From: Ewingella americana ATCC 33852
Lineage (GTDB): Bacteria > Pseudomonadota > Gammaproteobacteria > Enterobacterales > Enterobacteriaceae
Assembly: GCF_000735345.1 (NCBI RefSeq)
Contig: NZ_JMPJ01000045.1
Span: 1-42,296 of the forward strand
Direction: 5' to 3'
DNA: 42,296 nt
The notes beneath the pieces are model-generated. The model was not told where the DNA came from and did not search any database. It was given only the letters and a program-made list of their open reading frames with translations. The position numbers were made by a program, and so were the translations under genes. Shown piece by piece: positions 1 to 42,296 of the stretch (positions are counted from its first letter, which is position 1; every line of letters begins with the position of its first letter).

Positions 1-206
1 AAAGGCTCGAGACCCGAACTGAGGGAACCGCCTAAGCGGCGGCACTTCGCGGCGAACACCGTGGCCGCTGGAACACGTCCATTCCAACCCTGCGAAGCCT
101 CGATCTTACAACAGCAAAAAAACGCAGGATTCCAAAGGGTTTCGTTTAAAACCCTTTGGGCCAGTTTGCGTGGCAACGCAAGGTCTTGAACTTGACCTTA
201 AAGAAA
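1..206 (-). repeat. Multi-hairpin dispersed repeat, copy A (partial, cut by window edge)
   Basis: Reverse complement of the elements at 16668, 21941 and 41940. It carries the invariant hairpin CCGCC-TAAGC-GGCGG (28-42), the conserved core around 60-112, an A-run (T-run in element orientation) at 115-121, and the large hairpin CCAAAGGGTTT/AAACCCTTTGG (arms 132-142 and 149-159, loop 143-148). Next come a small hairpin TTGCGT/ACGCAA (about 167-182) and a hexamer-like tract (about 183-205). The right part of the element lies outside the window. It sits directly downstream of nth. Confidence 0.85.
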
Positions 207-212
207 GTTTCC

Positions 213-231
213 TCAGCTTTCTAAAAGCTGA
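213..231 (-). terminator. Hairpin downstream of nth
   Basis: An 8-bp stem (arms 213-220 and 224-231, TCAGCTTT/AAAGCTGA) with a 3-nt loop lies 7 nt past the nth stop codon. The T-tract on the minus strand is short and broken, so termination here is plausible but weak. Confidence 0.4.
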
Positions 232-237
232 AAAAGC

Positions 238-870
238 TTATTCAACCTTTTCTTTGAACTCGCATAAGTCCTCAATCACACACGATCCACACCGTGGTTT
301 ACGTGCGATACACGTATAGCGCCCATGCAAGATAAACCAATGGTGGCAATCGAGTTTGAACTCGGCGGGGACCACTTTTAGCAGCTTATCTTCGACATTC
401 TCGACGGTTTTGCCGGGGGCGAAATTGGTGCGATTGCAGACGCGGTAAATATGGGTGTCGACGGCGATCGTCGGCCAGCCGAAGGCGGTGTTGAGCACTA
501 CGTTGGCGGTTTTACGGCCGACGCCGGGCAGGGCTTCGAGGGCTTCGCGGTTTTCGGGGACTTCGCCGCCGTGCTTTTCCAGCAACAGGCGGCAGGTCTT
601 GATCACATTCTCAGCCTTGGAATTAAACAGGCCGATGGTCTTGATGTACTCCTTCACGCCGTCCACGCCTAGCTCCAGAATGGCGGCGGGGGTGTTGGCA
701 ACCGGGTACAGCTTGGCAGTGGCTTTGTTGACGCTGACGTCAGTGGCCTGCGCCGAGAGCAGAACCGCAATCAGCAGCTCGAATGGCGTGGTGTACACCA
801 GCTCGGTGGTCGGGTGTGGGTTATTCTCCCGCAGCCGGCTGAGAATACTGATGCGCTTCTCTTTATTCAT
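238..870 (-). CDS. nth: Endonuclease III (DNA glycosylase/AP lyase)
   Basis: Bifunctional base-excision repair enzyme that removes oxidised pyrimidines and nicks abasic sites. At 210 aa it is the usual family length. The helix-hairpin-helix LPGVGRKTA carries the catalytic Lys120, and Asp138 sits in VDTH, the same numbers as in E. coli Nth. The C-terminal 4Fe-4S loop is complete: Cys187, Cys194, Cys197 and Cys203 (C-x6-C-x2-C-x5-C). Its ATG overlaps the rsxE stop codon by 4 nt (ATGA), so it is probably translated by coupling as the last gene of the rsx operon, as in E. coli. Nothing unusual was seen. Confidence 0.98.
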
Positions 871-1574
871 GACGCATTACCCGCGCTGCCTTTCGGCAAG
901 TTCGCCTGCTGAGACGCTTCGGCTTTAGCAGCCTGACGCGCTTTCTGGCGCTGATCGATCAGGTATTTGCCAGCCAGCAGCAGCCCGAGGCCGATAAACG
1001 CGCCCGGAGGCAGCATGGCGAGCAGGAACGGGTTGTCGAGGTGGATCACTTCCACGCGCAGCACCTTGGCCCAGCTACCCAGCAGCAAATCCGCGCCGTT
1101 GAACAGCACGCCGCTGCCGAGAATTTCACGGATAGAGCCGAGCACGAACATCGCTGCGGTGGCCCCCAGGCCGGTCATCATGCCGTCGAGGGCGGCCAAA
1201 TGCACCGGGCTGTTGGCGGCGCAGGCTTCGGCGCGACCCACCACAATACAGTTAGTCACGATAAGCGGGATGAAAATCCCCAGCGCCATATACAGGCCAA
1301 AGGCATAGGCGTTGATCAGCATCTGTACGGTACTTACTACCGAAGCGATGATCAGCACGTAAATCGGGATACGAATTTCATTCGGCACCCAGCGGCGGAA
1401 AGCGGAGATCATGGCGTTGGTGCAGGTCAGCACCATGGTGGTCGCCAGACCCAGCCCGAGGGCGTTGGTCGCCGTGGAGGTCACCGCCAGCAGCGGGCAG
1501 AGGCCCAGTAGCTGTACCAGCGAGGAGTTATTGGTCCACAGACCCTGAACAATTATCTTCTTGGCTTCACTCAT
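867..1574 (-). CDS. rsxE: Rsx/Rnf electron transport complex subunit E
   Basis: Integral inner-membrane subunit of the Rsx (Rnf-type) complex, which moves electrons from NADH and in E. coli keeps the SoxR sensor reduced. The 235-aa protein is very hydrophobic, with about six membrane segments. Its N-terminal region [19 protein letters not shown] is typical of RnfE/NqrD proteins and is paralogous to RsxA. I chose the ATG at 1574 (MSEAKK) because GGAG lies 6 nt upstream; a GTG 12 nt further upstream has no Shine-Dalgarno sequence. This start overlaps the end of rsxG by 8 nt. The C-terminal tail is charged and alanine-rich. Confidence 0.96.
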
Positions 1575-2214
1575 CACGGGCTCCACAAGGGGTGAGGTTT
1601 GAAAGCTGAGACGGTACCGTCTCGATAAACAGTGCCGTGCGTTTCACTGAACGCACCACGGCGCGCGGGGTAATGGTCGCACCGGTAAATTGGTCGTACA
1701 TGCCGCCATCTTTCTTGACTGCCCAGCGCGGGTCATCAGGGCCATTAATTACCTGATTCGCAAAGCTTTTGATCCAGTCAGTGATGCGAATTTCAATTTT
1801 GTCGCCGAGGCCAGGAGTCTCATGATGCTCCAGCACGCGCGAGCCGTAAACTTTGCCATGAAAATCAGCGGCAACCAACAGTTGGATCGCGCCGGAATAG
1901 CCGTCAGGAGCAGTGGTTTCAATCGCTGCGGCTACCGGTTTTCCATCCATGCGCGCCAGATAGAGGCGGTGCGGGGTGGCAGTCCCCAGTGATTCATCCG
2001 TGACGTTGTAACATTCATTCTGCATGTCGTTATTATAGACGGTGGAAGGAATGACTTGGTCGAACAAGCTTTTCTGCTGTAACAGTGCCTGATGGGCGAT
2101 GGTTGGCTTGGTCAGCAAGTTAACCATCGCGGTCATGCCGGTCATCAGTGCGCCAAACACCGCCAGCGTGACACCGTGGCGGCGCATGGTTTGAAGCATT
2201 TTACCTTTTTCCAT
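1567..2214 (-). CDS. rsxG: Rsx/Rnf electron transport complex subunit G (FMN-binding)
   Basis: Single-span membrane protein whose periplasmic domain carries covalently bound FMN. One N-terminal membrane helix is followed by the FMN-binding domain, which contains [24 protein letters not shown] and the flavinylation motif [11 protein letters not shown], where FMN is attached through phosphodiester to the Thr of SGAT/TGAT. I chose the start MEKGKML because GAGGA, overlapping the rsxD stop, lies 5 nt upstream. An internal ATG at 2199 corresponds to the E. coli start and also has a weak AAGG. Predicted length is 215 aa, against 206 in E. coli. It belongs to the rsx operon. Confidence 0.95.
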
Positions 2215-2221
2215 ACTGTCC

Positions 2222-3274
2222 TCAGCGATGCCCGTAAACGCGCGGTTGGGTGTAGTGGTCAATCAGCGGCACGGTAATGTTCGCCAGCAATACGGCGAAG
2301 GCGATACCGTCCGGATAACCGCCGTAGGTGCGAATCAGCCACACCAGCAGGCCAATCAGCGCGCCAAAAATCAGGCGGCCCTTTGGCGTGGTGGATGCCG
2401 TCACCGGGTCGGTTGCGATAAAGAACGCACCCAGCATGGTTGCCCCGGAGAACAGGCCAATCAGCGGCGATGGGTAAGCCTCCGGAGAGATAACCCACGC
2501 GATGCTGGCGCAGAAGGTCAGCATCGCCAGCATGCTCAGCGGGATGTGCCAACTGATGATTTTGCGCCACATCAGGAACAGGCCACCGGCCAGAAAACCT
2601 AAGTTAATCCACTGCCAGCCAATACCTGCCAGAACGCCACCAAACAGCGGCTCGGCCAGCACCTGATCCGTGCTGTGGCCGGAGCGCAGTCCGGTTTTAA
2701 AGGCGTCCAGCGGCGTCGCTTGTGTTATGCCGTCAACATTCATCTGCAACTGATAAGCCGTCAGCCCTTGGCTGTTATGGCCGCCAAAGATGGTCAGCAG
2801 GGTGTCGGTAAAGCCAACAGGGTGATGTTGCAAGGCGTCCGGCGGCATCCAGGTGGTCATCTGCACCGGGAAGGAGATCAGCAGCACCACGTAGCCGACC
2901 ATCGCCGGGTTGAACGGGTTCTGGCCGAGGCCGCCGTAGAGCTGTTTGGCGATAACAATGGCGAAAATGGTGCCAATCACCACCATCCACCACGGGCCGA
3001 GCGGCGGCAGGCTGACGCCCAGCAGCACGGCGGTGAGCAGTGCGGTGTTATCTCCCAAACGTTTTTTGACCGGCATTTTGCGCAGTTGCAGCACCGCGCC
3101 TTCGGTCAACAGGGCAATCAGAATAGCCAGCGCCAGCTGGACCAGCGTGCCATAACCAAAGAACCAAACCTGCGCCAGCAGGCCGGGAATACAGGCCAAC
3201 ACCACCATCAGCATGATGGCGCTGGTGCTTTGCCGGTTATGGGTGAAAGGAGAACTCGCGATTCTAAAAGCCAT
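2222..3274 (-). CDS. rsxD: Rsx/Rnf electron transport complex subunit D
   Basis: Polytopic inner-membrane subunit of 350 aa (E. coli 352) with roughly nine to ten hydrophobic segments. The covalent FMN site is Thr187 in ITQATPLD, the residue number known for E. coli RsxD. A conserved C-terminal block, [19 protein letters not shown], is typical of the RnfD/NqrB family. The ATG directly abuts the rsxC stop (TAAATG), so translational coupling is likely. Together with RsxG it forms the flavin relay within the complex. Confidence 0.97.
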
Positions 3275-5434
3275 TTATTCCTCGTTCGACATAGTCTGAG
3301 CAGCCGCTTTACGCGCCTTAACTCGAGCGATCGCAGCAGCCACGGCGGCTTTGCGTGGATCGCTTTCTTGTTGTGTTGGTTCTGGTGCAGTCTGTTCAGA
3401 CGCGTCTTCCTGCGCGGCGGCCTTCTTGGCTTTGGCGCGGGCAATGGCAGCGGCTACGGCAGCTTTACGTTTATCATCAGTCGAGGGTTCGCTCGGTGAC
3501 GTTGTCACGGAAAGCGTGCTGTCGGTGGCTTCAACCACCACGCCACTGTTACCGGCTTTCTTGGCCTTCACACGGGCGATAGCGGCAGCCACGGCGGCTT
3601 TGCGCGCGGCGTCGTCATCGCTGGTGACAGGGGCCGAAGGCGTGGCGACAGTTTCTGAGGCCACCGGCGTTTCCTGTGTTGCAGCGGCTTTCTTAGCCTT
3701 AGCGCGGGCCACGGCGGCAGCGACGGCGGTCTTGCGGGCATCGTCGTTGTCAGCTTTTTCTGCGGCTGGAGCAGCAGCAGGAGCAGCTTCTGGTGCGGCA
3801 ACCTCTGCGCCTTCGTTGGCGGCCTTTTTAGCTTTAGCACGGGCAATCGCCGCAGCCAGAGCAGCCTGACGCGGATCGGTTTCCGCCGCTTTCTCTTGAG
3901 ATGCAACAGAGGCAGCAGCCTCGACGGCTTTCTCTACAGGGGCTTTATCCACGGCTGGAGTATCCAGCTTCACGGCGGCTTTTTGATGTTTCTCTTCGCG
4001 CGCCAGCTTCTCGCGCTCCATGCGCGCCTGTTTGGCTTCGAAACGCGCCTTGGCTTCGGTGGCTTTAGCGGTTTCTAAATCGACGGCGCGGATCTCAGCT
4101 TTTTCCTGACGGTAGTACTGCACCAGCGGGATATTGCTTGGGCAGACGTAAGCACAGGCCCCGCATTCGATGCAGTCGAACAGGTTGTGGTTGCGCGCTT
4201 TTTCATGTTCTTGCCCACGGCTGAACCAGTAAAGCTGCTGAGGCAGCAGGCCCGCCGGGCAGGCGTCGGCACACAGGCTACAGCGGATACAGGCTTCTTC
4301 CGGCTCGGGCTGGCCCATTTCGCTTTCAGAAGGTGCCAGCAGGCAGTTGGAGATTTTCACCACCGGCACGTCTAGGGATGGCAGGGTGAAGCCCATCAGC
4401 GGGCCGCCCATAATCACCATCTTCTGCGGGCCTTGCGGGCGCAGCGCGCCTTCAACCATCAGGTGGGAAATCGGCATGCCGATACGCGCCCAGACGTTGC
4501 CCGGTTTTTCCATCGCTTCGCCGGTCAGCGTCACCACGCGCTCAATCAGCGGCTCGCCGTCAATAATGGCGCGCTTGATGGCGAACACCGTGCCGACGTT
4601 CTGCATCAACACGCCGATATGTGACGAGTGATGGCCTTTCGGTACTTCGAGGCCGGTCAAGATCTTGGTGAGCTGCTTGGCACCGCCGGAAGGGTATTTG
4701 GTCGGCACCACCCGCAGTTCAAACTTCACGCCGTCAGCTTGTTCAGCTTTAATCGCCTGTTTCAGGGCGCTAATGGCTTCCGGCTTATTGTCTTCAATAC
4801 CAATCAACACGCGCTCTGGCTTGAGCATGTGGCAGAGAATCCGCGTGCCTTCGAGAATTTCAGCCGCGTGTTCTTGCATCAGGCGGTCGTCGGCGGTGAT
4901 GTAAGGCTCACACTCTGCGGCGTTGAGGATCAGCGTGCGGGTTGAGGTCAGTCCGCCCTGAAGCTTGCTGGCAGTAGGGAAACCCGCGCCGCCCAGCCCG
5001 GCAATACCGGCCTGATGAATGCGCGCATTCAGCTCGGCAGCGTCTAATTGGTGGTAATCAGTGACAACGTCACGCTCACACCAACGGTCTTCACCGTCGG
5101 CGGAAATCAGAATGCACAGCTCTTTCAGGCCCGATGGGTGGGCGGTGATGTGTGGCTCAATGGCAGTAATAACGCCTGAAGTCGGGGCATGAACCGGCAC
5201 GGTGCGGCCACGGCCGGTGGTCAGCGGCTGGCCTTTTAATGCCCGATCACCCGATTTCACGCATAGCTCGCCTTCAGGGCCGAGATGCTGTTGCAGAGGA
5301 ATAATAAAGCGCTCGGACAGCGGCACGCGGCGCAGTGGCACGTGGCTTGACTGGGTCTTCATTTCTGGCGGGTGAATGCCGCCGTCGAAGTCCCACAGTT
5401 TGTCTTTCTTGAGCGCAGAAAACAGATTAAACAT
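3275..5434 (-). CDS. rsxC: Rsx/Rnf electron transport complex subunit C, with repetitive C-terminal tail
   Basis: Peripheral cytoplasmic subunit that takes up NADH electrons. It has the RnfC N-terminal barrel, an NADH/FMN-binding region with GLGGAGFPT, and two 4Fe-4S motifs, [14 protein letters not shown] and [14 protein letters not shown]. About 240 residues of low-complexity Ala/Lys/Glu sequence follow. They contain five spaced copies of a unit like [20 protein letters not shown], each probably an amphipathic helix (DNA about 3300-3880). I chose MFNLF as the start, matching E. coli, with GGAA just upstream, giving 719 aa (E. coli 740). A start 21 nt further upstream would overlap rsxB. The tail length varies between species. 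Confidence 0.96.
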
Positions 5435-5444
5435 GGCGTTCCGC

Positions 5445-6011
5445 TTACTCCGCATGAATGACTTGCACCGGAATGGATTTCATATCCCATTTCCAGTTTG
5501 CGGTGGTGGTTTTAATTGGCAGCATTTCAATGCAGTCCGTCGGACAAGGCGCGACGCACAGGTCGCAGCCGGTACATAAATCGGTGATCACGGTATGAAC
5601 TGCGCGCGTTGCGCCAACGATGGCGTCAACCGGGCAGGCTTGAATGCACTTGGTGCAGCCGATGCAGTTGCTTTCGTCAATGTAGGCCACGGTGCGCACG
5701 GGCACGGCTGGCGCGGCGTCGTCGCCGAGCGGTTGAGGCTCAACGTTCAGCAGGGTCGCCAGTTTGAGCATCACGGCTTCGCCGCCTGGCACGCATTTAT
5801 TGATGCTGTCACCGTTGGCGACGGCCTCGGCGTAAGGCTTGCAGCCCGGATAGCCGCACTGAGCGCACTGGCTCTGCGGCAGAATTTCGTCAATCTGATC
5901 GACTACTGGATTGCCTTCGACGGCAAAACGGCGTGACGCATAGCCCAGCAGCAGCCCGAAGACCAGTGCCAGAGCAGTGAGCGCACCAATCGCAACCCAT
6001 AATTCAAACAT
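5445..6011 (-). CDS. rsxB: Rsx/Rnf electron transport complex subunit B (ferredoxin-like)
   Basis: Iron-sulfur subunit of 188 aa. One N-terminal membrane anchor is followed by a 4Fe-4S domain with [15 protein letters not shown]. Two bacterial-ferredoxin motifs come next, [15 protein letters not shown] and [15 protein letters not shown], so three cubane clusters are expected. Its ATG overlaps the rsxA stop by one base (TAATG), and its own TAA is 10 nt before the rsxC ATG. It passes electrons between RsxC and the flavin subunits D and G. Confidence 0.97.
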
Positions 6012-6592
6012 TAGAATTTCACCAGACCGGTAAAGCCCATAAAGGCCAGAGACATCAAACCGGCAGTGACCAGTGCAATAGAAGAGCCTTTGAAGGGCGC
6101 AGGGACATCTGCGACCACCAAGCGTTCGCGGATAGCGGCAAACAGCACCATCACCAGCGAGAAGCCGAGCGACGCGGCGAAGCCGTACAGCGCGGACTGC
6201 ATGAAGTTGTGCGCCTGGTTGATGTTCAGCAGTGCCACGCCCAGCACTGCGCAGTTGGTGGTGATCAGCGGCAGGAAGATGCCGAGCAGGCGATAGAGCG
6301 ACGGGCTGGTTTTACGCACCACCATTTCGGTGAACTGCACCACCACGGCGATCACCAAAATAAAAGCCATGGTGCGCAGGTAGACCAAGCCCAGCGGCAT
6401 TAAAACGAAGGTATTGACAATCCACGAGCAGATATTCGACAACGTGATAACGAATGTTGTGGCCAATCCCATGCCGATTGCGGATTCCAGTTTTTTCGAC
6501 ACGCCCATGAATGGGCAGAGGCCGAGAAACTTAACCAAAACAAAGTTGTTCACCAGTACGGTACCGACGAACAGTAACAAGTATGAAGTCAT
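6011..6592 (-). CDS. rsxA: Rsx/Rnf electron transport complex subunit A
   Basis: First gene of the rsx operon: a 193-aa (same as E. coli) six-helix inner-membrane protein of the RnfA/NqrE family. The diagnostic N-terminal stretch is [19 protein letters not shown], and [14 protein letters not shown] contains the conserved cysteine near the membrane iron-sulfur site. It forms an inverted-topology pair with RsxE. The 128-bp gap before it should hold the operon promoter, since ydgK lies upstream on the same strand. Confidence 0.97.
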
Positions 6593-6634
6593 AACATTGC
6601 CTGAAGATTACTGTTAATTACTGTAGAGAGATAG

Positions 6635-6653
6635 GCGCCTGAAGGGCAGGCGC
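6635..6653 (-). other. Hairpin between ydgK and rsxA
   Basis: Perfect 7-bp GC-rich stem GCGCCTG/CAGGCGC (arms 6635-6641 and 6647-6653) in the short gap between ydgK and rsxA. No T-run follows on the minus strand. It could be a weak ydgK terminator or a structure in the rsx leader. Confidence 0.4.
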
Positions 6654-6720
6654 GACAACTGCTAAAGCTAAAAATATTGTCTGAAATAACCTCTCCACAG
6701 ACAACGGAGTCATTGTAGGG

Positions 6721-7176
6721 TTATTCCGTGAACGTCTCTTTAACGCGACGAGAACGTTTGAAATAGGGCACTAATAGCGCCGCTGGCAGCAGTGACAGCA
6801 GCAGATTGCGCACCGCCATATCGTCATCGATGGGCGAAAACGCGAAAGCTTTGATAGCCAGCAGCACGGTACACAGCAGCCAGATGGTGAACACCTTCGG
6901 CACCACGCGGCGACGTTGGCAGAACTGCAACAGCAGCACGACGGTAAATGCGCCCATTGCCAGCGAGGTCACCACTGAGAAATACCATTGCAAAGTAAAG
7001 GCTTGCGAGTTGGTCATCAGATATTCGCGCGACTCGGGCACAAACAGCGCCATCGAGAACAGGACCAAGGTCAGCGCGACGCTCAACAGCGTAACAATCA
7101 GATAAGCCAGAGGAGCGAGTAACCAGCCGCCAATGCGTTTATATTCCGTTTCACGGGAGATCGGTTGTTGAGACAT
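6721..7176 (-). CDS. ydgK: DUF2569 inner-membrane protein YdgK
   Basis: A 151-aa protein with four hydrophobic segments, a basic C terminus, and the N-terminal IGGWLLAPL motif characteristic of the DUF2569 family. In E. coli ydgK occupies the same place next to rsxA, which supports the name. Function is unknown. The E. coli neighbours cnu and blr are not seen on the other side, where a small lipoprotein gene lies instead. Confidence 0.85.
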   Translation of the reverse strand: MSQQPISRETEYKRIGGWLLAPLAYLIVTLLSVALTLVLFSMALFVPESREYLMTNSQAFTLQWYFSVVTSLAMGAFTVVLLLQFCQRRRVVPKVFTIWLLCTVLLAIKAFAFSPIDDDMAVRNLLLSLLPAALLVPYFKRSRRVKETFTE

Positions 7177-7348
7177 AATCAGCCTTAAGTTACTTTGGAT
7201 GCCGAATAAACGGGCGATATAGCCCTATTCAAGGCGCAGAAGTTTACCCTGAGATGTAAGCCAGCTCTATCGTATTCATGTGATTGAACGCTGAGTGCCT
7301 TATGGATGAGCAATATTGGTTAATCCCTGACAATGAAAGGACGCAAAA

Positions 7349-7564
7349 ATGATGAAAAAATTGGCAACGGGCGCGGTTGCGCTGCTGATCAACGGTTGTG
7401 CTTATCAGTACAACTGCCCTTCGAACCAAAACTGTTCGGCTGAAAGCATTTACTCTAGCGGCACCCAGCAAGGGGGATCTTCACGCATGAAGCGCGTGGC
7501 CGCCAAGGGAGCCGCCGACGGCTCGGCTGACCCGTCGGTTAGCACCCAGAGGCCAATGCGCTGA
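7349..7564 (+). CDS. Small predicted lipoprotein, function unknown
   Basis: A 71-aa reading frame with a good ribosome site, AAAGGA 7 nt before the ATG. It begins with a short signal sequence MMKKLATGAVALLINGC that ends in a lipobox-like LING-C, with an unusual Asn at -2. The predicted mature part is about 55 aa, rich in Ser, Gln and Gly, and has two more cysteines (NCPSNQNC) and a basic C terminus. I do not recognise a family. It stands alone between ydgK and dcuC, and a bidirectional hairpin lies about 40 bp downstream. Being short, it could be spurious, but start context and signal peptide argue for a real gene. Confidence 0.6.
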   Translation: MMKKLATGAVALLINGCAYQYNCPSNQNCSAESIYSSGTQQGGSSRMKRVAAKGAADGSADPSVSTQRPMR

Positions 7565-7600
7565 GGGTTTAGCTGAAAACCAATTAGTTGAAAACCAAAA

Positions 7601-7630
7601 TGAAAAAACGCCTGAGCTTGCTCAGGCGTT
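7601..7630 (-). terminator. Rho-independent terminator for dcuC
   Basis: A 10-bp stem AACGCCTGAG/CTCAGGCGTT (arms 7607-7616 and 7621-7630) with a 4-nt loop. On the minus strand it is followed at once by TTTTTT, 27 nt past the dcuC stop. It may also stop the small lipoprotein transcript on the plus strand, with a weaker T-run. Confidence 0.85.
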
Positions 7631-7656
7631 ATTGTTTGCGGGGAAGGGAAATCTTA

Positions 7657-9021
7657 TCAGTGCAGCGGAACAAAAATCTCGGTGGCGACCACTACCACAA
7701 TCAGGCCAGCCAGCACCGGCACCGAAGTGCGTTTCACCACTTCAAAGGGCGAGATTTTTGCCATACCGGCGACCGCGACCACCACGCCGGATACCGGAGA
7801 GATAGTGCGGCCAAGGTTGGAGGCTTGCAGCATCGGGATCACCAGATACTCAGGATTGATACCCATCTTCGCCGCCAGTTTCGGGATCAACTCGACGAAA
7901 GCATAGAAAGACGCATTGCCCGAGCCGGTGGTCATGGCGGCCAGCACGGTGATAATCACCAACACCAGCATCATCACCAGCCCGCCGGAACCGACATTTT
8001 GCGCCAAGCCAATCAGACTGCTGATAAAGCCAACGGTGCTTAAGCCTTGGGCGAACACCCCGGCGGCGACCAGCAGCATCACCACGTTGGCGAAAGCGTC
8101 CGCCATGCCGCGATAGGCGACATCCAGCCCGGCGAACACGGCTTTGCCACTGCGATTGCGGAAGGTTTCAATAATCGCCGTCAGCGCCATGCAGATAACC
8201 AAAATGGTGATGATGTGCAGGTTCGGCCCCCATTTGCCGTCGAATACCAGCACGCCGACAATCGGTGTGAAGGGCAGAATGGCATAAAACCACGGCGCAT
8301 TGGTTTCCACGGTGGTGACGGGTGCATCTTCAATAATCTGCGCCGTGCCGGCTTCGCGCTTGTCGAGGAAACGCTGCCAGAAGAAGTGGGCAATGGCCAT
8401 CACCACGATGGCGGCGATAGAGATTGGCAGGGTGACTTTGAAGGCGAAATCAACCAGCGGCATATTGGAGGCTTGGGCCGCCAGCACCACGTCGCCGGAG
8501 GTTGGCGAGAGAATGATCGCCGCCGGAGAGGCGCAGATAGCAGCCGCCGCACCGCGGCTGATGCCGACATTGACCATGATGGGGAACAGGGTTGCCATTA
8601 ACAGCACGCCAAGGCCGGTGGCCGAAGACACCGCCAGCGACATCAGGCAGGCCAGAATATAGGCCGCCACCATCAGGATATACGGGGAGTTGATCATCTG
8701 GAGCGGGCGCGAGGCCAGCCGCACCACCACGTCGTTGGCGCCGATGTGAGTCATGTAAGCCGCAAAACCGCACAGCATCATGATCATCATGCCGAGGTCG
8801 CCGCCGCGACTCATCAGCAGGATTTTGACATATTCGACGATGTCGGTGCTGTTCCAGCCGGTGGAATTAGTGCCTTCCGGCAACACGCTGTGGCCCATCA
8901 GGGCGCTGATGATTAACAGCAGCAGCCCGCCCACCATCAGCACGCCGGTGGGCGAATATCCTTTGATAATGTAGCGGCCTACGATAACTGTTATCACCAG
9001 CCCTATAAGCAAGTCCCACAT
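7657..9021 (-). CDS. dcuC: Anaerobic C4-dicarboxylate transporter DcuC
   Basis: Polytopic carrier of 454 aa (E. coli 461), mainly for succinate export and fumarate/succinate exchange in anaerobic growth. Long stretches match DcuC: EYVKILLMSRGGDLGMMIMM, AVSSATGLGVLLMATLFP, SPAAIILSPTSGDVVLAAQA and SNLGRTISPVSGVVVAVAG. I chose the start MWDLLIG, preceded by GGGGA; the open frame continues 22 codons further without good signals. It is transcribed divergently from ydgJ, and an FNR-like box lies about 90 bp upstream. In E. coli dcuC lies elsewhere, so its place here is a local rearrangement. Confidence 0.95.
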   Translation of the reverse strand: MWDLLIGLVITVIVGRYIIKGYSPTGVLMVGGLLLLIISALMGHSVLPEGTNSTGWNSTDIVEYVKILLMSRGGDLGMMIMMLCGFAAYMTHIGANDVVVRLASRPLQMINSPYILMVAAYILACLMSLAVSSATGLGVLLMATLFPIMVNVGISRGAAAAICASPAAIILSPTSGDVVLAAQASNMPLVDFAFKVTLPISIAAIVVMAIAHFFWQRFLDKREAGTAQIIEDAPVTTVETNAPWFYAILPFTPIVGVLVFDGKWGPNLHIITILVICMALTAIIETFRNRSGKAVFAGLDVAYRGMADAFANVVMLLVAAGVFAQGLSTVGFISSLIGLAQNVGSGGLVMMLVLVIITVLAAMTTGSGNASFYAFVELIPKLAAKMGINPEYLVIPMLQASNLGRTISPVSGVVVAVAGMAKISPFEVVKRTSVPVLAGLIVVVVATEIFVPLH

Positions 9022-9107
9022 AGATTCAGATCCCCAGAAATATTTAATAATGTTGTGTAAATAACGACATGGATAAGCACTGTGCACAATTCAGGCACAT
9101 AGCGTCT

Positions 9108-9121
9108 ATGATGTTTATCAA
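9108..9121. promoter_or_regulatory. FNR-like box between dcuC and ydgJ
   Basis: ATGAT-GTTT-ATCAA matches the FNR consensus TTGAT-N4-ATCAA in 9 of 10 fixed positions. It lies 87-100 bp before the dcuC start, where an anaerobic activator site is expected, since E. coli dcuC is FNR-activated. It also lies 63-76 bp before ydgJ. Confidence 0.6.
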
Positions 9122-9183
9122 GGTAATCATCCATGTTGTGAATAAAACCACAGGGTGATTTGTTTGTGATGAAGGAGATGAAG

Positions 9184-10230
9184 ATGTCTGAAACGCTGCG
9201 CGTCGGGCTGGTCGGTTACGGCTTTGCCAGTAAAACTTTTCATTCCCCGCTGATTGCCGGCACGCCGGGCCTCGAGCTGGCAGTGGTCTCCAGCAGTGAT
9301 GCCAGCAAAGTGCAGGCGGACTGGCCTTCGGTGCAAGTGGTAGACAGCCCGGAGAAAATCTTCGCCGATGCGACTATCGATCTGGTGGTGATCCCAACCC
9401 CCAATGCCACCCATTTCCCGCTGGCCCAGCAGGCGCTGGAGGCGGGGAAACACGTGATTGTCGACAAGCCTTTTACCGTCACGCTGGGCGAGGCGCGTTC
9501 GCTGGATATTCTGGCCAAGGAGAAAGGTAAGGTGCTGTCGGTGTTCCATAACCGCCGCTGGGACTCGGATTTCCTCACCGTGCAGGCGCTAATCAATGAA
9601 GGTACGCTGGGCGAGATTGTCTATTTCGAATCCCATTACGACCGTTTCAGGCCACAGGTGCAGCAGCGCTGGCGGGAGAATGACGAACTGGGCAGCGGCA
9701 TCTGGTATGACTTAGGTTCACACCTGCTGGATCAGGCGCTGCGGCTGTTTGGCCTGCCGGACAGCATTCAGTCGGACTTGGCCGTGGTCAGGCCGGGCGG
9801 CAAGGCGGTGGATTATTTCAATACCACGCTGACCTACGGCCGCCGCCGCGTGGTGCTGCACAGCACGGTTTACGCCTCTGCAGAGACCGCGCGCTTTATC
9901 GTGCAGGGGGAAAAGGGCAGTTTTGTGAAGTATGGCCTCGACACCCAAGAAGAGTGCCTGAAAGCCGGGCAGCGCCCGCCGCAGGCCAAGTGGGGAGAAG
10001 ACCCGCGCGACGGCGTGTTGACCTTGAGTTATGAAGGCGTGCTGGCGGATAAACCTCTGCCCACCTTGCCCGGCGATTACCCGGCTTACTATGCCGGAGT
10101 GCGCGACGCCATCCTCGGGCTGGGTGAGAATCCGGTTCCGGCCAGCGATGCTATCCGCGTGATGGAGTTGATTGAGCTAGGTATTCACTCTTCCCATCAG
10201 CAAGCCACCTTGAAAGTCCCGAAAAGTTGA
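9184..10230 (+). CDS. ydgJ: Gfo/Idh/MocA-family oxidoreductase YdgJ
   Basis: NAD(P)-dependent oxidoreductase of 348 aa (E. coli YdgJ 346). The N-terminal Rossmann fold begins VGLVGYGFASKTFH. The family signature with the catalytic lysine is HVIVDKPFTVT, and VFHNRRWDSDF and GSGIWYDLGSHLLDQAL follow in the C-terminal domain. AAGGAG lies 6 nt before the ATG at 9184; an upstream in-frame ATG at 9160 is less likely. The substrate is unknown. In E. coli ydgJ is adjacent to add, whereas here yfeH intervenes. Confidence 0.93.
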   Translation: MSETLRVGLVGYGFASKTFHSPLIAGTPGLELAVVSSSDASKVQADWPSVQVVDSPEKIFADATIDLVVIPTPNATHFPLAQQALEAGKHVIVDKPFTVTLGEARSLDILAKEKGKVLSVFHNRRWDSDFLTVQALINEGTLGEIVYFESHYDRFRPQVQQRWRENDELGSGIWYDLGSHLLDQALRLFGLPDSIQSDLAVVRPGGKAVDYFNTTLTYGRRRVVLHSTVYASAETARFIVQGEKGSFVKYGLDTQEECLKAGQRPPQAKWGEDPRDGVLTLSYEGVLADKPLPTLPGDYPAYYAGVRDAILGLGENPVPASDAIRVMELIELGIHSSHQQATLKVPKS

Positions 10231-10249
10231 GCGACATTGATGACTTAGA

Positions 10250-10274
10250 CGCCGCGCATTGCGGCGATTTTTTT
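10250..10274 (+). terminator. Rho-independent terminator of ydgJ
   Basis: CGCCGC (10250-10255), 5-nt loop, GCGGCG (10261-10266), then ATTTTTTT. The T-run ends only a few bases before the yfeH ribosome site, so it separates the two genes and may leave yfeH partly dependent on readthrough. Confidence 0.8.
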
Positions 10275-10288
10275 GCAAGGAACTCTAC

Positions 10289-11305
10289 ATGTCTTGGTTA
10301 CAGCGACTGCGTATTGATAAATTTCTGCTGATTTTGGTCAGCGTGGTGGTCATCGCGTCATTCTTTCCCTGCGAAGGGATCTACAAAACGGTTTTTGAAC
10401 ACCTGACTACCGCCGCCATTGCGCTGCTGTTCTTCATGCACGGCGCCAAGCTGTCGCGTGAAGCGATCATGGCCGGGATCAGCCACTGGAAGCTGCATCT
10501 GGTGGTGTTTCTCAGCACCTTTGCGCTGTTCCCGCTGCTCGGTTTAGGGATGAAATGGCTGGTGCCGCTGGGCATTTTAACTCCGACGCTGTATTACGGT
10601 TTTCTCTATCTCTGCGCGCTGCCTGCCACCGTGCAGTCGGCCATTGCCTACACGTCGGTGGCGGGCGGTAACATCGCGGCGGCCATCTGTAGTGCTTCGG
10701 CGTCCAGCATTCTTGGCGTGTTTCTCTCGCCGGTGCTGGTTGGCCTGCTGATGCACACGCAGGGCGGCAGCAGCAACACCTTACATGCCATTGGCTCGAT
10801 TGTGCTGCAACTGATGGTGCCGTTTATCATCGGTCACCTGTGCCGCCCGCTGATTGCCGGCTGGGTGCAGCGCCATAAGAAAATCGTCAATATCACTGAC
10901 CGTTCTTCGATTCTGCTGGTGGTGTATGTCGCCTTCAGTGAAGCCGTGGTCGAGGGGATTTGGAGCCAAATCGACGGCTGGTCGCTGCTAGCTATCTTGG
11001 TCTGCTCACTGGTGCTGCTGGCGATTGTGCTGATCATCAATACGCTGGTGGCGCGCTGGCTGAGTTTCAGCACTAAAGATGAAATCACCATTGTGTTCTG
11101 CGGCTCGAAGAAGAGTCTGGCGAACGGTATTCCGATGGCCAACGTGCTGTTCCCGGCCTCGGCGGTGGGGGCGATGGTGCTGCCGCTGATGATTTTCCAT
11201 CAGGTTCAACTGATGGTCTGCGCGGTATTGGCTCAGCGTTACGCTAAGAAAGTGGCAAAAGAAGACGTCGAGCGGGAAGGCAATAAAGCGGCTTTAGAGC
11301 AGTAA
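10289..11305 (+). CDS. yfeH: Bile acid:sodium symporter-like transporter YfeH
   Basis: A 338-aa inner-membrane protein with about nine to ten hydrophobic segments. It matches the YfeH branch of the SBF-like (bile acid:Na+ symporter) family: LTTAAIALLFFMHGAKLSREAI, SAIAYTSVAGGNIAAAICSA and VFCGSKKSLANGIPMANVLF. AAGGA lies 7-8 nt before the ATG at 10289; the 10 extra codons upstream lack a site and contain the preceding terminator. The substrate is unknown. In E. coli yfeH lies elsewhere, so it is an insertion in this conserved order. Confidence 0.88.
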   Translation: MSWLQRLRIDKFLLILVSVVVIASFFPCEGIYKTVFEHLTTAAIALLFFMHGAKLSREAIMAGISHWKLHLVVFLSTFALFPLLGLGMKWLVPLGILTPTLYYGFLYLCALPATVQSAIAYTSVAGGNIAAAICSASASSILGVFLSPVLVGLLMHTQGGSSNTLHAIGSIVLQLMVPFIIGHLCRPLIAGWVQRHKKIVNITDRSSILLVVYVAFSEAVVEGIWSQIDGWSLLAILVCSLVLLAIVLIINTLVARWLSFSTKDEITIVFCGSKKSLANGIPMANVLFPASAVGAMVLPLMIFHQVQLMVCAVLAQRYAKKVAKEDVEREGNKAALEQ

Positions 11306-11323
11306 AACAGTCAGTTAGAAAGA

Positions 11324-11352
11324 GGGGATGAGGCGTTTGCCGCCTCATCCCC
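11324..11352. terminator. Bidirectional hairpin between convergent yfeH and add
   Basis: A 12-bp perfect stem GGGGATGAGGCG/CGCCTCATCCCC (arms 11324-11335 and 11341-11352), loop 5 nt, fills the 53-bp gap between the two convergent genes. There is no strong T-run on either side, but the stem is very stable. Confidence 0.65.
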
Positions 11353-11358
11353 GTCTCA

Positions 11359-12357
11359 TTAGGCTTTCACTTTAGCGCGAATGGCGTCTTTTTCAGCCTC
11401 GCTGAGGAAGGCCATGGTCAAGCCATTCTCCTGCGCCTGACGGATTTCATCAGACGTCAGCCCCGCTGCCGGAGCCGCAACGCGGTATTCGTGCTCAATC
11501 TCAATCCCCTGAACCGCCGGGTCATCGGTGTTAATTGACGCCAGAACGCCGTGACGCAGGAAGGTCGCCAGCGGGTGACTGTCGAGCGCCGCCACGGTGC
11601 TGGTTTGGATATTGGACGTCAGGCAAGACTCGATACCAATCTGGTGCTTGGCTAAGAAGTCCATCAGCTCTGGGTCTTCTGCCGCTTTCACGCCGTGACC
11701 GATACGCTCTGCGCCCAGCTCGCGAATAGCCTGCCAGATGCTCTCCGGACCTGCCGCTTCGCCCGCGTGGACGGTAATGCGCCAGCCCGCGTCGCGCGCA
11801 CGGTTAAAGTGGCTGAGGAACAGGCTGCCGGGGAAGCCCAGCTCGTCACCGGCTAAGTCCAGCGCGGTGATGCCGTCGCGGTGGGCCAAAAGGCCATCCA
11901 GCTCTTGCAGACAGGCTTCTTCACCGAAGGTGCGGCTGAGAATACCAATCAGGCGCACGTCAATGTCATGCTCCTGACGACCACGACGGATACCGTCAAT
12001 CACGGCTTCAACCACGCCCGCCACGGGCAGGTTGTGGGTCATCGCCATGTAATAAGGTGAGAAACGCAGCTCGGCGTAGTGCAGGCCGGCATTGGCGGCG
12101 TCGGCGACGTTTTCCTGCGCCACGCGGCGGCAGGCATCGAGATCGCCGAGCACTTTCACGCCCCAGTCGAGTTTCTGTAAGAAGCTGACCAAATCTGGCT
12201 CAGTCTTGGTCACCTGAACGTGTGGACGCAGGGCGTCAAGCTCGGTCGCTGGCAGAGTAAGATTAAATTGGCGACCTAAGTCGAGGATGGTTTGAGCGCG
12301 AATATTGCCATCAAGGTGGCGATGAATGTCAGTCAGAGGGAGGCGTGTATCAATCAT
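11359..12357 (-). CDS. add: Adenosine deaminase
   Basis: Zinc hydrolase converting adenosine and deoxyadenosine to inosine and deoxyinosine. Length is 332 aa (E. coli 333). Metal ligands are visible as His12 and His14 in DIHRHLDGN, the histidine in [12 protein letters not shown], and the Asp pair in [16 protein letters not shown] carries the catalytic region. I used the ATG (MIDTRLPL) at 12357 as in E. coli; a GTG 9 nt earlier is possible. It keeps its E. coli position next to malY, on the same strand as malX and malY. Confidence 0.97.
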
Positions 12358-12422
12358 GGTGTGCACTCATTATCGTTTGAAAAGTGCGGGGCATTATAAC
12401 CATTGAGCGGGATTTGTGAAAT

Positions 12423-12463
12423 TTTGTTGCGCAACAAAGTGAGAAATAAGCACTTTGTTGCGC
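12423..12463. repeat. Palindrome and inverted repeat between add and malY
   Basis: A 16-bp perfect palindrome TTTGTTGCGCAACAAA (12423-12438) overlaps a larger inverted repeat with 13-bp perfect arms: GCGCAACAAAGTG (12429-12441), a 9-nt loop, and CACTTTGTTGCGC (12451-12463). The unit TTTGTTGCGC is thus present three times in alternating orientation. It may act as a malY terminator without a T-run, or as an operator upstream of add. Confidence 0.7.
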
Positions 12464-12496
12464 GTAAATAGGGCAGAACAGAAGAATTGCAGTGGT

Positions 12497-13684
12497 TTAC
12501 GCCTTAAGGGCGCGGATCCCAGCGATTAACTTCTCTACGCCCATTTCGACTTTAGAACGCGGGCAGCCGACGTTCAAACGCAGGAAACCTTCACCTTCTG
12601 CGCCGTAGGTGTAACCCGGCATGATGGCGACTTTCTGATTATCAATTAGCTCTCGCTGCAACGCCTTGTCATCCAGCTTCAGCGGGCGCAGGTCAATCCA
12701 TGCCAGATAGGTGGATTGCGGCGGTTGCCAGTTCAGCTCGGGGAAGGCTGCATTGAGTGTGTCGGCGACATAGTGCAGATTGCTCTCCAGATAGCTGCGC
12801 AGGGCGTCGAGCCAGACGTCGCCCTGACGATAAGCCGTGACGTGGGCCAGCACGGCTAACACCGCCGGTGAGGAGAGGCCGTCGCTGGCTTTTAACTGGT
12901 GCAGATAGGCGTCGCGCTGTGCCGGGTCGCTAATCAGGCCATAAGCCCCGGTCAGGGCCGGAATGTTGAAGCTTTTCGAGCCAGAGGTCAGCAGCGCCCA
13001 GTGGCCGGTTGCCACTTCATTCCACGGCGTGTGGCGGTGGTCGCCCCAAATCATATCCATGTGAATTTCATCACTGATCACGCGCACATTGTGCCGCTGG
13101 CACAGCTCAGCAATCAGCGTCAACTCGGCTTTGCTCCACACTTTGCCGGTTGGGTTGTGCGGGCTGCACAGCAACAGCAGGGTGCAATCAGGCGCGGCCA
13201 GCTGTTGCTCGAGCAAATCACTATTCAGCAGCCACTCATTGCCCTGTTTCTCCAGCGGACAGGCGACCAGCTTGCGCTGATTGCCGTCAATCACCTTGAA
13301 GAAGGCGTCATAGGCCGGAGTGAAGGTCAGCACGCCGTCGCCCGGCTGGGTCCACTGGCGAATCAGCTGCGCGACCATGTAAATCACCGACGGCCCGTAG
13401 ACCACCATGTTACGGTCAATCTGGCTGTTAAAACGCTGCTGATACCAGTGTTCAATCGCGCCCAGAAAGTCATCATGCTGCCAGCGGCTGTAGCCCAGCA
13501 CGCCGTGTTGCAGGCGTTTTTGCAGTGCTTCGAGGATGCACGGCGCGGTGGCGAAATCCATATCGGAGATGGTGAAAGGCAGCAAGTCAGCACTGCCAAA
13601 ACGGTCTGCGACGTAATCCCACTGGGTACACCAAGTGCCGTGGCGGTCAATCGTTGTGGAGAAATCAAAAAGGTTTGTCGACAT
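12497..13684 (-). CDS. malY: PLP-dependent cystathionine beta-lyase / maltose regulon modulator MalY
   Basis: Class I/II aminotransferase-fold enzyme with C-S lyase activity. In E. coli it also binds MalT and dampens the maltose regulon. Length is 395 aa (E. coli 390). The PLP lysine lies in SGSKSFNIPALTGAYG, and other diagnostic blocks are DFATAPCI, YGPSVIYMVAQLIRQW, CSPHNPTGKVW and SDEIHMDMIWG. I chose the start MSTNLFDF, with GGGAG 6 nt upstream. It follows malX in the same transcription unit, 73 bp apart, separated by a hairpin. Confidence 0.95.
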   Translation of the reverse strand: MSTNLFDFSTTIDRHGTWCTQWDYVADRFGSADLLPFTISDMDFATAPCILEALQKRLQHGVLGYSRWQHDDFLGAIEHWYQQRFNSQIDRNMVVYGPSVIYMVAQLIRQWTQPGDGVLTFTPAYDAFFKVIDGNQRKLVACPLEKQGNEWLLNSDLLEQQLAAPDCTLLLLCSPHNPTGKVWSKAELTLIAELCQRHNVRVISDEIHMDMIWGDHRHTPWNEVATGHWALLTSGSKSFNIPALTGAYGLISDPAQRDAYLHQLKASDGLSSPAVLAVLAHVTAYRQGDVWLDALRSYLESNLHYVADTLNAAFPELNWQPPQSTYLAWIDLRPLKLDDKALQRELIDNQKVAIMPGYTYGAEGEGFLRLNVGCPRSKVEMGVEKLIAGIRALKA

Positions 13685-13722
13685 TTTCGCTCCCTGAAAT
13701 CGGGTCATTCTAGAAGGTGAAA

Positions 13723-13743
13723 AGGGCGACATAACGTCGCCCT
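13723..13743 (-). terminator. Hairpin inside the malX-malY transcript
   Basis: An 8-bp stem AGGGCGAC/GTCGCCCT (arms 13723-13730 and 13736-13743) with a 5-nt loop, followed on the minus strand by TTTC. It could be an attenuator that lowers malY relative to malX, or a 3' stabiliser of malX mRNA. Confidence 0.5.
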
Positions 13744-13757
13744 GTAAGCTTGGATGA

Positions 13758-15371
13758 TTATATGGTGGCCGGTTCCGGCGCGGCGCTATTTTTCGCCTCG
13801 CGGATCAGCCAGTCGAGTTCATCTTTTACGGACTGCACCTGAGGGCCGATCACCACTTGCAGGTTGTGCTCGTTGAGATGCACCACGCCGATGGCGCGAT
13901 TGGCTTTCAGCGTCGCATCGTCAACCAGCGACATATCATGCACTGACATACGCAGACGGGTGATGCAGTTGTCGAGTGAGACAATATTGTCTGCGCCGCC
14001 CAGCGCGCTGAGGATAACCGGCACGTTGTAGCCTGATTTGCTGTTAGAGGCCACTGGCGCTGCGCTTGGCATAGATTCAGATTCGCGGCCCGGCGTTTTG
14101 ATGTTAAAGCGCAGGATAGAGAAGCGGAAAATCGCGTAGTAAGCGGCGAACCAGATAGCAGCCACCACCGGCACCAGATACCACTTGGTGGCCGTACCGT
14201 GCAGGATACCGAACACCACGAAGTCGATGATGTTGCCGTCGGTGTTACCAATGGTCACGCCCAGTACCGACATAATGGTGAAGCCCAAACCGGTCAGAAT
14301 AGCGTGGATGATATACAGTACAGGCGCAACAAACAGGAACAAGAACTCGATTGGCTCTGTAGTCCCACCGACCACGCAAGCCACCACGCCGGAAATCAAC
14401 AACCCTTTAATTTTATGACGGTTTTCAGGTTTAGCACAGTGGTACATCGCCAATGCCGCACCCGGCAAGCCGCCGAGGAAGGCAGGCATTTTACCTTGGG
14501 ACAGGAACTGGGTCGCGCTTTCAGAGAAGCCGTGAGTGGTCGGGCAAGAGAGCTGCGCTTGGAAGATAGTCAGCGCGCCGCTCACTTCACGTCCGCAGAC
14601 ATCCATGGTGCCGCCAGCTTCGGTAAAGCGGATCAGGGCAACCAGAATGTGGTGCAGGCCAAACGGCAGCAGCAGGCGCTCGCCGGAACCGAAAATCATC
14701 GGCCCAAAGATACCAGCGTCGTGGATCAGGCGGCCTAAACCGTTAATCCCGGCGGCGAAGAATGGCCAAATCAGCGGAATAACCAGACCGACAAGGCCCA
14801 GCACCACGGTAGTGACGATTGGCACAAAGCGAGTGCCGCCGAAGAAGGCCAGCGCATCCGGCAGGCGGATGGTGTTGTAACGCTCATGCAGAATATAGAC
14901 GATAACGCCCACAATGACCGCGCCCAGAATACCGGTATCGATAGACTGAATGCCGAGGATCATCTGAATGTTATTGGCTTTGAGGATAACCGGATCCACC
15001 GTCGGCAGCACGCCGCTGGCGGTCAGGTAGAAGTTAGTCGCCAGATTTAACACCGCGTAGCCGACAAAGCCGGAGAACGCCGCAACGCCTTTGTTTTCAC
15101 GCGCCATACCCAGTGGAATGGCAATTGCAAACATCACTGGCAGGAAGCTAAAGGCGAACGAACCGACTTTGCTCATCCAAGTGAAGATCAGTTGCAGGAT
15201 TGGGTTACCTAAAGCTGGTAACAGGGTGGTGACATCATTGCTGCTTAATGAGCTACCGATCCCCAGCATAATGCCGCAGAAGGAGAGTAAGGCGACTGGC
15301 AACATGAAGGTTTTACCTAAACTTTGGAAAAACTCCCAAAGCGTGACGCGTTGTCTTTTATTGGCTGGCAT
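13758..15371 (-). CDS. malX: PTS maltose/glucose-specific EIICB component MalX
   Basis: Phosphotransferase-system permease of 537 aa (E. coli 530). The N-terminal EIIC domain has about ten membrane segments (LWEFFQSLGKTFMLPVALL, GGTTEPIEFLFLFVAP). The C-terminal EIIB domain has its phosphorylated cysteine at about residue 469 in DNCITRLRMSV. E. coli MalX can transport glucose and maltose. The ATG at 15371 has AGGGGA 6-7 nt upstream. It is the first gene of malXY, transcribed divergently from malI across 223 bp that hold MalI and CRP sites. Confidence 0.95.
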   Translation of the reverse strand: MPANKRQRVTLWEFFQSLGKTFMLPVALLSFCGIMLGIGSSLSSNDVTTLLPALGNPILQLIFTWMSKVGSFAFSFLPVMFAIAIPLGMARENKGVAAFSGFVGYAVLNLATNFYLTASGVLPTVDPVILKANNIQMILGIQSIDTGILGAVIVGVIVYILHERYNTIRLPDALAFFGGTRFVPIVTTVVLGLVGLVIPLIWPFFAAGINGLGRLIHDAGIFGPMIFGSGERLLLPFGLHHILVALIRFTEAGGTMDVCGREVSGALTIFQAQLSCPTTHGFSESATQFLSQGKMPAFLGGLPGAALAMYHCAKPENRHKIKGLLISGVVACVVGGTTEPIEFLFLFVAPVLYIIHAILTGLGFTIMSVLGVTIGNTDGNIIDFVVFGILHGTATKWYLVPVVAAIWFAAYYAIFRFSILRFNIKTPGRESESMPSAAPVASNSKSGYNVPVILSALGGADNIVSLDNCITRLRMSVHDMSLVDDATLKANRAIGVVHLNEHNLQVVIGPQVQSVKDELDWLIREAKNSAAPEPATI

Positions 15372-15422
15372 ACTTGTTCCCCTGAAGCGAAAAATGAACC
15401 GGATTAATCTTATGGCGGATAA

Positions 15423-15438
15423 GATAAAACGTTTTACC
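15423..15438. promoter_or_regulatory. MalI operator, malX side
   Basis: GATAAAACGTTTTACC is a near-perfect dyad and matches the known E. coli MalI operator GATAAAACGTTTTATC in 15 of 16 positions. It lies 52-67 bp before the malX start, in its promoter region. Confidence 0.85.
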
Positions 15439-15447
15439 TAAATAAAT

Positions 15448-15463
15448 CGTGCTTTGGTTCACA
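15448..15463. promoter_or_regulatory. CRP-like site in the malI-malX intergenic region
   Basis: CGTGC-N6-TCACA has one perfect half and one weaker half of the TGTGA-N6-TCACA consensus (8 of 10). E. coli malI and malX promoters are both CRP-activated and the site lies between the two MalI operators, as expected. Confidence 0.55.
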
Positions 15464-15499
15464 TTACTAACGCATGCCCGCAAGATAAGCTTAGCGGGA

Positions 15500-15515
15500 G
15501 ATTAAACGTTTAACC
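15500..15515. promoter_or_regulatory. MalI operator, malI side
   Basis: GATTAAACGTTTAACC is a dyad centred on ACGT like the malX operator, differing by two symmetric changes. It lies about 80-95 bp before the malI start and probably mediates MalI autoregulation, as in E. coli. Confidence 0.75.
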
Positions 15516-15577
15516 TAAAGTGGATTTATTCAGCGTGCGGCGGGTGATGCAATAAGCCAGCCATTCATGGAGTTTTA

Positions 15578-15598
15578 ATGAAAGAAGTTACAGGATGA
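15578..15598 (+). CDS. Six-codon leader reading frame coupled to malI
   Basis: ATG AAA GAA GTT ACA GGA TGA (MKEVTG) starts at 15578 with an ideal GGAG 5 nt upstream. Its TGA overlaps the malI ATG (ATGA at 15595-15598). malI itself has only a poor ribosome site inside the same stretch, so ribosomes may reach malI by finishing this peptide. This is inference from the sequence; the alternative is that GGAG merely belongs to a chance ATG. Confidence 0.4.
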   Translation: MKEVTG

Positions 15599-16626
15599 GC
15601 CAGAAAAAAGTCACCATCACCGACGTCGCCCAGCATGCAGGCACCTCCGTGACCACCGTTTCCTTGGTGCTAAGTGGGAAAGGGCGCATCTCCCCGGCCA
15701 CCGCCGAGCGGGTGAATCAGGCCGTCGAGCAGTTGGGGTTTGTGCGTAACCGGCAGGCCAGTACGCTACGCGGCGGAGAGTCCGGCGTGGTGGGGCTGAT
15801 CGTGCGTGATATCTGCGAACCTTTCTATGCCGAGATGACCGCTGGCCTGAGTGAGATGTTTGAAGCTCAGGGTAAGGTATTGTTTTTGCTGCAAAGTGGC
15901 TCATCAGGCAAAGGTTTGGCGCGCTGCTTCGAGACGCTGCTGACCCACGGCGTTGACGGTATTGTGATTGCTGGTGGGGAGCACGCCCCGGCCGGGCTGA
16001 AAGAGAAAGCCTGCGAGCAGGGCGTGCCGCTGATCTGCGCCTCGCGCGCCAGCGGCATCGACGGCGTTGATTTGGTGCGGCCTGACAATATGCTGGCGGC
16101 AAAAATGGCGACGGAATATTTAATCAAACGTGGCCATAAGCAGATTGCTTACCTCGGCGGCCTAAGTGATTCACTCACCCGCGCGGAGCGTTTAGGCGGC
16201 TTTTGCGCCACGCTGGTGCAGTACGGTTTGCCATTTCGCAGCGAATGGATCATCGAGTGTGACTATCAGCAGAAGTGCGCCGCCGACGCCGCCGAGACTT
16301 TATTGCGCCACTATCCCAAGATCAGCGCCATCGTCTGCCATAAGTCGTCAGTTGCCATGGGCGCCTATTTCGGCATCATGCGCACCGGCAACCTGATCGG
16401 CGGCGGCGCGGTAGATAACTTCTTCCAGCAGCAAATCGCGTTAATCGCCATGGAAGACGCCCCCGAAGCCGAACTCACCGAACCGCCCTTAACCTCAATA
16501 GCCAGCTCCGCCCGCGAGATAGGCCACGCCGCCGCCCGAAGGTTGTTGCTGAGGATAGGGGGGCAGAACCTCGAAACGCAGAATATTATTGTGGCACCAG
16601 GGTTAATTGAGAGGGCATCAGCATAA
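15595..16626 (+). CDS. malI: LacI-family transcriptional repressor MalI
   Basis: Repressor of malXY and of itself. The 343-aa protein (E. coli 342) has a LacI-type helix-turn-helix at residues about 5-25 (VTITDVAQHAGTSVTTVSLVLSG), a hinge QLGFVRNRQASTLRGG, and a periplasmic-binding-protein-like effector domain with VVGLIVRDICEPFYAEMTAGL, GVDGIVIAGG and SLTRAERLGGFCATL. It is divergent from malX, with operators in between. The 3' end runs straight into the dispersed repeat at 16668; no ordinary terminator was seen. Confidence 0.95.
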   Translation: MSQKKVTITDVAQHAGTSVTTVSLVLSGKGRISPATAERVNQAVEQLGFVRNRQASTLRGGESGVVGLIVRDICEPFYAEMTAGLSEMFEAQGKVLFLLQSGSSGKGLARCFETLLTHGVDGIVIAGGEHAPAGLKEKACEQGVPLICASRASGIDGVDLVRPDNMLAAKMATEYLIKRGHKQIAYLGGLSDSLTRAERLGGFCATLVQYGLPFRSEWIIECDYQQKCAADAAETLLRHYPKISAIVCHKSSVAMGAYFGIMRTGNLIGGGAVDNFFQQQIALIAMEDAPEAELTEPPLTSIASSAREIGHAAARRLLLRIGGQNLETQNIIVAPGLIERASA

Positions 16627-16667
16627 GGGTTTTATGGGCGGCAGCCCTGACCTGCTTTTAAACTCTT

Positions 16668-16965
16668 TAACGTCAAATTCAAAACCGTGGGCTCGCCGCC
16701 CACACTGGCCCAAAGGGTTTTTAAACGAAACCCTTTGGAATCCTGCGTTTTTTTGCTGCTTGAAGATCGAGGCTGCGCAGGGTCGGAATGGACATATTTC
16801 AGCGGCCACAGTGTTTGTCGCGAAGTGCCGCCGCTTAGGCGGTTCCCTCGCTGCGGGATTACAACCCGCGTAAAAAGCCACGCGGTTTTCCACCTCTTGC
16901 TCGGCGTCACTTCTGAACGCGACCTACTGGCATTTACACCGTACCGTTCCAGTGGAGTGCTGTTC
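16668..16965 (+). repeat. Multi-hairpin dispersed repeat, copy B
   Basis: Modules in order: TCAAA-rich tract; hairpin GTGGGC/GCCCAC (16687-16703); hairpin CCAAAGGGTTT/AAACCCTTTGG (16710-16720 and 16728-16738, loop one base longer than in the other copies); a T7 run (about 16748-16754); conserved core (16764-16795); GTCGCGAAGTGCCGCC and the invariant CCGCC-GCTTA-GGCGG hairpin (about 16829-16843). Then comes a copy-specific hairpin GCGGG/CCCGC, and GGCGTCACTTCTGAACGCGACC (16903-16924) with a right end near 16955. It lies between convergent malI and ydgA. Confidence 0.9.
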
Positions 16966-16999
16966 TGCTTCACCCTTAAATAGGGTAGGGAGCAAAGCT

Positions 17000-17280
17000 A
17001 AATCTACTGAAACGGCACGGTCGAAATGCCTCAAAACCGCAGTCAAAAATGGCGCTGAGCGAATGGTTCGAGACCTATGGCTCGAAGCCTGAAGCGAAGG
17101 TACCGCCTAAGCGGCGACATTTTGCGGTGGATAACGGAAGTAGCTGAAACATGTCCGCTCAGCGAGCGGCAGCGCGCAGTAAAGAGCCGGGGATTCTTAA
17201 GGGGCGCGGCGATAGGCGCCCCTTAAGGCCGGTGTGGCGGCAGCGCACGGTTTTGACCTTGACCTTGAAGTTGATTTAAA
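17000..17280 (-). repeat. Multi-hairpin dispersed repeat, copy B' (inverted, diverged)
   Basis: Second element facing copy B. Its right end (about 17007-17030), the GGTTCGAGACC...GGCTCGAAGCC hairpin (17072-17090) and CCGCCTAAGCGG (17103-17114) match the reverse complement of copies C and D. The large hairpin has another stem: CTTAAGGGGCGC/GCGCCCCTTAAG (17196-17207 and 17216-17227), perfect over 12 bp. It ends in a TTGACC/TTGAAG hexamer tract (about 17252-17275). With copy B it fills the 733-bp gap between malI and ydgA. Confidence 0.85.
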
Positions 17281-17309
17281 AAGATGCAATTGAATTAAAA
17301 GATACAATA

Positions 17310-17336
17310 AAAAAAGCCCACCAAAGTGGGCTTTTT
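17310..17336. terminator. Bidirectional terminator downstream of ydgA
   Basis: GCCCAC/GTGGGC stem (17316-17321 and 17326-17331), 4-nt loop, with A-run before and T-run after, so it works in both directions. It lies 24 nt beyond the ydgA stop on the minus strand. Confidence 0.85.
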
Positions 17337-17359
17337 CGCGACTAAATAAGACTCAATTA

Positions 17360-18913
17360 TTACGGTGTATTAGGCGCTACAGGCGCAACCGGTGGAGCCA
17401 ACGGCGAGGCTGCTGGAGCCTGAGTTTGTGGCTGAACCGCGTTACCGCCGAAGATCCCGAACAGACCGGCGAACTCTTGCAGGGTCATCTTCTGACCGTT
17501 CAAATCAACCTGATTGTCGGCGTAGTGGAAGCTGCTGGAGATTGCGTCGTCTTTCAGCGTGGTGATCTTGAACATCTGACCCATGGCTGCCAGACCTTGA
17601 ACCTGCTGCTTAGCCAGTTTCTCTGCGTCGTCGCCGGTGTAACCTTCGATTTTCGCAGTTTGGGTGGTCAGCTCGGTGGCCATTGCCAGTGGAATGTTCA
17701 ACTTAGCGTCAAGCTTGCTCACCAACTGGGAAATCAGCTGATCTTCAGACTGTGCCTGAGAACCGGCGGCCGGATCTTTAAGATCTAATTGAAGGGTGAA
17801 AGTACTTTCACCTTTGCTGTTTTTCCAGCTCAGCGGGTCGATGCTGATGCTTGGGTTGCCTTTCAACAACAGTGGCAGGTTAGCGGCTAACAGCTCGGTC
17901 GCCTGCTGCTGGTAGACAGCCGGGTCAATATCGCCAGCCTGTGACAGCAACTGCTGTGACTGCTGGTTGTAGCTGTCGGAGAAGGCTTTCAGCGCGGCGG
18001 CGTCCAGTTTGTCGATTTTCACCGTCAATTTACCGGAACCAAAATCGCTGTTCTGAATCTTCAGCGCATCAATGGTGTAGTCCTGCTGGCCTTTGATATT
18101 GCTGCCTTCTTCGCTGAACTTGCTGACCAGCTTAAAGTTATCCAGAGAAGCCGCGTCTTTGCCATCAACATTGACTGCCACTTGCTTGATGGTCAGGTTT
18201 TGATCGCCAATGCCCACTTTAGACGCGCCCTGATTGGTGTCGCTGTCCAGAGAGAAGCCATTCAGAGTTACTTTTTCTTGCTGACCGAACTGGTTCTGAG
18301 AAGTGATGGCGATGCTGTCGCTCTTCGCATCCAACTTCATCTTGGTCAGCTCTTTATCCACGGCGACATTGATGTCCGCGCCGCCGAATTGCAGCTTGCT
18401 GTTGTTCTTATCGTAATCAACCGGAATAAAGTTGATGGCCGAAGAGCTGTCGCCGTTATAGGAAACGCGAGTATCAGCAGTCACCAGAGACTTGCCCTTG
18501 GTCACGTCAAACAGCGCTTTCAGCGTGGCGGTGTTTTCCAGTTCGCTGTGAACTGACGCCATGCTTGGGATCAGATTGAATTTTTTCAGCTGAGCTGCGG
18601 GGAAAGGACCATGATCGATAGTTTCGATAAAGGAGATTTCATCACCGGTTTTCAGCGCGCTGGTGCCAGCAGCAGCGGCCGCGGCATCAGGTTTCAGAAT
18701 AATGCGTACCTGGCTGCTGAACAGCCCACGTTGGTAGTCTTGATAGGAGACGTTAACCCCGGCTTTCGGGAAAGAGGATTGGATCTGGCTATTCGCGTTG
18801 GTCGCCACTTCAGCCATATGCTGTTCAATCATTTTGCCCGTATACCACGAGACGCCTGTCCAGGCCGCGCCAAGTACCACAATGACGCTTACAGCGACTA
18901 ACGATTTTTTCAT
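17360..18913 (-). CDS. ydgA: DUF945 family protein YdgA
   Basis: Envelope protein of 517 aa (E. coli 502) with an uncleaved signal or anchor helix (KKSLVAVSVIVVLGAAWTG) and a long exported region. Family blocks include YDHGPFP-like ETIDHGPFPAAQLKKFNLIPS, YNGDSSSAINF and KLAKQQVQGLAAMGQMF. The start MKKSLVAVS matches E. coli; AAGGA lies 11 nt upstream, a little far, and an in-frame ATG at 18925 is too close to it. The C terminus is a Pro/Ala/Gln-rich tail. Function is not established. It lies beside manA as in E. coli. Confidence 0.9.
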   Translation of the reverse strand: MKKSLVAVSVIVVLGAAWTGVSWYTGKMIEQHMAEVATNANSQIQSSFPKAGVNVSYQDYQRGLFSSQVRIILKPDAAAAAAGTSALKTGDEISFIETIDHGPFPAAQLKKFNLIPSMASVHSELENTATLKALFDVTKGKSLVTADTRVSYNGDSSSAINFIPVDYDKNNSKLQFGGADINVAVDKELTKMKLDAKSDSIAITSQNQFGQQEKVTLNGFSLDSDTNQGASKVGIGDQNLTIKQVAVNVDGKDAASLDNFKLVSKFSEEGSNIKGQQDYTIDALKIQNSDFGSGKLTVKIDKLDAAALKAFSDSYNQQSQQLLSQAGDIDPAVYQQQATELLAANLPLLLKGNPSISIDPLSWKNSKGESTFTLQLDLKDPAAGSQAQSEDQLISQLVSKLDAKLNIPLAMATELTTQTAKIEGYTGDDAEKLAKQQVQGLAAMGQMFKITTLKDDAISSSFHYADNQVDLNGQKMTLQEFAGLFGIFGGNAVQPQTQAPAASPLAPPVAPVAPNTP

Positions 18914-18945
18914 AGTTCTGTTCATCCTTAGATAATGTCTCGAAA

Positions 18946-18964
18946 TAAAAAACGCCTTACGGCG
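18946..18964 (-). terminator. Rho-independent terminator of manA
   Basis: On the minus strand: CGCC-GTAA-GGCG, a GNRA-type tetraloop (18953-18964), followed by TTTTTTATTT. It lies about 110 nt past the manA stop and just before ydgA, so ydgA probably has its own promoter or depends on readthrough. Confidence 0.7.
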
Positions 18965-19075
18965 CGATTTATTGTGGTGTAAGTGGGGCATGAATGGCAA
19001 ATTTTTCACAAAAATGAAGCATATCGCCTCAATTGCTCCACCTATATTTACTGCTTAATTACATCACGTGCAGCA

Positions 19076-20251
19076 TCAAAGCTTATTAAACACGCGTGCA
19101 ATGCGGCCGTTGCCGCTCACCTCGACCGGCGATTCGCTGGCGGAAAGGTAACAAGATTCCCCCGGCTTCAGCACCTGCGTCTCTTCACCTTTTTCCAGCA
19201 CCGTTTGCCCTTCAATACAGAAGATGATCGCCGCGCTATTTTGCGCCAGCGTTTGTGGCTCAGGTGACAAGCTGTGGATCGAGAAAGCAAAGTCTTCAAC
19301 GGGAATTGGGAAACTCAGCTCTGCGCCTTTCTCTACCGGCGAGGTTAAAAGCTCCCCAGCAGGTTTAGCAGTGAATTTCAGATTGTCCAGCAGCTCGGCG
19401 ATATCAATGTATTTCGGCGTCAAACCTGCGCGCAGCACGTTGTCCGAGTTGGCCATGACTTCCAGCGCTACGCCGTTGAGATAGGCGTGCGGCGTTTCGG
19501 CGTACAGGAACATGCCTTCACCCGGCTTGAGAGTGATGACGTTGAGCAGCAGAGGTGAGAACAGGCCGCTGTCCTCTGGGTAGAATTCGCTGATGCTGCG
19601 AATGGTGTCCCACGGCTGACCTTTTTGGTTATTCAACGCTGATTTCAACACGCCTAGTGCCAGAGATTTCGCTTCGCCTTCAAGGCTCAGCAGGCTAGCG
19701 AACAGGGTACGCAGATGATCGACATCAGGGTGCGTCAGGAATTCAGCAATATTCGGGTTAGCGCCAGAAACTGGCTGCAACAGCGACACAATTTCACGCA
19801 GCTCGCGGAAACCATTCATCGCCTGGAAAGGTGTCAATGCGTAAACCAACTCTGGCTTATGGTTAGCATCTTTATAGTTACGCTCTGCGGCATCAATCGG
19901 GATACCGGCAGCGTTCTCTTTGGCAAAACCCAGTTCCGCAGCGCGTTTGCTTGGGTGAACCTGAATGGACAGCGGCTGGTCGGCGCACAGCACTTTGAAC
20001 AGGAAAGGCAGCTCGCCAAAGCGTGCGGCGACTTTCGGCCCCAGCTCTTGCTCCAGATTGGCGCTAATTTGGCTGCGCAGGGCGATTTCCTGACCGTCGC
20101 TTCCTTTTACATAAGAGCTGCTTTTTGGGTGTGCACCCATCCAAAGTTCAGCCATTGGCTTTCCTTCGGGATTGGCAATGCCATAAAGGTGGGTTAATGC
20201 GTCGGTGCTGCCCCAGGCGTAGTTTTGTACACCGTTGTTCATTTTTTGCAT
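19076..20251 (-). CDS. manA: Mannose-6-phosphate isomerase, class I
   Basis: Zinc enzyme interconverting mannose-6-P and fructose-6-P, for mannose use and GDP-mannose supply. Length is 391 aa, as in E. coli. Diagnostic segments are VQNYAWGS, PMAELWMGAHP, PLSIQVHPSK (zinc ligands), NHKPELVYALTPF and ETPHAYLNGVALEVMANSDNVLRAGLTPKY with the catalytic arginine. AGGA lies 7 nt before the ATG. It is transcribed divergently from fumC; the fumA gene that separates the two in E. coli is absent. Confidence 0.98.
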   Translation of the reverse strand: MQKMNNGVQNYAWGSTDALTHLYGIANPEGKPMAELWMGAHPKSSSYVKGSDGQEIALRSQISANLEQELGPKVAARFGELPFLFKVLCADQPLSIQVHPSKRAAELGFAKENAAGIPIDAAERNYKDANHKPELVYALTPFQAMNGFRELREIVSLLQPVSGANPNIAEFLTHPDVDHLRTLFASLLSLEGEAKSLALGVLKSALNNQKGQPWDTIRSISEFYPEDSGLFSPLLLNVITLKPGEGMFLYAETPHAYLNGVALEVMANSDNVLRAGLTPKYIDIAELLDNLKFTAKPAGELLTSPVEKGAELSFPIPVEDFAFSIHSLSPEPQTLAQNSAAIIFCIEGQTVLEKGEETQVLKPGESCYLSASESPVEVSGNGRIARVFNKL

Positions 20252-20519
20252 ATTTCGTCCTGAAATCCCCGTTTTGCAGGGGATGATGTGAAGAAAATTA
20301 CTGTGGCGTAGTAAACAATGAGCACGGGCGGTTAAGCAACTGCTGATGATGAAAAAGTGCGGTAAATGCGAGAAATTATCAATTAGGGATTCTGAAATGA
20401 AATGGCTGGCCTATACTCGACGAGTCGCCTGAAGATGATCTGCGTGGCAGTTCTTGGCGGTAAACCTTTGCAAATCATAAATATTAAATTTCACCAGAAA
20501 CGAAATTAGGAGAAATATT

Positions 20520-21914
20520 ATGGCGGCAACACGCACTGAAAAGGACTCAATGGGGCCTATCGATGTACCGGCTGATAAACTTTGGGGCGCGCAGACCCAG
20601 CGTTCTCTGGAGCATTTCCGTATTTCCTCCGAAAAGATGCCTGAGGCCCTGATCCACGCCTTGGCACAGACCAAACGCGCGGCGGCCAGCGTCAATCTGG
20701 ATCTGGGCCTGCTGCCGAAAGAGCGCGCCGATGCGATTATCGCCGCCGCCGACGAAGTGCTGGCTGGCAAGCATCCTACCGAATTCCCGCTGGCAATCTG
20801 GCAGACAGGTTCCGGCACTCAAACCAACATGAATATGAATGAAGTGCTGGCTAACCGGGCGAGTGAGATCCTCGGCGGCGAGCGAGGAGAAGGGCGCAAA
20901 GTTCACCCGAATGATGATGTGAACAAGAGCCAAAGCTCGAACGACGTTTTCCCGACGGCGATGCACGTCGCCGCCGTTATCGAACTGCGCGAAACCCTGC
21001 TGCCTGAATTGAAAGAGCTGCACAAGACGTTGGCGGCGAAATCCGACGCTTTCAAAGATATCGTCAAGATTGGCCGTACCCACCTGCAAGACGCCACGCC
21101 GCTGACGCTCGGCCAAGAGATCTCTGGCTGGGTGGCGATGCTGGCCCACAGCATGGTGCACATTGAAGCCAGTATCCCGCACATTGCAGAATTAGCCTTG
21201 GGCGGCACGGCGGTAGGCACTGGGTTGAACACCCATCCTGAGTACGCGGTGCGCGTCGCCAAAGCCTTGGCAGAAGAGACTAAACAGCCTTTCGTCACCG
21301 CACCGAACAAGTTTGAAGCACTGGCGACCTGCGACGCACTGGTGCAGGGCCACGGCGCATTGAAAGGATTGGCAGCGTCTCTGATGAAAATCGCCAATGA
21401 CGTGCGCTGGTTGTCTTCCGGCCCGCGCTGCGGCATCGGCGAGATTTCTATCCCTGAAAATGAGCCGGGCAGCTCCATCATGCCGGGCAAAGTGAACCCA
21501 ACCCAGTGCGAAGCCATGACCATGCTGTGCGCGCAGGTTCTGGGTAACGACGTGGCAATCAACATCGGCGGCGCTTCCGGCAACTTCGAGCTGAACGTCT
21601 TCCGCCCAATGGTGATCCACAACTTCCTGCAATCCATCCGCCTGCTGGCCGACGGCATGCGCGGCTTTAACGAGCACTGCGCCGTAGGCATCGAACCCGT
21701 CCGCGACCGCATCACCCAGCTACTCAACGAATCCCTGATGCTGGTTACCGCGCTCAACACCCATATCGGCTACGACAAAGCGGCAGAAATCGCCAAAAAA
21801 GCGCACAAAGAAGGGCTAACCTTGAAAGGCTCTGCGCTGAAACTCGGCTATCTGACCGAGGCTGAATTCGACGAGTGGGTTAAGCCGGAGGATATGGTTG
21901 GGAGCATGAAGTAG
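20520..21914 (+). CDS. fumC: Class II fumarate hydratase
   Basis: Iron-independent, oxidation-resistant fumarase of the TCA cycle. Length is 464 aa (E. coli 467). It shows the superfamily signature [17 protein letters not shown] with the flexible catalytic-serine loop, [27 protein letters not shown] and [17 protein letters not shown] strong ribosome site AGGAGA precedes the ATG. The 268-bp gap to manA is A+T-rich near fumC (20470-20510) and should hold both promoters. E. coli fumC is SoxRS-regulated; I could not confirm a soxbox. Confidence 0.98.
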
Positions 21915-21925
21915 TTGGACTGATG

Positions 21926-21945
21926 GGGGCAGTTTTGGCCCCTTT
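21926..21945 (+). terminator. Probable fumC terminator
   Basis: GGGGC (21926-21930), 7-nt loop, GCCCC (21938-21942), then TTT, starting 12 nt after the fumC stop. Short stem and T-run, but correct position and orientation. Confidence 0.5.
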
Positions 21946-22279
21946 AAGTTCAAAATCAAAATCAAAATCAAAATCAAAGTCGTGGGCGTCGGCCCACACC
22001 GACCAAGGGAGGCGTAAACGCGCCTCCCTTGGAACCCTGCGTTTTTCCTGTTGAGAGATCGAGGCTGCGCGGGTCGGAATGGACATGTTTCAGGCACTTT
22101 AGTGATCGTCGCGAAGTGCCGCCGCTTAGGCGGTTCCCTCAGTTCGGGCTTCGAGCCATAGGTCTCGAACCACTCCCTCGGCGTCACTTCTGAACGCGAC
22201 CTACAGGCATCTCAACCGAACCGTTCCAGTAATTTTTTCTCAGGCTTGGTCTTTGCTCCTCCCCCTGAAAAGGGGGAGG
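21941..22279 (+). repeat. Multi-hairpin dispersed repeat, copy C (swapped stem)
   Basis: Starts with a perfect hexamer tract (TCAAAA, about five units, 21950-21979), then GTGGGC/GCCCAC (21982-21997). The large hairpin here is CCAAGGGAGGCG/CGCCTCCCTTGG (22003-22014 and 22021-22032): a different stem from copies A, B and D but the same TAAACG loop. The conserved core, the invariant CCGCC-GCTTA-GGCGG hairpin (about 22119-22133), GGCTTCGAGCC...GGTCTCGAACC (22147-22171), GGCGTCACTTCTGAACGCGACC (22180-22201), a T-run (22233-22238) and a terminal hairpin CCTCCCCCT/AGGGGGAGG (22258-22279) follow. It fills the gap between convergent fumC and tus. Confidence 0.9.
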
Positions 22280-22338
22280 CTGGGAGGGGGTATTGCAGAA
22301 AACTCAGTGCTTTAGGTCAGTCTGTGAGTGGGTTAACT

Positions 22339-22361
22339 CCTTCTCCTCTCAGAGGAGAAGG
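22339..22361. repeat. CT-rich hairpin, second copy of the terminal module
   Basis: CCTTCTCCTC (22339-22348), loop TCA, GAGGAGAAGG (22352-22361), followed by CTGGGATGAGG. The hairpin at 22258-22279 has the same layout and tail (CTGGGAGGGGG), and a near-identical hairpin closes copy D (42270-42286). It lies 33 bp past the tus stop codon and may terminate tus. Confidence 0.7.
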
Positions 22362-22393
22362 CTGGGATGAGGAGTGGTTTCAACCGCACAAAC

Positions 22394-23347
22394 TCAGCTC
22401 TCAACAACCTGATCAGCCGACCAATCGGTATATAAATGCAGCCGTTTTATCAGCAAGTTCAGCGACTGGGCCTCCGGCTTATACTTGTGCTTCACGGCAC
22501 TCACATCATAATCATTCAACTCGCCAAGCTTGGGCACTTGCACATTGGGTGACTTCAAACAGAGGGCGATGAGCGGCAGTGGGCAGGGGTGTTGAACTTG
22601 CTTCTGGCTGTTGCGATACCAAACTCGGGCGATGGGCTGGACCTTTACCGGGCGCTTAATCTTCAAAATGGCATGCTCGGGAATACGCTTTACGTCATTG
22701 ATTTCACGAGTAACGTTATCCATCCACTGCTCGCGGCTGTAAGGCGGCACGGAGCGACCGGCTTTTAGGCTTTTATCTAACTGGGCAAGAACGTCATCGC
22801 GACTGACATTCTTAATAATGTGCTTATTCGCCCAGCCAAAACGCACTGAATCCGGGTCATTCAAATAAGAAATTGTGCGGTAGGCGTTCAGCGTGATCAG
22901 ACCGCGCAGGTGAGTGTGCACGAATTCAAAACGCTGCTCGCGGGCAAGGCCGGATTCCACGGTAACAATGTGTTCCAGTTCGGCCTTAAGCTTATTCACT
23001 TCCTCTATCAACAGCAGGGCGGCCTGATGTTCAGAAGCATCAACGGCATAACACAGTACGCCGGGCAGGCGGACGGCGGACTTACTGCTGACATTCTCAC
23101 CTTGATGATGAATAAACAGATTCTGGAAATGCTGCAACGCCAGCTGCTGCGCGGCTTCACCGACGTAAGGCGTCACCTGAATACGGTCGGCAGGGTTGTG
23201 CTCCTCGCCTTTGGCGATCTCCGGCAGGCTGAATACCCGCGCCTGTAAAAGCTCCAACTGCTTTAACAAACGACTGAGATCGCCAAGTGCCAGTTCTAAC
23301 TCGTTGAAACAACTGTTCATTCGCCCAATTAGGTCGTAATTCGACAT
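22394..23347 (-). CDS. tus: Replication terminus site-binding protein Tus
   Basis: Monomeric DNA-binding protein that holds Ter sites and blocks the DnaB helicase from one side. Length is 317 aa (E. coli 309). It contains SSKSAVRLPGVLCYAVD, GLITLNAYRT, FGWANKHIIKNVSRDDVLAQL (with the conserved histidine that forms part of the fork lock in E. coli), LKIKRPVKVQPIARVWY and KQVQHPCPLPLIAL, the interdomain strands that grip DNA. GGAGG lies 5 nt before the ATG. A Ter site lies 8 bp upstream of the start codon, so autorepression is expected, as in E. coli. It follows fumC convergently. Confidence 0.97.
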   Translation of the reverse strand: MSNYDLIGRMNSCFNELELALGDLSRLLKQLELLQARVFSLPEIAKGEEHNPADRIQVTPYVGEAAQQLALQHFQNLFIHHQGENVSSKSAVRLPGVLCYAVDASEHQAALLLIEEVNKLKAELEHIVTVESGLAREQRFEFVHTHLRGLITLNAYRTISYLNDPDSVRFGWANKHIIKNVSRDDVLAQLDKSLKAGRSVPPYSREQWMDNVTREINDVKRIPEHAILKIKRPVKVQPIARVWYRNSQKQVQHPCPLPLIALCLKSPNVQVPKLGELNDYDVSAVKHKYKPEAQSLNLLIKRLHLYTDWSADQVVES

Positions 23348-23355
23348 ACCGCCTC

Positions 23356-23378
23356 CATTTAGTTACAACATACAATAT
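23356..23378 (-). promoter_or_regulatory. Ter replication-termination site (TerB-like)
   Basis: Read on the minus strand it contains GTATGTTGTAACTAAA, a 16-base exact match to the core of E. coli TerB; the outer bases differ. It lies 8 bp upstream of the tus start codon, the same arrangement as E. coli TerB-tus, so it should serve both in replication arrest and in tus autoregulation. Confidence 0.93.
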
Positions 23379-23457
23379 AGTCGAAAACTAAAAAGGTGCA
23401 CAACTCATCTTCTGAGTCGTTTTTAAGATTGGGGAAAGTTTTGTTTAGCAGAGATAA

Positions 23458-23475
23458 AAGGGCGCGAACGCCCTT
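23458..23475 (-). terminator. Rho-independent terminator of ynfM
   Basis: On the minus strand: AAGGGCG-TTCG-CGCCCTT, a 7-bp stem with the stable UUCG tetraloop, then TTATCT. It lies 12 nt past the ynfM stop. Confidence 0.8.
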
Positions 23476-23487
23476 AGATTGAGGAAG

Positions 23488-24792
23488 TTACTTAACGGCG
23501 ACTTGTTTGGATTCGGCGAGATGCATCAGGCGGAAACCGACCAAAACCGCGACGGCTAGCATCAGGCAAATGAAGCTGGTGATGCCATTCCAGCCGTAGC
23601 TGTGCCAGAAATATCCGCCCAAAGTCCCCGCCACGCTGGAACCGGCATAGTAGGAGAACAGATAGAGTGACGAAGCCTGACCTTTGGCGCGGCGCGCGCG
23701 GCGGCCAATCCAGCCACTGGCTACCGAGTGGGCCGCGAAGAATCCGCCGGTGAACAGCACCATGCCGATGAAAATGGTCCAAACCGCAGGCAAAGCGGTG
23801 ATCAGAATGCCTACCAGCATCAGGCCAATAGACCCCAGCAGGACAGGGCCGCGACCATAGACTCCGGTCAATGCCCCAGCTTTCGGCGAGCTATAAGTCC
23901 CCATCAAATAGACCACTGACAGCAAACCAACAATGGCCTGACTCAGATGATAAGGAGTGCCGAGTAGGCGATAGCCGATGTAGTTGAACATGGTGACGAA
24001 GCTCCCCATGATCAGGAAACCTTCGAGGAACAACAGCGGTAGGCCGCTATCGCGCCAATGCAGTTTGAAATTGATCACCAGTTTACGAGGCTTCAGCGAA
24101 CTGGCTCTAAAGTGTTTAGAAGCGGGCAGAATGCGCCAGAACATGATGGCGGAGCACAACGCAAATACCCCAATTACCGCGACGGCCACGCGCCAAGAGA
24201 AGAAGTCGGTTAATACGCCGGTGACCAGACGGCCACTCATGCCGCCAATAGAGTTGCCGCTGATATACAGCCCCATCGAGAAAGCCACCACGCTTGGGTG
24301 AATTTCTTCGCTTAAATAGGTCATGGCGACGGCAGCCACGCCGCTGAGAGAAAGTCCAATCAGCGCGCGCATCATCAAGATGCCGTTCCAGCTCTGCATA
24401 AAGGCGCAAATCAGGGTGCATCCTGCGGCGAGCATCAGAGCCACCACCATCACCGATTTACGCCCCACGGCGTCGGACACCGGCCCGGTGAACAACAGGC
24501 CAATCGCCATCAATCCGGTTGATGCTGACAAAGAGAGGCTACTGGCCGCCGGTGAAACGCCGAATTCTTGCGACAGCACTGGCAAAATCGGCTGAACGCA
24601 GTAGAGCAGGGCAAAGGTCGCCAGACCGGCGGAAAACAGCGCCAGCGTTACGCGGATAAACTGCGGCGTTCCGCGTTTAATAAAGGGTGTTTTGCTCAGA
24701 GGCGTGGTCGGCGTGGCGGGCATTAAGTCGTCATCGTTAACTGACAGTCGATCTTCATTGGGAGTGGCGGTTTTTCGCCCTGCGATGTTCAC
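23488..24792 (-). CDS. ynfM: MFS transporter, YnfM family
   Basis: Major-facilitator protein of 434 aa (E. coli 417) with a 45-residue hydrophilic N terminus and twelve predicted membrane helices. Motif A-like GPVSDAVGRKSVMV lies between helices 2 and 3, and ASGWIGRRARRAKGQASSLY in the second half. The start is GTG, with AAGGA 7 nt upstream. The substrate is unproven; annotations as an arabinose or drug exporter rest on family similarity. It is divergent from the LysR gene ynfL, the same pair as in E. coli, with a 9-bp inverted repeat between them. Confidence 0.88.
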   Translation of the reverse strand: MNIAGRKTATPNEDRLSVNDDDLMPATPTTPLSKTPFIKRGTPQFIRVTLALFSAGLATFALLYCVQPILPVLSQEFGVSPAASSLSLSASTGLMAIGLLFTGPVSDAVGRKSVMVVALMLAAGCTLICAFMQSWNGILMMRALIGLSLSGVAAVAMTYLSEEIHPSVVAFSMGLYISGNSIGGMSGRLVTGVLTDFFSWRVAVAVIGVFALCSAIMFWRILPASKHFRASSLKPRKLVINFKLHWRDSGLPLLFLEGFLIMGSFVTMFNYIGYRLLGTPYHLSQAIVGLLSVVYLMGTYSSPKAGALTGVYGRGPVLLGSIGLMLVGILITALPAVWTIFIGMVLFTGGFFAAHSVASGWIGRRARRAKGQASSLYLFSYYAGSSVAGTLGGYFWHSYGWNGITSFICLMLAVAVLVGFRLMHLAESKQVAVK

Positions 24793-24825
24793 TGGGTTTC
24801 CTTAGCGATTGCCAAATTAAAACAA

Positions 24826-24861
24826 AAAAGATGTAAAAATTTTATCAGTGAGACATCTTTT
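24826..24861. promoter_or_regulatory. Inverted repeat between ynfM and ynfL
   Basis: AAAAGATGT (24826-24834) and ACATCTTTT (24853-24861) form a perfect 9-bp inverted repeat with an 18-bp spacer in the 123-bp divergent gap. It is a candidate binding region for YnfL, as LysR regulators usually act on the divergent neighbour. Confidence 0.5.
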
Positions 24862-24915
24862 GTCTAATATATTAATCTCTGTTGATTAAGACGTTTAACC
24901 TCTCAATGGTTCGCT

Positions 24916-25821
24916 ATGACTAATATTGAACTTCGCCATTTGCGCTATTTTATTGCTGTTGCCGACGAGCTGCATTTTGGCCGCGCGGCGGAGAGATTGC
25001 ATATCTCCCAGCCGCCATTAAGCCAGCAGATTCAAGCGCTTGAAGCCGCCATTGGCGCCAAGCTGCTCAACCGTAATAATCGCAATGTGAGCCTGACCGA
25101 AGCCGGAGAGGCGTTCTTAAAAGAGGCGCGACAGATAATCAGCCGGGTCAACGACGCCTCGCTGCAAGCTTCGAAAATCCATCAGGGAATTGCCGGGAAT
25201 TTGCGTCTGGGTTTAACCTCTTCAGCGCCATTTCTGCGCCGCGTTCAACGCACCATTCAGCGCTTTCACCTGCAATATCCCGAAGTGAACATTCGGATCG
25301 AAGAGATGAACAGCACCCAGCAGATCGAACCTTTATTGGAAGGAAGGATCGACCTTGGGATCATGCGTAATCGCCAGCTACCTGAGGTCTTACATCATCA
25401 ACTGCTGCTCTCCGAGTCGCTGGTCGCGGTGGTGCATGAGGACAATCCGCTGGTGAATCTGCCCGAAGGCGAGTTGACCTTTCACCATTTGGCGGACCAG
25501 CCCTTTGTGTTTTTCTCCAAGGATTCGGGGACATCGATGTATGACGATATCCGCGCCTTGCTCAGTTCCCACGGCATTACCCCCTTTATTACGCAGGAAG
25601 TGGGCGAGCCGTTGACTATTATTGGTCTGGTGTCGGCGGGGCTGGGCGTGTCGATTTTACCTGCGGCTTATCTGCGCATTCAGGTGGACGGCGTGCGCTA
25701 TTTACGCTTCGGCAAACAGCAGGGAACCACGCAGGTTTGGATGGTGAATCACCGCCATCGCGAGCTAAGTGCTCCCGCGACGGCTTTTATGAAACTAATG
25801 ATGCAGGATAAAAATCCGTGA
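24916..25821 (+). CDS. ynfL: LysR-family transcriptional regulator YnfL
   Basis: A 301-aa LysR-type regulator (E. coli YnfL 297). The N-terminal winged helix-turn-helix is ELRHLRYFIAVADELHFGRAAERLHISQPPLSQQIQALE, followed by the helical linker and an effector domain from about residue 90 (GNLRLGLTSSAPFL). It probably controls divergent ynfM; the co-inducer is unknown. The ribosome site before the ATG is weak. Order ynfM-ynfL-mlc-ynfK matches E. coli. Confidence 0.88.
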   Translation: MTNIELRHLRYFIAVADELHFGRAAERLHISQPPLSQQIQALEAAIGAKLLNRNNRNVSLTEAGEAFLKEARQIISRVNDASLQASKIHQGIAGNLRLGLTSSAPFLRRVQRTIQRFHLQYPEVNIRIEEMNSTQQIEPLLEGRIDLGIMRNRQLPEVLHHQLLLSESLVAVVHEDNPLVNLPEGELTFHHLADQPFVFFSKDSGTSMYDDIRALLSSHGITPFITQEVGEPLTIIGLVSAGLGVSILPAAYLRIQVDGVRYLRFGKQQGTTQVWMVNHRHRELSAPATAFMKLMMQDKNP

Positions 25822-25938
25822 AAGCGCTGTTTTTACAGTCAATTCTTAACGGGTTTTAATTCAATATGTGCACCGAATCACATAACGAATCAAATAGTTG
25901 ACGACATATAGCAAAAACCCCACCATAGCCATTAATCT

Positions 25939-25961
25939 TTATTTTGAAGCGCGAAAAATAA
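25939..25961. promoter_or_regulatory. Mlc/NagC-type operator upstream of mlc
   Basis: TTATTTT-N9-AAAATAA is a perfect dyad of the type bound by Mlc and NagC (TTATTT-N11-AAATAA), 14 bp before the mlc start codon. E. coli mlc is autoregulated, so repression by its own product is likely. Confidence 0.7.
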
Positions 25962-25974
25962 CGGAGTTTTTTCT

Positions 25975-27195
25975 GTGATCCCTGATGGGCAGCCTGGGCA
26001 TATTGATCAAATAAAGCAAACGAATGTCGGTGCCGTATACCGGCTAATAGATCAGTTTGGACCCGTTTCGCGTATCGAGCTGTCGAAAAAAGCGCAGCTT
26101 GCTCCCGCCAGCATTACCAAGATTGTTCGCGAACTGCTGCAAGCTCATTTGGTGCAAGAAACCGAGTTTCAGGAACCGGGCAGTCGCGGTCGTCCTGCTA
26201 TCGGCTTGGTGCTGGACACCAACGCTTGGCACTACCTCTCCGCGCGCATCAGCTTGGGGGCAATCACCCTCGGGCTGCGCGATCTGAGCAGTAAACTGGT
26301 AGTAGAAGAGGAATTGCCTCTGCCCGCCGCCGCGGATAAACCTCTGCTTGAGCGCATCGTGGCTGAAATCGACCAGTTCTTTATTCGCCATCAGCGCAAA
26401 CTCGAACGCCTCACCGCCATCGCTATTACCTTACCGGGGATGATTAATGCCCGCGAAGGGGTGGTGCATCGCATGCCGTTCTATGCGGATGTCGATGAAA
26501 TGCCGCTCGGCGCAGCTCTTGAAGCGCACACCGGCCTGCCGGTTTTCGTCCAGCACGACATTGGTGCCTGGACCATGGCCGAAGCCTTATATGGCGCATC
26601 TCGTGGCAGTCAAAACGTGATTCAGGTGGTTATTGATCACAATGTCGGCGCTGGGGTGATCACCGGCGGTCGCGTGTTACACAGCGGCAGCAGCAGCGTG
26701 GTGGAAATGGGCCATACGCAGGTCGATCCTTACGGCAAACGCTGTTACTGCGGTAACCACGGCTGCCTCGAAACCGTCGCCAGCACCGATAATATTCTCG
26801 AACTGGTTCGCCAGCGTTTAACGCAGGCGGTTAACTCCAGCTTGCAGGGCATTCCGCTGACAATTGAAGCCGTGTGCGACGCGGCAAATCGCGGCGACCA
26901 GCTAGCCCGCGATGTGATTATTAATGTCGGCCACAGCGTAGGGCGGATCTTGGCTATCATGGTTAACTTGTTTAATCCTGAAAAAATATTGATCGGCTCG
27001 CCGCTTAATTTCGCCAAAGAAATTCTTCATCCGGCAATAATGTCCTGCATCCAGCAGCAGTCATTGCCAGCTTATAGCGAAAATATAAAACTGGAATCCA
27101 CTGAGTTTTATAACAAAGGCACCATGCCCGGTGCGGCACTAGTCAAAGATGCGCTGTATAACGGTTCCCTGTTAATTAAACTGCTACAAGGTTAA
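25975..27195 (+). CDS. mlc: ROK-family transcriptional repressor Mlc (DgsA)
   Basis: Global sugar repressor that controls ptsG, manXYZ, malT and pts genes in E. coli and is released from DNA by binding unphosphorylated EIICB-Glc. Length is 406 aa, identical to E. coli. An N-terminal winged helix (VSRIELSKKAQLAPASITKIVREL) precedes the ROK fold. The zinc site GHTQVDPYGKRCYCGNHGC is intact (His247, Cys257, Cys259, Cys264 in E. coli numbering). The start is GTG with GGAG 9 nt upstream. A dyad operator overlaps its leader. Confidence 0.97.
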   Translation: MIPDGQPGHIDQIKQTNVGAVYRLIDQFGPVSRIELSKKAQLAPASITKIVRELLQAHLVQETEFQEPGSRGRPAIGLVLDTNAWHYLSARISLGAITLGLRDLSSKLVVEEELPLPAAADKPLLERIVAEIDQFFIRHQRKLERLTAIAITLPGMINAREGVVHRMPFYADVDEMPLGAALEAHTGLPVFVQHDIGAWTMAEALYGASRGSQNVIQVVIDHNVGAGVITGGRVLHSGSSSVVEMGHTQVDPYGKRCYCGNHGCLETVASTDNILELVRQRLTQAVNSSLQGIPLTIEAVCDAANRGDQLARDVIINVGHSVGRILAIMVNLFNPEKILIGSPLNFAKEILHPAIMSCIQQQSLPAYSENIKLESTEFYNKGTMPGAALVKDALYNGSLLIKLLQG

Positions 27196-27401
27196 TTATT
27201 GTTGTGAATTAGCCTTGTCGGTTTCCCGCCAATATAATAAAAATCCCAAATTCAAACTTCTGTTTGCCAGTGGACAAAACATTGCGCTAACGCAAATCGT
27301 TATCGATTGGTATCGCCTAGACTTTCCCCTGTACTTTGTCTCGGGCGCGCTCGCCGGAGATAAATCCTCAGTTAAACGGAAGATCCTGGAGCCAACATTC
27401 C

Positions 27402-28088
27402 ATGTTAACGCACTTTTTCGTCACGGGTACGGACGCTCGCGTAGGTAAAACCATCGTGACGCGTGCTTTGCTACAGGCTTTAGCCGCGCAGGGGCACTGC
27501 GCATTGGGCTATAAACCTATTGCAACCGGGAGTCAGGAACTCGCAGAGGGTATTCGCAATAAAGACGCGGTCATACTGCAAAATTCATCTTCTATTTCTT
27601 ATCCTTATGAGAAAATAACGCCGCTGGCACTACTCGATGAAGATATTTACGCCAGCGATGTGCCCGATAATGTGTTTGAAATAATGACCTCTGGCCTGAA
27701 GTTTATGCGCCAAGGGAGTGATGTGGTGGTGGTCGAAGGCTGTGATGGCTGGAGAACGTTGATCACCCCAGACCGTTTTTATTCCGACTGGGTTCGTTTG
27801 GAAAATATCCCGGTTATTTTAGTTGTCGGTATTCAAGAGGGTTGCGTAAGCCACGCCTTATTAAGTGCTCAAGCTATTAATGCCGATGGGTTATCATTAG
27901 CGGGCTGGGTGGCAAACCGTATTAATCCTTGCCTTGCGCATTATCAGCAAACCATTGACGCCATTAGTCACAATATTTCAGCGCCATTATTAGGGGAAAT
28001 TCCCTATTTGCCGCGTGCTGAATCTCGCGATATGGCGAAATATATCGATTTATCCCTACTTCCTATTGGTCACAGCAAGACTGCCTGA
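27402..28088 (+). CDS. ynfK: Dethiobiotin synthetase paralogue YnfK (BioD2)
   Basis: P-loop ATPase of the dethiobiotin synthetase family, 228 aa (E. coli YnfK 231). Walker-type loop GTDARVGKT lies at the N terminus; GYKPIATGSQE, RNKDAVILQ, VVGIQEGCVSHALLSAQAI, GWVANRINP and GEIPYLPRAE match YnfK. Oddly, the usual EGTGG/EGAGG nucleotide-site motif is EGCDGW here, so activity may differ. GGAG lies 10 nt before the chosen ATG; the 206-bp gap from mlc shows only a small TTGCG/CGCAA hairpin (27282-27295). Synteny with mlc is as in E. coli. Confidence 0.88.
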   Translation: MLTHFFVTGTDARVGKTIVTRALLQALAAQGHCALGYKPIATGSQELAEGIRNKDAVILQNSSSISYPYEKITPLALLDEDIYASDVPDNVFEIMTSGLKFMRQGSDVVVVEGCDGWRTLITPDRFYSDWVRLENIPVILVVGIQEGCVSHALLSAQAINADGLSLAGWVANRINPCLAHYQQTIDAISHNISAPLLGEIPYLPRAESRDMAKYIDLSLLPIGHSKTA

Positions 28089-28122
28089 TCCATTGAAGTG
28101 AAGATAAGGTGACCCCCTTTAC

Positions 28123-28156
28123 CCCCGGCAGATGGTTTACATCTGCCGGGGCTTTT
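28123..28156 (+). terminator. Rho-independent terminator of ynfK
   Basis: An 11-bp perfect stem CCCCGGCAGAT/ATCTGCCGGGG (28123-28133 and 28141-28151), 7-nt loop, then CTTTTTC. It lies 35 nt after the ynfK stop and marks the end of the block that is syntenic with E. coli. Confidence 0.9.
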
Positions 28157-28257
28157 TCATTTTGCTTAGCACGTGACCGATAAACCTTCTGCCAATCCCG
28201 CTGATATACTGAAAAATTCCTCATCGCCTGAAACATAAGAACAACAGATTAAACCCT

Positions 28258-29748
28258 ATGAATCAGACTGCTTTCGTCCCTTTGGTTAGCCACAAACGCC
28301 GCCCACTTATCCTTATCGCCTGCATGCTGTCGATGTTTATGGCGGCAGTCGAAGCCACCATTGTGGCGACCGCCATGCCCACGATTATTGCCGATTTGGG
28401 GGGCTTCTCACTGCTCGGCTGGGTGTTTGCGGTCTATCTGCTGACTCAGGCGATCACCGTGCCGATTTATGGCCGACTGGCGGATTTATACGGCTGCCGA
28501 AAGGTGTTTTTCATTGGTACTACGCTGTTTCTGATTGGCTCAGTGCTCTGCGGCTTTTCGCCGTCATTGCCGTGGATGATCGGCTTCCGCGCCCTGCAGG
28601 GGCTGGGCGCCGGGGCGATCACCCCAATTGCCACCACGCTAATTGCCAACGTATACGGCCCGCAGGAGCGTGCCAAGGCGCAGGGTTATTTGGCCAGCGT
28701 GTGGGGCGTGTCGGCGATCGCCGGTCCGCTGCTCGGCGCATTTATTGTTTCGCATTTCCACTGGGCAGTGATTTTCTGGGTCAACGTGCCTTTGGGGTTG
28801 TTAGCCATGGCGATCCTGTGGCGCTTCTTACCTGCAGAGAGCCAGCGTAAGCAGCACATTCTGGACTTGGCCGGAACTACCTATCTGACCTTGTCGGTTG
28901 CCGCGCTACTACTGGCGATGCTGCAAGCTGAAGCCTTTGGCTATTGGGCCTTGGCGCTGGTTGCATTTGCACTGTTCACCGGCTGGCTGCTGGTTCGCCA
29001 AGAGCGCAAAGCCCCGGAGCCACTTTTCCCTCTGGCCCTGTGGCAGAGCAAGGTGATTATCGCCGGGAACATTGGCGGGCTGGTGATTGGTGCCACCATG
29101 ATGGGAATTAGCGCTTTTTTGCCAACCTTTGTGCAGGGCGTGATGGGTGGAACGCCCTTAGAGGCGGGTACAACACTGGCGCTGATGTCTATCGGCTGGC
29201 CGCTGGCGAGTATGCTGAGTGGCAGAATTATGCACGCGACGTCATACCGCGCCACGGCGATGATCGGCGGCCTGCTGCTGGTCAGCGGCAGCCTGATTTT
29301 ACTGCTGTTATCGCCATCTTCTGGCCTGTGGTGGGCGCGATTAGCGGCCCTGACCATCGGCGCGGGGATGGGCCTGTGTAACACCACGTTTCTGGTTTCG
29401 GTGCAAAACGCCGCTGAACCGGCGATCCGCGGCATTGCCACGGCCTCCACGGTATTTACCCGCATGCTCGGGTCGGCGATTGGCACCGCGCTGCTTGGCG
29501 CGACCTTGAATCTCAATCTGGAAAAACGCCTGCCGAATATCAGCGATCCGGTGCAGCAGCTGATGGAAAAAAGCCAGCGAGCCAATATCGACTCCACCCA
29601 GCTCGGCATTATTACCGACAGCGTGGCGGCGTCACTGCATTGGGTGTTTATCGTGGCGGCGGTGATTTCGGTGTTTGCTCTCGCCGCCGGAAGGTTAATT
29701 CCGGCGGGAGAACGCCCGGTGGGCGCGGCGCAGCGGGAAGGGCAGTGA
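28258..29748 (+). CDS. Multidrug efflux MFS transporter (DHA2, 14 helices)
   Basis: A 496-aa drug:H+ antiporter of the EmrB/QacA (DHA2) group with about fourteen membrane helices. Family motifs: D1-type AAVEATIVATAMPTIIADLGG in helix 1, motif A GRLADLYGCRKVF, motif B-like GFRALQGLGAGAI and motif C GVSAIAGPLLGAF. No membrane-fusion partner is encoded nearby, so it may act alone in the inner membrane. The ribosome site is weak. It ends exactly where the convergent binding-protein gene ends (no gap). The substrate cannot be told from sequence. Confidence 0.85.
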   Translation: MNQTAFVPLVSHKRRPLILIACMLSMFMAAVEATIVATAMPTIIADLGGFSLLGWVFAVYLLTQAITVPIYGRLADLYGCRKVFFIGTTLFLIGSVLCGFSPSLPWMIGFRALQGLGAGAITPIATTLIANVYGPQERAKAQGYLASVWGVSAIAGPLLGAFIVSHFHWAVIFWVNVPLGLLAMAILWRFLPAESQRKQHILDLAGTTYLTLSVAALLLAMLQAEAFGYWALALVAFALFTGWLLVRQERKAPEPLFPLALWQSKVIIAGNIGGLVIGATMMGISAFLPTFVQGVMGGTPLEAGTTLALMSIGWPLASMLSGRIMHATSYRATAMIGGLLLVSGSLILLLLSPSSGLWWARLAALTIGAGMGLCNTTFLVSVQNAAEPAIRGIATASTVFTRMLGSAIGTALLGATLNLNLEKRLPNISDPVQQLMEKSQRANIDSTQLGIITDSVAASLHWVFIVAAVISVFALAAGRLIPAGERPVGAAQREGQ

Positions 29749-30699
29749 CTAGGGCTGTTTGACCTTAAAGCTTTCGTCGAAAGTGTTTTTCACCTCCAGC
29801 TTGACCGGCAGCAAGCCCTGATCATGATAGAAATCAGCGGTTTGCTGCTGCTGGGTCTTGGTCTCTTCATCAATGGATTGCCAGAAAGACTTACGGCGCT
29901 CAAAGGAGAGACGGGCCGCAGGCAGCGGGAAGCCGATGATTTTGGCTAACTGCTGACTGTACTCATCCAGATGCTGATAAGCCCACACTTGCGAATCGCT
30001 CAGGCGCTGCAAGTAGTCAGTAATGGCTTGGCGCTTGGCATTATCCTTCAGCGCAGAATCGGTGGCGGCCAAGAAACTGTTGCCAGACCACAGTCCGCGC
30101 CCGTTCACCACCACCCGCAGGTGATCCTGCGTTTCGGCAAAGGCGGTGTAGGGTTCCCACGTCGCCCAAACATCCACTGAACCCTGTGTCAGCGCTAGCT
30201 TGGCGTCGCTCGGCGGTAAGAAGCGGAAAGTAACATCTTTGGCGGAAAGCCCGGCTGAGGCCAATGCCTTCAGCGCGACAAAATGACCAATCGACCCACG
30301 GTTAGTGGCGATGCTTTTACCTTTTAAATCCGCTGCGGTTTTGATTGGACTGTCCGGCTTGACCAGCAGCGCTGTGCCGTAGGCGTCTGATTTATCAACC
30401 GCAATAGCTTTAACCTGCGCCCCGGCGGCCTCGGCAAACAGCAGCGGCGCGTCGCCAATTATTCCTACATCCACAGCCTGCGCGTTGAGCGCTTCGGCAA
30501 GCGGCGCGGCGGCGGGGAATTCCGACCATTCAATTTTGTACGGCAGGTTATCCAACTTACCCGCCGCTTCCAACTGGGCGCGCATATTGCCTTTTTGGTC
30601 GGCGACGCGCAGCGTGACTTGTTCGGCCCACGCCAAATTCATGCTGCTCAGCAGGGTGGTGGCAACCAGCAATTTTCCCAATGATTTCATTATGGTCAT
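29749..30699 (-). CDS. Aliphatic sulfonate/taurine ABC transporter substrate-binding protein (SsuA/TauA-like)
   Basis: Periplasmic binding protein of 316 aa with a clear Sec signal (KSLGKLLVATTLLSSMNLAWA, cleaved before EQ). The SsuA-family fold shows EALNAQAVDVGIIGDAPLLFA, LKGKSIATNRGSIGHF and LTQGSVDVWATWEPYTA. It starts 2 nt after the stop of the upstream monooxygenase gene, so the two form one transcript for sulfonate-sulfur capture. No cognate permease (SsuC-like) or ATPase (SsuB-like) gene is in the window, so the protein must share another transporter or its partners lie elsewhere. Confidence 0.85.
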   Translation of the reverse strand: MTIMKSLGKLLVATTLLSSMNLAWAEQVTLRVADQKGNMRAQLEAAGKLDNLPYKIEWSEFPAAAPLAEALNAQAVDVGIIGDAPLLFAEAAGAQVKAIAVDKSDAYGTALLVKPDSPIKTAADLKGKSIATNRGSIGHFVALKALASAGLSAKDVTFRFLPPSDAKLALTQGSVDVWATWEPYTAFAETQDHLRVVVNGRGLWSGNSFLAATDSALKDNAKRQAITDYLQRLSDSQVWAYQHLDEYSQQLAKIIGFPLPAARLSFERRKSFWQSIDEETKTQQQQTADFYHDQGLLPVKLEVKNTFDESFKVKQP

Positions 30700-30701
30700 T
30701 T

Positions 30702-31799
30702 TTATACCGTCGATTCGTGTTGAGGGTGTTTTTGAGCCAGACGTGCGGCGATTTTTTTGCGTGTCAGCGGGATCAGCTCTTTGCCATATTCCACTGCGTC
30801 ATTTAATGGGTCGAAGCCGCGAATTAAGAAGGTGTGGATCCCTAAATCGTAATATTTCAGCAGCGCATCGGAGACCTGTTCCGGCGTGCCGACCAGTGCG
30901 GTGGAGTTTGAACCGCCGCCAATCAGACCCGCAATCCCTGTCCATAGGCGCTCGTCGAGGCGATCCCCCTGAGCCACGGCGTTGAGCAGTCGCTCGGCAC
31001 CGACGCTTTGCGGTTTTGCTGCCTGAGACTGGCCGTTGCGGGCAATCAGCGCGGCGGCTTTTTCGCGGATTACCTCGGCTTTGGCCCAAGCTTCTTCTTC
31101 AGTGCGGCCAAGAATCGGGCGGAAGGAGATGCTGAATTCAATCTCGCGCTGATGCTGCGCGGCAGAGGCTTTCACCGCCTGAACGGTTTCGGCTGCGCTG
31201 GCCAGCGGCTCGCCCCACAGGGCAAAGACGTCTGCCTGCTTGCCCGCCACGCGGATGGCATCTTCTGAAGAGCCGCCGAAAAATACCGGCAGATGATGAT
31301 TGAAAGGTTTGATGGCCGAAAAGGCGTTTTCCGCCTGATAGAACTCCCCTTGATGGTCAAAGCCTTTGGCCGAATACCACGCGTTTTTCAGCACATCGAT
31401 ATACTCGTCGGTGCGGGCGTAGCGGCCAGACTTCGGCACAAAGTCGCCGTCGCGGCGCTGCTCGGCATCGCTGCCGCCGCTGATGATATGCACCGCCAAA
31501 CGGCCATCGAGCAGGTGATCAAGGGTCGCCAGTTTGCGCGCCGCGAGGGTCGGGGCAACAAACCCGGGGCGGTGAGCTAACAGAAAGTGAATGCGCGAGG
31601 TGTTGGCACCGGCGTGTGCGGTGACCAGAAAAGCGTCAGGCTGGTCGGAGGCGTAAGCCACCAGAATGCGATCGAATCCCGCATCCTCGTGGGCTTTGGC
31701 AAAATCGGCGATATATTTCTTATCGAATATTGGCCCCGTGGCGGGAATTATTTCGGAGGCCAAACGATGGCCGATCATACCAATGAATTGCACGCTCAT
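30702..31799 (-). CDS. LLM-class FMNH2-dependent monooxygenase (SsuD-like alkanesulfonate monooxygenase)
   Basis: A 365-aa luciferase-like TIM-barrel enzyme. Blocks typical of the SsuD group are FDRILVAYASDQPDAFLVTAHA, HRPGFVAPTLAARKLATLDHL, LDGRLAVHIISGGSDAEQRRDGDF, RYARTDEYIDVLKNAW and PVFFGGSSEDAIRVAGKQADVF. Family members use reduced FMN to split sulfonates into sulfite and an aldehyde. No NADPH:FMN reductase (SsuE-like) gene is present, so FMNH2 must come from another source. AGGAG lies 8 nt before the ATG. It is in one unit with the downstream binding protein. The true substrate is not established. Confidence 0.82.
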   Translation of the reverse strand: MSVQFIGMIGHRLASEIIPATGPIFDKKYIADFAKAHEDAGFDRILVAYASDQPDAFLVTAHAGANTSRIHFLLAHRPGFVAPTLAARKLATLDHLLDGRLAVHIISGGSDAEQRRDGDFVPKSGRYARTDEYIDVLKNAWYSAKGFDHQGEFYQAENAFSAIKPFNHHLPVFFGGSSEDAIRVAGKQADVFALWGEPLASAAETVQAVKASAAQHQREIEFSISFRPILGRTEEEAWAKAEVIREKAAALIARNGQSQAAKPQSVGAERLLNAVAQGDRLDERLWTGIAGLIGGGSNSTALVGTPEQVSDALLKYYDLGIHTFLIRGFDPLNDAVEYGKELIPLTRKKIAARLAQKHPQHESTV

Positions 31800-31939
31800 G
31801 GGCTGTCACTCCTGGATTCATAAGTTGCCAGCGCAAAAGCGATGGCAGGAGCGTATTACCTTAGACAGCCTTTTACTATGTTAGAAATTAATTTTTATCA
31901 TAAGTTAATATAAAAATTGTGCATTAAAGGGATTGAACA

Positions 31940-32860
31940 TTATGCCTGCGGCTGATCGACCGCCAGAGGGGCGAGATCTAACCCTTGGGCAATGGCCGCC
32001 GCGAAAGCGTCAATGGCCGGAATTTGGCTGGCGGGCACGTTTGGATAGACCAGCCACAGCTGGCTGCGCGGCGCGAAGTCCTGCAAGCTGTAAATTTGTA
32101 GCTGCGGGCGCAGGGCGTGGCGCTCCACTAAGGCTCGGGGCATCAGCCCTAATCCGCGACCTTCGGCAATCAGCGAAAGCTGCAAGGTGACGCCAAAAGC
32201 CTCGAGGTTGAGCAGCAGCGGCAGCCCTTGCTCGGTCAACGCGCGTTGCAGCGCGGCGCGAAAACCACAACCTTCCGGATTCAAAATCCAGCCGCGCTGA
32301 TAGCCTTCTTCCAGCTTACGCAGTGGCGGCACATTGGGGTCATTCGGCCCAACCACCACCAAATCCACCGAGCCAAGTGCCTGACTTTCCAAGCCGGAAG
32401 GGAACTGCTTACTGGCGGGGAACAGCACCACTGCGGCTTCCAGCTCTTGGCGCTGAACCCGAAGCAATAGCTCCTCACCCCAGCCGCTGGAGAGGCGTGG
32501 CTGCACCTGCGGGAAGTCCGAAGAGAGCATTTTCAGCGCGGGCAGCAGGCTGGTTTCACTCAAACTTTGCGGCACAGCCAGGCGCAGCAGTCCGGAGGGC
32601 GGATGGTCCGCCGCCACCAAATCATTCAGAGCTTCGACTTCGCGCAGAATGTTGCGGCACTGCTGAAAGACGCGTTTGCCCATTAATGTCGGCTTGAGAG
32701 GTTTGGTCTGCCGATTAAGCAGCGCGATGCCCAGAGACTCTTCGAAGTTTTGCACCCGGCGGGTGATGGCGGGCTGGGTCAGCCCTAACTCTTCGGCGGC
32801 GAGGCGAGTAGATTGCAGACGGATCACTGCGACGAATGCCGTCAGATCTTCAATTTTCAT
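31940..32860 (-). CDS. LysR-family transcriptional regulator
   Basis: A 306-aa LysR-type regulator with N-terminal HTH (IEDLTAFVAVIRLQSTRLAAEELGLTQPAITRRVQNFE) and effector domain from about residue 85. It lies between the monooxygenase unit (same strand, downstream, 140-bp gap) and the divergent dioxygenase/rhodanese operon, so it is the probable regulator of one or both. I chose MKIEDLTAF as start; the 14 extra upstream codons are unlikely. The Shine-Dalgarno AAGGGA is 12 nt away, rather distant. The effector is unknown, perhaps a sulfur metabolite. Confidence 0.82.
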   Translation of the reverse strand: MKIEDLTAFVAVIRLQSTRLAAEELGLTQPAITRRVQNFEESLGIALLNRQTKPLKPTLMGKRVFQQCRNILREVEALNDLVAADHPPSGLLRLAVPQSLSETSLLPALKMLSSDFPQVQPRLSSGWGEELLLRVQRQELEAAVVLFPASKQFPSGLESQALGSVDLVVVGPNDPNVPPLRKLEEGYQRGWILNPEGCGFRAALQRALTEQGLPLLLNLEAFGVTLQLSLIAEGRGLGLMPRALVERHALRPQLQIYSLQDFAPRSQLWLVYPNVPASQIPAIDAFAAAIAQGLDLAPLAVDQPQA

Positions 32861-33052
32861 AGGTGGAGCAGTCCCTTTAAGTCGCGTCTTAGCAGACGAC
32901 AATCAGTCCAGCATAAAGCAAATCGGGCGTCTAAGTCGGCACTCACCGCACATTTTTATGTGTGATTTGCATATTAGCTTATCCATAAAATGAATTTTGC
33001 TTGGTCAGCGGCGATGCTAGCCTGCAAAAAGGGCTTATCTTAAGGGGCAATT

Positions 33053-33676
33053 ATGACAACTCGACATTACGCGCCGCTACGCGAGTTTTTGGCGTCACTC
33101 ACTCGACTGGTGAGCGAGCCGCACGGGGAGCAGGAAGTGTTGGCTCAGGGCGCGGAACTTCTGGGCCAGTTGGTCGCCAATGACGTCTGGCTGGATGATG
33201 AATTTGCCGTGCCGCATCCCGACCATTATCAGCAATATCTTCTTTATGCCGACCCGCTGTCGCGCTTTTCGGTGGTGAGCTTTGTCTGGGGGCCGGGACA
33301 GGTCACGCCAATCCACGATCACCGCGTCTGGGGGCTGATTGGTATGCTGCGCGGGGAAGAGATCAGCCAAAACTATGTGCGAAACGGGCTGGGTGAGTTG
33401 GCCGCAGAAGGCCAGCCGGTGCGATTAACGCCGGGGTCCGTCGAGAAGATCTCGCCGTCCGAGTTAGATATTCACCAGGTCAGCAATGCTTTCAGCGACC
33501 GGGTTTCGGTCAGCATTCACGTTTACGGCGGCAACATTGGCGCGGTGTCGCGCGCGGTTTACCTGCCGGACGGCCAGCAAAAAACCTTCATCTCCGGATA
33601 CTCCAATCGCACATTGCCCAATCTCTGGGACCTGTCGAAAGAGCAACATCTATTGAAAGAGAAACAACATGACTAA
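33053..33676 (+). CDS. Cysteine dioxygenase-like cupin (thiol dioxygenase)
   Basis: A 207-aa protein of the cysteine dioxygenase/3-mercaptopropionate dioxygenase family. The iron triad is visible as His88 and His90 in PIHDHRVWGLIGML and His141 in DIHQVSN. Family enzymes oxidise a thiol to a sulfinate with O2. AGGGG precedes the ATG. The stop codon overlaps the start of the rhodanese gene by 8 nt, so the two are translationally coupled. It probably works on a small thiol in organosulfur breakdown; cysteine itself is only one candidate. Confidence 0.85.
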   Translation: MTTRHYAPLREFLASLTRLVSEPHGEQEVLAQGAELLGQLVANDVWLDDEFAVPHPDHYQQYLLYADPLSRFSVVSFVWGPGQVTPIHDHRVWGLIGMLRGEEISQNYVRNGLGELAAEGQPVRLTPGSVEKISPSELDIHQVSNAFSDRVSVSIHVYGGNIGAVSRAVYLPDGQQKTFISGYSNRTLPNLWDLSKEQHLLKEKQHD

Positions 33677-35288
33677 AACTTCGCCCACGCCTTTACGTCA
33701 TTTCGCCGAACTGCGCGACGCGCTGCTCAATCAACAAGAAGTTGCCCTAATTGATTTGCGCGAAGAGGCCGCCTTTGCCACCGGGCACCCGCTGTTTGCC
33801 GTCAATCTGCCGCTGTCCAAACTCGAGATTGAAGCTCTGGATCGTCTGCCGCGCCGCAACACGCCCATCACCTTGTATGACAATGGTGAGTTTTGGGACG
33901 AAGAGCAGGGCATTCGCAAAACCACTCGCGCCATCGCGACCTTCAAGGCGCTGGGCTATCGCGACATCGCGCTGCTGGCCGGGGATTTGGCAGGTTGGCG
34001 CGAAGCGGGCGGCGAAATCTTTATTGATGTGAATGCGCCGGGCAAAGCCTTCGGCGAATGGGTCGAACACCATTACCACACGCCATCGTTCAGCGCCGAA
34101 CAGGTGCAGGCGCTGCAACAGCAAGGGGCTGACATCGCAATTTTGGATGTCCGCCGTTTCGACGAATTCAACACCATGAGCATTCCCGACGGCGTCAGCG
34201 TGCCGGGCGGCGAGCTGGTTCTGCGTCTGCGTGACGCAGTGCCGAACCCGCAAACGCAGGTGATTATCAACTGCGCCGGGCGCACCCGCAGCATTATTGG
34301 CACGCAGTCGCTGATCAACGCGGGCATTCCCAATCCGGTGGCGGCGCTGCGCAACGGCACTATTGGCTGGACGCTGGCGGGGCAGACTTTGGCACACCAG
34401 CAGCAGGCCAGCTTCCCGCCGCTCAGTGCTTCTTCAAAACAGGCGGCGGCAGACAATGCGCAAAACGTCGCCCGTCGCGCTGGGGTGAAATACATTTCAG
34501 CCGAAACGCTGGCCGAGTGGCAGCAAGAGAGCTCCCGCACCCTGTATCTGTTCGACGTGCGCACGGCAGAAGAGTACGCGGCGGGGCATTTCCCCGGCTC
34601 GCGCCACGTGCCCGGCGGCCAATTAGTGCAAGAAACTGACCACTACGCCAGCGTGCGCGGTGCAAGGATTGTGCTAGCCGATGACCAGCAGGTTCGCGCC
34701 GAGCTGGCAGCCTCTTGGCTGGCACAGATGAACTGGGAGGTTGCGGTGCTTGACGCCGCGGCGGTGGATTTCACCGAGCAGGGGAACTGGCAGGCGAAAA
34801 CGGCGGCGGCTCCGGCTGTCGAAGAAGTGCTTCCTGCCCAGCTACAGCAGTGGCTGGAGGAGGGGAGTACCGGCGTGATTGACCTGACAACCAGCGCCAA
34901 TTTCCGCAATCGCCGCATTCCGGGGGCGCTATGGACCACACGCGCCAACATCGCGCAGGCCGTGCGTCGCCATCCGGCAGTGTCGCGCTGGGTGGTGACC
35001 TGCACCAGCGGGCTGTTAGCACGTTACGCTGTCACCGAAGTGGCGGCGCTCACTGGCTCTCCGGCCTATTTATTGCAAAAAGGCACGGTGGGCTGGATTG
35101 ACGCGGGACTGCCGCTGGAGCACGGTGATTCTGTATGGATTGAGAATGCGCAAGACCGCTACCGTCGCCCTTATGAAGGCACTGACGTCAGCCCGCAGGC
35201 GATGCAGGATTATCTCGACTGGGAATATGGCTTAGTGGCGCAGTTGGAAAAGGACGGGACACACGGCTTTAAGTTATTGCAGGCTTAG
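33669..35288 (+). CDS. Four-module rhodanese-family sulfurtransferase
   Basis: A 539-aa cytoplasmic protein built from four rhodanese modules: about residues 8-117, 140-240, 275-372 and 385-485. Only modules 2 and 4 keep a catalytic cysteine in the active loop (Cys202 in INCAGRTRS and Cys445 in TCTSGLLAR). Modules 1 and 3 have YDNGE and LADDQQV at the same place and should be inactive partners. It looks like a duplicated two-domain unit. It overlaps the upstream dioxygenase gene by 8 nt, so a persulfide or sulfite-handling role downstream of thiol oxidation is likely. The natural substrate is unknown. Confidence 0.85.
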   Translation: MTKTSPTPLRHFAELRDALLNQQEVALIDLREEAAFATGHPLFAVNLPLSKLEIEALDRLPRRNTPITLYDNGEFWDEEQGIRKTTRAIATFKALGYRDIALLAGDLAGWREAGGEIFIDVNAPGKAFGEWVEHHYHTPSFSAEQVQALQQQGADIAILDVRRFDEFNTMSIPDGVSVPGGELVLRLRDAVPNPQTQVIINCAGRTRSIIGTQSLINAGIPNPVAALRNGTIGWTLAGQTLAHQQQASFPPLSASSKQAAADNAQNVARRAGVKYISAETLAEWQQESSRTLYLFDVRTAEEYAAGHFPGSRHVPGGQLVQETDHYASVRGARIVLADDQQVRAELAASWLAQMNWEVAVLDAAAVDFTEQGNWQAKTAAAPAVEEVLPAQLQQWLEEGSTGVIDLTTSANFRNRRIPGALWTTRANIAQAVRRHPAVSRWVVTCTSGLLARYAVTEVAALTGSPAYLLQKGTVGWIDAGLPLEHGDSVWIENAQDRYRRPYEGTDVSPQAMQDYLDWEYGLVAQLEKDGTHGFKLLQA

Positions 35289-35300
35289 CGGGGAAGAGTT

Positions 35301-35321
35301 AGGGCTCAAAAACTGAGCCCT
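35301..35321. terminator. Hairpin between the rhodanese gene and the convergent DUF3811 gene
   Basis: An 8-bp stem AGGGCTCA/TGAGCCCT (35301-35308 and 35314-35321), 5-nt loop, in a 49-bp convergent gap. There is no clear T-run in either direction. Confidence 0.5.
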
Positions 35322-35337
35322 GTGAACAACATATCAA

Positions 35338-35604
35338 TCAACGACGACCGCGCGGATGCGTTCTGGCGGTCCAGTCGTAGGTTGCCGTCGAGCTTGGTAC
35401 TGCTTTTAAACGGCGCTTCTCGGCGCGCGCCTTAGCGGCAACTTTCTCTTTTTCTTCCATCAATTTATCAATGTAATTATCTTTGATGCGGTTGGTTTCA
35501 GAATTGGTCAGATCACGACCTTGAGCTTTACGGCTCTGATCAAGTAGCGTTTTGAGTTCACGCTGTTCGCTTTCCGTCATGTCTTGCTGGGTCAGTCTTT
35601 TCAT
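35338..35604 (-). CDS. Small charged DUF3811-type (YjbD-like) protein
   Basis: An 88-aa highly charged, mainly helical protein. The segment LLDQSRKAQGRDLTNSETNRIKDNYIDKLM resembles the DUF3811 (YjbD) family of enterobacterial small proteins. A Lys/Arg/Ala-rich helix and a basic C terminus (RTHPRGRR) follow, which suggests nucleic acid contact; that is inference. It stands alone, GGAT lies before the ATG, and it is convergent with the rhodanese gene. I assign the family from memory of its motif, so moderate confidence. Confidence 0.6.
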   Translation of the reverse strand: MKRLTQQDMTESEQRELKTLLDQSRKAQGRDLTNSETNRIKDNYIDKLMEEKEKVAAKARAEKRRLKAVPSSTATYDWTARTHPRGRR

Positions 35605-35752
35605 TGTGGTGCATCCGTGTGAGGAAAGTGACCTTCAGTGTAGCGCCTTTTCGGCCCCTTTCATCTATAAGATTTACTTATTATCCAATTCGCCACGACA
35701 GGCATATTCTTTTGTTTAACAATGAAAATGTTAGCTTCTGAGAGAACAAAAC

Positions 35753-36304
35753 ATGTCTGTTTTAATGCGCGATACCATCACTCTGCATGACGCAACGATG
35801 GCCGATATGGTTCAGGTGCAGGCGATTTACGCTCACCACGTGATCCACGGCATCGCCTCTTTTGAAACTGAGCCGCCATCCCTTGACGAAATGCTCACTC
35901 GGCGCGAAAAAGTGTTGAGCGAAGACATGTGCTATCTGGTCGCCAAACGGGATAAACAGGTTTTGGGTTACTGCTATCTGGCACCTTATCGCCCGCGCTA
36001 TGCCTACCGTTTCACCTGCGAAAGTTCGGTCTATATTGCCGAAGGGCAGCAGGGGCTGGGCATTGGTAAAAGGCTGATGCAGGAAGCTATTCGCCGCGCC
36101 ACCGAAGGCGGCTGGCGACAGATGATTGCCAACGTCGGCAATAGCGAGAATCTAGGCTCTATTGGCCTACATAAATCGCTGGGATTCCAGACCATCGGCA
36201 CATTAAAAAGCGTCGGCTTTAAGCACGGCCGCTGGGTGGACACCGTGCTGCTTCAGTTGGCGTTAGGGGAGGGCGACGTCACGCTTCCAACTTCGAAGTC
36301 GTGA
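35753..36304 (+). CDS. GNAT N-acetyltransferase (MnaT/phosphinothricin acetyltransferase-like)
   Basis: A 183-aa GNAT-fold enzyme. The N-terminal part IYAHHVIHGIASFETEPPSLDEML and the GYCYLAPYRPRYAYRFTCESSVYI strand are typical of the phosphinothricin/methionine-sulfone acetyltransferase group (E. coli MnaT/YncA). The acetyl-CoA pyrophosphate loop is EGQQGLGIGKRLM, and NSENLGSIGLHKSLGFQTIGTL completes the fold. Probable role: acetylation of methionine sulfoximine/sulfone-type amino acids. It stands alone; a 7-bp hairpin (GCCTGCG/CGCAGGC, 36334-36366) follows. Confidence 0.82.
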   Translation: MSVLMRDTITLHDATMADMVQVQAIYAHHVIHGIASFETEPPSLDEMLTRREKVLSEDMCYLVAKRDKQVLGYCYLAPYRPRYAYRFTCESSVYIAEGQQGLGIGKRLMQEAIRRATEGGWRQMIANVGNSENLGSIGLHKSLGFQTIGTLKSVGFKHGRWVDTVLLQLALGEGDVTLPTSKS

Positions 36305-36450
36305 ATCGCCAACGGCGCCTTCTACTCATGCATGCCTGCGGAGAATAGGTTTTATTCATCGCAGGCGTCTACCTCGCCTTGCCGCAATCGCTCAGTATCT
36401 CCTCCAGACGAATCTTGTCGATTCGAACTCGTTATCACTGGAGATACCCC

Positions 36451-37116
36451 ATGTCACTACAAGACAAACTCGACGCTTTTAAAGCAGATTTTCTTGCCGG
36501 AAAACCGCCTTACAACGCGCCGCCGGAAATTCACCCGATTATGGCGCGGGCGACGGCGGAACTGATCGCCAGCGGACAAGCTGAAAGGGCTGTTAAGGTT
36601 GGCGATCGCGCTCCCACTTTCTTGTTGCAGGACGAAAATAATCAGCCCGTTTCTTCCGCCGAATTACTGGCCAGAGGCCCGCTGATTGTGACCTTCTATC
36701 GCGGAGCCTGGTGCCCGTATTGCAACATGGAGCTGCAGGCTATCAATGAGGTGCTGTCAGAGATTCAGGCGCTGAATGGTAGCGTGGTGGCGATTTCGCC
36801 GCAGACACAGCCCAATAGCCGCAAGGCGGTGCGTAATAACCAGCTGAGTTTCCCCGTTTTGAGTGACGTTAACGGCGAGATTGCTGCGGCATTTGGCCTG
36901 CGTTTCCGCCTGCCGGACTACCTGATTGAGCTTTACGCCAATCTGAAGAACGATCTGCCACTGATCAATGATGATCCAAGTTGGACGCTACCGATGCCCG
37001 CGCGCTATGTCATTGGGCAGGATGGCGTGGTGCTGTATGCCGAGGTGAACCCGGATTACACCCAGCGCCCGGACCCAAGCGAGCTTCTGCCGGTGCTTAA
37101 GCAAGCTGCCAAATAA
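36451..37116 (+). CDS. Peroxiredoxin-like (AhpC/TSA family) protein
   Basis: A 221-aa protein of the thioredoxin-fold peroxiredoxin-like family. The active-site segment is FYRGAWCPYCNMEL with Cys88 and Cys91 (CxxC), the arrangement of the peroxiredoxin-like group rather than of classical 2-Cys AhpC. VGDRAPTFLLQDENNQPV precedes it and FPVLSDVNGEIAAAFGLRF follows. I chose the ATG at 36451, with GGAGA 6 nt upstream; the open frame extends 24 codons further without a site. It is convergent with the LysR gene, 22 bp apart. Probably peroxide or alkyl hydroperoxide defence. Confidence 0.82.
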   Translation: MSLQDKLDAFKADFLAGKPPYNAPPEIHPIMARATAELIASGQAERAVKVGDRAPTFLLQDENNQPVSSAELLARGPLIVTFYRGAWCPYCNMELQAINEVLSEIQALNGSVVAISPQTQPNSRKAVRNNQLSFPVLSDVNGEIAAAFGLRFRLPDYLIELYANLKNDLPLINDDPSWTLPMPARYVIGQDGVVLYAEVNPDYTQRPDPSELLPVLKQAAK

Positions 37117-37138
37117 CAAAACTCGCGCCGGAGTTGGT

Positions 37139-38029
37139 TTAGTCGGGTGGGTTCAACACGCTTTCGACGAAAGCCACAAAGGCGCGGGCCTTAGCGGAAA
37201 CCAGTCTGCCCGAGGGGAAAACCGCCCACAGATCAACCGGCGGCAACTGCCAGTCGCTCAACACGGCTTGCACCTCTCCCTGAGCCAATTCCGGCGAGAA
37301 CATCCACTCTGACGTCACTGCCAACCCAAGATGAGCCAGCAGGGTAGTGCGCATTCCTTCGGCGGCGCTGACCCGAACTCGGCCCGAAAGTGATACTTCA
37401 ACATGCTGATCTTTCTGACGAAAATGCCAGTTTTCGCCACCGCCGCGCTGTGAATAGATAATGGCCTGATGCTGGCTGAGTTCCTGCGGGGTTTGCGGAA
37501 CTCCGGCGCGGGCGAAATAGGTAGAAGTACCCACCACCCGACGCGGACTTTGCGCGATACGTCGCGCGGTCATGCCGGAATCCTGCAACGCGCCCATGCG
37601 CAGTGCGACGTCCATCCCTTCGACAATCAAATCAATGTTGCTGTCACTCAGGCGCAGATCAATATCCAAATCGGGGTGCTGCTCTAGAAACCCGGGCAGC
37701 TTTGGCAGGATGTGCATGCGTGCGAAAGTCACCGCCGCGCTGACGCGCAGAGTGCCAGACAGCCCGGCAGAGGCATCGCGCACCGCCTGTTCGGCCTCAT
37801 CGGCTTCTATCACCGCGCGCTTGGCGTGCTCATAAAATCGCTGCCCGACGTCGCTGGGTGTCAGCCCGCGAGTCGAGCGCAGCAGCAGGCGAACGCCCAG
37901 TCGCTCTTCCAATCGGGCAATGGTTTTGGATATCGCCGGTTGCCCAAGATTGAGCTGCTTGGCCGCCATGGAAAATGACCCCGCTTCAACCACGCGAATG
38001 TAGGTTTCCATCTCAATTAATCTGTCCAC
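37139..38029 (-). CDS. LysR-family transcriptional regulator (DmlR/CrgA-like)
   Basis: A 296-aa LysR-type regulator with HTH MDRLIEMETYIRVVEAGSFSMAAKQLNLGQPAISKTIARLE-like N terminus, and the effector domain beginning LSGTLRVSAAVTFARMHILPKL. I chose the GTG at 38029 (VDRLIEMETY), which aligns with relatives starting MDRL; an ATG 6 codons later is possible, and the frame is open 21 codons further upstream. It lies between a convergent peroxiredoxin-like gene and the divergent iron-binding-protein gene. The target is unknown; relatives often act on neighbouring oxidoreductase genes. Confidence 0.8.
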   Translation of the reverse strand: MDRLIEMETYIRVVEAGSFSMAAKQLNLGQPAISKTIARLEERLGVRLLLRSTRGLTPSDVGQRFYEHAKRAVIEADEAEQAVRDASAGLSGTLRVSAAVTFARMHILPKLPGFLEQHPDLDIDLRLSDSNIDLIVEGMDVALRMGALQDSGMTARRIAQSPRRVVGTSTYFARAGVPQTPQELSQHQAIIYSQRGGGENWHFRQKDQHVEVSLSGRVRVSAAEGMRTTLLAHLGLAVTSEWMFSPELAQGEVQAVLSDWQLPPVDLWAVFPSGRLVSAKARAFVAFVESVLNPPD

Positions 38030-38177
38030 TGCGCCGCTGTCCTTCAGTTCAAATGCCGAGGAAATAGAGTTACCGCACCTTAATACCAGCACAAGGTAGC
38101 GGGGCGCAATAGCATTTATTCCTCACAGGAATAAATGCCGAAAATGCCCCAAGATGAGAGTCAATTGCGGAATTTAA

Positions 38178-38192
38178 CGATAATCATTATCA
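38178..38192. promoter_or_regulatory. Fur box before the iron-binding-protein gene
   Basis: GATAATCATTATC is a perfect 13-bp palindrome. The 19-bp window 38173-38191 matches the classical Fur box GATAATGATAATCATTATC at 16 of 19 positions, and 14 of 15 for the 7-1-7 form. It lies 33-47 bp before the ATG at 38225. Confidence 0.9.
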
Positions 38193-38224
38193 TCTTTTCC
38201 CTGCCCATTTGATCCCGAGACGTT

Positions 38225-39340
38225 ATGCGTATCACCTGCCGAATGTTGTTGCTTGCCAGCCTGTTAGCCCCGGCGCTGGCCAGTGCTAAAACTGTTGTAG
38301 ATATCTCTAATCGAACTGTAGAAGTGCCTGATAACCCGCAGCGCATCGTGGTCGGGGAAAGCCGCATGCTCTATACGCTGGCGCTGGTCGAGGATGGCAA
38401 TCCGGCTAAAAATATTATCGGTTGGCCCGGGGATATGCAGAACCTCGACCCGCAAAGCTGGCAGTTGTATGTCAAAGCTTTCCCGCAAATCGCCCAAATT
38501 CCACAAATGGGCAAAAACAATTTCACCCAGTTCAACGCGGAAAAAGTGATTGCGCTAAAGCCTGACTTGGTGATTTTGCCGCGCTACGCCAAAACGCCCA
38601 CTGACGAAGATCAAATGCTTGGCCGCCTGACACAGGCAGGCATTCCGGTGATTTACGTCGACCTGCGCATCGACCAGCTCAACAACACTATTCCGAGCAT
38701 CAAACTGCTGGGCGAGGTGCTGAACAACCCGCAGAAAGCGGCGCGTTTTATCGCTTTCTACCAGCAGCATATGAACCGGATTAAAGAGCGCATCGCGGGC
38801 TATCACGGCAAGAAAGCCACGGTGATGCTGCAGCTCCAGCTTGGCCGCCGCCAGACCTGCTGCACCACGGTTTCACATGGCAATCTGGCTGATTTGCTGG
38901 CCTTCGCCGGTGGCGACAATATTGCCGGAGGAATTTTCAAAAGCGTTTATGGTCAGATGAACCCGGAGGCGGTGATCGCCGCAAATCCTGATGTCTATAT
39001 CAGTACCGGCATGGGCACGCCGGACGGCAAGTCGGAAGGCAATATTCAGCTCGGACCGTTGGTGTCGAAAGAGCAGGCCGAGAGCAGCTTCCGGCAGGTG
39101 ATGGACCAGCAGCCGCTGCTCTCCCATTTGCAGGCAGTAAAGAATGGCCGCGCTTACAGCGTCTGGCACAACTTCTACCTAAGCCCTTATCATATGGTGG
39201 ATGTGGAAGTGTTCGCCAAAACGCTCTATCCGCAACTTTTTGCTGACGTAGATCCACAACAAACCGTCAAAGCCATCTATGATCAGTTCTTGCCGATCCC
39301 ATTTAGCGGCACCTACTGGAGCCAGCTTCCGGCCAAGTAG
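38225..39340 (+). CDS. Iron-siderophore ABC transporter substrate-binding protein
   Basis: A 371-aa periplasmic binding protein of the iron-siderophore/cobalamin class with signal peptide MRITCRMLLLASLLAPALASA. Family blocks: TVEVPDNPQRIVVGESRMLYTLAL, FNAEKVIALKPDLVILPRYA, LTQAGIPVIYVDLR, and NPEAVIAANPDVYISTG. An unusual CC pair occurs in RRQTCCTTVSHG. The strong Fur box upstream makes iron repression almost certain. No permease or ATPase gene follows; instead come a small exported protein and a convergent TonB-dependent receptor. The ligand is unknown. Confidence 0.87.
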   Translation: MRITCRMLLLASLLAPALASAKTVVDISNRTVEVPDNPQRIVVGESRMLYTLALVEDGNPAKNIIGWPGDMQNLDPQSWQLYVKAFPQIAQIPQMGKNNFTQFNAEKVIALKPDLVILPRYAKTPTDEDQMLGRLTQAGIPVIYVDLRIDQLNNTIPSIKLLGEVLNNPQKAARFIAFYQQHMNRIKERIAGYHGKKATVMLQLQLGRRQTCCTTVSHGNLADLLAFAGGDNIAGGIFKSVYGQMNPEAVIAANPDVYISTGMGTPDGKSEGNIQLGPLVSKEQAESSFRQVMDQQPLLSHLQAVKNGRAYSVWHNFYLSPYHMVDVEVFAKTLYPQLFADVDPQQTVKAIYDQFLPIPFSGTYWSQLPAK

Positions 39341-39363
39341 ACGTTAATTAACAAGGAGTAACT

Positions 39364-39693
39364 ATGAAGTCTTTATCATTGGCGCTGGTGACCGGCGCAC
39401 TTTTACTCTCAACTCAGGCTATGGCCTCAAGCTCTGATGCATGGGCGCAGCATGACGCCGACGTCAAAGCCGCCTGCATCAAAGCCAGCGGGTTGAAGAA
39501 TGCGAAACCCTTGGGAGATATCGTGCTTTTTGAGGACAACGTCGGTTCGGCGCTGTTGCTGGAAGGAACTATTCCGAGTAAAAACAATAAGGTGCAGCGT
39601 GAGCGAAAACTCTGTCTTTATGAGCGCACTGGCGAACATAAAGTACACATCACTAACGCTGACACCTTAATTGCAGCAACTAAGAAGAAATAA
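39364..39693 (+). CDS. Small exported protein of unknown function in the iron locus
   Basis: A 109-aa protein with a typical Sec signal (MKSLSLALVTGALLLSTQAMA) and a mature part of about 88 residues. The mature part has two cysteines (AACIKAS and RKLCLYER) that could form one disulfide, and a Lys-rich end. AAGGAG precedes the ATG. It follows the iron-binding-protein gene by 23 bp, so it is cotranscribed and likely Fur-controlled. I do not recognise the family. It ends 3 bp from the end of the convergent receptor gene. Confidence 0.75.
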   Translation: MKSLSLALVTGALLLSTQAMASSSDAWAQHDADVKAACIKASGLKNAKPLGDIVLFEDNVGSALLLEGTIPSKNNKVQRERKLCLYERTGEHKVHITNADTLIAATKKK

Positions 39694-39696
39694 CCC

Positions 39697-41829
39697 TTAG
39701 AAATCGACCACCGCGGACAGCACCACGTTGCGCGGTTCGCCCTCGATAACCCGTAAATTCCCCGCGCTGGACGTGTAATATTCCTTATTAAACAGGTTAT
39801 TAACGTTCAGCTTCAGTTGAGTATGTTTACCCAACAGCGGGGTATCCCAAGCGACAAAGGCATCAGCCACGGTATAAGACGGCATGGTGAAGCTGTTTTC
39901 CGGGTCACCCGCGCGGCTACCCACGTAGCGCGCTCCGCCGCCCACGCGAACATCCCCTTGTAACGGTACCCAGCGCAGGGTGTGGCTCAAATACAGCCCA
40001 CCCATTTGCGTCGGGGCGTTAACCAGACGATTGCCGACGTTCGCCGAGTTGATGTCTTCGGTGATCTCCGTTTTGTCATAGCTGTAGTTGGCGCTGAGGT
40101 TCCAGTCTTTCGCCACTTCGCCATTCACTTCCAGCTCCACGCCGCTAGAACGCGCTTTTGGAATGCTGCGCGTCACGCCGTTGATAAACACCGACATGTC
40201 TTTTTCATCAATACGGTACAGCGCCAGCGTGGCATCAACCCGTGGTGAAACCTGCCACTTGGTGCCGACTTCATAGGTGGTGCCAGTTTCCGGCTGGGCG
40301 ACATTGCCGTCATCGTCCGTATCGGTCGACGGCGTGAAGGAGCGACTGTAGCTGCCGTAGAAAGATAAATCGTCGGTCAGCTTATACACCAACCCCAACT
40401 GCGGCAGGAATTTGTTGTCACTGTTATCCAGCGTTTCGGTCGGATTGATAAATCCGCTGGAGGCTTTCTGGTTGTAGTGCTGGTAGCGCCCGCCGAGCAC
40501 GCCGATCCACTGGTCAGTCAGGTGAATACTGTCTTTGAAGTAGACCGATTTGTTAAACAATGTGTTACGCAGGTTACTTTGCGCGTCGCTGTAGGTAGTG
40601 CTGTTGGTGATAGGTTCGACGCCATACACCGGGTCGTACATATTCAGCGGGTTATTGCCCTTGCCGCGATAGGAGTACTGTTTGTAGGTTTCGTCTTTCT
40701 CGTAATCCACGCCGAGCAGCACGTCGTGGGTCATGCCGAAGATTTCTGGCGTACCAATCCAGTCCCACGCGGTGTAATCGGTTTGATGGTTGAAGCCGCG
40801 GTTGGCGTCGGCGCGACGCGACACAATGCCGGTGTCGACATTGACGGCGGTGGCACGAACCTCATTACTGTCGTAGCGGCGCTGCATCCAGCCGTAGGTC
40901 AGGCGCGTTTTCCAGTCGGAATTCAGCTCATATTCCCAGGTGGTGTTCAGGCGTTTATTGGTGCCCCAGGCGTGGTTGGCGAGTTCGTCCAGACGGCGCT
41001 CATAGGGGATATCCAGCGGCTTGCCGTTGATAAAGGCGGTGCCACGGTCATAAGGAATGTCATATTTGTACTGCTGATAGCTGATGTTGAAGCTGGCTTT
41101 TTCGCCATACCAGCTGAGGGAAGGGGCCAGCAGGCTATGCTGGTCTTTGCCGAAGTTACGCCAGTAGTCTTCCGACTGACGTTCGGCAATCATGCGGAAA
41201 GCAAAACCGTTGCCCAGCGGGCCCGTGACATCAATCCCGCCCGTCCCGCCACCAAACCCGCCGGTGCTGCCGCTGAGGCGCGTATTCCAGTCATATTGTG
41301 GCTTTTTGCTGACCACGTTAATGATCCCGCCGGGGTTCTGGATGCCGTAGAGCAGGGAGGCTGAGCCTTTCAGCACTTCGACATGGTCTGTGGTGGCATT
41401 AAATCCCAGCCCCTGATTGCTGCGCACGCCGTCGAGGAAGATTGAACCGTCGCTGTTGGTACCGAATCCGCGTTTTACAAACCCGTCTTCAATCCCGCCC
41501 AGCGTGTTGCCCTGAGTTACGCCGCTGACGAACTTCATCGCCTCGTCCAGTGACGTTATCTGGTAATCGTTAATCATCGAAGGCGTGACGACGCTTACCG
41601 ATTGCGGAATTTCGTTAATCGGCGTTTTGCTTTTGCCAGCAACAGAAGCATCACTGGCACTGTAGTTCGTGGAGTAGGCCGGATTATCGGCGGTAACGGT
41701 GAGGGTATCTTCTTTCGGCGCGGATCCGTCAGTCGCCGCCAGCAGCGGAGAGCAATGCAATACTGCCAACGCCAGTACGGATTTTTTGAATCCGCTCGTA
41801 GCGAAGTGGTTCTTTTTATGAGTAGACAC
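39697..41829 (-). CDS. TonB-dependent siderophore receptor
   Basis: Outer-membrane transporter of about 710 aa. After the signal sequence (FKKSVLALAVLHCSPLLAA) come a TonB box EDTLTVTA, a plug domain (KTPINEIPQSVSVVTPSMIND, FVKRGFGTNSDGSIFLDGVR, VEVLKGSASLLYGIQNPGGIINVVSKKP) and a 22-strand barrel ending in the OMP-type C-terminal Phe (VVDF). It is closest in style to FhuE/FoxA/FpvA-type receptors for hydroxamate or mixed siderophores; the substrate is not decidable here. I chose the GTG at 41829 with AGGGA 8 nt upstream; the frame also has a TTG 21 nt earlier. A Fur-like box lies just upstream. Confidence 0.92.
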   Translation of the reverse strand: MSTHKKNHFATSGFKKSVLALAVLHCSPLLAATDGSAPKEDTLTVTADNPAYSTNYSASDASVAGKSKTPINEIPQSVSVVTPSMINDYQITSLDEAMKFVSGVTQGNTLGGIEDGFVKRGFGTNSDGSIFLDGVRSNQGLGFNATTDHVEVLKGSASLLYGIQNPGGIINVVSKKPQYDWNTRLSGSTGGFGGGTGGIDVTGPLGNGFAFRMIAERQSEDYWRNFGKDQHSLLAPSLSWYGEKASFNISYQQYKYDIPYDRGTAFINGKPLDIPYERRLDELANHAWGTNKRLNTTWEYELNSDWKTRLTYGWMQRRYDSNEVRATAVNVDTGIVSRRADANRGFNHQTDYTAWDWIGTPEIFGMTHDVLLGVDYEKDETYKQYSYRGKGNNPLNMYDPVYGVEPITNSTTYSDAQSNLRNTLFNKSVYFKDSIHLTDQWIGVLGGRYQHYNQKASSGFINPTETLDNSDNKFLPQLGLVYKLTDDLSFYGSYSRSFTPSTDTDDDGNVAQPETGTTYEVGTKWQVSPRVDATLALYRIDEKDMSVFINGVTRSIPKARSSGVELEVNGEVAKDWNLSANYSYDKTEITEDINSANVGNRLVNAPTQMGGLYLSHTLRWVPLQGDVRVGGGARYVGSRAGDPENSFTMPSYTVADAFVAWDTPLLGKHTQLKLNVNNLFNKEYYTSSAGNLRVIEGEPRNVVLSAVVDF

Positions 41830-41845
41830 GTGATTTTCCCTGAAA

Positions 41846-41866
41846 TGCAAATGATAACGGTTTGCA
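41846..41866. promoter_or_regulatory. Fur-like box upstream of the TonB-dependent receptor
   Basis: A perfect inverted repeat TGCAAA-N9-TTTGCA. The inner 19 bases (41847-41865) agree with the Fur consensus at 12 positions, within the range of real Fur boxes. It lies 17-37 bp before the receptor start codon. Confidence 0.65.
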
Positions 41867-41939
41867 TTCTAATTAAGATTTGTGTGATGTGCATCAGGAA
41901 AATTTTGTGAAGAGGCGTCTTCACGGGACGCTTGGGGTT

Positions 41940-42296
41940 GCGACCCTTAAGGTCAAAACCGTGCGCTGCCGCCACACCGGCCTTAAGGTCAGAACCGTGG
42001 GCTCGCCGCCCACACTGGCCCAAAGGGTTTTAAACGAAACCCTTTGGAATCCTGCGTTTTTCTGCTGTTGGAAGATCGAGGCTGCGCAGGGGTGGAATGG
42101 ACGTGTTTCAGTGGCCGCGGTGATCGTCGCGAAGTGCCGCCGCTTAGGCGGTTCCCGAATTTCAGGCTTCGAGCCTTTGGTCTCGAACCATTCATTCGGC
42201 GTCACTTCTGAACGCGACCTACTGGCATTTACACCGTGCCGTTTCAGGTGGTTTTTTGGATTTGCTCCATCTCCTCTCAGAGGAGAAGGCAGGGAA
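41940..42296 (+). repeat. Multi-hairpin dispersed repeat, copy D (runs to window end)
   Basis: The left module is present twice: ACCGTGCGCTGCCGCC...CCTTAAGG (about 41959-41987, resembling copy B') and then ACCGTGGGCTCGCCGCCCAC (about 41994-42013, resembling copy B). The large hairpin CCAAAGGGTTT/AAACCCTTTGG (42020-42030 and 42037-42047, loop TAAACG) follows. Then come the conserved core, CCGCC-GCTTA-GGCGG (about 42138-42152), GGCTTCGAGCC...GGTCTCGAACC (about 42167-42190), GGCGTCACTTCTGAACGCGACC (42199-42220), a T6 run (42252-42257) and the CT-rich hairpin (42270-42286). It lies upstream of the TonB-dependent receptor; its right neighbour is outside the window. Confidence 0.9.

Follow-up and report, generated by a model that had tools for sequence, protein, structure and literature searches.

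REPINs are short palindromic repeats that are dispersed genome-wide as inverted dimers. REPs and BIMEs, as portrayed in PMC3733652, are intergenic palindromes that occur predominantly as head-to-head dimers, downstream of genes and in the gaps between convergent or co-directional ones; their G.T pairing has been taken as a sign of transcription. A REP unit is 20-40 bp in length and has a GTAG or CGTC tag. Other small intergenic repeats (ERIC/IRU, YPAL and RU-1 to RU-3) are likened to MITEs in passages of PMC2759123 and PMC2229807, and ERIC folds as RNA according to an excerpt of PMC2267715. A further parallel is found in the hairpins of RNA genes, where, according to PMC8794818 on template switching, stems undergo multi-base compensatory changes while the loop is kept.

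The repeat family described here shares with REPINs the arrangement of dispersed palindromic repeats as inverted dimers. It differs from REPs and BIMEs, as these are characterized in the same parts of PMC3733652, in that its arms are 250-300 bp in length with several hairpins, no constant tag was found and the stems of partner arms are different in all 151 convergent pairs. It differs from the REPIN/RAYT system in its ~600 bp unit, in the lack of Y1_Tnp in its own genome and in sites that are common to species. RU-1, RU-2 and RU-3 are set apart by their description in PMC2759123 (127, 168 and 103 bp, respectively, in the passage concerned, versus ~600 bp here), while template switching, as treated in PMC8794818, is a mutation mechanism in RNA genes and not a repeat family. 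No Rfam match was obtained in the window at the gathering score, and two sub-threshold hits in 16600-22300 (E 0.4 and 1) both fall outside the arms. Among open-licence papers, a description of the family was not found. An earlier note had found no likeness to REP, ERIC or BOX elements; REP dimers and BIMEs are the closest kind.

The window (the whole stretch of DNA analyzed, 42,296 nt from Ewingella americana ATCC 33852) is the terminus region, marked by the Tus gene. It contains the following features:

1..206, minus strand: single arm, truncated by the contig start
132-159, minus strand: hairpin II of the 1-206 arm, stem CCAAAGGGTTT, loop TAAACG
16665..16980, plus strand: left arm of the two-arm unit (B in the earlier note)
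16687..16703, plus strand: hairpin I of the left arm, stem GTGGGC, loop TCGCC, partner GCCCAC
16710..16738, plus strand: hairpin II of the left arm (the swapped stem), stem CCAAAGGGTTT, 7-base loop TTAAACG, partner AAACCCTTTGG
16825..16842, plus strand: conserved block GTGCCGCCGCTTAGGCGG of the left arm (module III, a short hairpin)
16903..16921, plus strand: conserved block GGCGTCACTTCTGAACGCG of the left arm (end module)
16991..17285, minus strand: right arm of the 16665-17285 unit (B' in the earlier note), a different arm type from the left
17196..17227, minus strand: hairpin II of the right arm, stem CTTAAGGGGCGC, loop CTATCGCC, partner GCGCCCCTTAAG
21941..22279, plus strand: single arm between fumC and tus (part aligned by blastn, 21968-22230)
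22003-22032, plus strand: hairpin II of the 21941..22279 arm, stem CCAAGGGAGGCG, loop TAAACG, partner CGCCTCCCTTGG
22394..23347, minus strand: gene for the Tus replication-terminus binding protein (PF05472, E 2.9e-131)
41940..42296, plus strand: single arm at the contig end
42020-42047, plus strand: hairpin II of the 41940..42296 arm, stem CCAAAGGGTTT, loop TAAACG

The arm at 1..206 lies downstream of what we take to be an nth-like gene (238-870, minus strand). The window is one entire contig with copies at both ends, and these copies are probably assembly breakpoints. Direct reading of the sequence confirmed the stems and loops that had been reported for the five copies, including the extra T in the loop of B and the different loop of B'. 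The long blocks said to be conserved in all five are present in B' (17000-17280) as variants, TGTCGCCGCTTAGGCGG and a second beginning AGCGCCATTTTTGA, but the 1-206 copy has no room for GGCGTCACTTCTGAACGCG, which cannot be shown there because the contig start truncates the copy. B and B' had been counted as independent copies; they are instead the two convergent arms of a single unit, 16665-17285.

When 16668-16965 was used as a blastn query, 66 places were found in the own genome. A search of six own-genus genomes (G000 to G005) gave 66, 72, 62, 84, 81 and 54 model hits, respectively, at E 1e-3; G000 is the own genome and G001 a sister species. In a second genus, which is probably Rahnella, hits were obtained in 14 of 14 genomes (11-117 each, E 1e-6), and copies are also found on named Rahnella megaplasmids. 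The proposed search of the genome and related genera thus yielded dozens of copies per genome in the own genus as well as copies in a second. A blastn search of 5,426 complete E. coli genomes with 16668-16980 gave no match at E 1e-5. A viral or phage origin was rejected, as blastn found no match in phages and viral contigs contained no exact match to the pattern. The own-genus set comprises 268 arms (3 of 271 profile hits, which started late in the profile, were dropped), with the arms of G002 to G005 sampled (36/62, 43/84, 46/81 and 11/54) with a bias toward high scores. For the second set, several hundred hits were reduced to 113 arms, picked by score or from dense regions, with late-starting profile hits and repeated sequences removed. 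As the copies are related by descent, orthology and conversion, there is no independence among forms, pairs or sites, and the p values given below are too small.

A full unit is ~600 bp in length (613 in the window) and is made up of two convergent arms of ~250-300 bp, each with several hairpins. MITE-like terminal inverted repeats are present: in the window, 16668-17280 forms a single long inverted repeat that folds as one 613-nt structure (-319.6 kcal/mol, z -13.8 against 20 shuffles). Of 153 pairs of close neighboring arms across both genera, 151 are convergent (104/106 in the own genus at <900 bp and 47/47 in the second set at <600 bp). In none of the 151 convergent pairs is a stem shared, hairpins II being always different. 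For the own genus, 8.9 identical pairs in 104 would be expected and a count of zero, as observed, occurred in none of 5000 shuffles; in the second set this rule alone is not significant (1.6-1.9 expected in 47, P of zero 0.14-0.18). A difference specific to hairpin II was rejected, as partner arms resemble each other less than in shuffles in every one of their six segments (based on 60 of the 104 pairs, or 54 in the case of two segments, with 62 of 268 arms dropped for lack of anchors). The difference rule is therefore one of whole arms. A stronger reading, in which two arms with different hairpins are obligatory, the hairpin is an exchangeable identity tag, the outward strand is structured RNA or ssDNA and the units mark the terminus half of the chromosome, would be a kind of element not described before, but we consider it doubtful.

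Among the 381 arms examined from both genera, there are 119 stem sequences and 138 distinct stem-loop forms, 75 of them perfectly paired; the forms counted include a few that are probably not hairpin II (such as those with the loops CAAA, TCAAGAC and CTGTC). Pairing is perfect in 210 of 268 copies and 49 of 80 distinct forms in the own genus, and in 56 of 113 copies and 31 of 65 distinct forms in the second set. In 136 arms, each of the 12 pairs of helix II varies on both sides; 92.1% of cells are paired, and only one cell holds a one-sided change such as G.U. For the whole structure of these arms, the covariation score was 0.534, versus 0.169 when shuffled and at most 0.144 when slid. Stem positions change on both sides because hairpin II stays paired, and this constraint is strong in both genera; the random, unpaired stems that the earlier note had named as grounds for refutation did not occur. 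Its picture of a multi-hairpin family with variable stems, in which pairing and loop class are kept, was borne out. The stems are indeed replaced on both sides as it stated, but they are not simply unrelated, as genus-wide intermediates lie one or two compensated pairs apart.

The mismatches that do occur in the stems are almost all of one kind. In the union of both sets, A.C and C.A together number 56 versus 4 G.T; by distinct form the ratio is 28:2 in the own genus (p 8.7e-7; 20:2 when collapsed by position and context) and 30:2 in the second set (p 2.5e-7). The direction of the bias is equal in left and right arms. Because A.C and C.A far outnumber G.T, it is apparently the outward-reading strand that folds, and since the mismatches are almost exclusively those that become G.U on that strand, the selected form is most likely an RNA read outward through each arm. 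Folding energy does not favor the outward strand (arm 16668-16965: forward z -2.68, outward z -1.51). In hairpin I, the common forms are perfect and the few mismatches are confined to rare forms or misfits; hairpin I is therefore without strand information.

An outward-read strand might also encode a family of small proteins. One outward frame is open in 46 of 116 arms, versus 9.5 expected from shuffles (23 versus 11.0 and 0 versus 11.2 for the other frames), and this excess therefore leaves coding a trace of probability. It was nevertheless rejected as the main reading and is highly improbable: the same frame is closed in 70 of 116 arms, alleles differ by 2 bases in hairpin II and ~14 in module IV, which shifts the frame, and a 123-aa frame at 21816-22187 has no Pfam match.

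Comparison with the sister species shows how stems have been replaced in place. A flank in common with a G001 site was found for 42 of 48 own-genome sites (contig-end arms were counted as sites, and some of the 48 are therefore only half a site). Of the 49 orthologous arms that could be compared, however, only 23 have retained their stem. Aligned orthologous loci include one swap of a ~60-base cassette, one in-place inversion of a unit and one missing arm. A changed hairpin is usually accompanied by a changed middle block, and the arm has therefore probably been exchanged; as the middle block is also changed (rank worse than 10) in 7 of 22 orthologous arms with an unchanged stem, arm-level exchange is not strictly tied to stem changes. 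Wholesale replacement of both stem halves had been thought to need a special mechanism or strong selection. For the swap itself this is not so: the two halves of the stem move together with the loop in a single block, which preserves pairing automatically, and recombination of the ordinary kind between the dozens of copies suffices. The many stem forms, by themselves, do require compensatory change. As judged from the alignments, the swap would be mostly exchange among copies, added to compensatory change.

Mutation without any selected function offers another route to paired stems, through template switching that copies one stem half onto the other. Footprints consistent with this process, namely perfect stems and multi-base compensatory changes, are reported for RNA genes in PMC8794818, and the single one-sided cell in hairpin II of the 136 arms fits as well. 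Two observations make it unlikely. First, loop polarity is kept, with no inverted forms of the main loops among 381 hairpins; an intrastrand route described in PMC8794818, however, also preserves the loop. Second, left and right arms are on opposite strands yet show the same mismatch bias, which replication direction alone is therefore insufficient to produce. In this family, exchange between copies explains most of the stem differences at orthologous loci.

The one-strand tolerance of G.T would equally be expected if the arms were bound as ssDNA, as non-autonomous substrates mobilized by an HUH/Y1 transposase (RAYT or IS200/IS605-like) with stem classes that correspond to enzyme specificities. 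The REP-like dimers and the presence of one Y1_Tnp in each of G002, G003 and G004 agree with this, as does GTAG, seen beside the end module on the outward strand in many own-genome alpha arms and not in the beta arms examined (by eye, uncounted, and a resemblance only). However, no Y1_Tnp (PF01797) match was found in G000, G001 or G005, which carry 66, 72 and 54 arms, while the E. coli control was positive; the 3.3-kb loci around the three Y1_Tnp genes contain no arm; and the sites are old, as their shared flanks indicate. The suggested REP-associated transposase is thus not supported as a partner of the family in these six genomes, and mobilization of this kind appears quite improbable. A RAYT/REPIN partnership was likewise rejected, given that the own genome lacks Y1_Tnp.

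The copies are intergenic and lie mostly in the last-replicated half of the chromosome. In two genomes of two genera, 36 of 43 (p 4e-8) and 25 of 29 (p 1e-6) sites are no more than 1 Mb from dif. Of the 40 units in G000 and G001, 29 are flanked by convergent genes, whereas in the window only 6 of the 33 boundaries between genes are convergent (p 9e-14; the flanking gene was the longest ORF within 450 bp and window boundaries were counted by eye). In the second set, which fits a place between convergent genes less well, the count is only 20 of 43, with 12 ++, 8 -- and 3 -+; divergent flanking genes are found for 4 of 83 units (1/40 in the own genus and 3/43 in the second set). The clustering at dif, the long inverted repeat and the conservation of sites between species are what one might expect of a DNA-level terminus element, such as a site that binds a protein or forms a cruciform and serves to relieve supercoils or organize the terminus, and gyrase is stated in PMC3733652 to target E. 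coli REPs. We regard this as a minority possibility: copies are carried on Rahnella megaplasmids, some chromosomal sites (7 of the 43 and 4 of the 29) are >1 Mb from dif, and the one-strand mismatch bias points to RNA or ssDNA rather than duplex.

The explanation that we favor, and consider reasonably probable, is an interspersed mosaic inverted-repeat family of the same general kind as REP dimers and BIMEs, in which an outward RNA is selected and stems are shuffled among copies. Hairpin II would be kept paired by compensatory change, which would generate the stem alleles, and whole-arm or short-segment exchange (recombination or gene conversion, as suggested by the alignments) would redistribute them, while units may also invert. 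A stem would be replaced wholesale because a block-copied hairpin brings its own partner strand and loop. The outward RNA could come from transcripts that start at the center of the unit, or from the gene on the opposite side when its transcription reads through the unit. We infer the function from sequence: the elements may act as RNA structures at gene ends, as a barrier or stabilizer between converging transcripts. The replication terminus is recombination-prone, and it may both tolerate copies and reshuffle them.

With 119 stem sequences for a single structural slot, some of them at chromosomal positions common to several species, the family is a natural library, and compensatory evolution, gene conversion and template switching are therefore separable locus by locus. 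It shows three simple and directly testable regularities in both genera: arms are nearly always convergent, partners never have the same stem (by itself not significant in the second genus) and mismatches are those of one strand. If the strand signal reflects RNA, the Ewingella group, and probably Rahnella as well, would have a large class of RNA structures at gene ends; if the clustering at dif is functional, the elements would provide a new handle on terminus biology.

The window spans the whole of contig C45, one of 92 in the 4.87 Mb source genome. All five stretches that the earlier note described as copies of a dispersed repeat were found in the window sequence, each with the hairpin reported for it, but the copy at 1-206 is truncated by the contig start, and 16668-16965 pairs with 17000-17280 to make a single unit of two convergent arms, so these are not separate copies. 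This unit (16668-17280) forms a single 613-nt inverted repeat (-319.6 kcal/mol, z -13.8 against 20 shuffles), and in its fold both hairpins II, whose stems are swapped among copies, protrude as side arms. Between the unit and a DUF945 gene, 17310-17336 holds a bidirectional hairpin resembling an intrinsic terminator (AGCCCACCAAAGTGGGCT, with A and T runs); it is retained in the sister species G001, where the counterpart of the window unit is without its right arm. Contigs C40, C42, C43, C44, C45, C50, C51, C58 and C63 of the same assembly start in or beside an arm. The element thus probably breaks short-read assemblies, making the true pairing of arms at such contig ends uncertain.

Read in the orientation of the earlier note, an arm comprises, in order:
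hairpin I, perfectly paired in its common forms; the GTGCGCTGCCGCCAC form, in many arms of the beta type, is not a clean hairpin
hairpin II, the stem-swapped hairpin
the middle block
module III, a short hairpin, CCGC..GCGG
module IV, in at least three alternative forms
the end block

Hairpin II occurs in 80 distinct stem-loop forms among 268 arms of the same genus and in 65 forms among 113 arms of a second set (a second genus, g51, plus four arms from Rahnella plasmids and a single locus in genus g2). Pooled, these make 138 forms or 119 stems, with seven forms in common. The loop families are few (TAAACG-like, ATCGCC-like and GTCGC-like, with others in g51), and inverted versions of the main loops were absent from the pooled forms. 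Single arms are often followed, and unit centres often filled, by another, shorter repeat (CTCCTCTCAGAGGAGAAGGC..GGGATGAGGAGTGG and CTCCCCCTGAAAAGGGGGAGG..GGGGGTATTGCAG); it lies at window 22255-22385 and 42265-42296 and at the centres and ends of many units. Hexamer tandem arrays with varying units (ATCAAA, TTCAAA, GGTCAA, AAACCC, CACATT) also occur beside arms (window 21950-21980) or in unit centres, such as loci L190 and L192 of G002.

The source genome gave 66 blastn places, some of them short, and 66 covariance-model hits, and the element is present in all six genomes of its genus that were examined. With one copy as blastn query, none of 34 genomes of other genera matched. Using the covariance model with stricter filters (E 1e-6), seven of 198 genomes of the family were positive: three belong to the same genus, two to g51 and one each to g2 (a single match at E 1.4e-12) and g131 (matches at E 3.5e-7 and 8.4e-7). 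All 14 g51 genomes searched carry the element, with 11-117 arms each. Based on complete convergent units on named Rahnella megaplasmids, g51 is probably Rahnella. On two of these plasmids (CP003404 and NZ_CP019063) the units have unlike stems, and the matched stretches contain no annotated gene. An exact-pattern search returned 43 stretches confined to G002, G003, G004 and G005, in a sample that possibly did not include the source genome and its near relatives. E. coli, phages and viral contigs gave no matches at the settings used.

Neighbouring arms are convergent in 104 of 106 cases in the same genus (spacing < 900 bp), the two exceptions being third arms on the same strand in G002, and in all 47 cases in the second set (spacing within 600 bp). 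None of the 104 convergent pairs has an identical stem on both arms (8.9 expected from within-genome shuffling), nor does any of the 47 (1.6-1.9 expected, not significant alone); with orthologous units among them, the pairs are not independent observations. As every segment is less similar between partner arms than in shuffled pairs, the difference rule applies to whole arms. A plain candidate reason would be the instability of long perfect palindromes in enterobacteria. At 1192 and 10719 of locus L351, adjacent units share both stems, in reversed order and with equal spacing (364), which suggests a recent copy or inversion.

In the source genome and G001, 29 of 40 units lie between convergent genes (the others: eight --, two ++ and one -+; three of 43 units were dropped because the flank was too short). 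For comparison, six of 33 gene boundaries in the window are convergent, as counted by eye from its ORF list. Convergent genes flank 20 of the 43 units in the second set, and divergent genes flank three. The sites cluster around the terminus: 36 of 43 in G001 are within 1 Mb of dif (18.4 expected; single match at 2,094,457, with dnaA on the opposite side), as are 25 of 29 on the large contig of the g51 genome G226 (12.2 expected; dif at 3,123,704). The window itself carries tus (PF05472).

Pairing in hairpin II is under constraint. A model-based alignment of 136 arms from G002-G005, biased towards the structure, had all 12 pairs altered on both sides and 92.1% of cells paired; whole-structure covariation was 0.534, compared with 0.169 (sd 0.007) in shuffled and at most 0.144 in slid alignments. 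In the same arms, further pair types showed no excess (33 versus 37.6 in shuffles) and pairs changed on both sides no significant excess (15 versus 13.5). Mismatches in hairpin II, counted by distinct form with an equal penalty for each, numbered A.C 24, C.A 4, G.T 2 and others 4 in the same genus, and A.C 22, C.A 8, G.T 2 and others 8 in the second set; with the sets pooled, A.C plus C.A stand to G.T as 56 to 4. Because A.C on the strand read in the earlier note is G.U on the opposite one, this bias suggests that the strand required to fold is the outward-reading one of each arm. Left and right arms show the bias in the same direction, so it tracks arm polarity and not replication or chromosome strand. 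RNA is the best fit for the folding molecule, and single-stranded DNA is also compatible. Folding energies, calculated for one arm, did not favour the outward strand.

It had been proposed that replacement of both sides of a stem requires some mechanism beyond drift, or strong structural selection. For 42 of the 48 source-genome sites a G001 site has a matching flank, and for 28 so does a site among those examined in G002-G005. The stem is unchanged from G001 in 23 of 49 comparable orthologous arms, and four of the 26 altered stems are off by about one base. In 19 of the remaining 22, the middle block ranks below tenth among G001 arms, and from this ranking (47 arms segmented) the arm was probably exchanged, with the middle block also ranking worse than tenth in 7 of 22 unchanged-stem arms. 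Individual loci differ in extent: at C29:7199 (G001:1224914) a hairpin cassette of about 60 bases and module IV are unlike and the middle block is the top match among segmented G001 arms; at C47:6839 the hairpins, middle block and module III all rank first and module IV is unlike; and C53:19143 aligns with G001:2414238 as an inversion in place. Judged from these loci, copy-to-copy exchange accounts for most wholesale stem replacement. The stem alleles themselves trace to compensatory change, arising through selection or template switching; the latter is put forward as a source of such change in PMC8794818.

The element had also been considered unlike REP sequences. Three features do keep it out of the REP family: its size, the apparent absence of any constant tag and, in the source genome, the lack of a Y1 transposase (a REP-type transposase partner had been suggested as something to look for). 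Its position and head-to-head form, on the other hand, are those of REP dimers, as described in PMC3733652. The best account is an unusually large and modular REP-dimer/BIME-like family, in which the outward-strand RNA structure of the arms would be under selection and recombination in and around the terminus may shuffle their modules.
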